Source of the DNA: Chytridium lagenaria
Taxonomy: Eukaryota; Chytridiomycota; Chytridiomycetes; Chytridiales; Chytridiaceae
Assembly: GCA_025449115.1 (NCBI GenBank)
Contig: JAHLKC010000035.1
Span: 232,593 to 296,592, forward strand
DNA: 64,000 bases
Reading direction: 5' to 3'
Part shown: in pieces, positions 1 through 64,000 of the stretch
How the letters are laid out: every line of letters begins with the position of its first letter
How positions within the stretch are numbered: position 1 is the first letter of the stretch
Notes under the pieces: model-generated
Databases searched by the model: none
What the model was told of the DNA's origin: nothing
What the model saw: the letters and a program-made list of their open reading frames with translations, nothing else
Made by a program: the position numbers and the translations under genes

Positions 1-326
1 CCGCATGATGCATTAAAAAGTTATAATTAGGGACAAATACAGAAAGCAACTCCAAAAGTAAGGAAATCAAAGTATGAGTGAGGACTCTTGTACCGTATCG
101 TCTAAAAGCTCAATGATGAATCCAAGGTCCTTGTTCAAAGCTTCCAGGATCTGCGCAACCGCCACATCGCTGACCGTTATGGAAAGACGGAGTAGTACAC
201 CCAATGAGACATGGAAAATAAAACGTTAACGCGCAAACCAAAAGCACACACACATTCTGCTGTGCATTCACAGTAATGTGACTTCCCTCACCATTCAACA
301 AGCACTCCAGTTATAGCTCGAACCAT
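1..326 (-). CDS. TFB5: TFIIH subunit TFB5 (GTF2H5/TTDA), 5' part; continues off the left edge
   Basis: This is the smallest TFIIH core subunit, which stabilises the complex and stimulates the XPB/Ssl2 helicase in transcription and nucleotide excision repair. Exon 1 (326-292) encodes MVRAITGVLVE, intron 1 is 291-170 (gtgagg...cag), and exon 2 (169-94) continues CDVAVAQILEALN and ends in IIELLDDT. The order GVL(V/I)EC-D, a short helix, then (F/I)I..LDDT is the Tfb5/TTDA signature (compare the human GVLIECD and DIDDTH blocks, known from the family). A donor gtacaag follows LDDT at 93, so the remaining roughly 25-30 residues should lie beyond position 1. The gene is too short and too split to show as one long ORF. 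It is divergent from SLU7, with 54 bp between the two start codons. Identity is quite sure from the motif order; the third exon is not visible. Confidence 0.85.
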
Positions 327-380
327 CACCTCACACAAGGAAATTGAAACTTGAAATTCTTTCTGAAATTCAGTGACGAA
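327..380. promoter_or_regulatory. 54-bp bidirectional start region between TFB5 and SLU7
   Basis: This is the whole stretch between the two divergent ATGs. It holds both 5' UTR starts or a shared core promoter. No TATA box is visible. Each promoter may instead lie within the first exon or intron of the opposite gene. The layout is seen in the sequence; the promoter role is inferred. Confidence 0.5.
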
Positions 381-2378
381 ATGGCCAGCGGTTCAAACCT
401 CGTCCCTCTGACGGATGGCCTCACGACCGGCAAGCTCAGCAGAGAAGACTTTAAGCGCCAAAAGGCCATCGAGGAGCAACGAAAAGCGTAAGTTGGCATT
501 TTTAAATCACCTAAAACTGGTGCTGATGGACACACTACAGAGGAACATTACCCGCTGAAGTTGACCCTGAAACTGGAAGAGACATCAACCCCACATCCCT
601 CATTATATCTCGCAAGCACCATGGTACTTGGACATCAACCACCCTACATTGAAGCATCAACGGAATCCAGGGGAAGTGGATAACCTTGGGGCGATGGATG
701 AATGGTACCAACGAGGCAAGTTCAAGGGACCCGCAGCCAAAAAATACCGCAAAGGCGCTTGTGAGAACTGGTAAGACCTCAACATCACATAGCTACTTCC
801 GTCGTCTTTCCGCTCAACATACATGCTTATATTTTGAGTGAATGGCAAAAGCTCTTTTGAAGAACTGCGGTTATCTTGTGAATACTAATTTGATCTGGTA
901 ATAGCGGCGCCATGACCCACAAGACAAAGGACTGCCTTGACCGTCCCCGTCAAAAAGGCGCTAAGCACACTAATCGAAACATCGCCCCTGACGAAATTCT
1001 CATGGACGTTAAACTCGGTTTCGAAGCAAAACGAGATCGCTGGAACGGTTACGACCCCAACGACTACCTAAAAATTGTTGAAGAAGGTGAAGCCATCGAA
1101 CAAGAGCGTCGCCGTATTCGTGAACAAAAGGCACGTGAGAAGCTGGAGGAAGCAGCGAAACCGAAGGCAGAGAAAGAAGTTACAGAGGAGGCAGCGACAG
1201 GGGAGCCAGCTAAAGCCGAGGATAGTGATAGTGATGGGGAGGAAGATGATGAGAAATATGCGGATGCAGCAGAGGCGGTTGGTCAAAAACTCGACGGCGA
1301 AGACACGTACTACTGTGAGAAACTTGAGGATTAGAGAAGATACCGCAAAGTATCTCTTGAACCTTGACGTAAACTCCGCCTACTACGATCCTAAGACCCG
1401 TTCATGCGAGATAATCCCTTGAAAGACAAAGAAGGCGAGGAGGCCAACTACGCCGGAGATAATTTTGTGAGATGGACGGGAGATGCGCCTGGGTTGGCCA
1501 AATTGCAGGTGTTTGCTTGGCAAGCTGCCGATCGTGGAAAGGATGTGCATTTAAATGCGAACCCAACGCAGGGTGAATTGTTGTTCAAGGAATATCAGAA
1601 GAAGAAGGAGATGGTGACTGAGACGCAGAAGGGGTCGATTTTGGAAAAGTATGGAGGGGATGAGTATTTGAAGGCGCCACCGAAGGAGTTGCTGATGGCT
1701 CAGACTGAATCATACGTGGAGTATTCGCAGACTGGAAAGGTGATTAAGGGACAGGAGAAGATCAAGGTTCGGTCAAAATATGAGGAAGATGTGTAAGCTC
1801 ATTTTCATAACCCCTTTTACATCACTTATTTCATCATATCGCTATGACGATTTATATTAATGCCCAATGAAAAATAGATACCTTCTCAACCACACAAGTG
1901 TTTGGGGTTCATTCTGGCGTGACGGCCGCTGGGGTTATGCTTGCTGTCACGCTGTCTCGCCGGTCGCCTACTGTACAGGCCAGGCCGGTATCGACGCCTC
2001 CCTCGCCTCCAATCTCCTCCTCTCCTCAGCCCCACCAACGCAAGCCGAACCAGCCAGTCTCCTCGCCTCACACATACAAAAAGCCGCTAAAGGCATTTCA
2101 ACATCCACAACGTCTGCCGCGGGTGACCGCAAAAAGGGAAGACTGGGAGAAGGCGATGTTGTTATTGATGAAGAGAAATTGAAGAAAGCGATTGAGGGGG
2201 AGAAGGAGCGAAAACGGAAGGAACGGGAGGATGAGGGGAATAGGAAGGGGAAGAAAGGGAAGTATTCCGGAGGGGTGGATAGGGAGATTACTGAGGAAGA
2301 GCTGGAGGCGTATAGGATGACAAAGACGATATGGAGGACCCAATGGCAAATTATAAAGATAGCGATGCCGAAGATTGA
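381..2378 (+). CDS. SLU7: Pre-mRNA splicing factor SLU7
   Basis: Slu7 acts in the second catalytic step of splicing, helping 3' splice site choice. The protein starts [13 protein letters not shown]. Exons are 381-487, 541-770, 905-1792 and 1878-2378, all with GT-AG introns. The CCHC zinc knuckle [14 protein letters not shown] is split across intron 2 (771-904). The conserved blocks follow in family order: [69 protein letters not shown] and [12 protein letters not shown]. Four single-base frame breaks are needed: in the CCCC run at 589-592 (one C short), near 1300 (one base extra), near 1402 (one short) and near 2320 (one short). Read through the last break, the protein ends [13 protein letters not shown] with TGA at 2376-2378. 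Taken literally it would run on to 2442 with an unrelated tail. Breaks inside such conserved blocks look like sequence errors rather than decay. Identification is very secure. Confidence 0.93.
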
Positions 2379-2949
2379 GTTTTGGAGGTCTTTACCTGCA
2401 ACATGCTCCGTTCTTTTGATTTTTATTTGGGGATTTATTTGACGGCGCACTTGGAAGCCGTATGGTGCTTTGGTTCCTGCCATCGATTTGTACAAAATGA
2501 ATACTCTTTAAAATGTTTTGGATAATGTGGTTTTAGTTCTAAACGATATTCAATGCTATTTAGACCACGTCTAAACAGTATTGACCATGAGCAGCGTTTT
2601 TCCTGTAGAGTTGTTATTTATGAAGATTTGACACCCATATGGATGTGTATAATCACTCTTATTAATGGCAATGTCTTTCAAAGAAGTCAAAGGAATAATT
2701 GATTTAAGTTACATATTATGGAACGCTTTATTCACGTCCTAATTTATAAATTTTTTTAAAAAAAAATAAATAACCAAAAGTATTGTAGAAAGCTCATTCC
2801 CTCTTTCCATTTGACTAAAGGAAGACTAAAGAAATTAAGCCCGATTCAAACAATGTGGGACAGATAAAAATCGTAGGGTAAATGACAGTGAGCAAGCTAG
2901 CCAGCCAACAGCATTAAATCAACACCAAAAAAGGAACCCACAAAGGACC
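2379..2949. other. Intergenic, 3' ends of convergent SLU7 and PanP-like genes
   Basis: This is A/T-rich DNA between two convergent stop codons, with poly-T/poly-A around 2750-2770. No coding frame, RNA gene or repeat is recognised. Confidence 0.6.
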
Positions 2950-5905
2950 TCACATATCAAAAGGCCACCCTGCCCACATATTCACCTTCTCAGACCCCAT
3001 CTGCGGTCTCTCAATAGCCATCTCCGCCTCAATAATCTCCCCAATCACCAACTGCTCCGCAATAACAGCCTCCACATCTTCCCATTTTGTCAAGGGATTC
3101 GCTATGACAACCCTGAACGCGTCCACGCGTCTCTGAACAGAAATAGGCGTACCCTCTTCCTCGTTCTCTTCTTCTTCTTCACTTTCACCTAATCTCAACG
3201 ACGCTGCGAGGAGGGTAGGTGTTCCAGCAGGTGACTTGCGTCTTCCACCAGCAACACCCCGATCAGGGACGCCGCCGTAGACGTACAAGACGAAGTAGTA
3301 CCAGCTCTTGATCTCCTGACAACCACAGATCCCAAACGAAGGATCAGTAACTCACCGATGTCCTCGACACGAACCCGGCAACACTTCTCTTGCCTGTCGG
3401 TTCTGAATGCGTCGAGTAACATCACTAATCTCCTCGTCCTCCTCCATCTCCAAAGGCGCCATGGCAGCAACTTTATGTCTCAATCTCTTAGGAATATACC
3501 TGTACAGCAGTATATTGGTGGAAGGTTCATGGAGTGTCTGGAAACACCCCAAAGGATGTGTCCTTAGCCTTGCCGCCATCTGTCGAACAAGTGTAGCAGA
3601 ACGTGTGACAAGACTTTCGACTCCATCCCGTCCAAGCAGATGAAGCGACGCGTGAAGATGCAGACTTGTCGCAGGCCTCGATCCCTCTAACGTAAATTTC
3701 CCAAGATCAGGGCTATCATGGCGAATGACGTAGGAGGCGGATTTACGGATATGCGAGGCGTCTTGAGGGTTGCGGAAGAGAATAAGACCGAGACCCATGG
3801 GGGTGTATAGCTGCTTGTGGCCGTCGATGGTGATGGTGTCGGCTTCGGCGATACCCAAGAGCTTGTTGCGGTGCTCGCGGGAGAAGATGAGGGGACCACC
3901 CCAGGCCGCGTCAACATGGAAGTGGATCTTGTGTTCGCGAGCTATCGTGGAGATGCGAGACAGGTTATCAATAGAACCGCTGGGTATTCAAAAGTCTGTT
4001 AGCATATGCTTTTATGGAACTTTTTTTTTAAAATTTATACTCACGTCTCAGTTGTTCCTGCAATACCGACGATAGCAATAATGAGGATCTTTTTAGCTTT
4101 GAACTCCTTGACTTTTTGATCTAAAATGTCCATCCTATTTCAAAGAAAAAAAGAAAATTTGTTAGCTTCACAGTAAGGAGTTATCCACGTAAACAAACAA
4201 AAGCTACAAACCTCATACGAAAATCCTTATCTGTAGGAATAAGGCATAATCCTTCATCACCAATCCCCAGCAAATCTGCCGCCTTCTTAAACGAGTAATG
4301 CATAAGCGAAGACCCAATAATAACCGCCCCCATGTAACCAAACTTCAACAACGCCTTAAACAGTCCCTCCTTCTCCACGCCCCTAAAAGATTTTTTTTTC
4401 TTTCCATCCACAATTGAAGCATCCACATCCGCTTTTAACGCCTTGTTTCTGGCAGTCCACATAGCCGTGATATTTGCGATAGTACCTCCAGATGTGAACA
4501 CGCCGAGAGATCGGTCAAATGCATGCATATGGTGATCGTAGAAGGTGTTTGAGCGGCGAAAGAATTCACGGTGTAGCATGGCGATGGTTTCTCGTTCAAG
4601 GTATGTCATAGTCATGGCTGTCTCGAGTTTAACAACGTTCTGGTTCAACCAGTGAGGAGTCTCGCAAGGGGCGGTGAAAGTATGGAAGAGCTGTGGTCTT
4701 TTTTAAAGACAATAAAAAAACAGTCAGTACTTGGACGTATACTGAATTTGCGATATTTTGTAAAGGCTGCTTACCATATGGCCTATCATTCTCGGCGAAG
4801 ACACTCTTGTTGCCTTGTCAATGACATTGGCCTTGACGGCAAAGAGATATTCCTCAAGCGTTGTGCCATACTCTCCAGAATGCGGTACCTTGAACTGTTG
4901 AGAATCTTGATCTTATTGCTGAGGGATCCTCTGCAGTGTTCGCGTTGATTTTGGATGGTGTGTCTAGGAAGGCTGGAGACAGCAAATGTCACGACAGGAT
5001 CAAAGAAAGTGGGGACTTCAATTGATGATAACAAACCTTGAATAATGCCGGTAAGATATTGGTCCAAGATCCCTTCGCTCTCGTGTGTGCCACAAAGTAA
5101 TGAAGAACAGAGTCCTTGTTCCTTTGCGATCCCGGCTCAAGATGTGTGAAGTCTGTTTCCCTTGCAATCTTTCGTACGGCTTCCCCCAACGACTCCAATG
5201 ACATCGCTTGAGTGGAAGGCATGGTCCATGTACTTTCCTGCGTGGCCTGCACGCAGGTTCTGGGCCGTTGGCATATCTGAGGTTGGCGGTGGGGCAAGGG
5301 ATGGGGCAAAAGACGTGTAGCAGCAAGTGTTGATGAGGTGCCTCATCAAAATGAGAGCGGGTGAAGTTGCAGTAGGTGATGATGTCGCACTACGCCATGT
5401 ACAGCTCATCTCGCCATCGGCATTGGCCGTGTGAAAGAAGTCACCCATCTTGGAAGACTGGCGCAAATGGTATTGATGCTGGTGACTTTGGAAGTTGGTG
5501 GGAGACGGATGCGGGGTGGCTCCTGTGGGCTTGCCCCATAAGGGGAAATGCCATTGCCGTTGGAGATGTCGCAACAGATGGACCTTTAGCTAAATGGGAT
5601 TGTGAAGTAAAGCGGGAGTTGAAGAAAGTCTGCGAGGGAGCCGGGAGGGAAAGAGTTGTTGGATGAAAGGCCAAAAGTTGAATTCCGCTGGACTTTGAGT
5701 AAAGGGATATTCATCTGCCCAATCTTCATCAAAACCCTCGTCGCTGTCTGTCTCGTAATGAGACTGCAGTTGAGGGGCTGGTGTCCTAAGCATGGGTTGA
5801 TGCTGCTGCAGTGGGATGGTCGTTGATGGTGACAGTGTTGTGAAGCGGAGTCCGATGATATTGGAGATCGGATGTGTCGTGTTTTTGGGCAGATGAGGCG
5901 TCATG
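2950..5905 (-). CDS. panP: PanP-like pyridoxal-phosphate-dependent aspartate 1-decarboxylase (group II decarboxylase)
   Basis: PanP converts L-aspartate to beta-alanine, a pantothenate/CoA precursor, in some bacteria. Several exons on the minus strand reproduce the family order: SSPRMIGHM then ALPYF; NQNVVKLETAMTMTYLERE; LGVFTSGGTIANITAMW; HYSFKKAADLLGIG; HVDAAWGGPL; the PLP-lysine block TIDGHKQLYTPMGLG (Lys codon about 3814-3816); RRIQNRQ; FRVVIANPLT. The last block and the DGHKQLY context favour PanP over glutamate decarboxylase or the tyrosine/DOPA decarboxylases. The stop is at 2950-2952. The 5' end is uncertain. The MTPHLPKN methionine near 5905 gives an acidic N-terminal extension; a shorter start near 5220 is possible. 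Single-base breaks are needed near 5090, 5190 and 3370. The substrate is inferred from family resemblance only. Confidence 0.8.
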
Positions 5906-5969
5906 GCTTTTTTTTTTTTTAATGTAAAAATCCAGATCGAAGTGAATACACACAAAACACACAAACCAA

Positions 5970-5983
5970 ACACACACACACAC
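5970..5983. repeat. Short (CA)n tract
   Basis: Seven CA units lie upstream of the PanP-like gene in the divergent region shared with the subtilase. No function is claimed. Confidence 0.8.
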
Positions 5984-6105
5984 CTGCAGATGTCGACGAT
6001 ACCGCTGCTGATGCTGCTACTGCTGCTATTGATGCCATCTTAGCACCCTCTGCTTTCAGATCGATGGCATTTGCGCTGCTTGTTTTCGAGGCCATTCAGA
6101 CGTTG

Positions 6106-6138
6106 AGGTGACGGGGTGACGGGGTGACGGGATGACGG
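6106..6138. repeat. Four tandem copies of an 8-bp unit (GGGGTGAC)
   Basis: The unit ggggtgac repeats with small changes in the divergent region between the PanP-like gene and the subtilase. It could be a binding-site cluster or a simple slippage repeat. The rest of 5906-6476 shows nothing I recognise. Confidence 0.7.
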
Positions 6139-6476
6139 GTAATATGGAATGAATTGGAGGCTTTGCGGTTTGAAGGATGATGGATTGGATGGGCTGTTGT
6201 TATGTATTTGGAGATTCGGCGTTTCTTCGGGAAAACAGACGTTCGATTTTGGCAAATGCGATTTTTCCATTTATAAATATCAGGCCACTTGCTCATCGCG
6301 TGACGCGATGATCTCAATCTTCTAAAAAGCTCATCGTGCAATCAATCACGTCGACTGATGTATGGACGGAGGGCGGTGATGCCGCTTAAAGCTCCTTAAT
6401 TATGCGCGCACAAAGCGACACCCCTTTTCATGTAGACCTAAAGTTTCTGATTATCATCTTTAAAACTTGTTAATCA

Positions 6477-9400
6477 ATGCTCTTTCTTGTTTTCCTATGG
6501 ATTACGTTTGCTAAAGTTGTAGTATCGTCGGTGGGGGAGATGAGGACACGTATTCCTGCTCACATTGCGGCATTTGAGAGTCCTGATACATTTATTGTCG
6601 AGTTTACGCATTTGGCAAGCGTCAATGACGGCAACCAAAGCACCCAAGACAGCGTCATTCCTGTTCACCCGGCCATCCATCGATTTCGACAAATCACTAC
6701 AGCCATGGACCTCCCATGGTCAGGTTCACCTAGTGGGTCCAAGCTGAACGAGAGGTTCGTGTTTGGAGGGGTGTCGGACTCTTCAGCTTTACCTTTATTG
6801 GGACTCCGCTTTTACTTTGGCGTTTCAGTTCGTCTTCCAGGAGGACTGGATGATGCAAGGATGGTTGCTGAAAACTAAAAGGGTTTGGGACAGTGTGGCC
6901 AGCGGTACGTAGTTGTTTTATTTTTGCTATACAATGATATATGTTTGTTCAAAGCTGGAGCTCCGACATCCGCCATGGAATCACCGCATCATCCACGCGC
7001 GTCTCTGAATTTTGACAGAGCAGGAGATGGCTTTGCAGAAGCGGTTTCCGCTAACAACACTGAGCAAGGATCGACCATGGTACCATCAACTTTCCAGAAG
7101 ACTCTTTTTCCATGGGCATTATCTGTTGGTTACTTTGACTTATTCAAGTAATGGTCGATTGGAACCTATTCGAGTTGGAATTATTGACAGTGGGGTGGTA
7201 AGTTCAGTTCAATCGTTTAATCACTTTCTCATCTAAACCAGGACTATCGCCATCCCGCTTTAGGTGGGTGCTTTGGACTTGGATGCCGAGTAAGGACATT
7301 AAAAGCGAAAACAATTTTTAACGCTTATCATCCTGAAGGTCCGGTATGGGTTTGACTTCACGTCTGATCTTAGCGATCCCATGGATTGCACTGGACACGG
7401 CACTCACGTTGGCAAGTTGATCGTAAGACTTATATGTGATTGCTAAAAGTAGTTCTAATAGCTGGCCTGATCGCAGCGAGAAATGATCCGGCCTCTCTAG
7501 TCCGAGGCGTCTTCCCCGACGCGGTCATCGGTGCCTACAAGATTTTTTGGATGTCATCCAGACAAAACGTTCTGGGTGAAGACCGGAGTGAAGAAACTAG
7601 GGATTCCGTCCAAGAAAACGGCACGTCTCAACAAAGGAAGACTGGTGTATCGAAGAAAAAGAAGAGCCGGACGACGAGTGACGCTCTCATTGCCGCTATG
7701 GAAATGGCAGTGCGTGACGGAATGGACGTGGTGAATTTATCGGTTGGAGGGCTGAGCTCTTGGCCAGAGTTTCCAGAAGCTAGAGCGGCACAAGCTATGA
7801 TAGAACGTGGTATTGTTGTTGTGGCGGCACAAGGTAACGCGAATGGTATATATGAAATTCAATTCTATTTTATAGGAAATCATGCAATAGACGGTCCATG
7901 GTCGGTTTCCTCTCCAGCAATCGCGTCAGGCGTGATATCTGTCGCAGCCACCGAAACAGACTATTTTTTGGGAGGTACAGCTACAGCAGGATCTATAGAC
8001 GCTTCGGAATCATTTTCATTTAACTACTCCTCCATCATCGATATCACAGCAGTTCTCTTTAAAAGTCAAAACAATCCTGTCAAACACGTAACTCGTATCT
8101 TGTACACAGACTCGGAAGTATGTACAGATACCTCGCTTCATCAATTTAACGTCGAGCAAATGCTCGACCTTGGGTACTTGTCTTGAAACGCGGCAACTGT
8201 ACTGTGTCTGAGAAAGCAAGTATCGCGGCGCTCGCGGGAGCATCTAGTGTTTTGATATATAACTCAGAGCAGTATGAGAGTGATGATATTTTCCGGTTCG
8301 TGTTGCAGGAGACTGAGACAATCATTCCTGCTGCCGGGATTTCCCGACATGTGGGTGAGAAGTTGAGGGAGCTTTGCGAAGCTTTTGGAGATGACGCGAT
8401 CGTGCGGTGGGACAGCAGTGTGAAGATTATGGATAATTTCCACGCGTTTGAACGGCCTGCCGATTTCTCCAGCGTGAGTAGACTGCAGAAGTAGAACTTT
8501 TATCCTGAATTTTTTCTTGTCTTTCTGATGTCTACCTTTCCCCTTCGCTTCCCTTGCTTTACTTATTTTCCCTATCTAGTTTGGTCCGAGCCCGCATCTG
8601 GATGTGAAACCTGACATAGCAGCTCCCGGTACTTTCATCATCTCCACTTACCTCACAACAAACGGCTCATACGCTATCGTATATATAATCACTAAAATTC
8701 ACCCTAACAATTTAAGCTCTCCGGCACATCCATGTCTACCCCTCTAATCGCAGGTACCGCAGCCCTTCTTCTATCTCATCGCCCTTCTCTCACTCCCATC
8801 CAAGTCAAATCTCTCCTCATGAACACCGCGTCACCAGGAAAAGGTTTAAATGGCGCATACCCACATCCTGCCGTCATCGGATCCGGTATTGCCAAAGTGA
8901 CCGCTGCCATGTCATCACCTTTGATTTTCGAACCACCTTCTATAGCGTTGGGTTATCTGTCGTCAGGAGATACGGTTTTCGTCGATGCGAAGTTAAAGTG
9001 GGTAGACAGGATACCGGGATCCGTCACGTACAAAGTGCATGTTGAAGGTCCTGTTCCCCTTGAGTTAATCACTACTGGCAAGTCGACATTTACAACTGGT
9101 AATTTGACGTCGCCATGGAATTGTACTGTGGACGTGTCCCCATCTGTTATCACAATTGGCACCGCCTTTCCATCTGCAAAGGTCCGCTTCACCGTCACAC
9201 CCACGTCTCGCTCCTCGTCTTATCATACACTTCTTTTGCATGGAGGTCATATCATCGCTACTCCCCTCCAGCTTTCGCACTCTCAACCTTCATTACGAAT
9301 TCCCTTTCAATTCGTCACTGGCGATAACACGTATTCGGGAGCCTTGATCTGCCGATATGAAGCCACCTGCATCCCCACTTTTACCATCTCAAACCACACC

Positions 9401-9796
9401 ATCCTCCAATTTTCGTTGCTCATGCCCGTGACGAGCGTCACCGTATTTCTACTCAACACGGAAACTGGAATGAATGTAGGATATATAGACGCTGCTGAAT
9501 TTCTTGGGAAAAGCGGGAAGAATCATCCTCGATATGCGGTTGAATGGAATGGGGGGAGCGTTTACGGAAATTCAAAGAGGGATGTGAAGATATTGGCTCT
9601 TGCAAAATGTCGGGGGAGGAGATGGCTTCGAAAGAAAAGCTTAAGGGAGCATAAGGAGAAGCTTCATGGCATTCAACGGGGCTCATACCGCGTTTGTATT
9701 GAGGCGATGTTTGATGTGATGGGGATGAATAATCCCGTCCGAGATCGATGGTGCTCACACAGATTCAAGCGTTCTCTTTGTTTAAATATAGTATGA
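6477..9796 (+). CDS. Secreted subtilisin-like serine protease (S8) with PA domain
   Basis: A hydrophobic N-terminus (MLFLVFLWITFAKVVVSS) fits a signal peptide for secretion. The catalytic triad is complete: Asp in VGIIDSGV (about 7180, then an intron at 7198-7241, then DYRHPALGGCFG), His in DCTGHGTHVAG (across 7381-7470) and Ser in SGTSMSTPLIAG (about 8718-8755). A protease-associated insert (LKRGNCTVSEKA, about 8180-8460) lies between His and Ser, and an Fn3-like C-terminal part follows, ending GSYRVCIEA. This order matches the Vpr/minor extracellular protease type. Introns seen are 7198-7241, 7290-7338, 7412-7461 (GC-AG), 7846-7875 (30 nt), 8474-8579 and 8679-8716. A frame break is needed near 8170 to join the two halves of the PA domain. 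The propeptide region 6600-7150 is hard to read and also appears frame-broken. The protease call is secure; the substrate is unknown. Confidence 0.9.
7412..7461 (+). other. GC-AG intron in the subtilase
   Basis: The exon ends CACGTTG; the intron begins gcaagt and ends ctaatag. Splicing here restores GHGTHVAGLIAARNDP, the catalytic-His block, in frame. No GT donor nearby gives this frame. The non-canonical donor has the usual strong AAGT context of GC introns. Confidence 0.8.
7846..7875 (+). other. Putative 30-nt in-frame intron in the subtilase
   Basis: The stretch gtatatatga...tattttatag is exactly 30 nt and has no stop, so it can be read through. Removing it gives QGNANGNHAIDGPWSVSSPA, close to the usual GN..GPW.VSSPA of S8 proteases. 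Leaving it in adds ten aromatic residues in that conserved loop. Other short introns here are 32 nt (RRP7) and 38 nt (same gene). Confidence 0.55.
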
Positions 9797-10034
9797 AGTT
9801 TCAAGCATATTAGTGTAATATATTGATTTTAGTATCGTTCATCTTTTTTATCGCGCCTCATATTACAAAGAAAAAAAGAGTGTTTAGGGAAATGTATGCT
9901 TCAAGCTGTTGCTAGAAGAACATTGGGGATATACAGATTTAAAAGACAGGAAATATGTAAAAAAAGAATATTCTTTGGAGAAAGGATGTTGATGCAAAGG
10001 GGAAGGAGTATTTGCAACTTATATCATCATGCCC
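9797..10034. other. Convergent intergenic
   Basis: This is A/T-rich DNA between the subtilase and esterase-like stop codons. Nothing is recognised. Confidence 0.6.
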
Positions 10035-12084
10035 TCATGCAATGTCAGCATAGACTTTGCAGGTAGGAGCAAAAGGATCAATCTCCTCGGGTCCATTCTT
10101 AGGTCCACTTAAAGCTAGGATCCGAAGAAACTACAAACGCACTCCTGGTGGCAGCAGTATACTTTGGCCAATTAGCCGCAGGTGAGCCTTTAGTAACAAA
10201 AGAGAGGAAGGCATTAGAGAGTTGCTCGCTAAGAGCGTTCTCTTCCTTTCCAACAAGGTCGATTTTCTTGTTAAAGAGGAAGGGAAGGTCGGAGCCGAAG
10301 GAGGAGCCACGATCGGCGGGGAGAACCTTGGAGTTGTGGTTGAAGACGTACTTGAACACGTTACCGCCAAGACTGCTTACCAAGTTAGCTGTGTTTCGCG
10401 CTCGGCAGATAAATGACACTTGGCTGTTTGATGTTAGTCGTGAACATACTGGTGCGGTTCTTACCCAGAGATAAAGTCAGCGGCAATGGAAGGAGGGAGA
10501 GTGGCAATATCTTGCTTGGCCTAACATACAGAGTGAGTGAAAGATAGTCTGATATTGTAAATACCAAGGCAACGTAAGCTTCGGGTCTAATAAAGATTGA
10601 AAGGAGAATGTCAAGCTCTTCAGCATTGGTAACAGCAGCAGTTCCAAGCCCCTAAAAAAAACCGTTATTTTATGATGAGTTAACAATATATTACCTCTTT
10701 AGCAACCGTTCCAACAAGGAGAGGCACAACATGAATATCCGGAGCGGATCCACCTGCAGGCGTTGCCGGGAAGAGGCTGTTTACCGCAAGACCAAACTTA
10801 GTGCCCGCCTGCACGCTTGCCGTAACAGTGCGACCAAGAAGCTCAAGAGCAGGAACACCACGGAGACACTCGATCACATCGGAACCTTCCGGGCAACTCT
10901 CACCAAGCTTGCGAAGAACAGCAGAGTGCTGAGGTGGGAACACTTGCTGAAGGGTTCTTTCACCACCGAAAGAATGACGGCTTTTTGGAAGGGGGCTGTG
11001 GGGACGTTGGGGCGTTTCCTGAGAAGAGCACTGACGAGAGAGGCACCCATGCCATGTCCGACGGCAGTAACCTTTGTGGCATCTCCTCCAAACCTTCCAA
11101 TGTTCTTCTTAACCCTTTTAAATCAGTTTAGTAAAAAGTATGCGCGATGAAGATAGTCGCTCATACCATTCAAAGACAAAGCTAACGTCAGCAAGTCCCG
11201 CGTTGCCAAGACCTTTTTCCAAAAATTCGGTGGGGTTGAACAGACCAAATACGTTTGAACGGTATGAGAAGGAGATGGCGATTACCCGGTCACCGTAGTA
11301 AGACTGGCGGACGATGTCGCTAAGGTCTACAAGCAACAGTCAGCATCAGTGTGGTTAATTTCAAAAGCTCTGACCAATTTGCCAAGGAGCAGAGGAGCGA
11401 CGGTCAGTTGGGTACGCGTTTCCATGAACTAAATCCCCACATATGTTAGTAAAATAGTCAATTCCCCATCATCCTACCATAAACCTGGAGAAGAAGAGTA
11501 TGTGTGTTAGAAGTGAAACATCCCCAACAAAAGGCAACAAAGAGAAACATAAACTCACAACAACGGGAAGAGTGTCGCTAGGCTTCACATTTGCCGGGAG
11601 CTACAAATACGGGTTAGCATACGTTTCCAATTATCCGCTATCAAATTACCCAAACGTTCAAGTACAGACAATCTAGAATTTAAGTTAATCACAACGAAAT
11701 ACTCCATCTTCTCGAATTCGTACCTTCTGAGGTCGCTTCCGTGAAAGACGCATCCTGAATACACATCGGAGCCAGTTTGTCGGCTTTGAAAGCCTTGGAG
11801 CTGGCTGCAAGAGCCTTAGGGGCCATAAATCGATTCGCACCGATGGGAGGTGCGGCATAGGGAACTCCGAGATATGAAATGACTTGAGCATCTGACGATG
11901 CAATGTAGGTGCCCTAGGGTCCGACATGTTAACACCACGACCACTTTTTCCACAGCAACAACATCGAGTCTCTTACATAGTCCAAGGCAACCTCGTTTAG
12001 TTTGAAAAAGGGAAGAGGCGCTGCGAGTGAAACGCTAGCCGCAAATAGAGTGCCAGCGATGGTGATGATGGTCGATGTCCTCAT
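10035..12084 (-). CDS. Secreted carboxylesterase-like (COesterase) protein lacking catalytic Ser and His
   Basis: It starts MRTSTIITIAGTLFAASVS, a signal peptide. The type-B carboxylesterase fold is recognisable in order: SYLGVPYAAPPIGANRF, LPVVVYVHGNAY, the YRSNVFGL and NAGLADVSFVFEW blocks, KNIGRFGGDATKVTAVGHGMG, VVPLLVGTVAKE, and FGSDLPFLFNKK near the C-terminus. The usual nucleophile elbow G-E-S-A-G reads G-H-G-M-G, so the Ser position is Gly. The usual (A/F/V)HG(S/Y)(E/D)LP reads SFGSDLP, so His is Phe. The oxyanion HGG is HGN. The acidic member (AKE) may remain. The protein is therefore probably non-catalytic, like neuroligin or thyroglobulin in the same fold. The Ser and His blocks read cleanly in frame. 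Breaks near 10930 and 10110 affect other parts; reading through the latter gives the stop at 10035. Role unknown; perhaps extracellular binding. Confidence 0.85.
11478..11484 (-). other. 7-nt micro-exon of the esterase-like gene
   Basis: On the minus strand ctccag, then GTTTATG, then gtagga. The next intron has a perfect TACTAAC branch site and ends ggatttag. Joining the flanking exons through these seven bases gives LPVVVYVHGNAYPTDRR in frame, the core strand and oxyanion loop of the fold. Skipping it breaks the frame. Confidence 0.8.
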
Positions 12085-12312
12085 TTCTATCGAGTATGTG
12101 CAGACGATGCTGTTGAGAATGATAAACTGGAATGGAAGAATGGATTCCAAAGCCGAGTGTTTAAATTGGACTGAGATGAGATTGACGCTCAGGATTGCCA
12201 TTGTCATCGCATACCGTTGTTCTCAAGCAGCCACATTATCGACATCGAGCTACACAGACAACAGGGACAAACGGTAGTCATCAGGTTGGTCACAGCTCCT
12301 TTCTGCCTTGCA

Positions 12313-12408
12313 GGGACAAAGGGCTACTCAACAATCCTTTCGAACCACTTTGTCCAATAGACAGAAAGGACAAAGCTACTCAACAAACTCTGTCGAACCA
12401 CGTTGTCC
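12313..12408. repeat. Two near-direct repeats of about 42 bp, 54-bp period
   Basis: Both copies read ggacaaag..ctactcaacaa..c..tcgaaccac.ttgtcc. Each copy is bounded by ggacaa and ttgtcc, so each can fold on itself. They lie between the esterase-like gene's 5' end and the 3' end of the GPALPP gene. Confidence 0.75.
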
Positions 12409-12552
12409 GAGGCGACTCCATCATCCAGAACCCATTAAGCACTTGTTGAAAGCTCCTTATTCAGCAGCTCAAAGCTACTACACTTTATTTACAAGCTTTA
12501 GTGCATGACGGTTTGAAGGAAATATTGGGCATCCGAAATAATAAAAAATGGG

Positions 12553-13823
12553 TCAAAGAAAAGTCTTCTTGCTGCCATGAGAAAACTTTGAATCTAGTTG
12601 GCCAGCTTGCTCCATTAACTTCTGTCTTGAACTGCTATCAATTCGACGTGCTCCAAGATCCTTATCGCGGTCAAATCTACGCTTAGAAACATCCTCTTCT
12701 TCGAATTTCTTTGCCTTAACGTATTCATTCGTGTGCATATCCATGAGGGACTTAGGTCGTATAGCTTCATTCTAGAAGAGCAGTCGAGTCATCATTAATC
12801 AGTAAGAGCAAGGTAAAAGAGGGCACGAACGTGTTTCTGAACAAAGTTCTGGGTTGTAATTTCTTCTTGTGTCAACTGCCTGTGTTCCATTTCCATCCTC
12901 TTCCGTTTATTCTAAAACAATATAAGCAAGGTTATGTATTTCAACTTACAGTTTCATCCTTAGGTTTCTCCTTCCTATCGCCTGGGAGAGCTGTCCATTC
13001 CGACTGATCCACCGTTAAAGACTTTGATTTACTGGCAAAGCTTCTCCCCTTCATGCCAACGAGCACTAATACTTCAGTGTGTATTAGCGGTAAGACACCC
13101 ACCTTCAGGTCCCTTGGATTGCGGAGGAACTAGCATCCATTCTTCACGTTGTACTTTGGCTTCAGTCTTCACAACTGGCTGTGCACGGGCCTCAATTTCC
13201 GCCAGCCGACGCTCTTGCTCCATTTCCTCCTATAGTTGAAGTCAGAATAAATAGTCATATAAATTATGCATACATACCACAAGATGCTCATATCCTTCAG
13301 GTAAGGGCAGGGGACCAACCACGTCGTCATCGCCGTCGTCTTGATTGACGTACGCAGCTGGAGTGAAATTGGCAGGAAGTGAAGGCCCCTTCCGCCTTGA
13401 AGAAGGGCCGGGAGCAGGACTTGGAGCCGTTTCCTTTTGTCTGTTTCGAAGGTGCGGGGGAAGCGCAGGTCCATACGGGTCCTCTCCCTCTGGTTCGTCG
13501 CTGCTGATAGATTTATTCTCAGGCTTTCGTAAGTGTGGAGGAAGTGCAGGTCCAATAGATGCTTCGTCTTCATAGGATTCAGATCTTTTGCGAAAGCTTG
13601 GAGGAAGAGAAGGCCCAATCCCAACATCTGTGTCGTCGTTATGGCGTGAAAAGTTTGACCGTATCGAAGGGCCAATATTCGCATCATCGTCAATGCTCTC
13701 CACCCGACGCCGAGAAGTTGGAGGAAGCGAAGGTCCGATATCGTCCTCTTCATCATTTGGATCGCTTGTTTGGCTGCGAAACCCTGGCGGAAGAACTGGG
13801 CCTATCGCTGCCCGTCTGTTCAT
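12553..13823 (-). CDS. GPALPP-motif (DUF3752) nuclear protein
   Basis: The start is MNRRAAIGPVLPPGF. The N-terminal half is a run of about eight GPxLPP-type motifs: IGPVLPP, IGPSLPP twice, IGPALPP, YGPALPP, KGPSLPA, VGPLPLP and a degenerate IGPSIRS. Each motif is followed by an acidic/Ser linker. The C-terminal half has REEWMLVPP, DQSEWTALPGDR, a basic KRKRMEMEHR helix and the family-final SKRRFDRDKDLGARR and FSHGSKKTFL blocks. This is the DUF3752/GPALPP1 architecture; the human and yeast relatives have no settled function and are nuclear or splicing-associated by inference. Introns are small, for example near 13240-13275 and 12910-12950. It is divergent from GatC. Confidence 0.85.
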
Positions 13824-14035
13824 CGTCCTTGAAATTGGAAGCAAGTCAAAAATGATGAGGCTGCAGAGAGTGGTGTGCCAGCTGAAGTCAGGACTTTGCA
13901 AAAGCAGACTCGACCTCACATACCCACGAAGGAACCACTTGACTCCTAAGCACGAATCTCCCTTTCCATCTCTGGTTTGTTCATGTGTTTATTCGCTTAA
14001 AGTGGCTCTCGTCGTACTTCAGAAGCCGGAACTGA

Positions 14036-14470
14036 TGTCATACTGATCTGAATACTAAGCCAAAAGAGGCATCATGGTCGATCCATGATATTCTTTCAAG
14101 AACCGAAAAAAGACGGGAGAGTCCATATTTCAGTTTGGCGGACGTTGAGCGATTGGCCGAACTGGCTGGGTTGAGAGTTCAGCAGGAGGAAGCTGGAAAG
14201 CTGACGCAAGACATTAATGATCTCTGCGCTATGGTTGAACCCATTCAAGACATTGATACGACTGGAATTAAACCGCTGGTATCAATAACCCATCGCTACC
14301 ATCCGTTGGTGGCAATGCGGGACGATATTGCTCGAGAATCTGTCACAGATCAGGACGCAGATGCCGGCGAAAAAGAGCTTTTTGGAAGACAGTTACTTAG
14401 ACACGCCCGAAAGTCAGAGGGTGGCTTCTACGTTGCCCCATCGTTGATAAGCTCAACTGCCGATGATTGA
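14036..14470 (+). CDS. GATC: Glutamyl-tRNA(Gln) amidotransferase subunit C, mitochondrial
   Basis: GatC is the small subunit of GatCAB, which makes Gln-tRNA(Gln) by transamidation in mitochondria. The readable frame has the WSIHDIL lead common to mitochondrial GatC, then FSLADVERLAELAGLRV, the LTQDINDL helix, VEPIQDIDTTGIKPLVSI and, near the C-terminus, ELFGRQLLRHARKSEGGFYVAP. The FxVP-type end (here FYVAP) and the VDTxGxxP block (here IDTTGIKP) are hallmarks. No ATG opens this frame, which starts after a stop just before 14036. The first exon or start (targeting peptide) is lost to a frame break or an unseen intron upstream. Length, about 110 residues plus leader, fits the family. Confidence 0.85.
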   Translation, partial: CHTDLNTKPKEASWSIHDILSRTEKRRESPYFSLADVERLAELAGLRVQQEEAGKLTQDINDLCAMVEPIQDIDTTGIKPLVSITHRYHPLVAMRDDIARESVTDQDADAGEKELFGRQLLRHARKSEGGFYVAPSLISSTADD

Positions 14471-14623
14471 TTGGGGGTTTTCGGTTTCTGTTCTGGACAA
14501 TGGACTTCTATAATAAATAACCAATAGGTCGTGCCGATGGGACTCTTTCTAAACTATTACAACCACAATCTATAGAACATCACGATTACAACATATTGCA
14601 AGGCACTGTAAAGAGCTCGTTAC

Positions 14624-17600
14624 ATGGAAGGTGATGCCAGTGGTGGACTTGTGAGCCGGTCTCGGCAAGGGTCCGCCAAAAAGTCAACAAACAAGTTGCT
14701 AATGAAAAAGTCAAGCAATGAGCTCTTAAACCGGTCAGAAAATCACTCTCGTGCAAGTCTAAGGCAGTTGGCGCCTGCAGAAGAGAAAGCGAAAGTTCCC
14801 GCGGAGGATCCTGAATACAAGTATGCTCTGGCTATGGCGGGGATGAATTTTGGAGTTGGATTGCCTGCTGGACAGGACAACGACGCCCCAAAATCCCTTG
14901 AAAACAAAAGAGCACATCTTCTTTAAAGAAAAGCACGTCTTCGTTAGCCGTTCGCGTGCTGGAAGCGTGAAAAAAATACCCCAACTTGATGTCATATCAA
15001 ACGACAGGAACACTTCAAATGGATCAAGGCTTGTAAAATCAAATATCACGTCCCATGAGCTCCATGCAATGTCATCTGGAAGTTCAATATCAGCAGGCCA
15101 TCAGCTGGACGCAGTGAAAGGAAAATCATTTGCTGGACCTACAAACATTATACGATCTCTTCCTAACCATGGTCAAGCAGTGGCGGAAAAGCTCAAGGAC
15201 TTGTCGCTGTTGAACCAAAGAAACAGAAAGGGCTAATGTAACTCTTCCCGCTATTGACTCCGCAATGAAATCTTCAAGTCTTCAAAAAGCATCTGGTGCT
15301 GTTCTCTTAAATTCCTCTACCACCTCATCAAACCCAGTGCAGGCCAAGCCATCAACAAAAATAAATCAAGTCAAGTTAGACCCGTCTCTGATCAAGCCCG
15401 ACACCTCCAAAGGGTGAGCCCAATCGGAGTCCTCATTATCAACAATAGACCCCACCACATGATGAACATCAACCTGATGTCAAGGTCATCGAGCCCCCAC
15501 ACCACCGTCTGCTAATACCGCACCGAACTTAATGATAGATGCGAATAAACACTCAAGAAAGCTAGTGAAGACGCGACCGACGGTGCCAGTGATGTCGGAT
15601 CGAATTCCCGATGGTCGGATATTGACACCCTCATGAGATTCGTGAAAGAATGCCTTCAATATCATGCCACTGCTCCTGAGTCAGTTCCCGAGAAACGTGC
15701 AGCTTCGACTGTATCCAACTCGTCGGCAGTGTCTTCACGAGGCCAAAAGGCAGGACAGCAACCTCAAACTCATGCAGACGGTAGACCAGTCTGGAAACCA
15801 GCTGGTGGGATGGACCCGACAAAGAGAGAAGAATTTTTTCGAAATCGTGAGTAGAACCATTTCTAAACTGCATTGCCTTTAAAAATATTTTTGATTGGTT
15901 ATTAAACCTCACGTTAAAGGTATGCGCGCGAAAGAGATTGCAGAAAGGACTAGGCAGGAGATATTGGCGAGTGGCCGCTATGACTCAGAAGATGATGATG
16001 AGAATTCGTCGTCTGTCGAAGCGAGCGAGGAATCTATTAGAGACGCGTTGGGACCTTTCAGTCGTCCAGGCAATGGAGGCCCTCCGCCGCTAGATCAGGA
16101 AGGAAACGAGCTCCCAACTGCAAATACATTTGCTCATACTATTTTAAAGGTCATGGATAAGTACGACACTCCCCTTCCAGCCAAAGCAGGTACGTACGAA
16201 AGCCTTTATACCTTTGCCGCATCTCGTCTTTTCTATGCTCTATCTAAGTTTCAATGCATTAACTAAACGCTGCAACACAAAAGCTGGCGACGCGGCAACC
16301 AATTTAGCTCAAGGCATGACTTTAAGTTCTCGACCATCTACCAGCCAGAAAAAGATTATCAGCTATCCCGTGCCGACAAAGAAGAAGAAGGTTACTTTAG
16401 TTGATGTACCTCCAACACCCGAGCCGCAACCAAACGAGCCGGAAATCGTGGAGCAAGTTGATGCCCCATTACCTCCAGAGCCCAAACCCGCTATCCCAGA
16501 ACTGACACCTAAAGAGAAGTTACATCGTAAAGCATTTTCATTTGTAAGCAAGCTGGATGAAGGCAAGTTTGTTGATTAAGTGACTAGGTTGGCCTAACAT
16601 TTTACTAGAACGCATGGCTCCTCGGCCACAACAGGACCCATGCACTCCTCATGAGATAAGAATGATATTTGTAAATGGTTTGGAAATGCTGTATACATAT
16701 CCACATTAATATTTTCAAGACTTTTCCATTTTGGATAGCTATATAACAAATCAACGTAATAACGAAATGGCAATGCTAGTAAGAGATGTTGATGTTGTCC
16801 CCACGGGAATATTGCAACCTCTCGAACCTGAACAAGTAACGGAAATGAGCTGGAATCTGTATCGTTACCTTAGGTCTATGAGCGAGTCATTTGTACATCA
16901 AGAAGTTGCCAAGGGGTTAGTGGAAATTATGGGTAAGTTATTCATATAATTCACTTTTGGAGTTATCACAAACTTTCTAATTTATGCTCCTACTCTGTTA
17001 TTTATAACAGAGGAAGATGAAGAAGACGAGCACAAAATGTTTGAGATCAAAAGACTGATAGCGAGACTACCCGAAAAGGAATTTATTAAGGTCAAGGCTG
17101 TCATTGGACATATTGAAAGGTACTTTAGTATAGGTTGTATCACAGTCTAATGTACATTAAGGCTGGCGAATATCAACCGATCCGTAGGAGTCACTTTACA
17201 CGCCTCTCTTTCCAACGTCTTTGCGCCAGTAATGCTTCGAAGACCCTGCAGAAAGATTGCTTCAAACGCCGAAGTCAAAACCCCTTTCGATAGGGCTTTC
17301 CGGGCTGGTTCCGCCTACACTGTCCATTCACGACATAGTGTAAGCAGTACCCAGCAAAGTGTAGCTCCACCTTTGGGTGCACCGACAGAAATAGATGATT
17401 GGGAGCGTCAATTCTGTGACCATGGCTGGCGGGGCGAGGCCAAATACGGCAGACGGGGCGGATAAAAACAACAGAAGCAGTGTCGCCTCAAACGCATACG
17501 GATCCCTTAAAAAGAAACGCGAACATGGGGCATCAATGGGTCACATGGTTGTGGCCGGAGTCACGCTGAAAGATCCCGCTTTGGACCCAGCGAAATGGGA

Positions 17601-18590
17601 GGCGTTGACAGTCGCTAGTGATTACACGGAAGATGAGCAATACTTTGATTCAGCGGAGAACGTAGTGCCGGTATCAGAATATGGTTCTCCACCTGCGCCT
17701 GAACCGGAGATAGACCAAGACATTACGGGCAAGTCTATTGACGACTTGGAATCAGATGCTGGGGAAGATTCACCCATGTATAACCAGGAACAAAATCACA
17801 CCAACCTCTGCAATGACAGATTCCGGGTCCTCTAACGGGAGACCGAGTTCAGCCGCGACAACTGCTCGGGGCAGAAAGAAGAAGGGTTTACGTCCTGTTC
17901 CGGGATTCCGCCAAGATTTCCCCGAACGTGACGCCGTAACTCCATTAATGCCACCCTCCATATCTCCTCAAGAGCTGCTCGCCATTATAACAAATCAAGC
18001 AGAAAGAGAGGAGACCCAAGAAGAAAGCAGTGAAATGGTGATGAGATAAGAGAGAGCGAGTTTGGTCAGATTTCTCTCAATGCTTCACCGCGTCGAGTCA
18101 AAGAAAGCCTAACAATCGTGACAGCAAAGCCTCTCACACGGCTTTCCACAATGACAGAGGTGGAGTCTGTTTTGTCCAACATTAGCAACATCAGCATGGG
18201 TATGTTAGAATCGAAAATATCAACGGCTGTCCGAACTTCTCCGTCATACGCCTTGCTGGAGGATGGCGACGGAAATGATGCATCTTCGCCAGGAGATGCT
18301 ATCGACTTTGGGATGACGACCCTGACGGATTTGGTTGGAACCTTGTCACAAGGAAAGGCATCGCACAGGCTTTATTTTTAGATGAGACGGTCAACACGGC
18401 TCAGGCAGCCGCTCTCGAACTCATGTTAAAATATTACGCAAACGTGTTTTTCTTGGAACACGTTCCAACAGCAGAGCGGTGGGAGGAATGGAGGTCCTCG
18501 TTCGAAACCACCACAGCAGTCATAACAACAGATTTTTCTGATTCTTGCTTTCACCCAAAAGCGTCTGTGACGCAACTCGATTGCATTTAA
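14624..18590 (+). CDS. Large Ser-rich protein with RhoGAP-like domain
   Basis: It begins MEGDASGGLVSRSRQGS; the first 600 codons are low-complexity, Ser/Pro/charged and probably disordered. A block near 17011-17250, FEIKRLIARLPEKEFIKVK, AVIGHIERLANINR and LHASLSNVFAPVMLRR, resembles the C-terminal half of RhoGAP domains (LP, HL..V, LA.VF.P.L.R). The arginine-finger half is not visible upstream, so the domain may be partial or unreadable. GAPs of this type speed GTP hydrolysis on Rho/Rac GTPases. Introns include 16934-17010 and 17121-17161. Several frame breaks are needed (about 14910, 15240-15620, 16580, 17460, 17830, 18050, 18380). The final frame reads LELMLKYYANVFF and stops at 18588-18590. 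It could be more than one gene; I favour one because all the frames run consecutively on the same strand. Confidence 0.55.
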
Positions 18591-19018
18591 GATCACAATA
18601 AAGGCGTTTGGAAAAATATCAAACCAAAATACTCAGTTAAACAAAAAATATTCTAAAGCTCTTAAAAATAATACATAAAAAAGACCAGCAATGAAAAATG
18701 ACAAAAAAAAAAGCAAAAAAGGCAGAGCCCCAAGATAATTCTGCCAATCGAAAAGAATGTATGCTAAGGGAAGGAGGAAATAACGAGACTGTATAGAGCT
18801 AAGGATGCAAAGGGAACATGCAACGCGCAAACGGCTCGCTTCTAAAACGTGAAACCGAGATAAAGATAATACGGACGAGGTAGGCAAAGAATTGACCAGA
18901 AGGCCTGAATGAAAACATTAAAGCAGCAAAACGTTGAGAGTTGAATGTAAAAGAAATAAAAGCAGGAAATTAAAGAGTTAAAAATAGTTGTAGCCATCGA
19001 ACAGCCTTCAAATTATGG
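18591..19018. other. Convergent intergenic
   Basis: This is A-rich DNA between the RhoGAP-like and Ser/Gln-rich stop codons. Nothing is recognised. Confidence 0.6.
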
Positions 19019-21456
19019 CTATGCCTTCGCTTGCGCTTCTACGTTAGGGACTAGCGGTGCTTTCACTTTTCCCTTGCCTTTTTCTGAGCGCTTTTTTTTC
19101 GCGGGAATGCTAGAAGCATGTGCTGGAGCGGGAATACCGTTAGGCCCACCAACGGAAGCTAACACACCAGGCTGAACGGGTCCAAACATTCCCAGTGGAG
19201 ACAAGGTATTAGCCTGTAAATTCGGGTTCGGATTTGTGTTGGATCGTGAGCGAAGTTTTGGTGGAGCCATACCGGCGTAATTTATGGTTGAGACGGTAGG
19301 TGATGAAGGGGGCGATAGGGATGTAGGTGAGCTGGGAGCAGAGGAGGATACCGGTGCGCCAGAGAATGTGGCAAGCTGAAGCTGAATTTGCTGTTGCAAT
19401 TGCGCGGCGGCAGCAATCTGAGCAATGTAGGAGAGGGCTGCGAGTTGCTGTTGCTGTTGCTGATGTTGGGCGTCCCCGGCTACGATCTGAGGTTGCATCA
19501 TGTACCCCATCGCGGCAGCGGCGGCAGCGACTCCATCCACGCTTTGCATGGGTGGAGCAGAAGGAGAAGTTCCGCCCTGTTTCAAGTTTCCTTTCGACCT
19601 CCTCATTTTCAGTCCATGACCGGAGGCAGTAGTCTGCGATGCCAAGTTACCATGGGACGATTTCTGCCGTTTGCTGAGAGATGGGATCCACTAACGTCCG
19701 TTGCGACTAATGTTGAGGATGCGGCCGAGGGAATGGATGACGAAACGGTAGACACATCCTCAGCGTTCTTCACAGCCATCGCAGCAGCGGCAGCAAGAGC
19801 TGTGGGCCTTCCACTACGCTTTCCAGCATTCACATTATCAAACGACCTTGACTGCGACAGATGAGGCTCCATGAGAAGCAGACCTTTGCGACATCGGCAC
19901 AGTCTGAGATGGCGCAGCTTTTGCGGAGCAGTTGCTCTTCCATTCACAGCATTCACACTCCGCACCCAGCTTTCCACATTTCCCGCCTCTCCAAGCGCCA
20001 CATTATCAGCAACAGCAGCACCAGCAAGGTTTGGGTTACTGTTAGATCCTCGAAGCTTCTTCTCCGGCTGAGACTGGGAGATGCGCGAGCATTATGATTA
20101 ATGTTACCCGACCCAGATCTTGAAACTGCTGCCCCTCCATTCAGACGCTGCTTGCGATCTCCGTTGCTCATGCCGGCTGTGTTTTGCCTCGACATAACGA
20201 TTGGCGAATTTGTGGACGATTGTGACGGCCTCCTACTGACGGATGCACCCGGCTTTGATCCGCTGATAGTAGAAGTATTGTGCCGCTTCATAGCAGGAGG
20301 CATGACAGTGTCTGAAGGAGGCGACATCATTTGGTTAACGTTGGCAACAACCGCTAGAGGCACATCGTCGTCACTCGAAGTATCTCTCTCATCATCAGAC
20401 CCAGCAGGAGTTGCATGCCCGCTGGTTCGACCCTTTAACGATTGTTTTCTGTCGAAAAAGAGTCCAATACGCGACCTTGATGTTGAACGAGATCTCGTCA
20501 CGCCAGCACCTGCATCGTTCAAAGTTTGAGCTGCATTTGGAATTGAGTCTGTTGCGCCAGACGACGTCCTTCTCCTTCCTTGCCTCCATCTCCCTCGCGA
20601 CTCATCACTGCCAGACAAGGTAGGTGACGGTGTATGGCGTAGTTGTTGAATTTGTTGACTGCTTTGAGATCTCGGTAGGTCAGACGACGAAGCCGCGAAG
20701 GACTGTTGAAGAGGTCCAGACCGGCTTTCGCGACCTGCGCTCTAAAGAATCCGGTTGTAAAGTGGAAGGCGATGACGACAAGGGGATGTCTGCACGATGT
20801 GCGGACGCAGCCCTTAATTCATCTCGGGAGGTGGATGGTGTTAGTGGAGGTGTGGGGGGAAGGCGAGGGTTTCGGTGATTTGGCTCGCGAGGTCTCAACA
20901 CCGATGCAGGGTTCGCGGACAACGACGACAATTCTGCTCCAGACCGGGAACCCGACATTGCTGCACGACGAAGTTCTTGTCTCGAAGCGTTAGCTGAATT
21001 CTCAGCTTCTCCGCGGATGAAACGATAAATATCGCTTGCAGAAACCTCGTTGGCGGGTGGAGCGCTGGAAGTCCCGCTTTCAGCACTTGGCTCCGGCTGT
21101 GGGGTTGAGCCCAAGCGGTACACCTTGTATGTGTTTCCATTGTCACCTCCCTGCTTGCGGTCAAGAGTTGGGGGGCTGGGATCGGGGAGTGCAGGACTAT
21201 CCATGAAGGAAGTTGTAGATGCGGTGCTCATCAACGATCCCAAGATGTCATCCATCAATGATCCCGTGACACTCTCCCCAGCTGCTGGGCCAAGATCCTT
21301 GCGAACGGTGGTTAAACCCACTGGCTCAGCAAGCATATTGGTTGAGTCCATCCGTGAAATCTCTAACCGGGCCAACGAGTCTGCTTCAGCTGAGGCAGCC
21401 TCTGCAGCCTTGTCTCTCTTGTCGGATTTCCGTTTAAAAAGGTTGAATCCAGCCAT
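19019..21456 (-). CDS. Ser/Gln/Ala-rich low-complexity protein of unknown function
   Basis: It begins MAGFNLFKRKSDKRDKAAEA and runs about 810 codons through four consecutive frames (breaks near 20690, 20020 and 19640). It contains many RxxS motifs (RRPSQS, SRRRSFEDL, SQSRSFDNV), an Ala-rich helix, a QHQQQQQQL tract, a Pro/Ser stretch and a Lys-rich end (KKKRSEKGKGKVKAP). No enzyme or known domain is visible. The composition resembles cytoplasmic or nuclear phospho-regulated scaffold or RNA-binding proteins, but this is composition only. Codon-level continuity on one strand with no opposite-strand family match supports a real gene. Confidence 0.6.
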
Positions 21457-23190
21457 TTCTTTTCAAATTCAAAGAAGTCTGTTTATCAATGTTCTGCGTT
21501 CGTCCGTTGAAAGACTATTCTAAGGAGGGAGAAGGGTAGTTGCGGACAAAGAAGGATTAGGAGCAGTCACCGAAAGACACCATCATATGCCAAACATCAA
21601 AGCTCGCATTTCGCCCAACAACCAAAGCACATCGTTTGCAGGGGGTGGAGCAGAGCAACTGATGGTTCACGTTGTCCACCTTACAGCCATGGGCCCCATC
21701 TGTCTCACACTCCCGTCAAAAATAAAAAAAATGAAGCCCCACCCATGCACGAAATCAAAGCAACAAGCCTTACCTAAGCACCTGTACGTCGTTTGATCCC
21801 AAGGGCCGATACGATGTCGTATCTTCTATCGCTGTCCTGCCCTATCCTGTCTATGACGTGTATGTCGTCTATGTAGAGGTTCTATAAAGGATGGCAAAGA
21901 AAATAAAGACGAAGGTTCAGCAGTCCATTCACAAATAAAGCGGATCTTGCGAGTTTGTGTGAGAGCAAAAGGAAAAACCGCAAAACCATAAACCCAAGCA
22001 TCGCGCCTCCCGCCGCCCCAACAGTATACGTAGCTCGAATTCCCGTTGGTCCATAGTGCGTACTTTCGCCCAAAAGGTTGCCACAGTGTTGGTGGAACGC
22101 AATCATCAACACACCAATAACGCCATGTTTCAGACTTGATCCATCCCCAATCACTACTAAAACCCATCTCAGCCTTTCTGAGCTCCGACCAATACGGCCT
22201 CTTTAAAATGATGGTTCGCCTTATGTATAGAAAGAAAAGATCAAAACAAAATGGTATGAAGATTGCAAATCAGTATCCATCTTGGTCCGGTGCGAGAACT
22301 TCGGGCAGGCTGCTCCCAAGCGCCGACGCAAAGAGAACAAGTGGAAAGGGGGGTATAATAGTTTAGCGTACAAAGAAAGCTCACCAGCTGGGGTCTTAGT
22401 TACAAATTTTGGCGCGGAGTGGTGGGCTTCTCCCAAATCAAGTTCTCAAAGCCAAATTATCGAAAACAAGCCGATCCAGCGGCTCGCGCGAGGTCCAGGA
22501 ATGGAAAGGCAATCCTCAAAGGCCACTATCTGCGATGCATTCACCGTAACCAGCAACTTGGATTGCCAGTTTGTCCCTTCTAGTGCCTACTTGTACGTTG
22601 TATATATGACTTTGGCCCCTTGATAGTCCAAAAATAAACCAGCCTATAGGCAACCGCAGTAACTTGGAGACGGAATATGCCGAGGTAAGATTCAAGCAAG
22701 CCTCTGCCCAAGAAGCTCCTCTCGAGACCGAAGACGGAATGGATTCTCTTTCGTTGGTTGGTGGCTGCGAGAAATGGCGTATTCCCAAAAAGGGTTTCGA
22801 TATAAATAAAGGTTTCACACAACCGCAACTGTGTCCTTCTTGGCTCAGAAATAGGACAGATGCGACGTCCTTCCCCCTGCCTCGCGTCTTCATTCACCTT
22901 ACTTTCATTGTCAACAATAGTTCGGGGGAGGGGGGGGTTCGCTGCACTTTCAGACTTTTTATATCAAAAAGGATTGGATAAGAGGCCAGGTCCAAAACCA
23001 TTTCATCATCAACACGGATTAAAAATAAAAAGAAAAGAAAGAAAAGGAAGAAACTTGACAAAAAACCAACACTATCGAAAACGGTCTAATCAAAAAGCAA
23101 CGACAACGAGGCCGACATAACAGGAAATTACATGATTTTAGAACAAAAAGTAACTACGAAAGAATTTGATACAATACAACATTCGTACAT
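21457..23190. other. Long spacer with one possible small membrane-protein ORF
   Basis: These 1.7 kb lie between the start of the Ser/Gln-rich gene and the end of UBC6. Only 21882-22154 (-) looks protein-like (listed separately). Minus-strand frames around 22516-22893 are open but unrecognised. The remainder shows only A-rich runs. Confidence 0.4.
21882..22154 (-). CDS. Possible small multi-pass membrane protein (hypothetical)
   Basis: The open frame reads HGVIGVLMIAFHQHCGNLLG, then YGPTGIRATYTVGAAGGAML and GFMVLRFFLLLSHKLARS. This gives two or three hydrophobic segments separated by polar loops, more like a real protein than random sequence. The frame just upstream (RPYWSELRKAEMGFSSDWGW, about 22140-22200) could be its preceding part in another frame. 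I do not recognise a family. It could be a small ER or mitochondrial membrane protein; neither start nor exon structure is certain. Confidence 0.35.
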   Translation of the reverse strand: MIGDGSSLKHGVIGVLMIAFHQHCGNLLGESTHYGPTGIRATYTVGAAGGAMLGFMVLRFFLLLSHKLARSALFVNGLLNLRLYFLCHPL

Positions 23191-24470
23191 TCAAGCACCC
23201 ATTCGCACCTTCCCACCATTATTCCCTTCCACAGCAACCCTATTCAACACCTTGACAATAATCAAGTACAGCACCACAGCTACAATGACCAAACCCCATG
23301 CTCTTGACCTCACTGCAGAGAGCGCGTTCGAAAAGACAAGGGTGACGGTGGCAACTGGTGCTGCGGCTGATGCAAGTTTAGTGTTGGTCGTGGAGGAAGA
23401 TGTGAGCTTCTTTTTGGTAGCATTGTGATGAAGAGCACCACTAGCAGTTGCGGGACTTGATGGGTCGAGCTTTGGTGTATTCATATCTGTTTCGTCGGGG
23501 GGTACATCTTTGCCGTACTGCCCGTCGCCGCGCACCGTCAGCGAGGCTGTTTGTCTCAGAAGATATGACAGAAAGGGGCGTTGGAATGGCGATTTCGGGA
23601 GAAATGACGGGAAGCTGCTCAATACAGAGCTCGGGGAAGACGGCTAGTTTATTAAGTAAAAAATACTAATTGCATGTGTAAACTATACCTTTAAATTTCG
23701 GGTTTTTCATATTCCATGCATGCGAATTCTTTGCCAAAATACGCTTTTCGTCAATAGTGGTTTTGATACTTCCGGTTGTTGGAGTGTCTTCAAGCTAATA
23801 ATAAAAGTGGTGTTAATCATGAAACGCTTCACAATGTAAAACGTACCATGAAGCTCAAAAGGCCTGTCAAAATAGTCGCTACTGACCAAGCAGGGTTCCA
23901 TGAAGCGGCTGATAAAATATGTCAATAAGACTTGGCAAGTAAATTAAGAAAGGAAAGAAGCAGACAGGGACAAATGTTTTAAAAGCAAAAAATTCAGGTA
24001 CTAAGTAAATACAAAAACTGCTTACGGTGGTAATCGCTCATGGACAGGCAGAGGCGATAGTCAGTTTGAAATCGGCCTAAGCAGCAGTAGTTAGCTTGAA
24101 ACTGCAAATCATGGGTGGATACGAAATGGACAAGAGATTAGAACGAACCATTTGGTGTGATCATCCTAATAGCAGGAGGTTTGAAGGGATAGGAATCTTA
24201 TCAAAGATAAGAGATTAGAAACAGCTACACCATGTTATGCAATTCATACCTGGAAAAATCAATTTCCCATGATATTCACCACCAGCATATGGTGAGTCGG
24301 CAGGTCCGCGAACTACGTAATGCCTGAATACATTTAGACTAGATCAAATTCGATCCTTACCATTCAAGAATGTTATCTTCCAGAGGTTTTGCTTGAATGT
24401 ACGGAGGCGGATTCTGGGTGATGAGCATGTATTCCTTCGTAAGGCGCTTGTAGGCTCCCTTTGATGCCAT
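23191..24470 (-). CDS. UBC6: ER-anchored ubiquitin-conjugating enzyme UBC6 (UBE2J2 type)
   Basis: Ubc6 is a tail-anchored E2 of ER-associated degradation, working with Doa10-type E3 ligases. It starts [20 protein letters not shown] and continues [36 protein letters not shown], the active-site block [11 protein letters not shown] (catalytic Cys) and [20 protein letters not shown] Ser/Thr-rich linker follows, and the C-terminal anchor [19 protein letters not shown] ends close to the stop at 23191. This is exactly the UBC6 layout. At least six small introns interrupt it. One frame break is needed near 23600, just before the linker. It is divergent from the CRAL-TRIO gene. Confidence 0.92.
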
Positions 24471-24665
24471 CTTGAATGTGTTGTGGCACTTGTATCCTCT
24501 CTATATGGAAAAAATCATTGTGAAGAAAGTGAGCCAAAGTATTCAAATATATGGTTCCAGCTGTAAGAGAAGCAGAGCACACATTCCTCTCAAGAAGCGC
24601 TTTCATTCAACACCCCATGTGTTCACATCGTCAAAAAAAGACTGTCTTATCGTACCGCCACCCGC

Positions 24666-25019
24666 CTATCCACCACATCCCTCATCATTCAATAGGGTAC
24701 CCCAAACAAAACAACCTGCTATTTCAATGCCATCCATTACCAGTTCATCATCCCGAATGATGCTCCTGTTCAGCAGACTAGCTAATAACCTACCTACAAA
24801 CGATCGTCGTGAAACCTTAAAGTAAGATGCCAGTGGTATTGAGTATCGCTCAAGTCCCTTGGCAATGATGCAGCAGCCGTGATAAAGCTGCTTTGGTACA
24901 GTGTATGTGCGCAATGCTCCCAGACGCAATTTAACCCCTTGCAGGTCTAGAGGCTGATGGGGGCAAGCGGCAAAATCACAACACTGAGGTTTCACCACCC
25001 CAAATTTCAGCTTTCTCAA
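24666..25019 (-). CDS. Possible small ORF between UBC6 and the CRAL-TRIO gene (hypothetical)
   Basis: This is a 117-codon open frame with a protein-like middle (GVKLRLGALRTYTVPKQLYH, GLERYSIPLASYFKVSRRSF) followed by a gtaggt donor near 24803. No family is recognised. It sits in the divergent promoter region of UBC6 (-) and the CRAL-TRIO gene (+), so it may be only a chance ORF or a UBC6 5' exon. Confidence 0.25.
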   Translation of the reverse strand: MRKLKFGVVKPQCCDFAACPHQPLDLQGVKLRLGALRTYTVPKQLYHGCCIIAKGLERYSIPLASYFKVSRRSFVGRLLASLLNRSIIRDDELVMDGIEIAGCFVWGTLLNDEGCGG

Positions 25020-25140
25020 TCATCCTATCAAAAACTCTTTTGACGACGGCCCTCGCGCATTTCAGCCCATCACACCCCTTTGCAAACCAACGACACGCCC
25101 ACTCTTCAAAGGCAAGCTGGACTCTGGAAATACCTCAGCC

Positions 25141-27360
25141 ATGGCAAAGGTTGGCCCATCGCCTTCGCCTTCACCTGCCGTCTCTGGCTCAACTGTGAGC
25201 CTTATGAGCGTCTCTGGCATTGTATTTGACGTGGTCGATGATGCAAAGACGGCTGCTGCTGATTTAGATACAGCAAAGGCAGAGTATCATATTTTATATT
25301 CTTGATCACATGTAGACGCTGTGCACGAGCTGATTGACTGACTTTCAAAACAGGCTTTCCTGTCCACAGTCCGCGAACTCTACAGGGAAGACAATGTGGA
25401 TGCTTTCAACGACCTCGAATTGGTCAAGTACCTTTTAGTCCAAAAGGGTCATATCGGCAAAGCCATGTCTGCTTTAGCAGAAACTTTAACCTGGAGAAAA
25501 ACGTTTGGCACAGATACAACCTTACTGGATTCGGAAGATTTTAGCGATTTGGAAGCTACTGGGAAGGCTCAATTTTTTGGGAAAGCCCGTGATGGAACTC
25601 CTATCCTCGTTATCAACCTTTCTCGACACCTCACGCCAAAGGATGCTGCAGCTAAGGAGCGCGAGATTCGGTATATGATATATGTTGTTTGAAAAGGCAC
25701 GAAGAGACGGGTGAGTCCTCCAGAATGTCCATGAGAATTGACGTTTTGTTAATACATGCACCCTTTACATTGTTATAGAATACTTGTCGATAAAATGACC
25801 GTTATCGTAGATCGAAGCAATGGAAACAGTGGACAGGCAGACTCCTCTTTGATAAAGGCTGTTGTGCCGCTATTCCAAAAGCACTTTCCCGAAAGACTTG
25901 CTCGGATGATTATATTTCCAACAAACACTTGGTTTTGGATGTTTTGGAAAGTTGCTAAAGTGTTTATCGATCCAGCCACTGTTTTGAAGGTACTTTTATT
26001 TCATGTTTATAATTCTTCCTATCATTTTGTCCTTATGATGAATTTTTTTAAGATTGACATTAAAGACGGAGCCACCTCGCTTGCAGCTGTAATTGACAGT
26101 GACCAGTTGGTGAGAATAATTGTTTTTTTCAAATATTAACATCGATTTTTAAGTTTGACCGCTATGGAGGAACCAAAACAGATCCCTTTGAAGTTGCCAA
26201 AGCCGGTGTTATTGCTTCAGCAAAGGCAGTGATTTCAAATGCCATGACGCTTTCTCCTCCAGCAAGCCCCGACAAAACCGAGGCCGCCGCTGTCGAGAAT
26301 GGAGATGAAAGATCCACAACATCGGATGCTGCCGCCACAGATTCTTTAGACAGTAAACAACCTTTAAAACCTTTGGCGGCACCGCTTCGAAACAACTCAG
26401 CTCCTTCATCTTCCGGTGCAACCACGACTCGATCCCGTGCACCATCATTCCGGATGACATTTTGGGGATCGACTGCAACCCCCGCTAAAGAAACTCCTGC
26501 CCCATCAGCAGCGCCCTCGGCTTCTGCCTCTCCAACCAGTAGTACCACCACACCTGGCCCGCCTTTATTCAATGCAGGTATTTCGCATTCCCCTGCAACC
26601 GGACCTTCCGCAACAGCCGCAATCCCAGTGACAGTTACCATTCATATACCCACAACATCCCACGTTCCTCTGTCTTCTCATCACTGACTTCCGCAAGATC
26701 CTTTCAAAACCTTCGCCATGCCGCATCCGCTTCCTCCTCTTCCACCGCCGCGGGATCGAATTCCCGTTGTCTGACTCCCAGCCCGCGCTCCACCCTGGTG
26801 CTTTCAATGTGGTGTTGAGGAAATTTGGGCAGCCCATCAGACTTGGACTCTCAGAGTTCTGCGGCCTTAAGCGAGAGGCCCCTCCGACCGACTCGTCTTT
26901 ACTAGCCTCTAAATCGTCGAAACATTTTTACGGCATAGGTGTTCGGAAACCCGCTTCAGTTCCCTCTGGAGGCTCTATACCAGGAACGTCAAGCAAGCAG
27001 AGCTCAGCTTCAACAAACGTCGAAACTGCAAAGAGGACCAATTCGGCACCGGTTTCGGCTATTCAGACAACTGAACCTGAGTTGCCGCCATTGCAGCCAC
27101 GTGATAGTTTAGCGGCATCTCCGTCGCCTGTGTCGTTCACGTCGTCGTCGTCCTTTTCCGATCTTCACCAGGACGGATTGATTGGTGGAGACGAGAAGGA
27201 TGTTGATGAAGCAAAGTTGGAGGAACCAAAGGAAAGTGCGACACAGAAAGAGATTGTTCCTGTTTCTGTCGTGTCAGAAATTCCTTTTCGACGGACTCAT
27301 ATGAAGGAGGAGACCACTGATAGCGAGATTTTGGAGATACTGGAGAAGGAACTCGTTTAA
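25141..27360 (+). CDS. CRAL-TRIO (Sec14-like) lipid-transfer protein
   Basis: It starts MAKVGPSPSPSPAVSGS. The N-terminal CRAL-TRIO helices (LVKYLLVQKGHIGKAM, LAETLTWRKTFG) are followed by the lipid-binding core: FFGKARDGTPILVINLSRH, KMTVIVDRSNG, VVPLFQKHFPERLARMI, FPTNTWFWMFWKVAKVFIDP and, after an intron, DGATSLAAVIDSDQL then FDRYGG. Sec14 proteins present phosphatidylinositol or phosphatidylcholine to kinases and shuttle lipids between membranes. A long Ser/Pro/Ala tail (26230-27360) is unusual for yeast Sec14 and probably disordered. Introns are near 25275-25354, 25705-25780, 25990-26053 and 26110-26155. Frame breaks near 25690 and 26690-26770 interrupt the reading. Membership is clear; the ligand is unknown. 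Confidence 0.85.
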
Positions 27361-27843
27361 CGCCCTCTCTCTTTTTGTTTTGAACCTATACCATTCAGTT
27401 CCTGTCATATCACCTTCTCTGTTAAATTGACATATCTATTAATCTTTTCTCTATTATTTTCTTTTCCTACGTTTGCAACGTCGTTTGTTTTCTTTTAACT
27501 TATTCCATCCCCACGGCTACGATCACGCATTGCCCTCCTTTATTTTCTTCAAGCGTAATCCAATTATGTTGATGGGAAACAGTCAAAAAACCCACAGGAA
27601 ATTCAACAAGAATTTTGATAAATTCTTGCTCTGGAATATATTTTGGTTATTTACGTTTATTACTGTAGAAGGGTAGAGGTTATTGTGTAATAAACAGTAG
27701 ATAGAGGAAAAGTGGAAAGGTAGACAGTCCAGTTCTTCCACCAACGTCAGAACTTCACTTTTCAAAGTGGAAATAGAACCGTCGGCACCACTTTATTCTT
27801 CAAACTAGAAACAGAACCGTCGATAAACACAGTCCAGATATTC
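27361..27843. other. 3' spacer with a short imperfect repeat
   Basis: T-rich 3' flank of the CRAL-TRIO gene. Around 27765-27830 the element agaaa(t/c)agaaccgtcg appears twice about 45 bp apart. No gene is recognised. Confidence 0.5.
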
Positions 27844-28230
27844 TCATGTGCAGTGGTATTCATCAGTTGAAATAAGAATGGCATGGAATATTGTGCCTGT
27901 CAACTTGTATTTCTTAGAAACATAACCCGATCCTCCCATCACAGGATCCTTCTGCTTCATCCGCTCCAACACCCTGTCAAGTAGATAAGCCATATCATCA
28001 GAGGAGCTGAGCTGCGCCATCTGTTGTCCATGAGATCTCTCTTGTCACGCAAATGGTCGCAAAGCAATTTCATCCCCATTACTGACCACTCCAGCATTGT
28101 ATTGGCTCACCACTGGTAGTATCAAAGCTTTTTATCCAGCAAGGCTACTCTGCATTGCCTATTACATTTGTTATAGGGCCGACAATGTATTTCTTGTCTA
28201 CCAAATAAAAGAAATCTTGCCATCATGATT
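27844..28230 (-). pseudogene. Unrecognised protein-like remnant
   Basis: On the minus strand a clean 58-codon frame (28020-27844) reads MAQLSSSDDMAYLLDRVLER, then MKQKDPVMGGSGYVSKKYKL, to a stop. Just upstream, in shifting frames, come VDKKYIVGPITNVIGN and NAGVVSNGDEIALRPFA. The pieces look like parts of one protein broken by indels or introns. I do not recognise the family. It could be a small gene with sequence errors or a decayed copy. Confidence 0.3.
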
Positions 28231-28442
28231 CTTTGCTCGTCTCCGTTCGTTCCTTGTTCCTTTATAACTGTATCAAGTTTAACGTTGTCACCGAAATTTC
28301 AGGTTAAAGGTCACGTACATATAGAACCAGTATACTTACAAGAATTTTTTGCCTCTACTCCTCAAGAGGAGAAGTAGGGCCACAAATGTAATAAAGGGGC
28401 CGGGGTAGTGTAAAGTAATAAATAAAAGAAGGATTATAGGCG

Positions 28443-29065
28443 TTACGGGGCTTGTTGTCGTCCTGCTAATCGCTGAGGAACTGGGCCGTGGAGAGGGTGC
28501 TGCCTCCCTTCCGCCTGATTGATGCAGCACAGCATGATGACGATGGACGCCATAAAGTCCCTGTTCCATGTAGTGAAGCAATTCTGGCAATGCAACACTG
28601 AGTGGATACGGACTCTTTGAATAGATCTTACGTTCTTTACGTTATCCCTTTGATGATGATGATACGATGAATAGAAAAAAAAGGTGGTGAGTTGGTTAAG
28701 TGATCGTGGGTGTGATGGAGTGCTGATGAGGGATTAGACATATATATACCGAACTCGCTGGCATCGACACACTGATGAAGACAGCCGCTCGTCCTGCGTT
28801 AGCATCGTCACGCTCTTCTTTTTGCTGATGAAGCGCATGATCTTTTTAATAGCGCCTTTGCATTTTCCGCGAATACGTGATGTCACGGATGATTTCGAGA
28901 AGAAGGATACGCCGCTCCCGGCAACGACCACAGCATTTTCTTGACCTAGTTGGTCATCATTCGTGTTAGTCTTGGTTTCAGGGGAAGTTTTTTAAATATT
29001 TTTTAGAAAAAAACAGGGTTTTTATATTATGTACCTCTTGTAACGATTTCACTAATCTCCTCCAT
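28443..29065 (-). CDS. Possible three-exon small protein (hypothetical)
   Basis: Reading minus from 29065: MEEISEIVTR, an intron with gtacat...ctag ends, then GQENAVVVAGSGVSFFSKSS, a Lys-rich helix GAIKKIMRFISKKKS and CRCQRVR. A second intron (gtatat...gtaag, about 120 nt) leads in phase to a hydrophobic stretch (FMASIVIMLCCI) and a stop at 28443. The splice phases agree, which is the main support. The frame is short and no family is recognised. An alternative frame of the last exon also contains a membrane-like segment. Confidence 0.3.
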
Positions 29066-29389
29066 TGCCCTCAACTATTTACAGTACAAGGTGAATCTTC
29101 GAGCACGCTTACGAAGGTTATACGCGTAAATGTCCTATTCAACGTTGTTACTATCCAGTTTCATATATTCGCTCAGTTCAATCTCGACACCTCGAAATGT
29201 TGCAACTTGACGACCGAGTGGTCTAAGAGACCAGCAACAGCTGTCGTAATCTTTGAAGAAGGTGTCTTGTATAGCGTATCGCGCAACTTTTGAATAAATA
29301 AATAAATAAAATCACGATGAATGTATTTCTCGTTCAGTGTCTGTTGATTGAAAAAGTGAAATAACATTTTTGGATGTTGGTTGTCAGCC

Positions 29390-29410
29390 TTTTTTTTTTT
29401 TTTTTTTTTT
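29390..29410. repeat. Poly-T tract (21 T) just upstream of the RRP7 start
   Basis: An uninterrupted T run 26 bp before the RRP7 ATG. It resembles the poly(dT) nucleosome-excluding promoter elements of fungi, or a long homopolymer whose length is unreliable. Confidence 0.7.
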
Positions 29411-29435
29411 GACATTTCTTTCCACACTCATTTTG

Positions 29436-30951
29436 ATGCCAACAGCAAAGAAGTCGAAAGGAGCTCCAGTGGCCATGAAGAAGGCAAAGGGATCTGGGGT
29501 TTCAAAGCCTACTGGTGCGGTACTTAAAAATACCGCGGGTCTAGCGAAGGTGATTGGAAAGAGACCTCCTGCAAAGGGAGCATCAAAGAAGGCAGATGTT
29601 GTCACGGTGAAGGGTAGCCGCGGGAAGCAGGGTCAATTTGCAAGAAATGGTGCTAATACAAGTAAAAACGAAAAAAGGCGGATACAGCAAGATGAGGAAG
29701 AGGTGGAGGAAGATAATGAAGAGGAAGAACTGGAGGGTCATGGAGAGGCTGACAGTGATAGCCGAGAGGACGGTAATGATGGGGAACAGGATGAGGAGGA
29801 AGGAAATGGAATGATCGCCAATGACGATGACCAGCGGAGGAATCTCGGCCAAATCTACAGCAGCAAAAGTCAAAGCCAGCACCGCCGAAGTCAAAACTTG
29901 AGGAAGAAGAAGCTGCTGCTTTGGAAAAAGTCAGCGGCTTCATCATCCTACTATTACCATGCCTCCCGTCAACATCATCCGCCCGAAAACCGACTTCTCA
30001 CCTTTGACAAAGCACATTAGCAAGGAGGAGGCTGAAAAGCTCGCAAACCCGTTCCCGTCACTCACCATCTCTTTCCGACTCCATAACACCAAAGCGTCCG
30101 ATGCCGATAGGTACCCCAAGGGCCGCACCTTATTCCTTTGCAACGTTCCATCGGATGCCTCGGAACGGCATTTTAGACGTATTTTTAGACGTTGTGGACC
30201 GGTGAGAGGGTTCTTTTTCTAAACGTCCCCCAGGATCGACTGTTGGGCTTTCTGGAGGACATGCGCATGTTGTCTTCTTTGAGGAGGAGGCTGCGCAAAG
30301 GGCACTTGGCATGAGGGCAAGAAAAGAAATTGGTCGGCGGCGTTGGAGATGGGCTTGGAAGAAGGCGACACTCCCTACTATGGTGACGGATTGTACAGTG
30401 AGTATCCTGTTATCATAACTTTTGTATGTTTTTAATTTTGTTATGGTGTTGATGCCGGTACGGTGCTGACTCCTTTTTTTCTATTTTGCAGAATGGGTCG
30501 CCATGCATCAAGTCGCGCACCCTCCATTAGACCAGCTCGAAGCTGAAGTGAACGAGTTCATGGAGAGGTTTGAAGAAATGGAAGAGGAGAAGGCTAGACA
30601 GATCGCGGCACGCAGGAATCTTCCTGATGAGGATGGTTTCATTACCGTCACCAAAGGCCCTGGGCGTAAGGGTAAGGCAGCATCCGAAGCGTCGATGGAC
30701 AAGCGCGACAGGAAGCCTAAAAAGAAGGAAGTCGTGGACTTTTACAGATTCCAAATGCGCGAGACGAAGAGAAACCGTGAGTTATTGTTTTTAATTTTGT
30801 CTCTTAATACATTTATGCGGCCGTTCCTTTCTTGGGTATTGACATAATATTTCTATCTTCGATAGAACTGGCGGAACTGAAGCAGAAGTTCGAGGAAGAC
30901 AAGAGCCGCATTGAACAGATGAAGGCCAAGCGCAAGTTTAAGCCTTATTAG
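29436..30951 (+). CDS. RRP7: Ribosome biogenesis protein RRP7
   Basis: Rrp7 is a component of the UtpC complex of the small-subunit processome, needed for 18S rRNA maturation. An N-terminal Lys/Glu-rich region (MPTAKKSKGAPVAMKKAKG and a long acidic run) precedes the family core. The core has RTLFLCNVPSDASERHFRRIF (RRM-like), GHAHVVFFEEEAAQRAL, then after an intron (30398-30491) WVAMHQVAHPPLDQLEAEV, LPDEDGFITVTKGPGRKG, DFYRFQMRETKRN, and after intron 30778-30865 LAELKQKFEEDKSRIEQMKA and KRKFKPY with TAG at 30949-30951. The ending is diagnostic. A 32-nt intron is possible at 30202-30233. Frame breaks near 29890-29960 and 30235 are needed. The N-terminal part is inferred to belong to the same gene because LEKVSGFI joins it to the core. 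Confidence 0.88.
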
Positions 30952-31187
30952 ACGCGCCAACCAAGGTCTTATATTTTTGTTTTTCGTCAACCAGTCGCGT
31001 TGAAGCCTGAAGTGGTCCAATCAGCCCAATATAGAAAACAATGTTGAATCAGTCATTATATAACCTGAACAGTCCGAGGTTCAACTTTATAACCAAAGTT
31101 CGGTGCGGCCTCAATATCGCTGTCACCATCATTCACACTGCACTAAGCATCAGATAGAGAACCACGACTGGCCCACTCCTTATCAGC

Positions 31188-33512
31188 ATGGCCGACTCCA
31201 GTGATCCTCCGTCTGCGAATCCATTGAGAGAGACAGCAACTGAGCCGTCCACAATCCATATCTCTGCTTTAGCTCCACAAGTGGACTCGTTGCCTGTACA
31301 TGCAGAAACAGCAATCAAAACACTGGCCTTAACCGTGTCGGATGTCGATTCTAAAGATGACCTTTCTTTGGCCAGCCTGGCAGCAAAAGATCCAACACTC
31401 GTGTCAATTAGAATCAGAAAGTCATTTCATTCAGAGAATAATCGCCGTCTACTTAATTTACCACGAGGCGATGATGGTAAGCCTTTATTTTTAAAACCTT
31501 CGACTTATTCCTCTTCATAATAAGTCGACGATGATGATGATGAAAAACCCTTGTCACGAACGCCATCACGAAAGAAGGGAGATACCGAAGGAAAACCACA
31601 AATTATGATTAAAGAGTCCGCATCATCCCCAAAGCCTGAACGAAGAGGAGTTGAGATCTCGAATGCTTTCGAGACTTCCGGCAATAAAGTCGCTGTTGAC
31701 GGAAAGTCTAGTACTGCAGCGTCGCCTCGGCCAGACAGGAAAATAACAGTTCAAGCTTATCTTCAAGGCTTGGAGCCTGTTCGAGCTCTAGAGGTCAGCG
31801 CTCCGGCTTCACCGAAAACAGAGAGAAAAGCTATTCACCGAGGCGATGTAACCCCTTGACCGACGTAAGATTAAGTCCCTCGGCTTCGCCTAGCATTGAA
31901 AGGAGGTCGTTTAATTTGTCAAACGGAGCCGGCGAGGGTATGGCATTGGGTGGTAGCTCATCCCCTAAACTGGAGAGGAGAAGGGGAAGGCCAAGAATCG
32001 CCGGGATTCACTCCTGGATGCCCCCAAATCCCAAGATCCCCAATTTCTCGACGAGTGTCACGTGTTCAACCCTCGACCCCGAATCCGGTCGCAGATAATG
32101 ATGTTACAATGCACTCACCTGCACCATCACCCAGCAGTATTTCTCCATGGATGGCCGGAGTTATCAGTGCTTCAAATAGCAGCTTACCTATGACGCCAGT
32201 ATTCCTGCTGGCAGCGAAAAGTCAGAAAGCATGTCTACGCTCGCGTCTCTGGGCAGCAATGATCTGTTTCAGGAGGCTGTCACTGTTAGTATTCTTCATC
32301 TTCTTCAGCTCAGAATGCACCCTTGGATGTCAGAAACGACGAGGGGTCTGCAAGGTCTTTCAGAAACTATACAGACAACAAACAATAAGTTAGAAGATGT
32401 AGAGACGCGGTTGAACAGTATCAGTAAGTTATGCAATTACGCTGGTTGTTATTTATAATGTGCTAAACAAATGTTTCCATTAGGTTTGTACAAAATGACA
32501 AAACAAATTCCGGCTCAGAAACCGGCACCATCCTCCGTGGATGGTCCATTGATGGGTCACGTTGAGCACAAAATCGAAGAAGACAACATGAGTAAAGTAG
32601 GCAGTTCGCTTGCGTACAAACAAATGCAAAAGAAACTTCAAGCACAAAAAGATGAGAAGATGAGAGCGAAAAAGAAGTTTGATTCTCCTGAGTTTAGAGG
32701 ACAGGCGCCGTCCGTTACTCATAGTTCGTCTGGAGAAACTGATCAAGTCCCTCGGTTTCGCAAAACTTGTCCTCGCTGCGATGGTATATGATCTCCGTAT
32801 TTTGTATGAGGTGTTTGATGTTAACATTGTTGATTTTTTCTCATCAAGGTCTTGGAATCGATACCAAAAAGAAACGCGATAAGAAGACAGCAAAAGGATC
32901 AAAGTCTTGCACGTGTGAGTAAAACAATACTATTTATAAAAGGTGGTAACTGACTTCGCGGCAGTGTGTAATGGAGTCGGTGTTTTAATCACTCGAGCCC
33001 ATGCTCAACATGCAATGGTAAGTTCATAAGTTCGAAATTTAAAATCGCGTAGCATTTTTAATTTAAGCGACCAAACTAAATTCTCTTCTTTTTTCTTTCG
33101 TTTTCAAGCTTTTGGCTTCGTCCATCCCGAATCTGAACTTCCCACTTGCGCGATGGGAGTTCGCTGTGCAAATTGCGCCAACTGCATGGCGTGTGAGGGC
33201 CTTGGCTTGATCAAAGAAGCCAAATCAGACAAGGAGAATTCTCCACTTCCATCTTACCTTCTGGCAGGAGGACTTCTTGCCAACAAAATATCCGCTCAGC
33301 GCAAATCCAAAATGGAGAAAGATAGTTTAGCCGTAACTTCTCCAAGGTTGAATGGAGAAGATGTTGGTAGTGTTCAAACCATTGATGGCACCCAATCACC
33401 TCACTCGGCAAGTACAGGATCTGGGTTTCATTCCCTCGTGTCGCTAAATTCAACCGGAAGCGGGGGTGGCAACCAAACATCGGAGGACATGGTTCCCGTG
33501 ACTTTGGTTTAA
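31188..33512 (+). CDS. Protein with five SP..ER repeats and a DnaJ-like CxxCxGxG cysteine region
   Basis: It starts MADSSDPPSANPLRETATEP. The N-terminal half repeats a short motif: SSPKPERRG, ASPRPDRKI, ASPKTERKA, ASPSIERRS and SSPKLERRR, proline-directed SP sites with basic residues. A predicted coiled region (SETIQTTNNKLEDVETRL, YKQMQKKLQAQKDEKM) leads to a cysteine region split by small introns: CPRCDGLG, CTLCNGVG, CSTCNAFG and, after MGVRCANCANC, MACEGLG. Four CxxCxGxG-like units are the hallmark of the zinc-binding region of type I DnaJ proteins. No J domain (HPD) is present, so this is a stand-alone Zn/Cys module, perhaps a thiol or client-binding domain. Frame breaks near 31520, 31857, 32095, 32230 and 32980 are needed. 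Function unknown. Confidence 0.6.
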
Positions 33513-33757
33513 GAAGGGAGTCTATGGACGGGACGATCTTTCCTAGACATTTTTGCCGATCCTTATTTAAGTTTTCGGTTTGTTATGTTGTGGACGCGAA
33601 CGGGTCGTCGGTTTCGATCAACGCCCTTCCAATCGCGTCCAATTCCAAAAATAAACATGCTCCCTGCAGTGACTCACAAGATTTGCCTATCATCTTTTAA
33701 TATTTGAGTCAACTCGAGCCTCGACTTCCGAAGAGTTTAACTTCTGCTGTACTTTTG

Positions 33758-36756
33758 ATGGCTCACAAGCACCTCGTGCAGTTTTACGACACGGTAAGTT
33801 ACTGCCAGTCAATCGCCCTCAGAGTCACCACCCAAGAACCCAACCACAAAGCGGTCTTGCTGACAATTCATTTAAATATGTTTTCTTGATGTTGTCTCCA
33901 GGTTGATGTACTCTATCAAGTTCTTAGCGATGTCTTTGCTGCGGCGTTGGTGTCCGGTGACGGCGTGTTTATGGCATCTACGATGAAAAACATTCACATG
34001 GTGCAGGCAAGGCTTCAGGAGAAGGGCTTCGACCCGGCAGCTTTGGCTAAGTCAGGCGCATTTAGCTTCATCGACAGCAAGGTGGTCTTATCCAACATCA
34101 ATCCAAACTCAGATGACGAGATTAAACCAGACTCTTTCTTTACACTTGCCGACGCCACCCTGCTACCCAAACTTAAAAGCTTTCCAAAGGTGGTGATTTT
34201 CGGCGACATTGTCAACACCCTTTGCGGTGAAGGACCTCATGGCATGCACCTTGCTAAGGATCTAGAGGAATTGTGGAATGACCTTCAAACGCGACATGAT
34301 TTTGTAAGTGCATTATTTGTTTTACATGGGGTGGTACCTGCTTATCTTTCTAACCACATTGCGTTCAGACCTTGATATGCGGCTACGACATGAAGAACTT
34401 CGACAGAGAATGTACAATCTCACCTTTTCAAGCTCTGTGCGGTTGCCACGACCATGCTTCGCCTCTTGAACCAACCTATCCGTCATCAGTCCCATCAGAT
34501 ACTCAGATTCTTTTACTGGAGCAACGTGTTAAGGCTTTGACATTTGAGTTGGAGGCCAGGAAAACAATGGAGCAATTTGTATCAAACTCGCTTAGAGTAA
34601 TTTCTCAGAAAGCGAAGGAGGATCAGAACGAGATGGGCCAGTGCTTTGGTCATGTAATTTCTCAACTTCCCGTTGGTCTTGTTCTCAATATCACAAAGGT
34701 GAATGGAGACAAGTGCGTTATGGCGAATAAGATGTTCTTAGACATGATGGGATGTACAGAGAAGGAGGCGCTCGGAGAAGAATGGACTTCGCGTATTGAT
34801 GCAAGTCATCGTGAGCGTGTTCAAAACATTCTTCATTCACGCGAGTCCGCTACCATGGAGTACTGTATTGGGGATGGCTCTACTTCCGCATCCAACACGA
34901 GATGGTTCTCTGGACAAACGCACGTCTCGACTTTCTTAAATCACACTGCGTTTGTACACTCCGTGTGGGAAGTGACAGATCTTAAGAGGCTTGAAGCGGA
35001 AAAATCTCTTGCAAAGATTCGCGAACTCATGCAAACGCAACGTCTTGAAGACGCCGAGGAACAGAAGGAGCAGCTAAACCAATTCATTGACAGTCTTTGC
35101 CACGAGCTAAGAAATCCTATTAACGGCATTCTGGGCAACGTCGACCTCCTTCAGAGCGTTGTATCATCACACAAGACTCTGCTGCCGGCGCTCGACGATG
35201 AGGGAAGGTGTGAGGACCGTGACAAGATGGTGGAGTACATAACCGAACAGGAAGAATGTATTGCAGCAATCAAGGCTTGTGCTTCTCACAGTAAGGTTGT
35301 CGCCGACGATATCCTGGCTCTCTCGAAGCTTGATGCGAATAAGATTGGTCTTCGATCTGCCAGCTTCTATCCGAAAGTACTTCTCGCAGAGGTTGCGTTG
35401 ATGCTTGGAGCCCGTGGGGCGTCTCGTGGGGTCAAGATTTTAGTGAATGTTCCTGATGATAACGATATGATCTTAGGTGACTGCCACCGCGTCCGTCAAG
35501 TCCTTATTAATCTTGTCTCTAACGCGATCACCTTTACTGAGAACGGAAGGATTACTTTGGCCTATAACGTAGTTGAATATACCAAGGATACGAAGCAACC
35601 CAAAACTATGAAATTTACCGTTGAAGATACTGGTGTCGGGATGACAGGAGGCAGAGCAGAAGGGATTGTTCCAGCGTTTCAGTCAGCCTATCCGACCCGT
35701 TGGCTATGAAGAGAATTCTGGCTCCGGTCTCGGTCTTTTGATCAGCAAGAAGCTCGTTGAACTCATGGGAGGCTCTATCTCGGTGTCAAGTGTCAAGGGA
35801 AAAGGATCCATTTTCGCATTCACCCTTTCCGCTTCCGCTGACGACGTTCCCACAATCCCGGATACTACGAGGGAGCTCGACCCACCACCTTCGTATGTAT
35901 TGAACAGATCTTCGCGGACATCTCAAGAGAGGTTGGTATCTACAGAACCTATTACGACGATGCTTCCCAAGCTCCCGAAGTTACCGACTAAGGTGGTTCA
36001 GCCCACGTCGACGTCCGTCCTTATTGTGGAAGACAAGTAAGAGGAAATTACTATACTATCGTATTTTGCTTTTGTTGGGGACTTCGCTTCCCTCGACGCT
36101 CTCCTTTCCGGTAAACCCATCAGCCTGTATATCTTTTGCGTTCTCTCTATTGCAGCTGTATCTATTTCTGTTCGTATCCTATTCTTTCTTTCCCTATCAT
36201 TTCCTTTCGTACTCGTCTCTTTAAAAATCTTTTTCTGTGGCCCAACGTCCTAACTCCCCTTACATTCACTCACTCTCTATAATTGCATATTTATTGTTCA
36301 CTAACTCTTATTTATCAACGTTTACTATCGCAAACAGTACTATCAAGTAAGTGTCTATTATGTGACGTTCCATCATTGGTTTCCGCATGCTAATTTCTCT
36401 TCTTCAGTCAAAAGGTCCTTCAAAAACTCCTCACTCGCATCGGCTACACCGTCCTCCTCGCCTCGGACGGTATCGAGGCCCTTGAGATGTACCGCAAACA
36501 TTCCACCGAAATTAGCGTGATCCTCATGGACATACAAATCCCGCGTCTTAGTGGCATGGCCGCCACGCAGGAGATCCGTCGTATTGAACAGGAGGACGGA
36601 TCAAGTCGCGTTCGGATTGTCGGGATTTCTGGAAACGCTAGAGAAGAGATCATTGATGCAGCGATGGCTTGTGGGATGGACGGATATTTGACTAAACCAT
36701 GGATGAAGGAGGATGTATTTAAGGTGATGGGACATGAGATCGAGGTTGTTGTATGA
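33758..36756 (+). CDS. Hybrid histidine kinase: MEDS-PAS-HisKA-HATPase-receiver
   Basis: It starts MAHKHLVQFYDT. Introns are 33794-33901, 34304-34368, 36037-36337 and 36347-36407. Residues about 5-160 match a MEDS (DcmR-type sensory) domain: VQFYDTVDVLYQVLSDVF, LQEKGFDPAALAKSGAF, VVIFGDIVNTLCGEG and LEELWNDL. A PAS region follows (ANKMFLDMMGCTEKEALGEE). The kinase core is intact: H box FIDSLCHELRNPINGIL, N box QVLINLVSNAITFTENG, G1 VEDTGVGM, F box LFQRFSQ and G2 SGSGLGLLISKKLVELMGG. The receiver has VEDNTINQKVL, phospho-acceptor VILMDIQIPRLSG and the conserved Lys in YLTKPW. No membrane segment is seen, so it is cytosolic. One frame break near 35650-35665 separates G1 from the F box. MEDS sensors are known mainly from bacteria and archaea; the ligand here is unknown. 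It probably feeds a fungal phosphorelay. Confidence 0.9.
36338..36346 (+). other. 9-nt micro-exon in the hybrid histidine kinase
   Basis: cgcaaacag, then TACTATCAA, then gtaagt. Joining gaagacAA + TACTATCAA + TCAAAAGGTC gives VEDNTINQKVLQKLL, the canonical receiver-domain opening (VEDN..N). Without it the Asn residues are lost. The upstream intron is 301 nt, the downstream one 61 nt. Confidence 0.85.
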
Positions 36757-37104
36757 CCTTTTCGTGTGAGCTTTTCTCTTTTGAAGGAGTCGGGGAGGAG
36801 GGGATATTTTTTAGAGAGTGGTATCGGGAGGGGAGGTCGTCTCCTTTTTGAACATTTCATCTATAACTATTTCTGTTTCAGTTTCTTGGACATTTAATGC
36901 GTCTATACCCTTAAGAAAGTACCATGTATACCCTGTCATGTATAACTGGTAAAGCAATACATTGGAGATATTCTTGATAATCTTGTTCAATGGTTTTTTA
37001 AAGTTACAACATTTCAAAATGCGAAAAAACTGAAAATAAGAGGTAGAACTTCAAAGGACGCCATCAAAAAACACAAAAACTTGTATTGGAAGGCCCACAT
37101 AACA
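36757..37104. other. Convergent intergenic
   Basis: A/T-rich DNA between the kinase and P450 stop codons. Nothing is recognised. Confidence 0.6.
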
Positions 37105-39361
37105 TCATCTCTTATAGAACGTCAACTTGACAGGGTTCTTGGGCTTAAGCGTAATGATACTAAAAGGCTCCTTGTACGCCTCCGGATCAGCCCCTAGCGC
37201 CGGCGTAAACCGATACCGCAACACAATCGTCGACAAAGCACAGACAAACTCGACCTGCGAGAACTTCTTTCCAAGACATCCACGAGGGCCTTCGGAAAAT
37301 GGGACCCAGGCGTTACGGTTGTAGTTACCGAGGAAACGATCCGGATTGAACTTAAGAGGCTCTTCCCTGTGTGCTGTTTTAGAAATGGCCAGGGTGAGAG
37401 GAAAGAGTACGTACCAAACTTCAGGATGGAAATGAAGACCGGTTGTGACAACGTTGACGTAGGTTTTTGGTGGAAGAACCCAGGGCCCGAGGTTGAGAGA
37501 AGCGTCAGCAGTCCTGTACAATAACAAAAGTTAGATACGAGTTTTTGCTGTGTAAAATTTCAAGTAAAACCTACCATTTAGGGATAGTGGTGACGATTGG
37601 GTACATTCGTAGAGTTTCCTGCATCATTGCCTGTGATAGAGAGTAAAGCTTAGAAAGGCGTCTTCGGTGTCACAGCTGTAGCTTACCTGCACATAGGTCA
37701 GACTAGAAAAGTCCTTAAAGGTAGGTGCATCCTCATCTCCCACAACCTCTTTGACGTGGTTGTAAAGTTTTTCTTGAAGTTCAGGTTGCTCAGCTGAACG
37801 TTCAAGCCATACTCGTTAGATTATACAAGAGAGATAAAAGCAAATGCTTAAAGATACGAAAACGCTTAACAAAAAAGTGGTTTGACTATCTTACCCAAAA
37901 CACTCAAAGCATACTGAAGCGCTCCAGCAGTAGTTTCATGGCCAGCAAGAATGAATGCAAACGCGTTTCCGGTGAGTTCCGTCTCGGAAAGTCCCGCCTT
38001 TTCTCCCTCATCGTCTGCGGCTTGAACGAGCATATTGATAAGCTGTTTAAGTTATGTTAGGTTTGCACATGATTATAAGAGCCTCACATTAGCATCCGAG
38101 GACCTGTTGGTTCTCGCGGAATCCAAAAGCTCTTTCAAGTACGCAGAAAATTCTTTCGGATTACAAAACCAAATAGAAAAAGCGTCAGCTTTAGCAATTT
38201 CAAGTTGTTTGCGAAGGAGTAATAATACGGCACACCAAGTAACGTGAAGCATACCTTGGAAAGCGATCCGAGTTTCTGTAAGCACGGGGATGGGAAGGTA
38301 AAACATTGGTTTAGGGAACATGAGCCACAACACCAAATTATGAAGCATCGTCTCAAGAGATTGCTGGAACGAAAGTGTATGTCCCGCTGGCTTGTTCTTT
38401 GTCTCATTCTCCAGTCCCCACTGAAGCTGCATCCCAAAAAGAGCTGATGAAATAACCTACACCAGGAGATATTAGAGAGCTATGCCACACAAAAACCTCA
38501 CCGTCAACGCGAATCTCATCATATCTTTTGAAGCATCAATCTCGAATCCTTGACTAGATAGATCCTTTCCGTTGTTAACAGCCTCTTCTTCCCAGGCTTC
38601 AAACATCATTCTGGCCGTACGCACAGCTTCGTCGTGAACGAGGGCGTTATTGCGTTCCGAAAATTGAGGTGCTGAGATCTTGCGGTGTCGTCTCCAGTCG
38701 TCGCTTTCCGTCGACACAATATTGCGGCCTACGTCAAATATTAGATCGAAAATTCTGTGAACAGAATGTCTCGCAATTACTTTCACAACACTCACCGAAG
38801 ACATCGAGAACACCGTAATGATGAATGGGTTTCAGGAATTCCTTTAAAGAAAAAAAAAAGGTCATCAGGAACGTGATACTGAATAACAAATATTCACCTT
38901 GTACCGCGCCTGCATCATCTGGTGGGTAAGTTCCGGGTTGGCAACATGCACATATACATGATCGGGGGTCGCAATGGCAAAGGTATCTGCGACGCTATAC
39001 AAGCAGCAACGTTGTAAGGAAGGTAAATCAACGATCCGAAAACTCACGTTCCCTCAAACACTTTATATTTCATTCTAAATTGCCAGTCGTGACTAAACTT
39101 TATCATCCAAGAGGGATGATCTGAAGAAAGTTATTAGGAGGAGGATTTGAACAGCAAAAGGATGAGTGGGGTATGACTTACGCCGAGAAGGACCAGCAGC
39201 GAGCTGGGACCAAATAGAGCAGGAATGACCTTCATGTCGGGATTCAGTTGACGAAACATTCTGGCTCTCCAGTATGCCTTTATAACACGGTATGTGGTGC
39301 GGATAGCAATGAGGCCGGTCACTCCTCCGGCAATGGAGACGAGCGTAGTGGGGTTGAGCAT
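37105..39361 (-). CDS. Cytochrome P450 monooxygenase, membrane-anchored
   Basis: It starts MLNPTTLVSIAGGVTGLIAI, an N-terminal ER anchor. The P450 landmarks occur in order: C-helix SDDWRRHRKISAPQFSERN, I-helix FAFILAGHETTAGAL, K-helix ExxR in MMQETLRMYP, FNPDRFLG, and the heme loop PFSEGPRGCLGKKF, whose Cys binds heme iron. It ends LKPKNPVKLTFYKR. Ten or so small introns split it (for example near 39000, 38870, 37880, 37670, 37550, 37400). It needs an NADPH-P450 reductase partner encoded elsewhere. The substrate cannot be told. The C-helix and heme blocks look closest to the CYP4/CYP52-like or fungal microsomal type, which is only an impression. The frame is largely intact. Confidence 0.93.
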
Positions 39362-39879
39362 AGCTTGAAATCGTTTGGTAAAAGGTCAAGAGCTAGTTGC
39401 AGCGTACGGTAAGATGCAATGTCGCTGAAGAGGGATGGATGGATGGATCGCTGACTAAACTCGAAATATAAAAAGAAAGGACCCGTTACGATTCCAGCTG
39501 TTTATCTTTCTTTTTTTTTTTTTTTGGCTCAAATGTTTTTGGACGTATTTTTCTTTATTCTAATGGCCTCGTCTTGTAATAAATCCAATATCTCCTCAAC
39601 AAAAAGAAGCGTATTTGGCCAAAACTCAGGAATCTCGTTATGCGTGCGTATAATTGGCAGGCAGCGTCGTCCCCTCCACCTTTTCCGCCAGTTGCCGTCG
39701 CTTCGGAGCCGCCGATGCCGTCTCCCTTGTCACCCAAAAAAGCCCTGTGAGATATTTTATTTGCATTATTAAATATTATTTTCGATGATTCGGCTCCGCT
39801 TATCCCCATCAAAATAAAACAATTTTTATATTCACCATTACCCAATGCTTGCACATGCGGATGAATCGCCGATGAAGTG
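39362..39879. other. P450 upstream region
   Basis: Contains ggatggatggatgg (about 39434) and a T-tract at 39509-39524. The minus-strand frame at 39555-39854 is open but looks like chance. No promoter motif is recognised. Confidence 0.4.
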
Positions 39880-40368
39880 TCACCTCGTCAAAGAGCGATG
39901 GTGAAGGATCACTGTGAAGTCACTATCGTATGGCTGCAAGAAAGGGCAAGAATGTAGGGAGTTGAAGTCGACGTAGAAACATGAGACGACAACAAAACCG
40001 GCAGAGGGTTATCAGGATCCATGCATACTTCTCCAACCCTAGCGCATTAATCACATTCTGCGACGACTTTGTCGCCGCAACAGCAACGGCACTCCGTCCA
40101 CTCGAGTGAACATTAAAGCCTCCAATCTTCACTCCGTATTTCTTTTGAATTCCGCTGTCGTCCCATTGCCCTCTCTGACCTGCAAATATTCATATTTTTT
40201 TTCCAATATCTTTATTTTACGCTGTAAAGGTATTCTTGGTAGGCTGAGCGTCTGAGCTGGCGTCTCGGTGGAGGTATTTTTTTTTTTAGGTAGATAAAGC
40301 GTCATTTGTCGCTTTCTTCCCCTTTTTCTGATTGTTGAACTTCGTTCCAACTGCCGCGGATGCCCCAT
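39880..40368 (-). CDS. Possible small conserved-looking protein (hypothetical)
   Basis: An exon after a good acceptor (tttgcag, about 40182) reads GQRGQWDDSGIQKKYGVKIG, then GFNVHSSGRSAVAVAATKSS and QNVINALGLE, followed by a gtatgc donor near 40028. The downstream exon reads PYDSDFTVILHHRSLTR and stops near 39880. The exon has low-bias, protein-like composition and proper splice signals on both sides. Its first exon probably starts MGHPR at 40368. I do not recognise a family. Total length is about 100 residues. Confidence 0.4.
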
Positions 40369-40870
40369 AATTTGCTTCTGCCTACTTTAGATCTACACTA
40401 TCGATTTTGTACTATGCTTTTTGTGCGTGCTTCAAATACTGTTTACCTCAACTGTGTGTGTTAAATTTAATATGCCGGGCTGTCAAACGCGGAAAACGAA
40501 CAGCGGAGTGGGATTGGCCACCTGACTACAACGAAAATCGTCAAAGTAGCAGAAAGCTATCGCAGCAAAACGATCATGAAAGAAGAAACACACAAAAGAG
40601 CCGTAAATTAGCCAACTTTCTTAAAGAGTAATAAAAAAAAAGGAGGTGGTAAAATGTACTTTAAAAGGAACAAGTAGAAAAGAGAGGCAATACCAAAAAA
40701 CAGGAAAACATCTCATCAATCCGGTTTTTTAAAATATAAAAATCTAAGAAGCGCCAAACAAAAACATCAAATGACAACAGTCGGATGATCCATGAGGTTT
40801 GCAGTATAAAAAAAAAAGTACCAACAGCGAAACTGTGAAAGCGTATCAAAAGATAGGCAAAAACACCATC

Positions 40871-43800
40871 TTATACTTCCTCATTCCACTCATATGCCCC
40901 ATCGACCTCCGTAAGCGTGACAGCACTCGCCAAGTTCGCCTTTAAAAGCCCCACAGCCGCCAACCTCTCCAAAAACACAATTTCAGGCGCCATGGTCTCG
41001 TCCACCTTCTTGTCCTCGAGAGAGCTTGTTGCAGCAAGTAGGCGCTCAACGGCAACAGGTGCAAGCCCCACTGCGACTCTTCTAGCACAAGCACGGACGA
41101 GGTCAGCATCGACCCGCTTAAGATCGACAAGACGCTTAAGAATCCCAGCGCTGACAATAGCGCGACCCCGAGAGTTGAGAGGGTCTTGATCCTTGGTTAT
41201 GGTATCGTTAAAGATATACGGCCGGAAGATGCGGAGAACAGTGATGACATTTCCGGACACGCCTGCCGTATCCTTTTCCGGGGTTGGTGGCAAAATGGCA
41301 ACATTGGCGGTTGGAGAGCTGACAGGCGATGAAAGTTTCAGCTTTCGCAGAATCTCCTCAAGAATCTCATCATCATCGTCATCCTTTGGCGGCGGAGCCG
41401 GGCTTTCGGCTCGCTCATCATCGATGTAGGTGAGATCTGGTGTGGGGCTAGTCATCGACCGATCCACGACTGTGTTATCCGATTGTGAAGCGAGCTCGTT
41501 GATAGAGGCGGAGGAGGCTGGGCGGGGTGGACGCGACATACTGAACGAACGTCGCAACATATCCATAGAAGACCGAGGACGATTGAACATGCCAGATTTG
41601 CGACGAGAACTTGAAGAAGAGGGAGAAGATGGGGAAGACAAAGACGGCTCTGGTGGAGGGTTTTCTTTGGGAGGTGGTGGAGGCGCGCCGCTGAGAAGGG
41701 ACTTGAGAGCATTGAAGGCATTCGAAAATACGTGACTTGGCTCTTTGTGATTTTTTTTGTGGGACCTGTGGAACCCCAGCTCCACGACTTGAAAACAAAG
41801 TCAATAAGTAAACATTAAACGCATAAAACAATAAAACCGGGACAGCATTAGTAGATAACTAACCTCGGCATGCTTGATTCCCCTCTTGTCCTCCTCTGAT
41901 ACGATTTCCTTGAACTGTGCCTCGCTGAAACTCCGCTCCAACTTTCCACCTCTTCCAGCGCCAGCATCCTCTTCCAACTTTCTGGCTCGGGCAATGGCAA
42001 GCTCCTTCATTGTCTTGTTGTTGTAATAAATCCATAGCTCCGTGGTCTCCGGGGGCGGCGCATACGGCGGCTCGCGTTTGACCTGTTCGGGCCAATCGTT
42101 GGGACCAAGACCAGCTGCCCAGTGTGGCGTTTCTCCCGCTTGCGGAGCGTGGATCTTTTCTTCGTGGACCTCGTCGTCCGAGTCGCTGTCCGACGGAACC
42201 ATCGGCGTGATGGCACGCTCTCGGAGATATGGGTGGTGACGACGTGAACCCCAACCAGTGAGAGTAGCTTGAGGGTGGTATTCTCCGGGGAGAGTAGGCG
42301 GTGTCCAGGCCAATGGGACAAAACCGGCAGTGGCGGGGTCGACGGCTGGGGCGAAGGGGTGGATGAATGTAGGAGGGCTGGTCTGAATTGGAAAGCCCGT
42401 CCAAGGGCGGATACACGCCAATAGAATTGTTGGTAAAATCCATCGCGCTGGTATCGTTGCTGAGATTCGTGAAGGAAGAAAGATAGTCGAAATTGATAGG
42501 AGTAGAATATACGGTTTGGGGTGGTGTGGATAATGGCCCAACAAGAGGAGTGCTGTAAGGCGTTCCAACGTTAAAGAGTGGGCTCGAGGATACGGGCGCA
42601 ATGTTAAGTTGAAGAAGTTGGGAGAGATCGTTCATGTTTCCAGGGGCTGGTAAATGTCGCCGCCGAGACCGCTCCAGGGCGTATTTGAGAAGGGAGCGCC
42701 AAAAACGTCCAATAACGGACCAGAAAGGGGATTTAGAAGAGAGGGATCAAATGCAGAATCGGCCATGCTGTTAAGAACTTCCCATTCAGCATTGTGAAGA
42801 ACGGAAAAGATATCCACAGGATTGGCCTGCGGACTGGGAACAGGTGAGGGGCCCAGACTTCCTTGGCTTGAGATCTTTGATGATGGAGAGTTTGCAAGAA
42901 GTTGATTCACGTTGTCTTCTGCCGTAGCGCAAGCGCAGTCAACCTTTTTTTTTTTAAAAAAAAAAAAACAAAACTCATTAGATATCTTTATGTTGGGTAA
43001 AATAAAATGAAAATAGCAAATAACAAGATATCGGAATTCAGTAGAGTTAGAACTGCAACAAACCTTCAAGGAAACATCAGAAGTGCTAGTCTTTAAAGTT
43101 AAAAGGCTCCTGTTCGCACCCTCCAGACCTTTGTCAACTCCACCTTCCTCTCTAGCCCCGAGATTAAGCAGAAGCTCTGCAAATTCAGCAATAGTGGTGC
43201 CAGGTGGAGCACATCGAGTCCTGCACGTCAAAAACTTGGTCCATATAGGTATAGGAATCCACACCCTCCACACTTTCCCTGTCCCACCAGCATCTGATAT
43301 TTGCGTCCGAGCATTGGCGAGCGACTCCTCAGTAAAGACGGCGTCCATACTCGGATCATCAGGTTGAATGTTGATAAGTGTTGTGATCAAAGCATCGATA
43401 GATGGTGGGTAAGGCTTAGAAAAACGATTCTGCTGAAATTTGAGGAAGTTGGTGCCATGGCCTCGGGTACCCTTTGCCTTTCTCTTTTCCTCGTACTTGC
43501 GGTCCCAGTTAGGGTTTCGTTTAATTGGCTTATCCATGCCTGAAGGAGAGCCTTCCGTGACAGAAAGAGGTCGTGGCGAGGAAGAATGTTTCAAAACAGA
43601 AGGCGATCCTCCATCGTGGAAAAGGAGCTTGCCGGTGAGGGAGGTTCAGCGGACGAATCCTCTTGCTTAACGATCGACCCCATCACAGAGTTTGGCACAG
43701 CGATCAAGTTTTGAACATTTGATCCAGGAGTGAAAGGAGGGGTTATAGCCTGGACCCCCGTGGCCGATAAGGGAGAGCTCAGGAAAGGGTTGGATTCTTT

Positions 43801-44117
43801 TTGATCGTTAAGGGACACCTTAACCGCCCACGACGGTACCTGGAGGGAGGAAGACGATTAAATTTAAGGGGATGTGATCGGACAATGCCGAGCGAAAAAG
43901 ACCCACAACGTACCATTCCTTTTCGTCCAGTAGCCGGGTGTAGACAGTGAAAAGTAGTTCCTTTTGGTGAGGTAGCGAGGACAGCGGCCGTTTCACCTTC
44001 TTTCAAAGGCAGCATAGGGTCTGAATCGCTCGCGCTGACCAGATTCCGCAAAGCCTGCACTTCCATCCTGTGCGTCACATCTATCTTGTTAAGGGCTGGC
44101 CTTGGTGAAGGAGCCAT
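40871..44117 (-). CDS. Large SH3-domain protein of unknown function
   Basis: It starts MAPSPRPALNKIDVTHRMEV. Residues about 20-75 form an SH3-like domain: VQALRNLVSASDSDPMLPLK, EGETAAVLATSP, GRKGM, then VPSWAVKVS after an intron. The Gly-x-x-Gly..VPS..V spacing is typical. The rest (about 950 codons in consecutive frames) has Pro/Ser linkers, an unrecognised globular block (PYPPSIDALITTLINIQPDD; VWRVWIPIPIWTKFLTCRTR), a Pro-rich run (GAPPPPPKENPPPEPS), an acidic run and a helical C-terminal domain (ITVLRIFRPYIFND; GILKRLVDLKRVDADLV) ending GAYEWNEEV. It is likely a cytosolic scaffold. Frame breaks near 43640, 42640 and 42330 are needed. The intron near 42944-43065 contains long T and A runs. 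Confidence 0.6.
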
Positions 44118-44492
44118 CTCTGATTACCAGTCTCTCTGGTGCGATATGGTGACGGAGAATCTTGATGAGCGATACCGTTAACAGAGCGAAGGTAGAGAGA
44201 GGTAAGAGAACGGTTGGAATCTTTTTTGTGTTCCTCCTCCTTTTTGGCAAAAACAGTTTTGGATCAAGTCCTACTAAAATTGGCCAAGCCTTACACCTTC
44301 GGAGGTCCTAAGTATGACTGAGAGAAAGCCGTCTGGCCACTGCGGTCGAGAGGCCTTGCCCTCCAACGCCGTCCATGGAAAAAGAGATAACGTAAGACGC
44401 GAATAATTGAAAAGCATTTAAAAGCAAACATCATTGGGCTGCATCCCCATAACATTTTCATCTTCATTACTACTTCCTTAAAAAAGGCATTC
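44118..44492. other. Spacer upstream of the SH3 gene, 3' of PHO88
   Basis: No coding frame or RNA is recognised. Confidence 0.5.
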
Positions 44493-45431
44493 TCAATCAC
44501 TGCGATTAATCTTTTTCTTCGCTGCCTTCTTTTCCAGCGCTTTAAAGCTCCTTGGGTGTAGGGAGCGGCTTGGGGGGTTTTCTAATACGAATATAATCAA
44601 AAACATGTCCAACATATGAAGGAGAAAGAAGTAAAGGGAACAAATAACGCACTGGAACATCTTGCTCTTCCAAGGTCTCTCAAGATCGCCGGTAGTAGGC
44701 CTTCCCAATACGTACACCCTGAACAAAGGGCTGGTTGAGAGGGTTCGGAGTCCGAGAACAACCTGAAGGATGAGGGGCCTCAGGTAACCCATCTGAAAAT
44801 GAAGGTATGCCATGATACCGACGGCGATAAGGATCTGCTGTAAGACCTCCTTCACCTTGCTAATGTCGTGATCCATAACAGTGGAGTTTACAGTCTCCTC
44901 AATACTAGAAAGAGTTTAATACCAAGCCGAATCCATCCCGCATGTAAACCAAATATGCATACCCGCTGAAGGGAACCTTTGTCTCAGTGTAGTTGAGCTC
45001 AGTGGTATCTAGATTTGATGTCGATTAGTATGATAGACAAAGAGGCAGGAAGCAGAATGCGATAAAAATCAACACTGAAGAAGCCAATAACCCACCATTT
45101 TCCTTTTGAATGCGAAGGTAAATAATGAAAATAGTGAATAGCGCAATAGATTGGGTCAAGAGGTAGGCACCGCGAACGTAGCTATCAATGTTTAAATTAG
45201 AAGCCGTTGTCAATTGAACCCAAAATATTAAACGGTCTTACTTCAGGTACATGGGGTCATCCAGGCTAAAGTATGTGGTCTTATGAAAGTATATATCAGA
45301 TGATTTGATGGCACGATTGAATGTAACAAAATGAACCAAACACGAAAAGTAATGGAAGTACTGTGAGAACACAAACTAACCAGCTGCATCAGAACGACGA
45401 CGATGACGATGTTGATGGCCTTTATCACCAT
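44493..45431 (-). CDS. PHO88: PHO88/SND3-type ER membrane protein
   Basis: Pho88 (Snd3) is an ER membrane protein first linked to phosphate uptake and later to SRP-independent targeting of membrane proteins. It starts MVIKAINIVIVVVLMQL (first membrane segment); then come a small exon LDDPMYL, YVRGAYLLTQSIALFTIFII (second segment), YLRIQKENDTTELNYTE, VMDHDISKVKEVLQQIL, the third hydrophobic stretch, VYVLGRPTTGDLERPWK and a basic end KALEKKAAKKK. The blocks NDTT.L.Y.E, DYD-like DHDISKV and G.P.TGDL.RP are diagnostic. Five introns have good GT-AG ends (for example the pair around the 24-nt LDDPMYL exon near 45245-45268). Size, about 190 residues, matches the family. Confidence 0.9.
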
Positions 45432-46119
45432 ATCAAATATTGAGAATAAACAAATGAGGTTTAAGCCCAGAGGTAACCAAAACAAAAAAAAGGTGGTTAG
45501 TGATCGGCTTCAAGAGTATATTCAACGAGATAATGTAAAATCCGCATGCATATCCAGCTCGTTATCCATTGACTGTGAGCTTCTTCACTCCATATTAAAA
45601 AATCGCCATCCCTCTTTCGGTCATGAGAATTCCTCCGCAAAAAAGGCATTCATAACAACTGCCATTTCGATCATCCGGCTGCATCATCGTTGTAAACTTA
45701 CCGGCGCCATCATGGCCGATGACTTGAACGGGGGAGTTCAGGCGTAGGTTTCTTTACGGCCATCGTTTTGAGGTTTGAATCGGAATTTTTGACTTAAAGT
45801 TGACAATTCCAAAAATCATTTAAACCCTTCTCTTTTATATATAAAAATGATAATAAAGCTATAGCCAAAACATGCATGCTCTAAGCAGATAAAGCGTTTA
45901 TCAAAGCCCGACCCGGTGTACCTTACGACACTTCAATTCTTGTGTCTACTAAGACGCGTTCGATACTCGCACCACGGAGAAGTCAGCATCCAACCCCAGT
46001 CTTTCATCCGTCGAGTAGAATAAGGGGGGTATTTTTGGACCTTTCACACAACAAACCGAATTAATGATTTTTTTTTAAAAAAAAACAAAGAAAAAAAAAA
46101 GCTCCAAATAAAAACGACA
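45432..46119. other. Spacer between PHO88 and the F-box gene
   Basis: A short minus-strand frame MAVKKPTPELPRSS (about 45765) with a gtaagt donor could be a PHO88 5' UTR exon or upstream ORF. Otherwise A/T-rich, with a T8/A run at 46070-46100. The plus-strand ORF at 45403-45747 has no protein-like character. Confidence 0.4.
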
Positions 46120-47654
46120 TTATATCAATCTTCGAAAAGGTAAAATGCTCACCTGCAATCTCCCGTCACTCCTCAAAATCCAAGCTTGAGGAGGGCCCCA
46201 CATCGAGCACCACCTCGTTCCATTCCTTCTAAACCTCACCAACCCCACCCCTTCCGTCCAAGAAGGAATGTAATCCCATTCCCTATCAAACAAATCCTCT
46301 TCAACCATCCTCAACCTCTGCGCATCTCTTTCAGCACACGCGTAGCTCGCCTTCCACACTGACGACCACAAGACACCCTGGAAGGGGAGCGTGATCAGGT
46401 AAAGTGCTCGACACGAGTAAACGAATATCGTTGACATCGAGATCACATGCTTTGAATTCTGATACCGCTACGGATGCTTTGCGTGCACGTCGAAGCCACA
46501 GTTCGACATCAGCCTCGGAAGTGTTTGACCGACGAGAGGGCTTTCCGCGGAGAACATCGTCCTCATTGTCAGAATAGTCCGAATCTGCAACTGGGCCGGT
46601 ATCTCCCGGAATATCAACGTTGAGATTCAGGACATGTTCTTCAATTTCCACTTCCTCCTCTTCTACGTGTTCTTGATTATCTTCAGTTAAAATAACGTCC
46701 TCATTTTCAGCTACAGATTCTTCCTCGACCTCCTCGTCCTCTTGCAACTTCACAATTCCATCATCTTCCGCATCTAAAACATCTTCGACACCCTCAACAT
46801 CCCCCACCGGACCGCCATCTTTCCATTCATCCGTGAAGATTTCAACACCATGAAACCCACCTCCATCCTCACTTCGGTCTCTATTAATACTAAAATTCAC
46901 TCTCTCCCCATCCATTCTCAAATCAAACGAATCGCCAGGCCGAATCTCAACCTCTCCGCCCCCAAACTCCGCCGTCGCGAGCGCGGCCACGTCAATGTGC
47001 CCACGGTTTGCTGTCATCGCGAAACACTCCTTCTCCAATCCATTTTCATCCACCTTTAAAATCAAAGGTAACCCATACATTCTCTCATACGCTGTCAATA
47101 TCCAATGCAGCGAAGAAGGAGGACGAGAGCTCGTCCCAGCTCCCGTTTCACCCTCATCGTCTAAATAAACTTTGATGGCGGGATTCCATTCCAGAATGTT
47201 TTCCCCAGCCTTCATCACACGAATGGCGAAAGGAATACTCGTAATACCACGGCGTCGAAGAATGACGTAAAGTTCTTGAATGGACAGGGATTCAAGAAGA
47301 TCAGGGCATGTCTTGAAGTCGATGAGCGGATGTGGAAGCAACGGGATCTTTTGTTTATCGCTCCACCGTTGTTTACTACAAACCATGAAACATCAACGCC
47401 ATGCACCAACATTCTACATCTAAAACAAAGGCATGCATGCTTGCTCGCTCAAGATGTGCAAAGGAACACCAAACAAAGATTTCATTGAAAGAGCAAAAAC
47501 AGCCACCGCAAACTCACCACATGCCCTTCCACAGTTCCTCCTCATTACATAAAACGTTCCAGCATTTGCATACCCCTGCTGCCTGTGCAAGCTCTTCCGG
47601 CGCTAACCATGCAAGAATGTTTAGACTGACTTCAGGAGGAAAGTTGGACAACAT
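46120..47654 (-). CDS. F-box protein
   Basis: It starts MLSNFPPEVSLNILAWLAPE and continues ELAQAAGVCKCWNVLCNEEE LWKGMW: a complete F-box, which binds Skp1 so that the protein can act as an SCF ubiquitin-ligase adaptor. A small intron (gtgagt..., about 47500) follows. The rest is about 450 residues with a central acidic low-complexity run (EDEEVEEESVAENEDVILTE) and a C-terminal part with many Trp (VLWSSVWKASYACAERDAQR; REWDYIPSWTEGVG; WCSMWGPPQAWIL). One frame break near 46400 joins the last part. The substrate-binding region has no recognised repeat (no LRR or WD40). Confidence 0.8.
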
Positions 47655-48539
47655 GGTGGTGATGGGGAACGGATAAAAATCAAAAGAAAACTTTCTAAAT
47701 TCTGCCGCTATGGCACAGTATTTTTTTTAATTTTTTTTTTTTTTTTGTTTACAGAAAAGTAATGGAGAAACGCGAAAGGATGCATATCCCTGTAAAGTAC
47801 GCCTTGAAACTCCACCCGGAAAACAACAAACATCCCATTCTTCACCCCCGTCAACCCTCCGGACGCTCACAAACTCATCTATCAACATATACTTGCTAAA
47901 ACCCCCCTCCCTAACCTACGCTCCACACCCTATCCCCAAAACGTCCCCGTGAACCACATAAAAAACACTCCAAAAGCAATAACATCATCTTAATAGTATA
48001 TTTTCCAAACCTCAAAACCAATTTTTCACTAAAACCATTAAACAAACAAACAAAAAATCAAATTTCGCAAGAACGGGTTGATATTGGGTTTAAACCAACA
48101 ACACAAAAAACAGAACAGGGGGGGCAAGAGAGAGATGATGTTGGAGGGGTGGGGGGAGTGGTTTTGGATAAATCCAGACGTCAAATTTTTTAAAGAGCAT
48201 ACAGAATACAATATAACCGGGGAGAAACAAAAAGGGGTAATGCAGCGCTTGACGAAAACAAAAAAGAAAAAAAAAAGCAACGGGTGTTTGTTATAAAAAA
48301 AAAAAAGGGAAGAAAAGAAAAATCACAAATCCATACAATATCAAAAAAAAAACGTGTTAATCCCTTTCCATAAAAAACAACAATATTCAACGCAAGGTGT
48401 TGGGCACAACAAAAAAAGGGGATTCCCAAAAAAAAAACAATAATACGATCATCAAAAAACAACAAAATAACCAGTGTTATAACGGGGAGTGGGTGGGTGG
48501 GATTGGGTGTGTGGATGACAAGGCGAGGATTAAAGGGGT
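47655..48539. other. A/T-rich spacer with long homopolymers
   Basis: Poly-A and poly-T runs occur at 47720-47747, 48260-48310 and 48340-48440, between the Reg1-like 3' end and the F-box gene start. No coding frame is convincing. Homopolymer lengths are probably unreliable. Confidence 0.5.
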
Positions 48540-51158
48540 TTACGAATTCGACGTGACAAGCTGCCCCTTTGCCCACCTCACAATATCCACCGCATTCGAC
48601 ACCAAATCACTCACCCTATCCACAATCCCATACTCCACATCTCCTTCTTCCTCCCCACCAACCTCCCTCCCCACCACCCCCTCCCCACCCTCAGGTCCAC
48701 CATCAGGCCTACCTTCAGGCGTCCCCAAAACACCCACATCCACCTCATCCGCAGCAACAGTGACAGACGTCGAAATCCCCACCCCAGACGCCGTCCGTCT
48801 CAACCCCGACGACGTAGAAATATCATTCGCCTTCGACACCGCTCCCACAGGAATCGGCACCTTGGCCTGCATCAGCGACGACAGGTTCGATCCACTCCCA
48901 GCCCGTTGCAGATTCACTCCAGAACTCGTTCTCTGGAGTCCCGCTAAATTCGTCCCAGACCCTTGACGCTGTAACCCAGAGGACGGTGAGGCATCTTGCG
49001 AAACAGGGAACGTGGTGGAGATATACGAGTCGGGACCCTCGGGCTTCAAATGTGCAGGTGGGAGAGGAAGCGTCGCAACAGCTCCCAATAACAACGATGA
49101 AGACGAGGCAAGCCTCAACCCTCCCATCTCCTCCTCATCGCTTTCATCATCACTCTCAAACATCCTCCGTTCAGGAACAGGTTCAGGCACAACCACCGTC
49201 TCCCCCCCTCCACAATAACCCTCTGTTCAACTTCATCCGCAAACCTCAAATGCTTTGTAGAAGTAGGTGACTCGGACCGCCGTGACTCCCCACCCCCCCC
49301 AACACTCTGCAAATCCCCATCCAACAAATCATCATTCCGATACATAGTCTGATCCCGCTCCGCATTCGCCAAAAAGAAATCAGCTTTCCTATGTGAATGC
49401 AACGCGCTCCCCACACTCATACTCTGTCCAAGCATCCCGCTCCCACTCGCCACAGCAGCCACAGCAGAAAACAGAAGAGACGGCGCAGGTCCAGTCCCAG
49501 AGGCGCTCAGTAGATCAGGATCTGAAGAGGACCGTTGATTCCGAAGGTAAAGCTCTCGGAGGTTCTTGAGAAAGTCATCGGGGACGTGACGCGTGCGATG
49601 TTTCTTGAGGGCGGGTTTAAGGGAGATGGAGGTGCGAGCTGAGGCCGCGGTGGAGGAGGCGGAGCATTCGGTGCCTTTGCCATTGCATGTTGAGACGTTG
49701 CCAGCTTGATATGCGGCTTGAAGGACGGGGAGGGGGTCGTAAGTGTGGAAGGGGCCGTATAACCAACACACGTCAGAGTCTTTTGCCTAGATAAATCAAA
49801 GAGGTCAGGTGGTGGGGTTTCATCACGCGGTGATAAAGATGGAAACACAAGTAATCAGAGGAAAGTAAAGAAAGTCGTCATTATCAAAAAAAGGATTTCA
49901 AATTTACCAGTTGAGTGTTGCGGGGTTAATTGTTTGAAGTCCAAACTTCATTTGAAAGAATCTCCTCCAACTTGCATTCTCCAACCTAGAATAATTGGAT
50001 CAGAAGGGACATTGACGAAACGCGTCATGCGACGAGTTAAAGTAGGAAGGATAAATAGTTAGCGCGAGAAAGAGTGACAGAAATAAATAAAAAAAAAAAG
50101 AGGGGATTGAAGACAAAACAAAAAAAAAAAAAAGGAAAAAAAAAAGGGAATTCCAAAAATAGAAATTTTTTCAAAAAAAACAAAAAAACAATTGAGAATC
50201 ACGTGATGCTACGCATGTGGACGGCAGCCAACCGCTCTGTTTGCGGCGGGCTTCTCCGACCCCTAATTCAAACAAACTGCAAGACCAGATGACACTGATA
50301 CGGCAAAGCTCTCAGGCACAGCCCTTCTTTCTTCGTTCCACATCCACATCGTACAATGAAGATATCATCATGCATCCCCATCGCATCCCATCGCACACCA
50401 ATCGCAAATTGATCCAGCGTCAAATATGATAAAGAGAAAGCGCGTATCTACGTGAATTATAGAAAAAAAAAACAAAACCTAAAGATAAAATGCAATGGGG
50501 AGTAAAGGTAGACATGCATGAAATAGATAGAGAATAAAAAGGATTACGAATGTCGCCTTCGGTGACTGCTTATAAAAAGAGTATTAAAGCCGCCTTCGGC
50601 GATGGTCGCAAAAGTCAATAACAAAACAGGGTGTCGGCCGCCTTTTGTGAGGACAATATTGACGATAATAGTAAAAAGGGCAGAAAGGTGAAAAAGTCCT
50701 AGTCATCCTCTGGCTTAATCGGAGCCCACATCTACATCCTTTCTAGATAGAATAAATACACACCTCCTTCCATTAATAATGGAATCCTTTTGCCGCGTCG
50801 CATTCTTCCAACACTGATGTAAATCAAACTCGTTAAAAGCAAAGGAAAGGTAATCAACGGCTCCAGTGTTGCTGCCTCCAGTACCGCCTGGAGAGGTAGG
50901 AGAAGTGCCTCCGGTTCCAGCACTCGAAGGACCGGCGGCCACAGGGATATCGGTGGAGATGGGGCGGACCAGCAGCAGAAGGTGACATGTCTGATGAGGA
51001 TGTGATGTGAGGATGGGAGTGGATGTGTTGCGATGAAATGTAGTTTGCTTCCAGGAGCTGAGGCGCAGTGTTGATGTGGTGAAGAAGTGGAGGATGCTTG
51101 TATGTTGATTCGACTGCAGCTGGTGCGGCGGTGGGCTGTTAAAGTCCAACGCTGGCAT
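48540..51158 (-). CDS. DUF1752 / Reg1-like PP1 regulator with four Snf1-type sites
   Basis: It starts MPALDFNSPPPHQLQSNQ. Exon 1 ends FDLHQCWKNATRQKDSIING-RR. A 778-nt intron (50763-49986) joins it in phase to RLENASWRRFFQMKFGLQTI-NPATLNW, then KDSDVCWLYGPF. CWKN.TRQK...NG.RLENASWR is the DUF1752 (areA-GATA-like) signature of fungal Reg1/Mks1-type regulators. Further on, STKHLRFADEVEQRVIVEGG matches the Reg1 block (HxxFNxxVEQ) needed for Glc7/PP1 function. In yeast Reg1-Glc7 keeps Snf1 (AMPK) off in glucose. Four copies of L-x-R-x-x-S-x-x-x-(L/I) follow: LQRQGSGTNL, LQRTSSGVNL, LQRAGSGSNL and LRRTASGVGI, the Snf1/AMPK target consensus. Frame breaks lie near 49790 and 49200. Reg1-like is an inference from two conserved blocks. 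Confidence 0.8.
49986..50763 (-). other. 778-nt intron of the Reg1-like gene
   Basis: Donor gtgtgt at 50763, acceptor attctag ending at 49986. Phases on both sides agree (NGR + RLENASWR). It is five to ten times longer than other introns here. It holds long A-runs (50085-50190), and two stems capped by CTTCGG (50552-50566 and 50592-50605) that would form stable UUCG tetraloops. It may house an RNA or simply have expanded. Confidence 0.8.
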
Positions 51159-51720
51159 AGAAGTGGAGGAAAGACGGTTGTCTCCTCGGGGAGGGGTTGA
51201 TTTTTAAGTAGTCGGGAGGGGGGAGAAGGCGAGCGAGAGTCGAAAACCTGCTGCTTGATTCTTCAAGCGCCTCTTAATGGTCGCTTTGTACAAAAAGGGC
51301 TCTCTCCCTGCAGGTTGTGATGTGGTTGATCCGCGAAGTTTCAGTGATTTCTGATGAGAACGAGGTGATTTGATTGATGGGCGATGATGGGATGATGGAT
51401 TGGGTGGGGGAGGCAAATTAAAAGCTCACGCCTCCTTTTTTTCTCTACTTTTTCTCTCTCTCTGAAATCCGATTAAAGTAAAAAGTCTATGATGAAGGGC
51501 ACTGGAGAGACAAGAGACGGTGACGACGGAAGGATGAATGATGAAAGTAAATGTGCCGCTGATGGTTGAGGACAGAGCAGAGGTAAGTAGGGGGGGGGGG
51601 TGGGGTGTAGTAGGAACGAGGGTTGTGATGAGGGTAATTAAAAATAACAAAAAGAAGTGTTGTCGGAATCGAATATGAATAAGAATAATTATGGATTATA
51701 TAAAATATGAAATGACGCTA
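51159..51720. other. Upstream region of the Reg1-like gene
   Basis: Purine/pyrimidine-rich low-complexity DNA. Minus-strand frames 51204-51416 and 51426-51650 are compositionally biased and not believed. G9 run at 51592-51600. Confidence 0.4.
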
Positions 51721-51726
51721 TAGAAA

Positions 51727-51760
51727 TAATAAATAAATAAATAAATAAATAAATATAAAT
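51727..51760. repeat. (AAAT)n microsatellite
   Basis: About eight AAAT units, just left of the MITE. Simple repeat. Confidence 0.85.
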
Positions 51761-51822
51761 ATAAAATTCTTGTCCCGAGAATTGCCGAAGGTCTTTTTTA
51801 AATTTTTTTCATTATTTATGTA

Positions 51823-51854
51823 CAGTGCGTGACACCAAAGATAGGTACGAAAAT
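51823..51854 (+). repeat. Left terminal inverted repeat of the MITE
   Basis: 32 bp, identical in inverse to 52518-52549. Confidence 0.93.
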
Positions 51855-52517
51855 TTCGACCCCAATATGCAATATCTCCTCTAGGAAGCATTTCCGACCC
51901 AATCTCATAAGGGGGTCTTGTGGGGGGTATGAAAACGGACATATTATAAAAGCGCAAAAAAAATTCCACTAATTGAAAATTTTCATCTTTGATTTTTTTG
52001 TTATTTATTAATGAAACCTGAGGCTGGGAATTCAATGGTGTTGTCGGCACCTCTTGAAAACTCCTGTAACGAATTATTTCCGTTTCATATTCCAATGTGT
52101 AACCCGTTTTTTTTTTTGAAAAAATTTATATTTTTTTGAAAAATGAAATTTTTTTAAAAATTTCAACTTCGAAGATACTTGTTATCGGATTTATTCCAAA
52201 TCACTCTTACTAATAATTAAGCAACATTCCACACCATACCCATCATTGCATTCCCCTCCTTCTCAGCTGTCGATTGATACCCATACTAAAATTCTGACAA
52301 TTTTTCTATTAATTATTGAGCGCAAAATATTCTGAGGGCCATTAATTAAATTTTCACAATTAATAAACTTTGACGCTGTATAAAAGATGAACCAGGAATG
52401 GTAGAAAACAAACTCTTTGTCATTAGATGCGGAGAGGAGAGGTGCATATCGTAACAGAGAGTTTTTTTCAAAATTGCGGCATCGAGGGTGAGTATAAAAG
52501 TTTTAGAGCTCTTAATT

Positions 52518-52549
52518 ATTTTCGTACCTATCTTTGGTGTCACGCACTG
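52518..52549 (-). repeat. Right terminal inverted repeat of the MITE
   Basis: 32 bp, inverse copy of 51823-51854; followed by TA. Confidence 0.93.
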
Positions 52550-52771
52550 TATTTAATATTATTAATAATGTGTACCTAATCCACCCAGTATCGCTACAAC
52601 TGGTAGCACAGAAACCTTTAATCCGATGTAAAAATTAAAGGTCACAATCCACCTAATCCAAATGCACTGAACTGATTTCCGCCAACACTTTGCGGATTTT
52701 TAGTGCAAGCTGTTCCGTAGGAATTTTTGGGATTTTGGGGTGAGCTTTCATGATTTTTTATTATTAACTTT

Positions 52772-53010
52772 CACCCAACATCCTCACCCATCCGCACGCA
52801 CACTTCGCCCATTCTCAACCATCCTCATCCATCCTCTCCAACACCTCACCCATCCTCAGCATCCTCACCAACACTTCGGCTATCCTCACCCATCCTGATC
52901 CATCCTCACTCACACCTCGCCCATCCTCACCCGCACCTTGTGCATCTCACCCATCCTCACCCATCCTGCCCCACCTCTAACCCGTCCTCCCACTCATCAC
53001 CGCCACCCAC
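52772..53010. repeat. Degenerate CATCCTCACC minisatellite
   Basis: More than fifteen imperfect copies of a 10-14 bp unit (catcctcaccc and variants such as cacacctcgcc). Strong strand asymmetry: C-rich, almost no G on the plus strand. No coding frame is claimed. Confidence 0.85.
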
Positions 53011-53043
53011 CGTCATAGTTTTACTCCTGTAATCTGCTAGAAC

Positions 53044-53074
53044 GAGCTCTCAAGGTTCAATCCCTTGACAGCTC
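53044..53074. other. Strong 31-nt hairpin (tRNA T-arm-like)
   Basis: GAGCTcTCAAGG-ttcaatc-CCTTGAcAGCTC forms a near-perfect stem. The inner CAAGG-TTCAATC-CCTTG has the size of a tRNA T arm, but no acceptor, D or anticodon arm is found upstream, so it is not called a tRNA. It could be a foldback element or a tRNA-derived remnant. Confidence 0.7.
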
Positions 53075-53856
53075 ATATGTGTTGCTTTGCGGGCATCCTA
53101 ATGCAGCAAAGCTTAGAAGTGGTCGTCAGCTCCAGCAAAGTGCTTCAAGATTGCTCTCACCAGCTCAGCAATGTAAAAAGGAAACTTTAATAAAAGGTAA
53201 TGTATAAGTACTTTATTATTCATCCTCCAGCTCATCCACCCCGTCGCTCTCGGAGCAGCTCTCTTCTTCCATGGCATCGTCATCTGCGTTCACCGATGCA
53301 TGATGAGAATCTAACTAACATGCCCAACCGCACCACTCCCATAATTCCCACCGCTCACACCACTCACACCACTCATCAACATCTCTTCCTTCAAGCACAT
53401 ATGTACAAGCTTCCCCCCCCTATTCAATCACTTCCCTGCTCAGCAATAAAATCGTATCTGTCCAGTTCAGCAATTAAGTTGGCTGGCGACCACACTCCCC
53501 ATGAAACACACACTCAAGCTTCCTCTTCTTCCACCCAGAACCAACACTAACTTCTTGTCCGATAGCGTCCACCCCTCCCCAACTCCATTATCAGTGACCC
53601 CAGCACCACCACTGTCAACTTGACTGATTCCATTGCAACCCTGCCCAGTAACTTTGTTGTAACCGGCCCCCTCAGCTACTCCAGTACCATGCTCTTGCCG
53701 AACTTCACCCTCCCCCCGCCAACTCCATTATCGGTCTCCCCCTGCGCTCCAAGGCTGCAATCATCACCCCCATCGCTACCATTCTCCTTGTCAGATTCGC
53801 TACCGTTCTCCCCATCCCCTGGGTTGCTGTCATTCTCCTCGTCTGACCCAATCAGT

Positions 53857-56079
53857 TCAGATGAGAGCGGTTCTACTCCGTCCCGCTTCCCGTCGCTTCA
53901 CCAGATCCACCTTGATGCTTCGGAAATTGTCCTCGAGGAAGGTACAGTCGCGGTCGGTCCAGCTTTGAGGTCGCGAAATCATGTTCTTAATTTTGGTTAG
54001 CTTCATCTCGGAAAGGGTGGGGGCAACGATTTCAACATTGCCGGTTCCAAGTTGCAGCTTTTTCCATGGGACTTTCTTGTGGTTCTTTTGAGGTTCAGCG
54101 TCCCGTAGCAGGATTAAGAGTCTTGCCTTCAAAGCAGCGCGACGCTCTTCCACCCTAAGTACTCCTAATTTCTTCCTCGCTTCCTCTAACGCTATTCTCC
54201 GTTCACTTTCAGCTTTAAGTCGTCCATTTCACGTCGGCATTTAAGCCAAGAGAGTTTGCACCGTCCCTGCATCCCATTCAGCTCCTCAAATGTATGGCGG
54301 CTTAGATCATCTAATATGTATAAGATTTCATTAAGCAAGAATTATTTAATATATGAATATTACCTGAGAAATGTAGTTTTAATTCTGCTGTGTCCTTTTT
54401 CTGATCCCAACTCATCGCGAGGAAAGATATATTTGCGGCCTCTAGGTATAAAGTAAAAAAAATTAAACTTCGCCGCAATGTGCAAAAAAGATAGGGACTA
54501 TAAAGTGAAAACTCAACTTACCGCAATAATCTCTAGCATCTCCTATTAATGCCATCGCTTTGCGATAGACTTCTGATATCGCCAATTTTGAGGGCATCAG
54601 CTCCCCAGATTTATACTGCTCTACTAAAGCAGCACCTCGAGTCTCATATCCTTCCTTTTCTTCGCAGAAAGGAGTGACCATTTTTCGTGCATTTTGACGC
54701 CCAGAAAATTATCCTTCACATTTTTTGGATCGAGACCATCGCGCTCTAAAACAATAATTTTAATATAGGCATGTTAATTGAAGCAAACCTTTTCTTTTCT
54801 TAACAGTAAGATCAAAGTACTCCCAACGAAAAAAAGCTAACCCAATACTTTCATGCTTTTTTTTCTTGAATAAAGCAGCGTATAAACTTCCTGACTTCAA
54901 GAATTATGTAAGTATTTATTTATCTTTCTTACACGTAAGTAATGTTAACAGAAACAAAACTCTAAAACAAATACGAAATAAAGATCCTCCCATTGGACTC
55001 ACTCTCGAAGATGGTTCCCCAACAGAAGGATCAGGTTGGGCTTCCGACGTCTCCTGGACTCGATCATCGTCTATAACCTGATTCAAAGCTTCTCGTGCCG
55101 CTTTTCTTTCTTTTGCAGCATGATTTTTGAACCAAGTCTCGAATAAAAAACATGTAAGTTATGATTATATATAGATCATTACTTTAACCTGCTTTGCGCC
55201 AATGTCTGTTCCAAGGCCCTTAGCAATATTCAAATGCTCTTCAGTGTCGCGGTCCCTCGTACCTCTTACATAGGCTGCAAGTAATACCTCCAAGTGCTTC
55301 GGCTCGAGCGTGACCCTCTTCTTCTTTTTAATTGTCTTGGCAACATGTGGAGCGTGGTTGTTCTATTTAAAAGAAGAGTAAGTAACATAAACAGCAATAA
55401 AATAACCTACTCCTGCTGATCGGACGCGTGTCTGTTGCAAACCGTTTGTCGATAATGTAGTGGATGTTTCGGATGGCGTTGCCGCTGCCACTGCTGCCAC
55501 CGCCTCTGCTGCCACGAATACTCCTGAAGCCAATGTAGCTTGTATGGGGTTCAGGGTGAGTCCAGATACGGAGGATAGAGGAGCAGATAGTCTTGCTGGG
55601 ATAGGAGGTATCCGCCTCGAGGAAGCATCGCCGAAGGAAGATTGCGGCATCAGCAGTTGATGCGAATTCAGGAAAGGTTGGGAAGTTTGATTGTTCCTTG
55701 AGCTTAGTTGAGAGTGATTATGAAAAGAAGTTGAGACACCGTGTTGGGGAGGCATTGAAGTGTGGAGTTGTGGAGGGTGTTGAAGGGAACTAAGATGGTG
55801 AGGAAAAAGATTCCCTTGATTATGTTGAGGAATGGCATTATTGTTAACTTGCTGGCTATGGTACAAAGGGAGATGGCTTCCTCGCAAGTTTGCAGAGGAG
55901 CCCGAGATACTTTGAGATAGACGGTGTTGAGGGTAAGGTTGAGTATGCGAATGAAGATGAGAGTGTAACTGTGGATTTGGATGCAGATATAGCGATGGGC
56001 TGGAAGGATGCGGTGATTGAGAGGTTGGAGTATGGCGATATTGCATGTTGTTTATGTTTTGGTCAGGCTGGCGAAACAT
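53857..56079 (-). CDS. Homeodomain protein (putative transcription factor)
   Basis: It starts MFRQPDQNINNMQYRHTPTS; about 215 residues rich in His/Gln/Ser/Pro follow (exon to about 55412). After a gtaggt...atag intron comes a homeodomain: KKKRVTLEPKHLEVLLAAYV, EEHLNIAKGLGTDIGAKQV, and after another intron KTWFKNHAAKERKAAREAL. The WFKNxxAKERK recognition helix has the invariant W, F and N; the R of the usual WFxNRR is H. The later exons (MVTPFCEEKEGYETRGAALV; VYRKAMALIGDARDYC; FEELNGMQGRCKLSWLKCRR; VPWKKLQLGTGNVEIVAP) form an unrecognised Lys-rich C-terminal part that stops at 53857. A frame break near 54690 is needed. It would act as a DNA-binding protein in the nucleus. It sits between transposon-derived segments. 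Confidence 0.7.
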
Positions 56080-57321
56080 TGTTCGGACAGAAATTTAATA
56101 TTTTCGAAGCGTCAACCTGAGCAAGCTTGTTACGAGCAACGCATCAATGATAATACTTAGAACAGGTATATTTTAGTCAATAAGAATACTACAGCCTTTT
56201 ATTGTATGTCATTAGGTTACTATTTCGTATTTCAACAATATGGGTAAGATTTATGATCCTAGAATTTGAATAGCAATTGTTGTAGGTTGCGGCACTTTTG
56301 TTAATTAAATTATTACGCGTTGTAGACTAAATGCATTAAAGAAAATGAACCAGATTGATTTAGACTAGTAAATATTAAAGCATATTCTCGTGTAAACTGC
56401 ATATATACTTATGTTGTTGAAGTATCGTTGTCTTATTGTCGTCAGTTGGTCCAGTACAGCTGTCCAAACTACAGCAAAATACAATTATCAAGGGAAAATG
56501 AGATTATCGGTATCTTATCAAAGATTCTTGAAGTTTAAACTTTATATATAGTATCATAACGACGACTCTGAAACATAGTTGGGGAAAAAACCAGTTCTGT
56601 TTACAGTTTCGTCATGTCGAGCCATCAAGTTTATGAAAGTCTTGCTCGTAAGTTTACCTTGCCCAAAAGGAAAGTTGAGAATCAACAAAAAGTGTTCAAT
56701 TTTATCGATTAATATATCATTCGATTCGTATTTTCTTCAGTAGTATAATTGAAAAGTTTCAGCATGTTTTGATACGTTTCAAGCAAGGAATGTAGAAAAA
56801 CCTAAAATAAAATCATTAACTGATTTCTTAAATCAGGCGTCGGTACATCCAAAATGCACCTACAGACTTTAAAATTTCTCACAAAGTAGAAAAAGTAATT
56901 GCTAACAATATATTATAATTAAGAGAGAATTGAAGAAGCTGTTTTATCGTGATTTTTCGCTTATACTCGTTTTTTATTAGAAAAATATCAAAATCAGGTT
57001 TCTGCAAGAAATATTGAAAATAACATCAACATCAAATATTATTTTATCTACTTTGAAGTATTAAGAATCGGAAATGTTGCAAAAATCGCGTCGGCTTTCA
57101 ATACCTGTGTATTTTTTAATTTATAAATCCTTACCGACCTCACGCGTCGACTCTGTAATTTATCAAAAATTCGAAAATAAAATTTGTCTTCTGCCGTCAT
57201 CTTTATAAGTGCTCTCCCTACAAACCTGCCGCAAAAGTTTAAGAGTGATGGGGATGTAATAATTCAATTTTGCTTCATCAGATAGACTTATTGGTTTAAA
57301 ACATTTTATTAATTATGTTCA
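56080..57321. other. A/T-rich spacer
   Basis: About 1.2 kb with no protein-like frame on either strand. No repeat ends are seen. Upstream region of the homeodomain gene and 3' flank of the KDZ element. Confidence 0.6.
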
Positions 57322-58851
57322 TTATCGGGGGGTACATCTGATTACCAAGGAGAGTAAGTAGGTCGCTTTTGACTTCCTCATAATGGGCAGGCTCAAAAGT
57401 GTATATTGCGTAATGTCAAAGTAAGTTTGCAAAGATGCCCATGCTTCCCTAATGGCTTCTTCTTGAGCTGACCGCTCCTGGATCCAGAGCACGGCTGCCT
57501 TTTGAGCATAGGCGGGCCAATTTGCTGAAGCGTCTTCTGCTGCAAGGTTGACCAGCCTGTCCAACATCTGTCCAGAAAATCCGTCGTTCCTGAAAGTGGT
57601 CGGCAGCGTTGTCCAGATCGGTTGGTGTAAGACAAGGTCCTCCAGGTTGCGCCAGTATTCCAAGATATCGCTGTGGTGTTCTGGCAGCTCGAGTTCTTCC
57701 AAGACTTGCTTTACGGTGAGTTGGTTATGCCCAACGTCAAGCTCTACCATCACCTCATCATCAAGTCCTTTAACCATATCTTCCTCGTCATGCCCATCGT
57801 TGCTATCGTCATCCGGAAACTCAGCTTCAGCCCCTCCTCTTCAATGGCAGCCAGTTCTGCTTCCCGTGCCGACAAAGTAAGCTCTTCAAGGGTTCGACGG
57901 TGTCGTTCGGGTGATCCTGAATTGTATTCTTTCAACAAACGCGTAAGTTTCGGCAAGATGACGCTTCAACTTGACCCGGAGCTTTGACGTCAAGGTCGTT
58001 CCTAAATATTAGTTATTACATTATATATCAATCAAACCTTGTCTGGCCTTCAGTAGTCGTCGTATGCTGACTATAGACCGTCCTTCAATTGTCAAAGCAA
58101 GTCGAAGCTGTTCTAGTATTGGTGCCCTCCCTTTTTTAGCCTCGTAGTTTCGAAAAAGCTTATCACGGTGCGCTCTGTTGATCTTGATCGCGTCGCGATA
58201 CGACAGGTTTCTGACACTTAAAACTGTAAGAATGCCCTTGTTGTATAAAACGGTGAGTCGTCCCAGGGCGTCTTCGATGTTTTTCTTTATCACTCTTGGA
58301 GCACTTAATGAAAAGTAAAAAGATAATTAAAGTAAAAACAATAGAATAAAATTAGAGAGGCTTTATTAAATTGAAAATACCCAGCTATCTTTCTTATGTC
58401 AGCATAATCCATTGCAAGCGAGAGAGTAAGCCGTCGATTACCGAAAGTTTGATGCTGAGTGCTCCCGATAATCCTCGAAAGTAGAGACCATCGACGTTCA
58501 CAACCTTCGCCATCAAAATGCCCCAACCCCATTAAAAGCTGAGGCGAAAACATTGATTGACAGCCATGATCATGACAATAAGAATGAAGCTTTGGAAGCA
58601 TCATTAGGTATGGCAGTTCCACTCCGTGCTTTTCCAGGTGCGGAGCCAACTTACAAGCTATGTCGTAGCTGAAGGCAACCTTGCGATTTGGGTACCGTCG
58701 TCGGAAATCGAGAAGCGCGGATGTTGCGTAGACTAGCTTTTCTCCAACATCTATATCTATGCAAAGTTAAAGAGATGGGTTAGGTATACACAACCTTGGT
58801 AATAAAAGCGATTATGTATGCATAACTCACCATGTGAGATTATAAGATAAC
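57322..58851 (-). mobile_element. KDZ-family transposase, C-terminal part (5'-truncated)
   Basis: Kyakuja-Dileera-Zisupton transposons encode a DDE-type transposase and are common in fungi. Minus-strand exons read GYLIISHDIDVGEKLVYATS, KVAFSYDIACKLAPHL, LMMLPKLHSYCHDHGCQSMF, SPQLLMGLGHFDGEGCERRW and TQHQTFGNRRLTLSLAMDYA. YDI.C, the P..H...H...C spacing and DGEG.ER.W (acidic catalytic residue) are family signatures. After introns (about 58306-58384 and 57992-58030) a charged C-terminal region continues (EEFPDDD-like, VKGLDDEVMVELDVGHNQLT) to a stop at 57322. The N-terminal zinc region and first catalytic Asp are absent: the coding trail ends near 58851 and unrelated leader-like DNA begins. Frame breaks near 57930 and 57820 add to the view that this copy is inactive. 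Confidence 0.8.
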
Positions 58852-59159
58852 CTCACCAAGAGGCATGAATGCGTCGCTTATATAGACGTCGTGCCCTTAT
58901 TCTTATTTTGTTGTTCCCGTTCCATTCTTTTCCCTCTCGGGGTTTTTCATAGTTTTTCCCCATAGATACGAGAGAGGTTTTTATAGAAGGAAGGGCGGTC
59001 GACGTGGTATGCCAACTTATGACATGCTACCACGTTGGTCGAGATGCCTGTTGTTGTTATTTGATTCCCCTTTATGTATTGTTTTATTATTTGTAGAAAG
59101 TTGAATAGATTTACGTACACCTCTTCAGTCCTGGATTAAGCCCTTTGCACATTCAGGCC

Positions 59160-59173
59160 AGCCCCTGGTGGGC
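59160..59173 (+). repeat. 14-bp direct repeat, copy 1
   Basis: agcccctggtgggc, identical at 60085-60098. The core GCCC..GGGC can pair with itself. Confidence 0.7.
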
Positions 59174-60084
59174 TGTGCTATCCTCTTTCCCTTTTTATTC
59201 ACTATCGTGTGTTGAGTTGTACTAGCGGGTGCTCTGGTTAGCACGCCGCCGAGGGAGACTGCGATCCGAACCAAGACATTGTCTAAGAAGGTATGAGCCA
59301 TGGGAATACGCCTCAAGGGCATGATTCCTTCGAAGGTTTGGTCAGTATAACTACCTCTGTTCTATTCTCGATGGCTATGACAGGCTATCTAGTTGCCTGT
59401 GAGTGGGAGAGCGGCATGAGCAGGGCCCTAGGTAGATGAGATTGAGATAGAACATGTTAAAACGGCTTATTGCGGCGAATATGAGGCCTGGTACACTCCT
59501 TGGAGCGGGATGGAATCCCTTCTCGTAGACCCCTTTCCCTAGTCACTTTAGATCTAGTCTCTAGGCATTTCCCTTCCTTTTTTCCCTTTATTATTAACGA
59601 TTAGAACGAAAACCACAGCAACTTAAATCCCCGCTGTCACTAAAGGCAGAATAGGGCTTGACTCTTGATATAGGAGTACTTCCTAGACTCTAGTCTCGTC
59701 ACCTATTATGTGGTTCTCTACCTCTGTATGCCGGGGCTTAGCAGAGGGGGCCATAGAGAGAACTTCACAGATGGGGGCCCAACCTTAACATGGTGGTTTT
59801 TATTTCTTTTCGATCTCTTTCATTTTATTAATAACTCTTTTATATTTTTACATCATCATGTTGCCACGGTTCCCCTCTTTCGAACGACATATTGATCGTC
59901 GAATTCGCGTGCACGGCTGCGGCGAGATCGCAAGTCGGGTCTCTGGGGTCCTCCAACCATACCCCCGCACATGCACCAACCTGTCAAAATTTGTGCCATT
60001 TGTGCCGCTGACAATTTTGGCACAGGTAAGAGGCTACTTTACTTTCTATACCTCATTCTGTGCCCCTGGATCTGAAAACCTCGA

Positions 60085-60098
60085 AGCCCCTGGTGGGC
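60085..60098 (+). repeat. 14-bp direct repeat, copy 2
   Basis: Same 14 bp as at 59160-59173, 925 bp downstream. Confidence 0.7.
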
Positions 60099-61127
60099 CT
60101 AGACGTGAATAAGGTTCAGTTTATGACTCTGTGTAATGCAGGGCTGACTAGAGGTCTGTAATGGACCTCTGACCACCTTTACAGAAACTTTCGAGTTTTT
60201 GTTTTTCAGAGATCTGTGGCGTCAAGTCACGGAAACTCTTTCAGAAGTCTTAAAAAGCTTCTTAGAAACCCTTTGAAGGGTATTTTAACTATTATCTAAG
60301 CTAGAATCGAAACTTTATTCGACTTTATTTTTCGATTATTTATATTTTTTCAATTTTGTCGATGAGTTCCGGCTCAACGACGTTGAAAATTAAGATCCTG
60401 GTAGATCTATTATCCATCCATCAATGGTAAAAGTTCGTTCGCGCTAGTAATTTTTTAGACGATTATATCTCCAAAACTGTGTTCTTTATTGCAAATGAAC
60501 TTAGACTTTTTCCCCAGCAAATATCCATTGTTACACAAAATTCTTACTTAATGTTAGACCCCAGGGTCCAACCTGAGGGCCTGTATTCCTGTGATCTCGA
60601 ACGGGACTTCCTCCCGACGGTGGGATCCTAGATATTCCAAGGTACTTTGGTATGATATTATGATATATCTTTTCAAAATTGTTTTAGACATCGTTTTCGA
60701 CTTTATATGAGGTTTATCAATTCGTCGCATCTTTGAATTACGATTCCGACGCCAATTCAAAAGTTTCCTTAATAAACTTCTACAAATAATTCAAAACTTA
60801 GAAACTATCTAGAATTCTTTAAAGTTTTCTTTATTTGATCAAGATTTGGCGACGATATCCTCGCTTTTCAAAAATACCACTTTTTTACGTTCTATCGACT
60901 TGATTTTTTCACGGTTTAAGCGAATTTAAACAACGATCATTTTATATATGTCTCGTTGTTCTCCGATGTGTCGTTCCGAAGTTATCGAATTTCGAAGACT
61001 CGTGTCGGATCACTTCGAGAACGAATCTTCACAAAAACATTAATTAAATTAAAAGAATTGTCAAATACAAAAATATTGTGGATCCAAACACCGCAACCAT
61101 CCTCCGCATCAAACAGGCACAGAGAAA

Positions 61128-62800
61128 AGTGAGTGTTCACCATCCCTTGGAAGTACTTTTCTCGTTATTTTGCTCTATTATCCTCCCATCACACCCTTGG
61201 ACAGAGTTGGTGTAAGGCCAGCCGGACTTGGGCACTGTAATAGTGTCCTAACATCCACCCTTCCCTTTCGTTTTGCAGTGCAAAACATAGAGTACTTCGA
61301 CGTACCCCCGCCTCCACCAGGCCAACCCAGGACTCCTAAGAAGAGTACCTTTCGTGCAGATCGCCTTACCTACAAAGAAAAACAGCTTATCCAAGAAAAA
61401 GTGTCTGCTGCTAAAGTTGGACGGGAGGTTTTCTGGACGACTGGAGACTATCCTAAGAGTCCCTATAACAGCAAGGTGTTCACGGCTTTGTCCCTTACCA
61501 ACGGTTTCGAAACCAAAGACCCGAGCCAGTGGGCTTTCTTGTCGGCTGAGGAACACGCCTCTCGTGGTCTCCCCTTGCTGAGGACGCTCTCCCCAAGCAC
61601 TGTCGCGACTACAACGCGGCCCTGGAGTCCTTGAAGAAACAGGACGAATTTAACGACCTTTGGAAGGAAGTTGTTGAGCATTGCCGCGTCGAAGCATTGA
61701 AGAGGAGGAAAGAAATCACCCCCCAACTTGCTAAAGCCGCCTCCAAGCTTCAGCACGCGTCCCAACTCGGCAACATTGAAGCTGAAGTCGTCCCTGCCGC
61801 GGCAGAACCCTCGTTTTCCTCCAAGCGCCGCCGTGGTGACGAAATTATTGATATTGCTGTCATCTCTGTTAGTGACAGCCTTTTGGAGAAGGATTACTTA
61901 CCTCTCCTCCCTACCACGGTCATTGGCAACAACTGGGTGTTCTTGGTGGGACCTCTTAAGAAGCAATACGTTCTTGGACTTTTAGGTTCCATTTCTGACC
62001 GCCTCCGCCTCTACTTGGACGTTAGTAATTTGGGCTACTCTCAACGTGCACCTACTTCCGAGCTCATCCCTCAGCTTAATAGTGTCTACCGTCGTTATAT
62101 TTCCATCCGCGAGAGTATTTTCTACGCTGTTAGAGGTTGGGAGAAGGATATTCTTACCTTTCTTGGTTCTGAACCCTACCCATTGAAGCCGATTGGAGAA
62201 CTCGTTCTCCTTCCTGACGAAACGTTGAAGGCCGCTTCCATCGCAGTGTTCCAAGCTCGTCGTACGGTTTCGACTACTGAAGCTCAGATTCAGAGCTCTC
62301 GACCTCCAGTCACTGTATCTGCTGCTGGGCACGTCGCTCTCGGAAGGGCTATTCAAAGTGCCGTTAAGGCCCAGGAACGAGCCACACGTCAATCTCGCGG
62401 CGATAGTACTCGCCCCGTCAAATCCTCCACAGATCAACGTGGTTCAACACGCCGCTCTGCTAGCAGATCCAGCAGATCCTCCGTCAAAAGTCGTTCCTCT
62501 ACGAACTCAACCTTTTTTCCGGGTTTCCAGCTTCCCATTCGAATTGAGAACTTGAAGAGACGCTTGAAATCTGCCTCGACTGCTGAGAAAAAGGAATCTC
62601 TTACTTTCGAGCTTGAGGTCGCCAGAAAAGCTTACCTGAAGTTTACTGATTCTGGAACTCCCTCTACCTCCTCTTCGGAACTCCTTGAGGGCATTATCCC
62701 TCCCATTGGCGTGGATAACGACGACAGTGACGTTGCCGTTACCCATTCTTCTGACGACGGCGACGAAGTCCCATCCACTGAGGTCTCTAAAAAAGATTAG
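61128..62800 (+). CDS. ORF1 of the putative two-ORF element (unrecognised, Gag-like position)
   Basis: An intron 61129-61278 (gtgagt...tttgcag) joins ...GAGAAA-A to TG-CAAAACATAGAG and so creates ATG: MQNIEYFDVPPPPPGQP. Downstream the frame is open to KKD and TAG at 62800, except one break at the CCCC run 61571-61574, where adding one C restores GLPLAEDALPKHC. The protein is about 500 residues: Pro-rich start, Lys-rich helix (RADRLTYKEKQLIQEKV), a compact middle domain (PTTVIGNNWVFLVGPLKKQY; LYLDVSNLGYSQRAP; SVYRRYISIRESIFYAVRGW), a Ser/Arg-rich basic stretch (TRRSASRSSRSSVKSRSS) and an acidic Ser-rich tail. There is no zinc knuckle, RT or nuclease motif. Its position before a second ORF and its basic SR tract fit a nucleic-acid-binding, Gag-like protein, but this is inference. 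Confidence 0.6.
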
Positions 62801-62980
62801 ATTTAACATCCCTTTGTTGGCCTTATTCCAAATCTTTTTGTTCAGATCCTTGGATTAATTTTGTTCCTACCCTTTCGAGAATTTGTTTTATTTCAGAGCC
62901 ACTTTCGCCGGTGGACTTGACTTATAGGAATAAGATTTATAACTTTTATTTTAAAGGACTCTTTACTGTTTCTAATAAAA

Positions 62981-64000
62981 ATGGACAAAAACTTCCCTCG
63001 ACCTCCCACTGGATCACGCGAAGATGTCTTTTTCATGTTGTGCTTCCAGAGACCCTCCAAAGCTCGTGCGGTCGCTCATGAGACACGTCCATGGAAACCG
63101 TTGATTTTACGCGCTACCGTATCTTTTCTCAAAACGACACATGGCTTTGCTCACGAGCTTACGGTCCAGTATGTTCTCGCTTTTAGTCGGAATCGCCGAC
63201 TGACCCTATCAGATCCCGTTGATCCGTTGTACTTCTTACCTCTTCAGTATGATGTACCTCGTGGTGCTTCGCCTAGCCCCTATATGCTTGAGTTCCTTGT
63301 AAAGAACAAAAGACTTACCTTTAATTTGTTTAAACTTTCTGAGTTATTAAAAACTCGCGTCGATTCCCTCCCTTTTCCTGAGGAAACCCCCTGCGAAATT
63401 ATTTTCCTTAATCCAGTACGATTTGACGTTGTTCATTGGAACGGAAAGTATTTCTCTCACTCTCCCATATGGAAGCCACCAGTAGCCTATGTCTCTGTCG
63501 ATGGTATGAGAATTCCTGCCTCCGGCATTCCCGGGTCAATCCCCGACATATTCACCGAATTTCCTCCCTCTCCTGAAGAACATGGAGAGGTGTACGTCGA
63601 TGCTCCTTCACGCCCAATAAGTCCTGATATCGGCTCTGAACGTCATCCCCAGGGAATTGAACCCCAAGAAGACTCAACTTTGTCGCGTCAAACGACCACT
63701 ATGTCCCCGACGCCTAGTACACCTTCGGCGTTTATCCAGTCGTTCCTTTCCAAACGACTTCCTACAATGCTAGCCTCGGGAGATCCACTGAGTATTCAAC
63801 AGGCCCCTATTCAGGATAAAAAACGAATGCACCGTATTTATAAAGGAAAAGCTCCCGCTTACCTACTAAAAGCCCATGGCTCTTTTCCCCCGGTTATTCA
63901 ACCCGACATGGACGCAACCTTTGCCTCCTATACCCCCATCAAATCGGAAACATCATCTCCGATAACGAATTCCTTTTTTGGTGTTAACTCTTCCTTAAAA
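62981..64000 (+). CDS. ORF2 of the putative element, open at the right edge
   Basis: It starts MDKNFPRPPTGSREDVFFML and is open for 340 codons to the last base, with no stop. Its start is 180 bp after the ORF1 stop, on the same strand. The first part looks folded (FLKTTHGFAHELTVQYVLAF; DPLYFLPLQYDVPRGASPSP; LLKTRVDSLPFPEETPCEII; FDVVHWNGKYFSHSPIWKPP). From about residue 195 it is Pro/Ser/Thr-rich linker. No catalytic motif is visible in the part we have; reverse transcriptase, integrase or other domains could follow beyond the window. I do not recognise the family. Confidence 0.6.
   Translation, partial: MDKNFPRPPTGSREDVFFMLCFQRPSKARAVAHETRPWKPLILRATVSFLKTTHGFAHELTVQYVLAFSRNRRLTLSDPVDPLYFLPLQYDVPRGASPSPYMLEFLVKNKRLTFNLFKLSELLKTRVDSLPFPEETPCEIIFLNPVRFDVVHWNGKYFSHSPIWKPPVAYVSVDGMRIPASGIPGSIPDIFTEFPPSPEEHGEVYVDAPSRPISPDIGSERHPQGIEPQEDSTLSRQTTTMSPTPSTPSAFIQSFLSKRLPTMLASGDPLSIQQAPIQDKKRMHRIYKGKAPAYLLKAHGSFPPVIQPDMDATFASYTPIKSETSSPITNSFFGVNSSLK

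Follow-up and report, generated by a model that had tools for sequence, protein, structure and literature searches.

The window, i.e., the whole stretch of 64,000 nucleotides analysed here, ends with two open reading frames (ORFs). They were recognized as belonging to the 5' portion of an LTR retrotransposon of the Ty3/Gypsy type in Chytridium lagenaria, and the contig ends inside the element. The features are as follows.

58308..58649, minus strand: C-terminal piece of a KDZ transposase (PF18758, E 4.8e-16), a neighbour adjoining the 5' LTR and outside the element
58833..59769, plus strand: 5' LTR, 937 bp, ends TGTGA...TCACA (from repeat matches; ends read directly)
59770..61128, plus strand: leader with 16 ATGs, a normal number, closing with the A that opens the split ORF1 start codon
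59772..59784, plus strand: primer binding site complementary to the 3' end of tRNA-Pro (from the tRNA match)
59858..60025, plus strand: possible leader exon from an ATG to a GTAAG donor, an alternative ORF1 N-terminus; gene models P0001-P0003 begin here
60966..62981, plus strand: corridor free of ATG in all three frames, from the last leader ATG (60966) to the ORF2 ATG (62981)
61129..61278, plus strand: predicted intron of 150 nt that divides the ORF1 start codon, A/GTGAGT...CTAAC...TTTTGCAG/TG (slashes mark the junctions), an arrangement kept in 8 of 8 loci
61279..62800, plus strand: ORF1 body, about 505 codons, orphan basic protein, with a frameshift near 61.58 kb in the window copy
62981..64000, plus strand: ORF2, orphan, 340 codons to the contig end, its ATG flanked by A (-3) and followed by G (+4)

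As the original prediction described, the two ORFs lie on the same strand, the ORF1 stop (62798-62800) being separated from the ORF2 ATG (62981) by 180 bp, and ORF2 is open at the edge with 340 codons, i.e., at least 340 aa. This edge is the end of contig C35 itself (base 296592) and not just that of the window, which rules out the proposed extension to the right. The gag-pol part of the window's own copy is unseen because the contig ends. ORF1 had been given as about 500 aa. The total length agrees, but it is not one frame in the window copy, where the frameshift leaves an N-terminal portion and a separate portion of 389 aa; on contig C338, the sister copy has an open frame at this point. The Ser/Arg basic tract was located at 62450-62569, and the reported absence of a zinc knuckle was confirmed, with one Cys in the ORF1 main frame and two in the ORF2 codons present. 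The truncated KDZ gene beside the ORFs was also recovered. The 2.2 kb described as noncoding indeed has no obvious gene over about 2.2-2.3 kb, but it is made up of the LTR, the primer site and the leader. The LTR, the intron in the start codon and the ATG-free corridor had been missed.

Neither ORF showed a known domain, as predicted: no Pfam, NCBIfam or PHROGs family was detected at the thresholds used, and all matches to solved structures were weak and resembled chance (E of 0.25 or more). For ORF1, the search for relatives in 5.8 billion proteins gave at least four matches, and all those found among the 7997 candidates scored, a capped number, are from C. lagenaria. For ORF2, no match was found among 1481 candidates in the single-sequence search, and the alignment search gave at least one, from C. 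lagenaria, among the 7991 candidates scored, likewise a capped number. These searches need shared 5-residue words, and distant relatives of both proteins may therefore be missed. Structure prediction gave no usable fold for ORF1 (pLDDT 38, pTM 0.19) or ORF2 (pLDDT 31, pTM 0.16). The pN/pS ratios, 0.28-0.54 for ORF1 and 0.29-0.45 for ORF2, indicate purifying selection on both.

Related copies and type of the element

The LTR repeat search gave at least 51 matches (40 of 354 candidates scored), and 23 of them span base 1 to base 937-940. The repeat has the TG...CA ends that an LTR retrotransposon requires. An LTR pair around one coding set was located in the related copy on contig C131, where the paired LTRs are 99% identical. 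The primer site fits tRNA-Pro over 13 nt with an assumed discriminator base C, and over 12 nt without that base. An acceptor stem matching the site was found at 15 places in the genome and at none for the reversed control. The tRNA-like stretches tested were tRNA-Pro in 3 of 3 cases, and the odd one was not tRNA-Pro. Self-priming was rejected: an LTR stretch of at least 8 nt complementary to the leader start was looked for and none was found.

A search of the same genome for copies had been proposed, and the element is multi-copy there. The signs that would speak against a mobile element were absent, i.e., the copies sit in different flanks and no ordinary cellular domain was found in ORF2. 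The order ORF1, ORF2, gag-like ORF and reverse transcriptase/RNase H (RT/RH) was found on contigs C115, C36, C13, C120, C324 and C131. Integrase follows RT/RH on C13 and C324 (about 2 kb) and lies further behind on C131. RT, RNase H and integrase, which the original prediction proposed to look for, occur behind the ORF pair in the relatives and are out of view in the window copy. Pfam RVT_1 and RT_RNaseH were detected in the relatives' pol, with Ty3 as the best solved-structure match, and the pol fragment of C115 gave Pfam RNase H matches only of the RT_RNaseH types. As read from the DNA, the window holds an LTR, a primer site, a leader and an ORF1 with a start codon split by a short predicted intron, and related copies run on into gag-like, RT/RNase H and integrase coding. 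The suggestion that the ORFs belong to a retroelement or a large transposon whose first protein is uncharacterised is supported by the LTR, the primer site, the flanks and the relatives' gag-pol. The assignment to Ty3/Gypsy LTR retrotransposons, based on the LTR, the primer site, the differing flanks and the order of ORF pair and gag-pol in relatives, is likewise supported. We put the probability at roughly three in four that the window holds the 5' end of a large element of this type and that its first two genes make up an expression module before gag.

The window copy may instead be non-autonomous, i.e., composed of LTRs, leader and ORF1-ORF2 only and moved by the gag-pol of relatives sharing its LTR and leader. 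Its own gag-pol is out of sight, its LTR and leader are nearly those of C36 and C115 while ORF1-ORF2 differ, and derivatives of about 4.8 kb with the window's LTR and leader are present in the genome. However, five further contigs with the ORF pair have the gag-like ORF and RT/RH behind it, at the usual spacing or with an insert, and we consider this possibility unlikely, though the best of the alternatives. An LTR-like stretch behind ORF2 in C184 was tried as the 3' LTR of that copy and rejected, being 98% identical to the C131 LTR family; the 5' LTR of C184 groups with the window's LTR.

The 1124-aa gag-like ORF gave no Pfam or solved-structure match, and gag-pro was assigned by position only. 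It is conceivable that the real Gag of the element is split into ORF1 and ORF2, and that the 1124-aa ORF ahead of the protease is of another kind. The first position, the basic protein and the lack of a recognised Gag in the 1124-aa ORF fit this idea. Yet a fast-evolving Gag often escapes Pfam, and related gag-like ORFs were found at many loci without detected ORF1/ORF2, which suits a core gene better; a split Gag is thus rather improbable.

The predicted split start codon and the ATG-free corridor

The frame of ORF1 itself contains no ATG in the DNA. ORF1 would obtain a start codon only by splicing, or else start at another codon. Eight loci were examined, i.e., C35 (the window), C36, C115, C131, C184, C338, C13 and C259. 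All eight, from five lineages, have a start codon split as A/GTRAGT...AG/TG by a predicted intron of 149-160 nt, for which the chance in shuffles is 0.0005-0.0065 per locus. The predicted intron of C131 has no CTAAY branch word. Past the acceptor, the frame meets a stop within 170 codons in five loci (C35, C36, C115, C131 and C184) and is open in the other three (C338, C13 and C259). The junction is used by gene models P0001 and P0002, and two of the four ORF1 gene models do not use it.

ORF1 could also start in the leader exon (ATG 59858, donor 60026) and use the same acceptor, so that the junction G/TG would give Val and the short intron would create no start. As the only route to ORF1, this exon was set aside because the nearer donor is conserved. 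Its frame is open and in phase in both C338 and C36, and P0001-P0003 begin there. Against it, the frame is broken in C35 and C115, the exon was not detected in C184, C259, C131 and the available stretch of C13, and the short intron occurs in all eight loci and is shared by P0001 and P0002. A leader-exon start is therefore doubtful, and the split start codon is the preferred reading.

The ORF2 ATG is the first ATG after about 2 kb. The next longest ATG-free runs in the window are 535 nt on the plus strand and 654 nt on the minus strand. From the acceptor to ORF2, the eight loci together have 7 ATGs, versus about 104 expected, and no shuffle of 500 with dinucleotides kept reached a count as low in any locus. 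The exceptions are C131 with one ATG and C184 and C259 with three each. C120 and C324 have none in 1243 and 1420 nt, whereas two loci without detected ORF1 (C125 and C48) have 19 and 17 in 1450 nt. The leader (11-16 ATGs per locus in the seven loci counted), ORF2 and the gag-like ORF show no depletion of the corridor kind; the C184 leader is itself ATG-poor (14 versus 19.6 expected, P 0.053).

The ATG desert could be a by-product unrelated to scanning, left by base composition or by an ORF1 that avoids Met, and the ORF1 frame without Met agrees with this. However, ATG is missing from all three frames, from the intron and from the 180 bp between the ORFs, and the shuffles kept dinucleotides. 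Moreover, CAT, GAT and TGA are common in the corridor, with antisense CAT at 10-20 per locus, and ATG was the most depleted of the 64 words in each of seven loci. A by-product is accordingly very unlikely. The split codon and the start-free path are kept across diverged lineages within one fungus, and the ORF1 proteins of these lineages are about 25-40% identical.

Possible expression of the two genes and known systems

In the proposed mechanism, transcripts starting near the leader end, or passing the leader by splicing or shunting, would be scanned from the 5' end. The leader is rich in ATG, and the model therefore works only with an internal promoter, or with splicing or shunting past the leader. 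TATA-like words were found near a suitable position in four of five loci inspected, and none in C36. When the 150-nt intron is removed, A would join TG and ORF1 would be made. When it is kept, no ATG would precede ORF2 and ribosomes would run through to it; leakily scanned RNA would be an alternative source of ORF2. As removal would give ORF1 and retention ORF2, splicing would set the ORF1:ORF2 ratio. RNA to be copied back into DNA must keep the intron, and the unspliced genomic RNA would have no AUG start for ORF1. It is reasonable to consider, with slightly better than even confidence, that the element switches between two orphan early proteins according to whether one short intron in the start codon is removed or kept, and that an AUG-free corridor, up to 2 kb long and under selection, leads to ORF2.

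It has long been asked how retroelements apportion their transcripts to translation and to copying. The answer may here be written in the DNA, i.e., in a start codon completed only by splicing and a start-free path to the next gene.

Leaky scanning across AUG-free ORFs is established in RTBV (PMC5902531). RTBV and badnaviruses likewise have two long ORFs without internal AUGs, which let ribosomes reach the next ORF. RTBV is, however, a DNA pararetrovirus, with about 900 nt and a first ORF starting at AUU (PMC5902531), whereas in the chytrid element the distance reaches 2 kb and the predicted intron lies within the start codon. An upstream ORF free of AUG in all frames up to the next start, as leaky scanning expects, was found here, though not strictly in C131, C184 and C259. 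In green algal bicistronic genes, leaky scanning is also described as giving access to ORF2 where few AUGs lie ahead of it, but these are host genes with scanning past a weak ORF1 start and no intron in the start (PMC11892635).

Extra ORFs upstream of gag are already known, as far as the sources cited describe, mainly in plants, and a conserved ORF pair before gag in a chytrid widens their known range. The plant Ogre/Tat/Athila (OTA) elements of Ty3/Gypsy carry such ORFs, reported as highly heterogeneous, and Ogre uses partial splicing (PMC6317226, PMC6431247); the likeness is one of description. ORF0 of Retrosat2 in rice likewise precedes gag-pol in an LTR element and is an orphan that evolves fast (PMC3485330). 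Retrosat2 differs in having one ORF and LTRs over 3.2 kb, and the passages describing it say nothing of a start codon being split or of an ATG-free corridor (PMC3485330). Of the fungal Gypsy elements described in one study, most have one or two ORFs, and an additional ORF, its function unknown, is named in a figure legend (PMC2864245). In the literature collection searched, no paper was found on transposable elements of C. lagenaria.

The roles of the two proteins can be guessed at. ORF1, which is basic and Ser/Arg-containing and would be made from spliced RNA only, might be an early RNA-binding regulator aiding export or packaging of unspliced genomic RNA, a guess more probably wrong than right. 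Its model is CERV of Cer1 in C. elegans, an orphan protein from a spliced mRNA of a Ty3-like element, although CERV has its own exon behind pol and exons shared with gag, and is likened by description (PMC10309623). ORF2 might, also as a guess, be a partner of ORF1 or a particle accessory.

Public gene models label ORF1 a hypothetical host protein, but a host gene pair is rejected, with hardly any probability left, by the multiple copies, the adjoining LTRs or gag-pol and the decayed copies. At least five public C. lagenaria gene models (P0001-P0005) are retroelement genes.

The ORF pair and its LTR

The window is the final 64 kb of contig C35 (296,592 bases) of the 41.9-Mb Chytridium lagenaria assembly, and the following features were placed near its right end.

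58308-58649 (-), KDZ transposase piece
58833-59769, LTR, termini TGTGA...TCACA
59770-61128, leader
60966-62981, ATG-free corridor
61129-61278, short predicted intron
61279-62800 (+), ORF1
62981-64000 (+), ORF2

The two tandem ORFs of the original prediction were both present, 180 bp apart, but ORF1 lies in two frames in the window copy. A sister copy on contig C338, 99.8% identical over 2.7 kb with a different flank, is open where the window's ORF1 frame is broken; C338, too, terminates within the element. In the public protein set, four ORF1 proteins carry the name Chytridium lagenaria, on contigs with the same lengths as C35, C338, C36, and C115. Five public gene models annotated as hypothetical proteins (P0001-P0005) represent this element's ORF1 or ORF2, joined to leader pieces by varied splicing.

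A DNA search with 58833-61080 gave at least 51 matches (40 of 354 candidates scored). Because 23 of the 51 span base 1 to base 937-940, the LTR was bounded at 58833-59769. The element is an LTR retrotransposon. The sequence TGGGGGCCCAACC was found at 59772-59784, two bases 3' of the LTR. A pattern from the acceptor stem matching it occurred at 15 genome places, and the reversed control at none. ARAGORN, run on four different sequences from 11 of the 15 places, assigned all three tRNA-like stretches to tRNA-Pro, the odd-looking fourth not being one; the discriminator base in this fit was assumed to be C. The KDZ piece stops near the LTR start, and the element may have been inserted into a KDZ copy.

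Five short derivatives, i.e., C18:397352-402175, C108:3178-8035, C5:53976-58840, C149:87627-92955, and C62:21875-23993 (coordinates from DNA search matches), share LTR and leader with the window only until 60956, just ahead of the ATG-free corridor. In four of the five, another LTR follows after about 1.8 kb, for a total length of about 4.8-5.3 kb. The short derivatives seem to be non-autonomous partners. The LTR of the C259 copy adjoins Copia-like gag-pol pieces in inverted arrangement (locus L022, C259:15000-23999).

Relatives, exchange, and selection

Relatives were sought with ORF1, ORF2, the 1124-aa ORF of C115, the C115 RT/RNase H (RT/RH) part, and integrase PF00665 (150 of 309 candidates scored for the last). 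The order ORF1, ORF2, gag-like, RT/RH was identical on contigs C115, C13, C120, and C324. The same order was found on C36, where the contig end cuts pol, and on C131 with larger gaps, which are probably nested insertions. Integrase lies 3' of the set on three contigs, C13, C324, and C131; the last also has, 2.1 kb past the integrase, a second LTR that shares 99% identity with its first. On C138, match coordinates place a window-family LTR 2.1 kb past an integrase.

RT/RH matched Pfam RVT_1 and RT_RNaseH, with Ty3 as the best solved-structure match (E 1.5e-38). The 1124-aa ORF matched nothing in Pfam or solved structures and was named gag-pro by position alone. In C115 pol (L016:3379-4989, -), about 280 residues 3' of RNase H are conserved across several copies and matched no Pfam family; the stretch was taken as an unknown Pol piece ahead of integrase. 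On C6, a gag fragment shows 93% identity to C115, and searches with both ORFs found neither ORF there. ORF1/ORF2 likewise went undetected beside many gag or pol matches that are more distant, the cause being loss, truncation, or divergence past detection. The C184 locus has ORFs resembling, by eye, a tyrosine-recombinase (DIRS-like) retroelement (L014:1-5277), and a short repeat at 5387-5453 and 5802-5867.

The window copy was compared with C36 and C115 in 100-base steps. Up to about 60.8 kb, beginning with the LTR, identity was 90-100%; between there and the ORF1 start it was 78-92%. Most ORF1 steps gave 60-80% and most ORF2 steps 40-65%. C36 and C115 are 94% identical over 6.4 kb starting at the LTR and 97% over another 2.5 kb; the spacing of these pieces is about 9.5 kb on C36 and 1.1 kb on C115. 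Between C115 and C13, RT/RH was 98% identical, against 41-55% for the longer ORF1 pieces and 31-39% for ORF2, values that include some out-of-frame decay of C115. From this contrast, the lineages seem to exchange LTR, leader, and pol, while ORF1 and ORF2 diverge. The pN/pS was 0.28-0.54 for ORF1 (four comparisons) and 0.29-0.45 for ORF2 (three), with upper bootstrap bounds of at most 0.64 and synonymous sites close to saturation. These ratios indicate that both were under selection as proteins.

Extra ORFs in Ty3/Gypsy elements are already known in plants. The cited parts of the sources describe one or two extra ORFs of unknown function in Ogre (PMC6431247), eORFs in OTA elements (PMC6317226), and ORF0 5' of gag-pol in Retrosat2 (PMC3485330); plant cases are reviewed in PMC7264820. 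A figure legend of a fungal survey mentions an additional ORF of unknown function (PMC2864245). The conserved chytrid pair, its predicted split start codon, and its long ATG desert would set this element apart from those cases.

Predicted split start codon and ATG desert

The window ORF1 has no in-frame ATG. At each of the eight loci where this stretch was covered (C35, C338, C36, C115, C13, C131, C184, and C259), a splice acceptor with TG directly after it marks the beginning of ORF1, and the donor A|GTGAGT or A|GTAAGT lies 149-160 nt upstream, so splicing would form an ATG. The loci make five lineages, since C35/C338, C36/C115, and C184/C259 are mutual near-copies and not independent. Such a donor at 140-170 nt arose in 0.05-0.65% of shuffles of upstream sequence per locus. 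The leader near the predicted intron is barely alignable among C131, C259, and the window, therefore the split start is not merely unchanged DNA. By eye, CTAAC or CTAAT precedes the acceptor in four of five lineages, C131 having neither. Against the split start, five of eight loci have a stop within 170 codons of the acceptor frame; many copies have thus decayed. Among the gene models, P0001 and P0002 match the predicted junction exactly, unlike P0003 and P0004. The predicted intron, present at 8/8 loci, would be lost if spliced RNA were copied, which argues that the copied RNA was unspliced.

ATGs in all frames from acceptor to ORF2 ATG (C338: to contig end), observed vs expected from dinucleotide shuffles
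C35: 0 vs 12.8
C338: 0 vs 7.1
C36: 0 vs 13.4
C115: 0 vs 13.2
C13: 0 vs 13.9
C131: 1 vs 13.2
C259: 3 vs 14.8
C184: 3 vs 15.3

A count as low as the observed one arose in 0/500 shuffles at each locus. CAT, i.e., ATG on the opposite strand, occurs 10-20 times per locus in the corridor stretch. The C35 leader has 16 ATGs (17.4 shuffled), and none of seven leaders counted was significantly short of ATGs (lowest C184, 14 vs 19.6, P 0.053). C35 ORF2 has 20 vs 11, and the C115 gag-like ORF 67 vs 53. The window's ATG-free run is 2015 nt; the next longest are 535 (+) and 654 (-). Across 13 loci, ATG-free runs were longest in the homologous stretch of C36, C115, C131, and C184, where the C184 run is truncated at the edge of the locus; next came 1013 nt inside tandem repeats of C36. 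A sixth lineage, C120 and C324, has no ATG in 1243 and 1420 nt, respectively (L031, the same C120 place, was left out). The decayed C125 and C48, with ORF2 and no detected ORF1, have 19 and 17 ATGs in 1450 nt.

Proposed expression

Because the corridor is ATG-free, the ORF2 ATG would be the first met by ribosomes scanning from past 60966. The features are read directly from sequence, while transcript entry and RNA forms are inferred. Transcripts may enter 3' of the last leader ATG via an internal promoter, leader splicing, or shunting. Among five loci looked at, TATA-like words were present in C35, C13, C131, and C259, and absent from C36. ORF1 would come from the spliced form, and ORF2 from an intron-keeping form or by leaky scanning of the spliced form. 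The cited part of PMC5902531 gives leaky scanning across AUG-free ORFs for about 900 nt as established in RTBV. In Cer1, an orphan protein of a spliced mRNA exports unspliced genomic RNA, according to the cited part of PMC10309623. Because of the basic Ser/Arg tract of ORF1, where 40 residues carry a net +10, a similar export role is a first guess, with perhaps one chance in four. Upstream of the C115 gag-like start, 11 of the 12 nearest ATGs listed fall within 830 nt of it.
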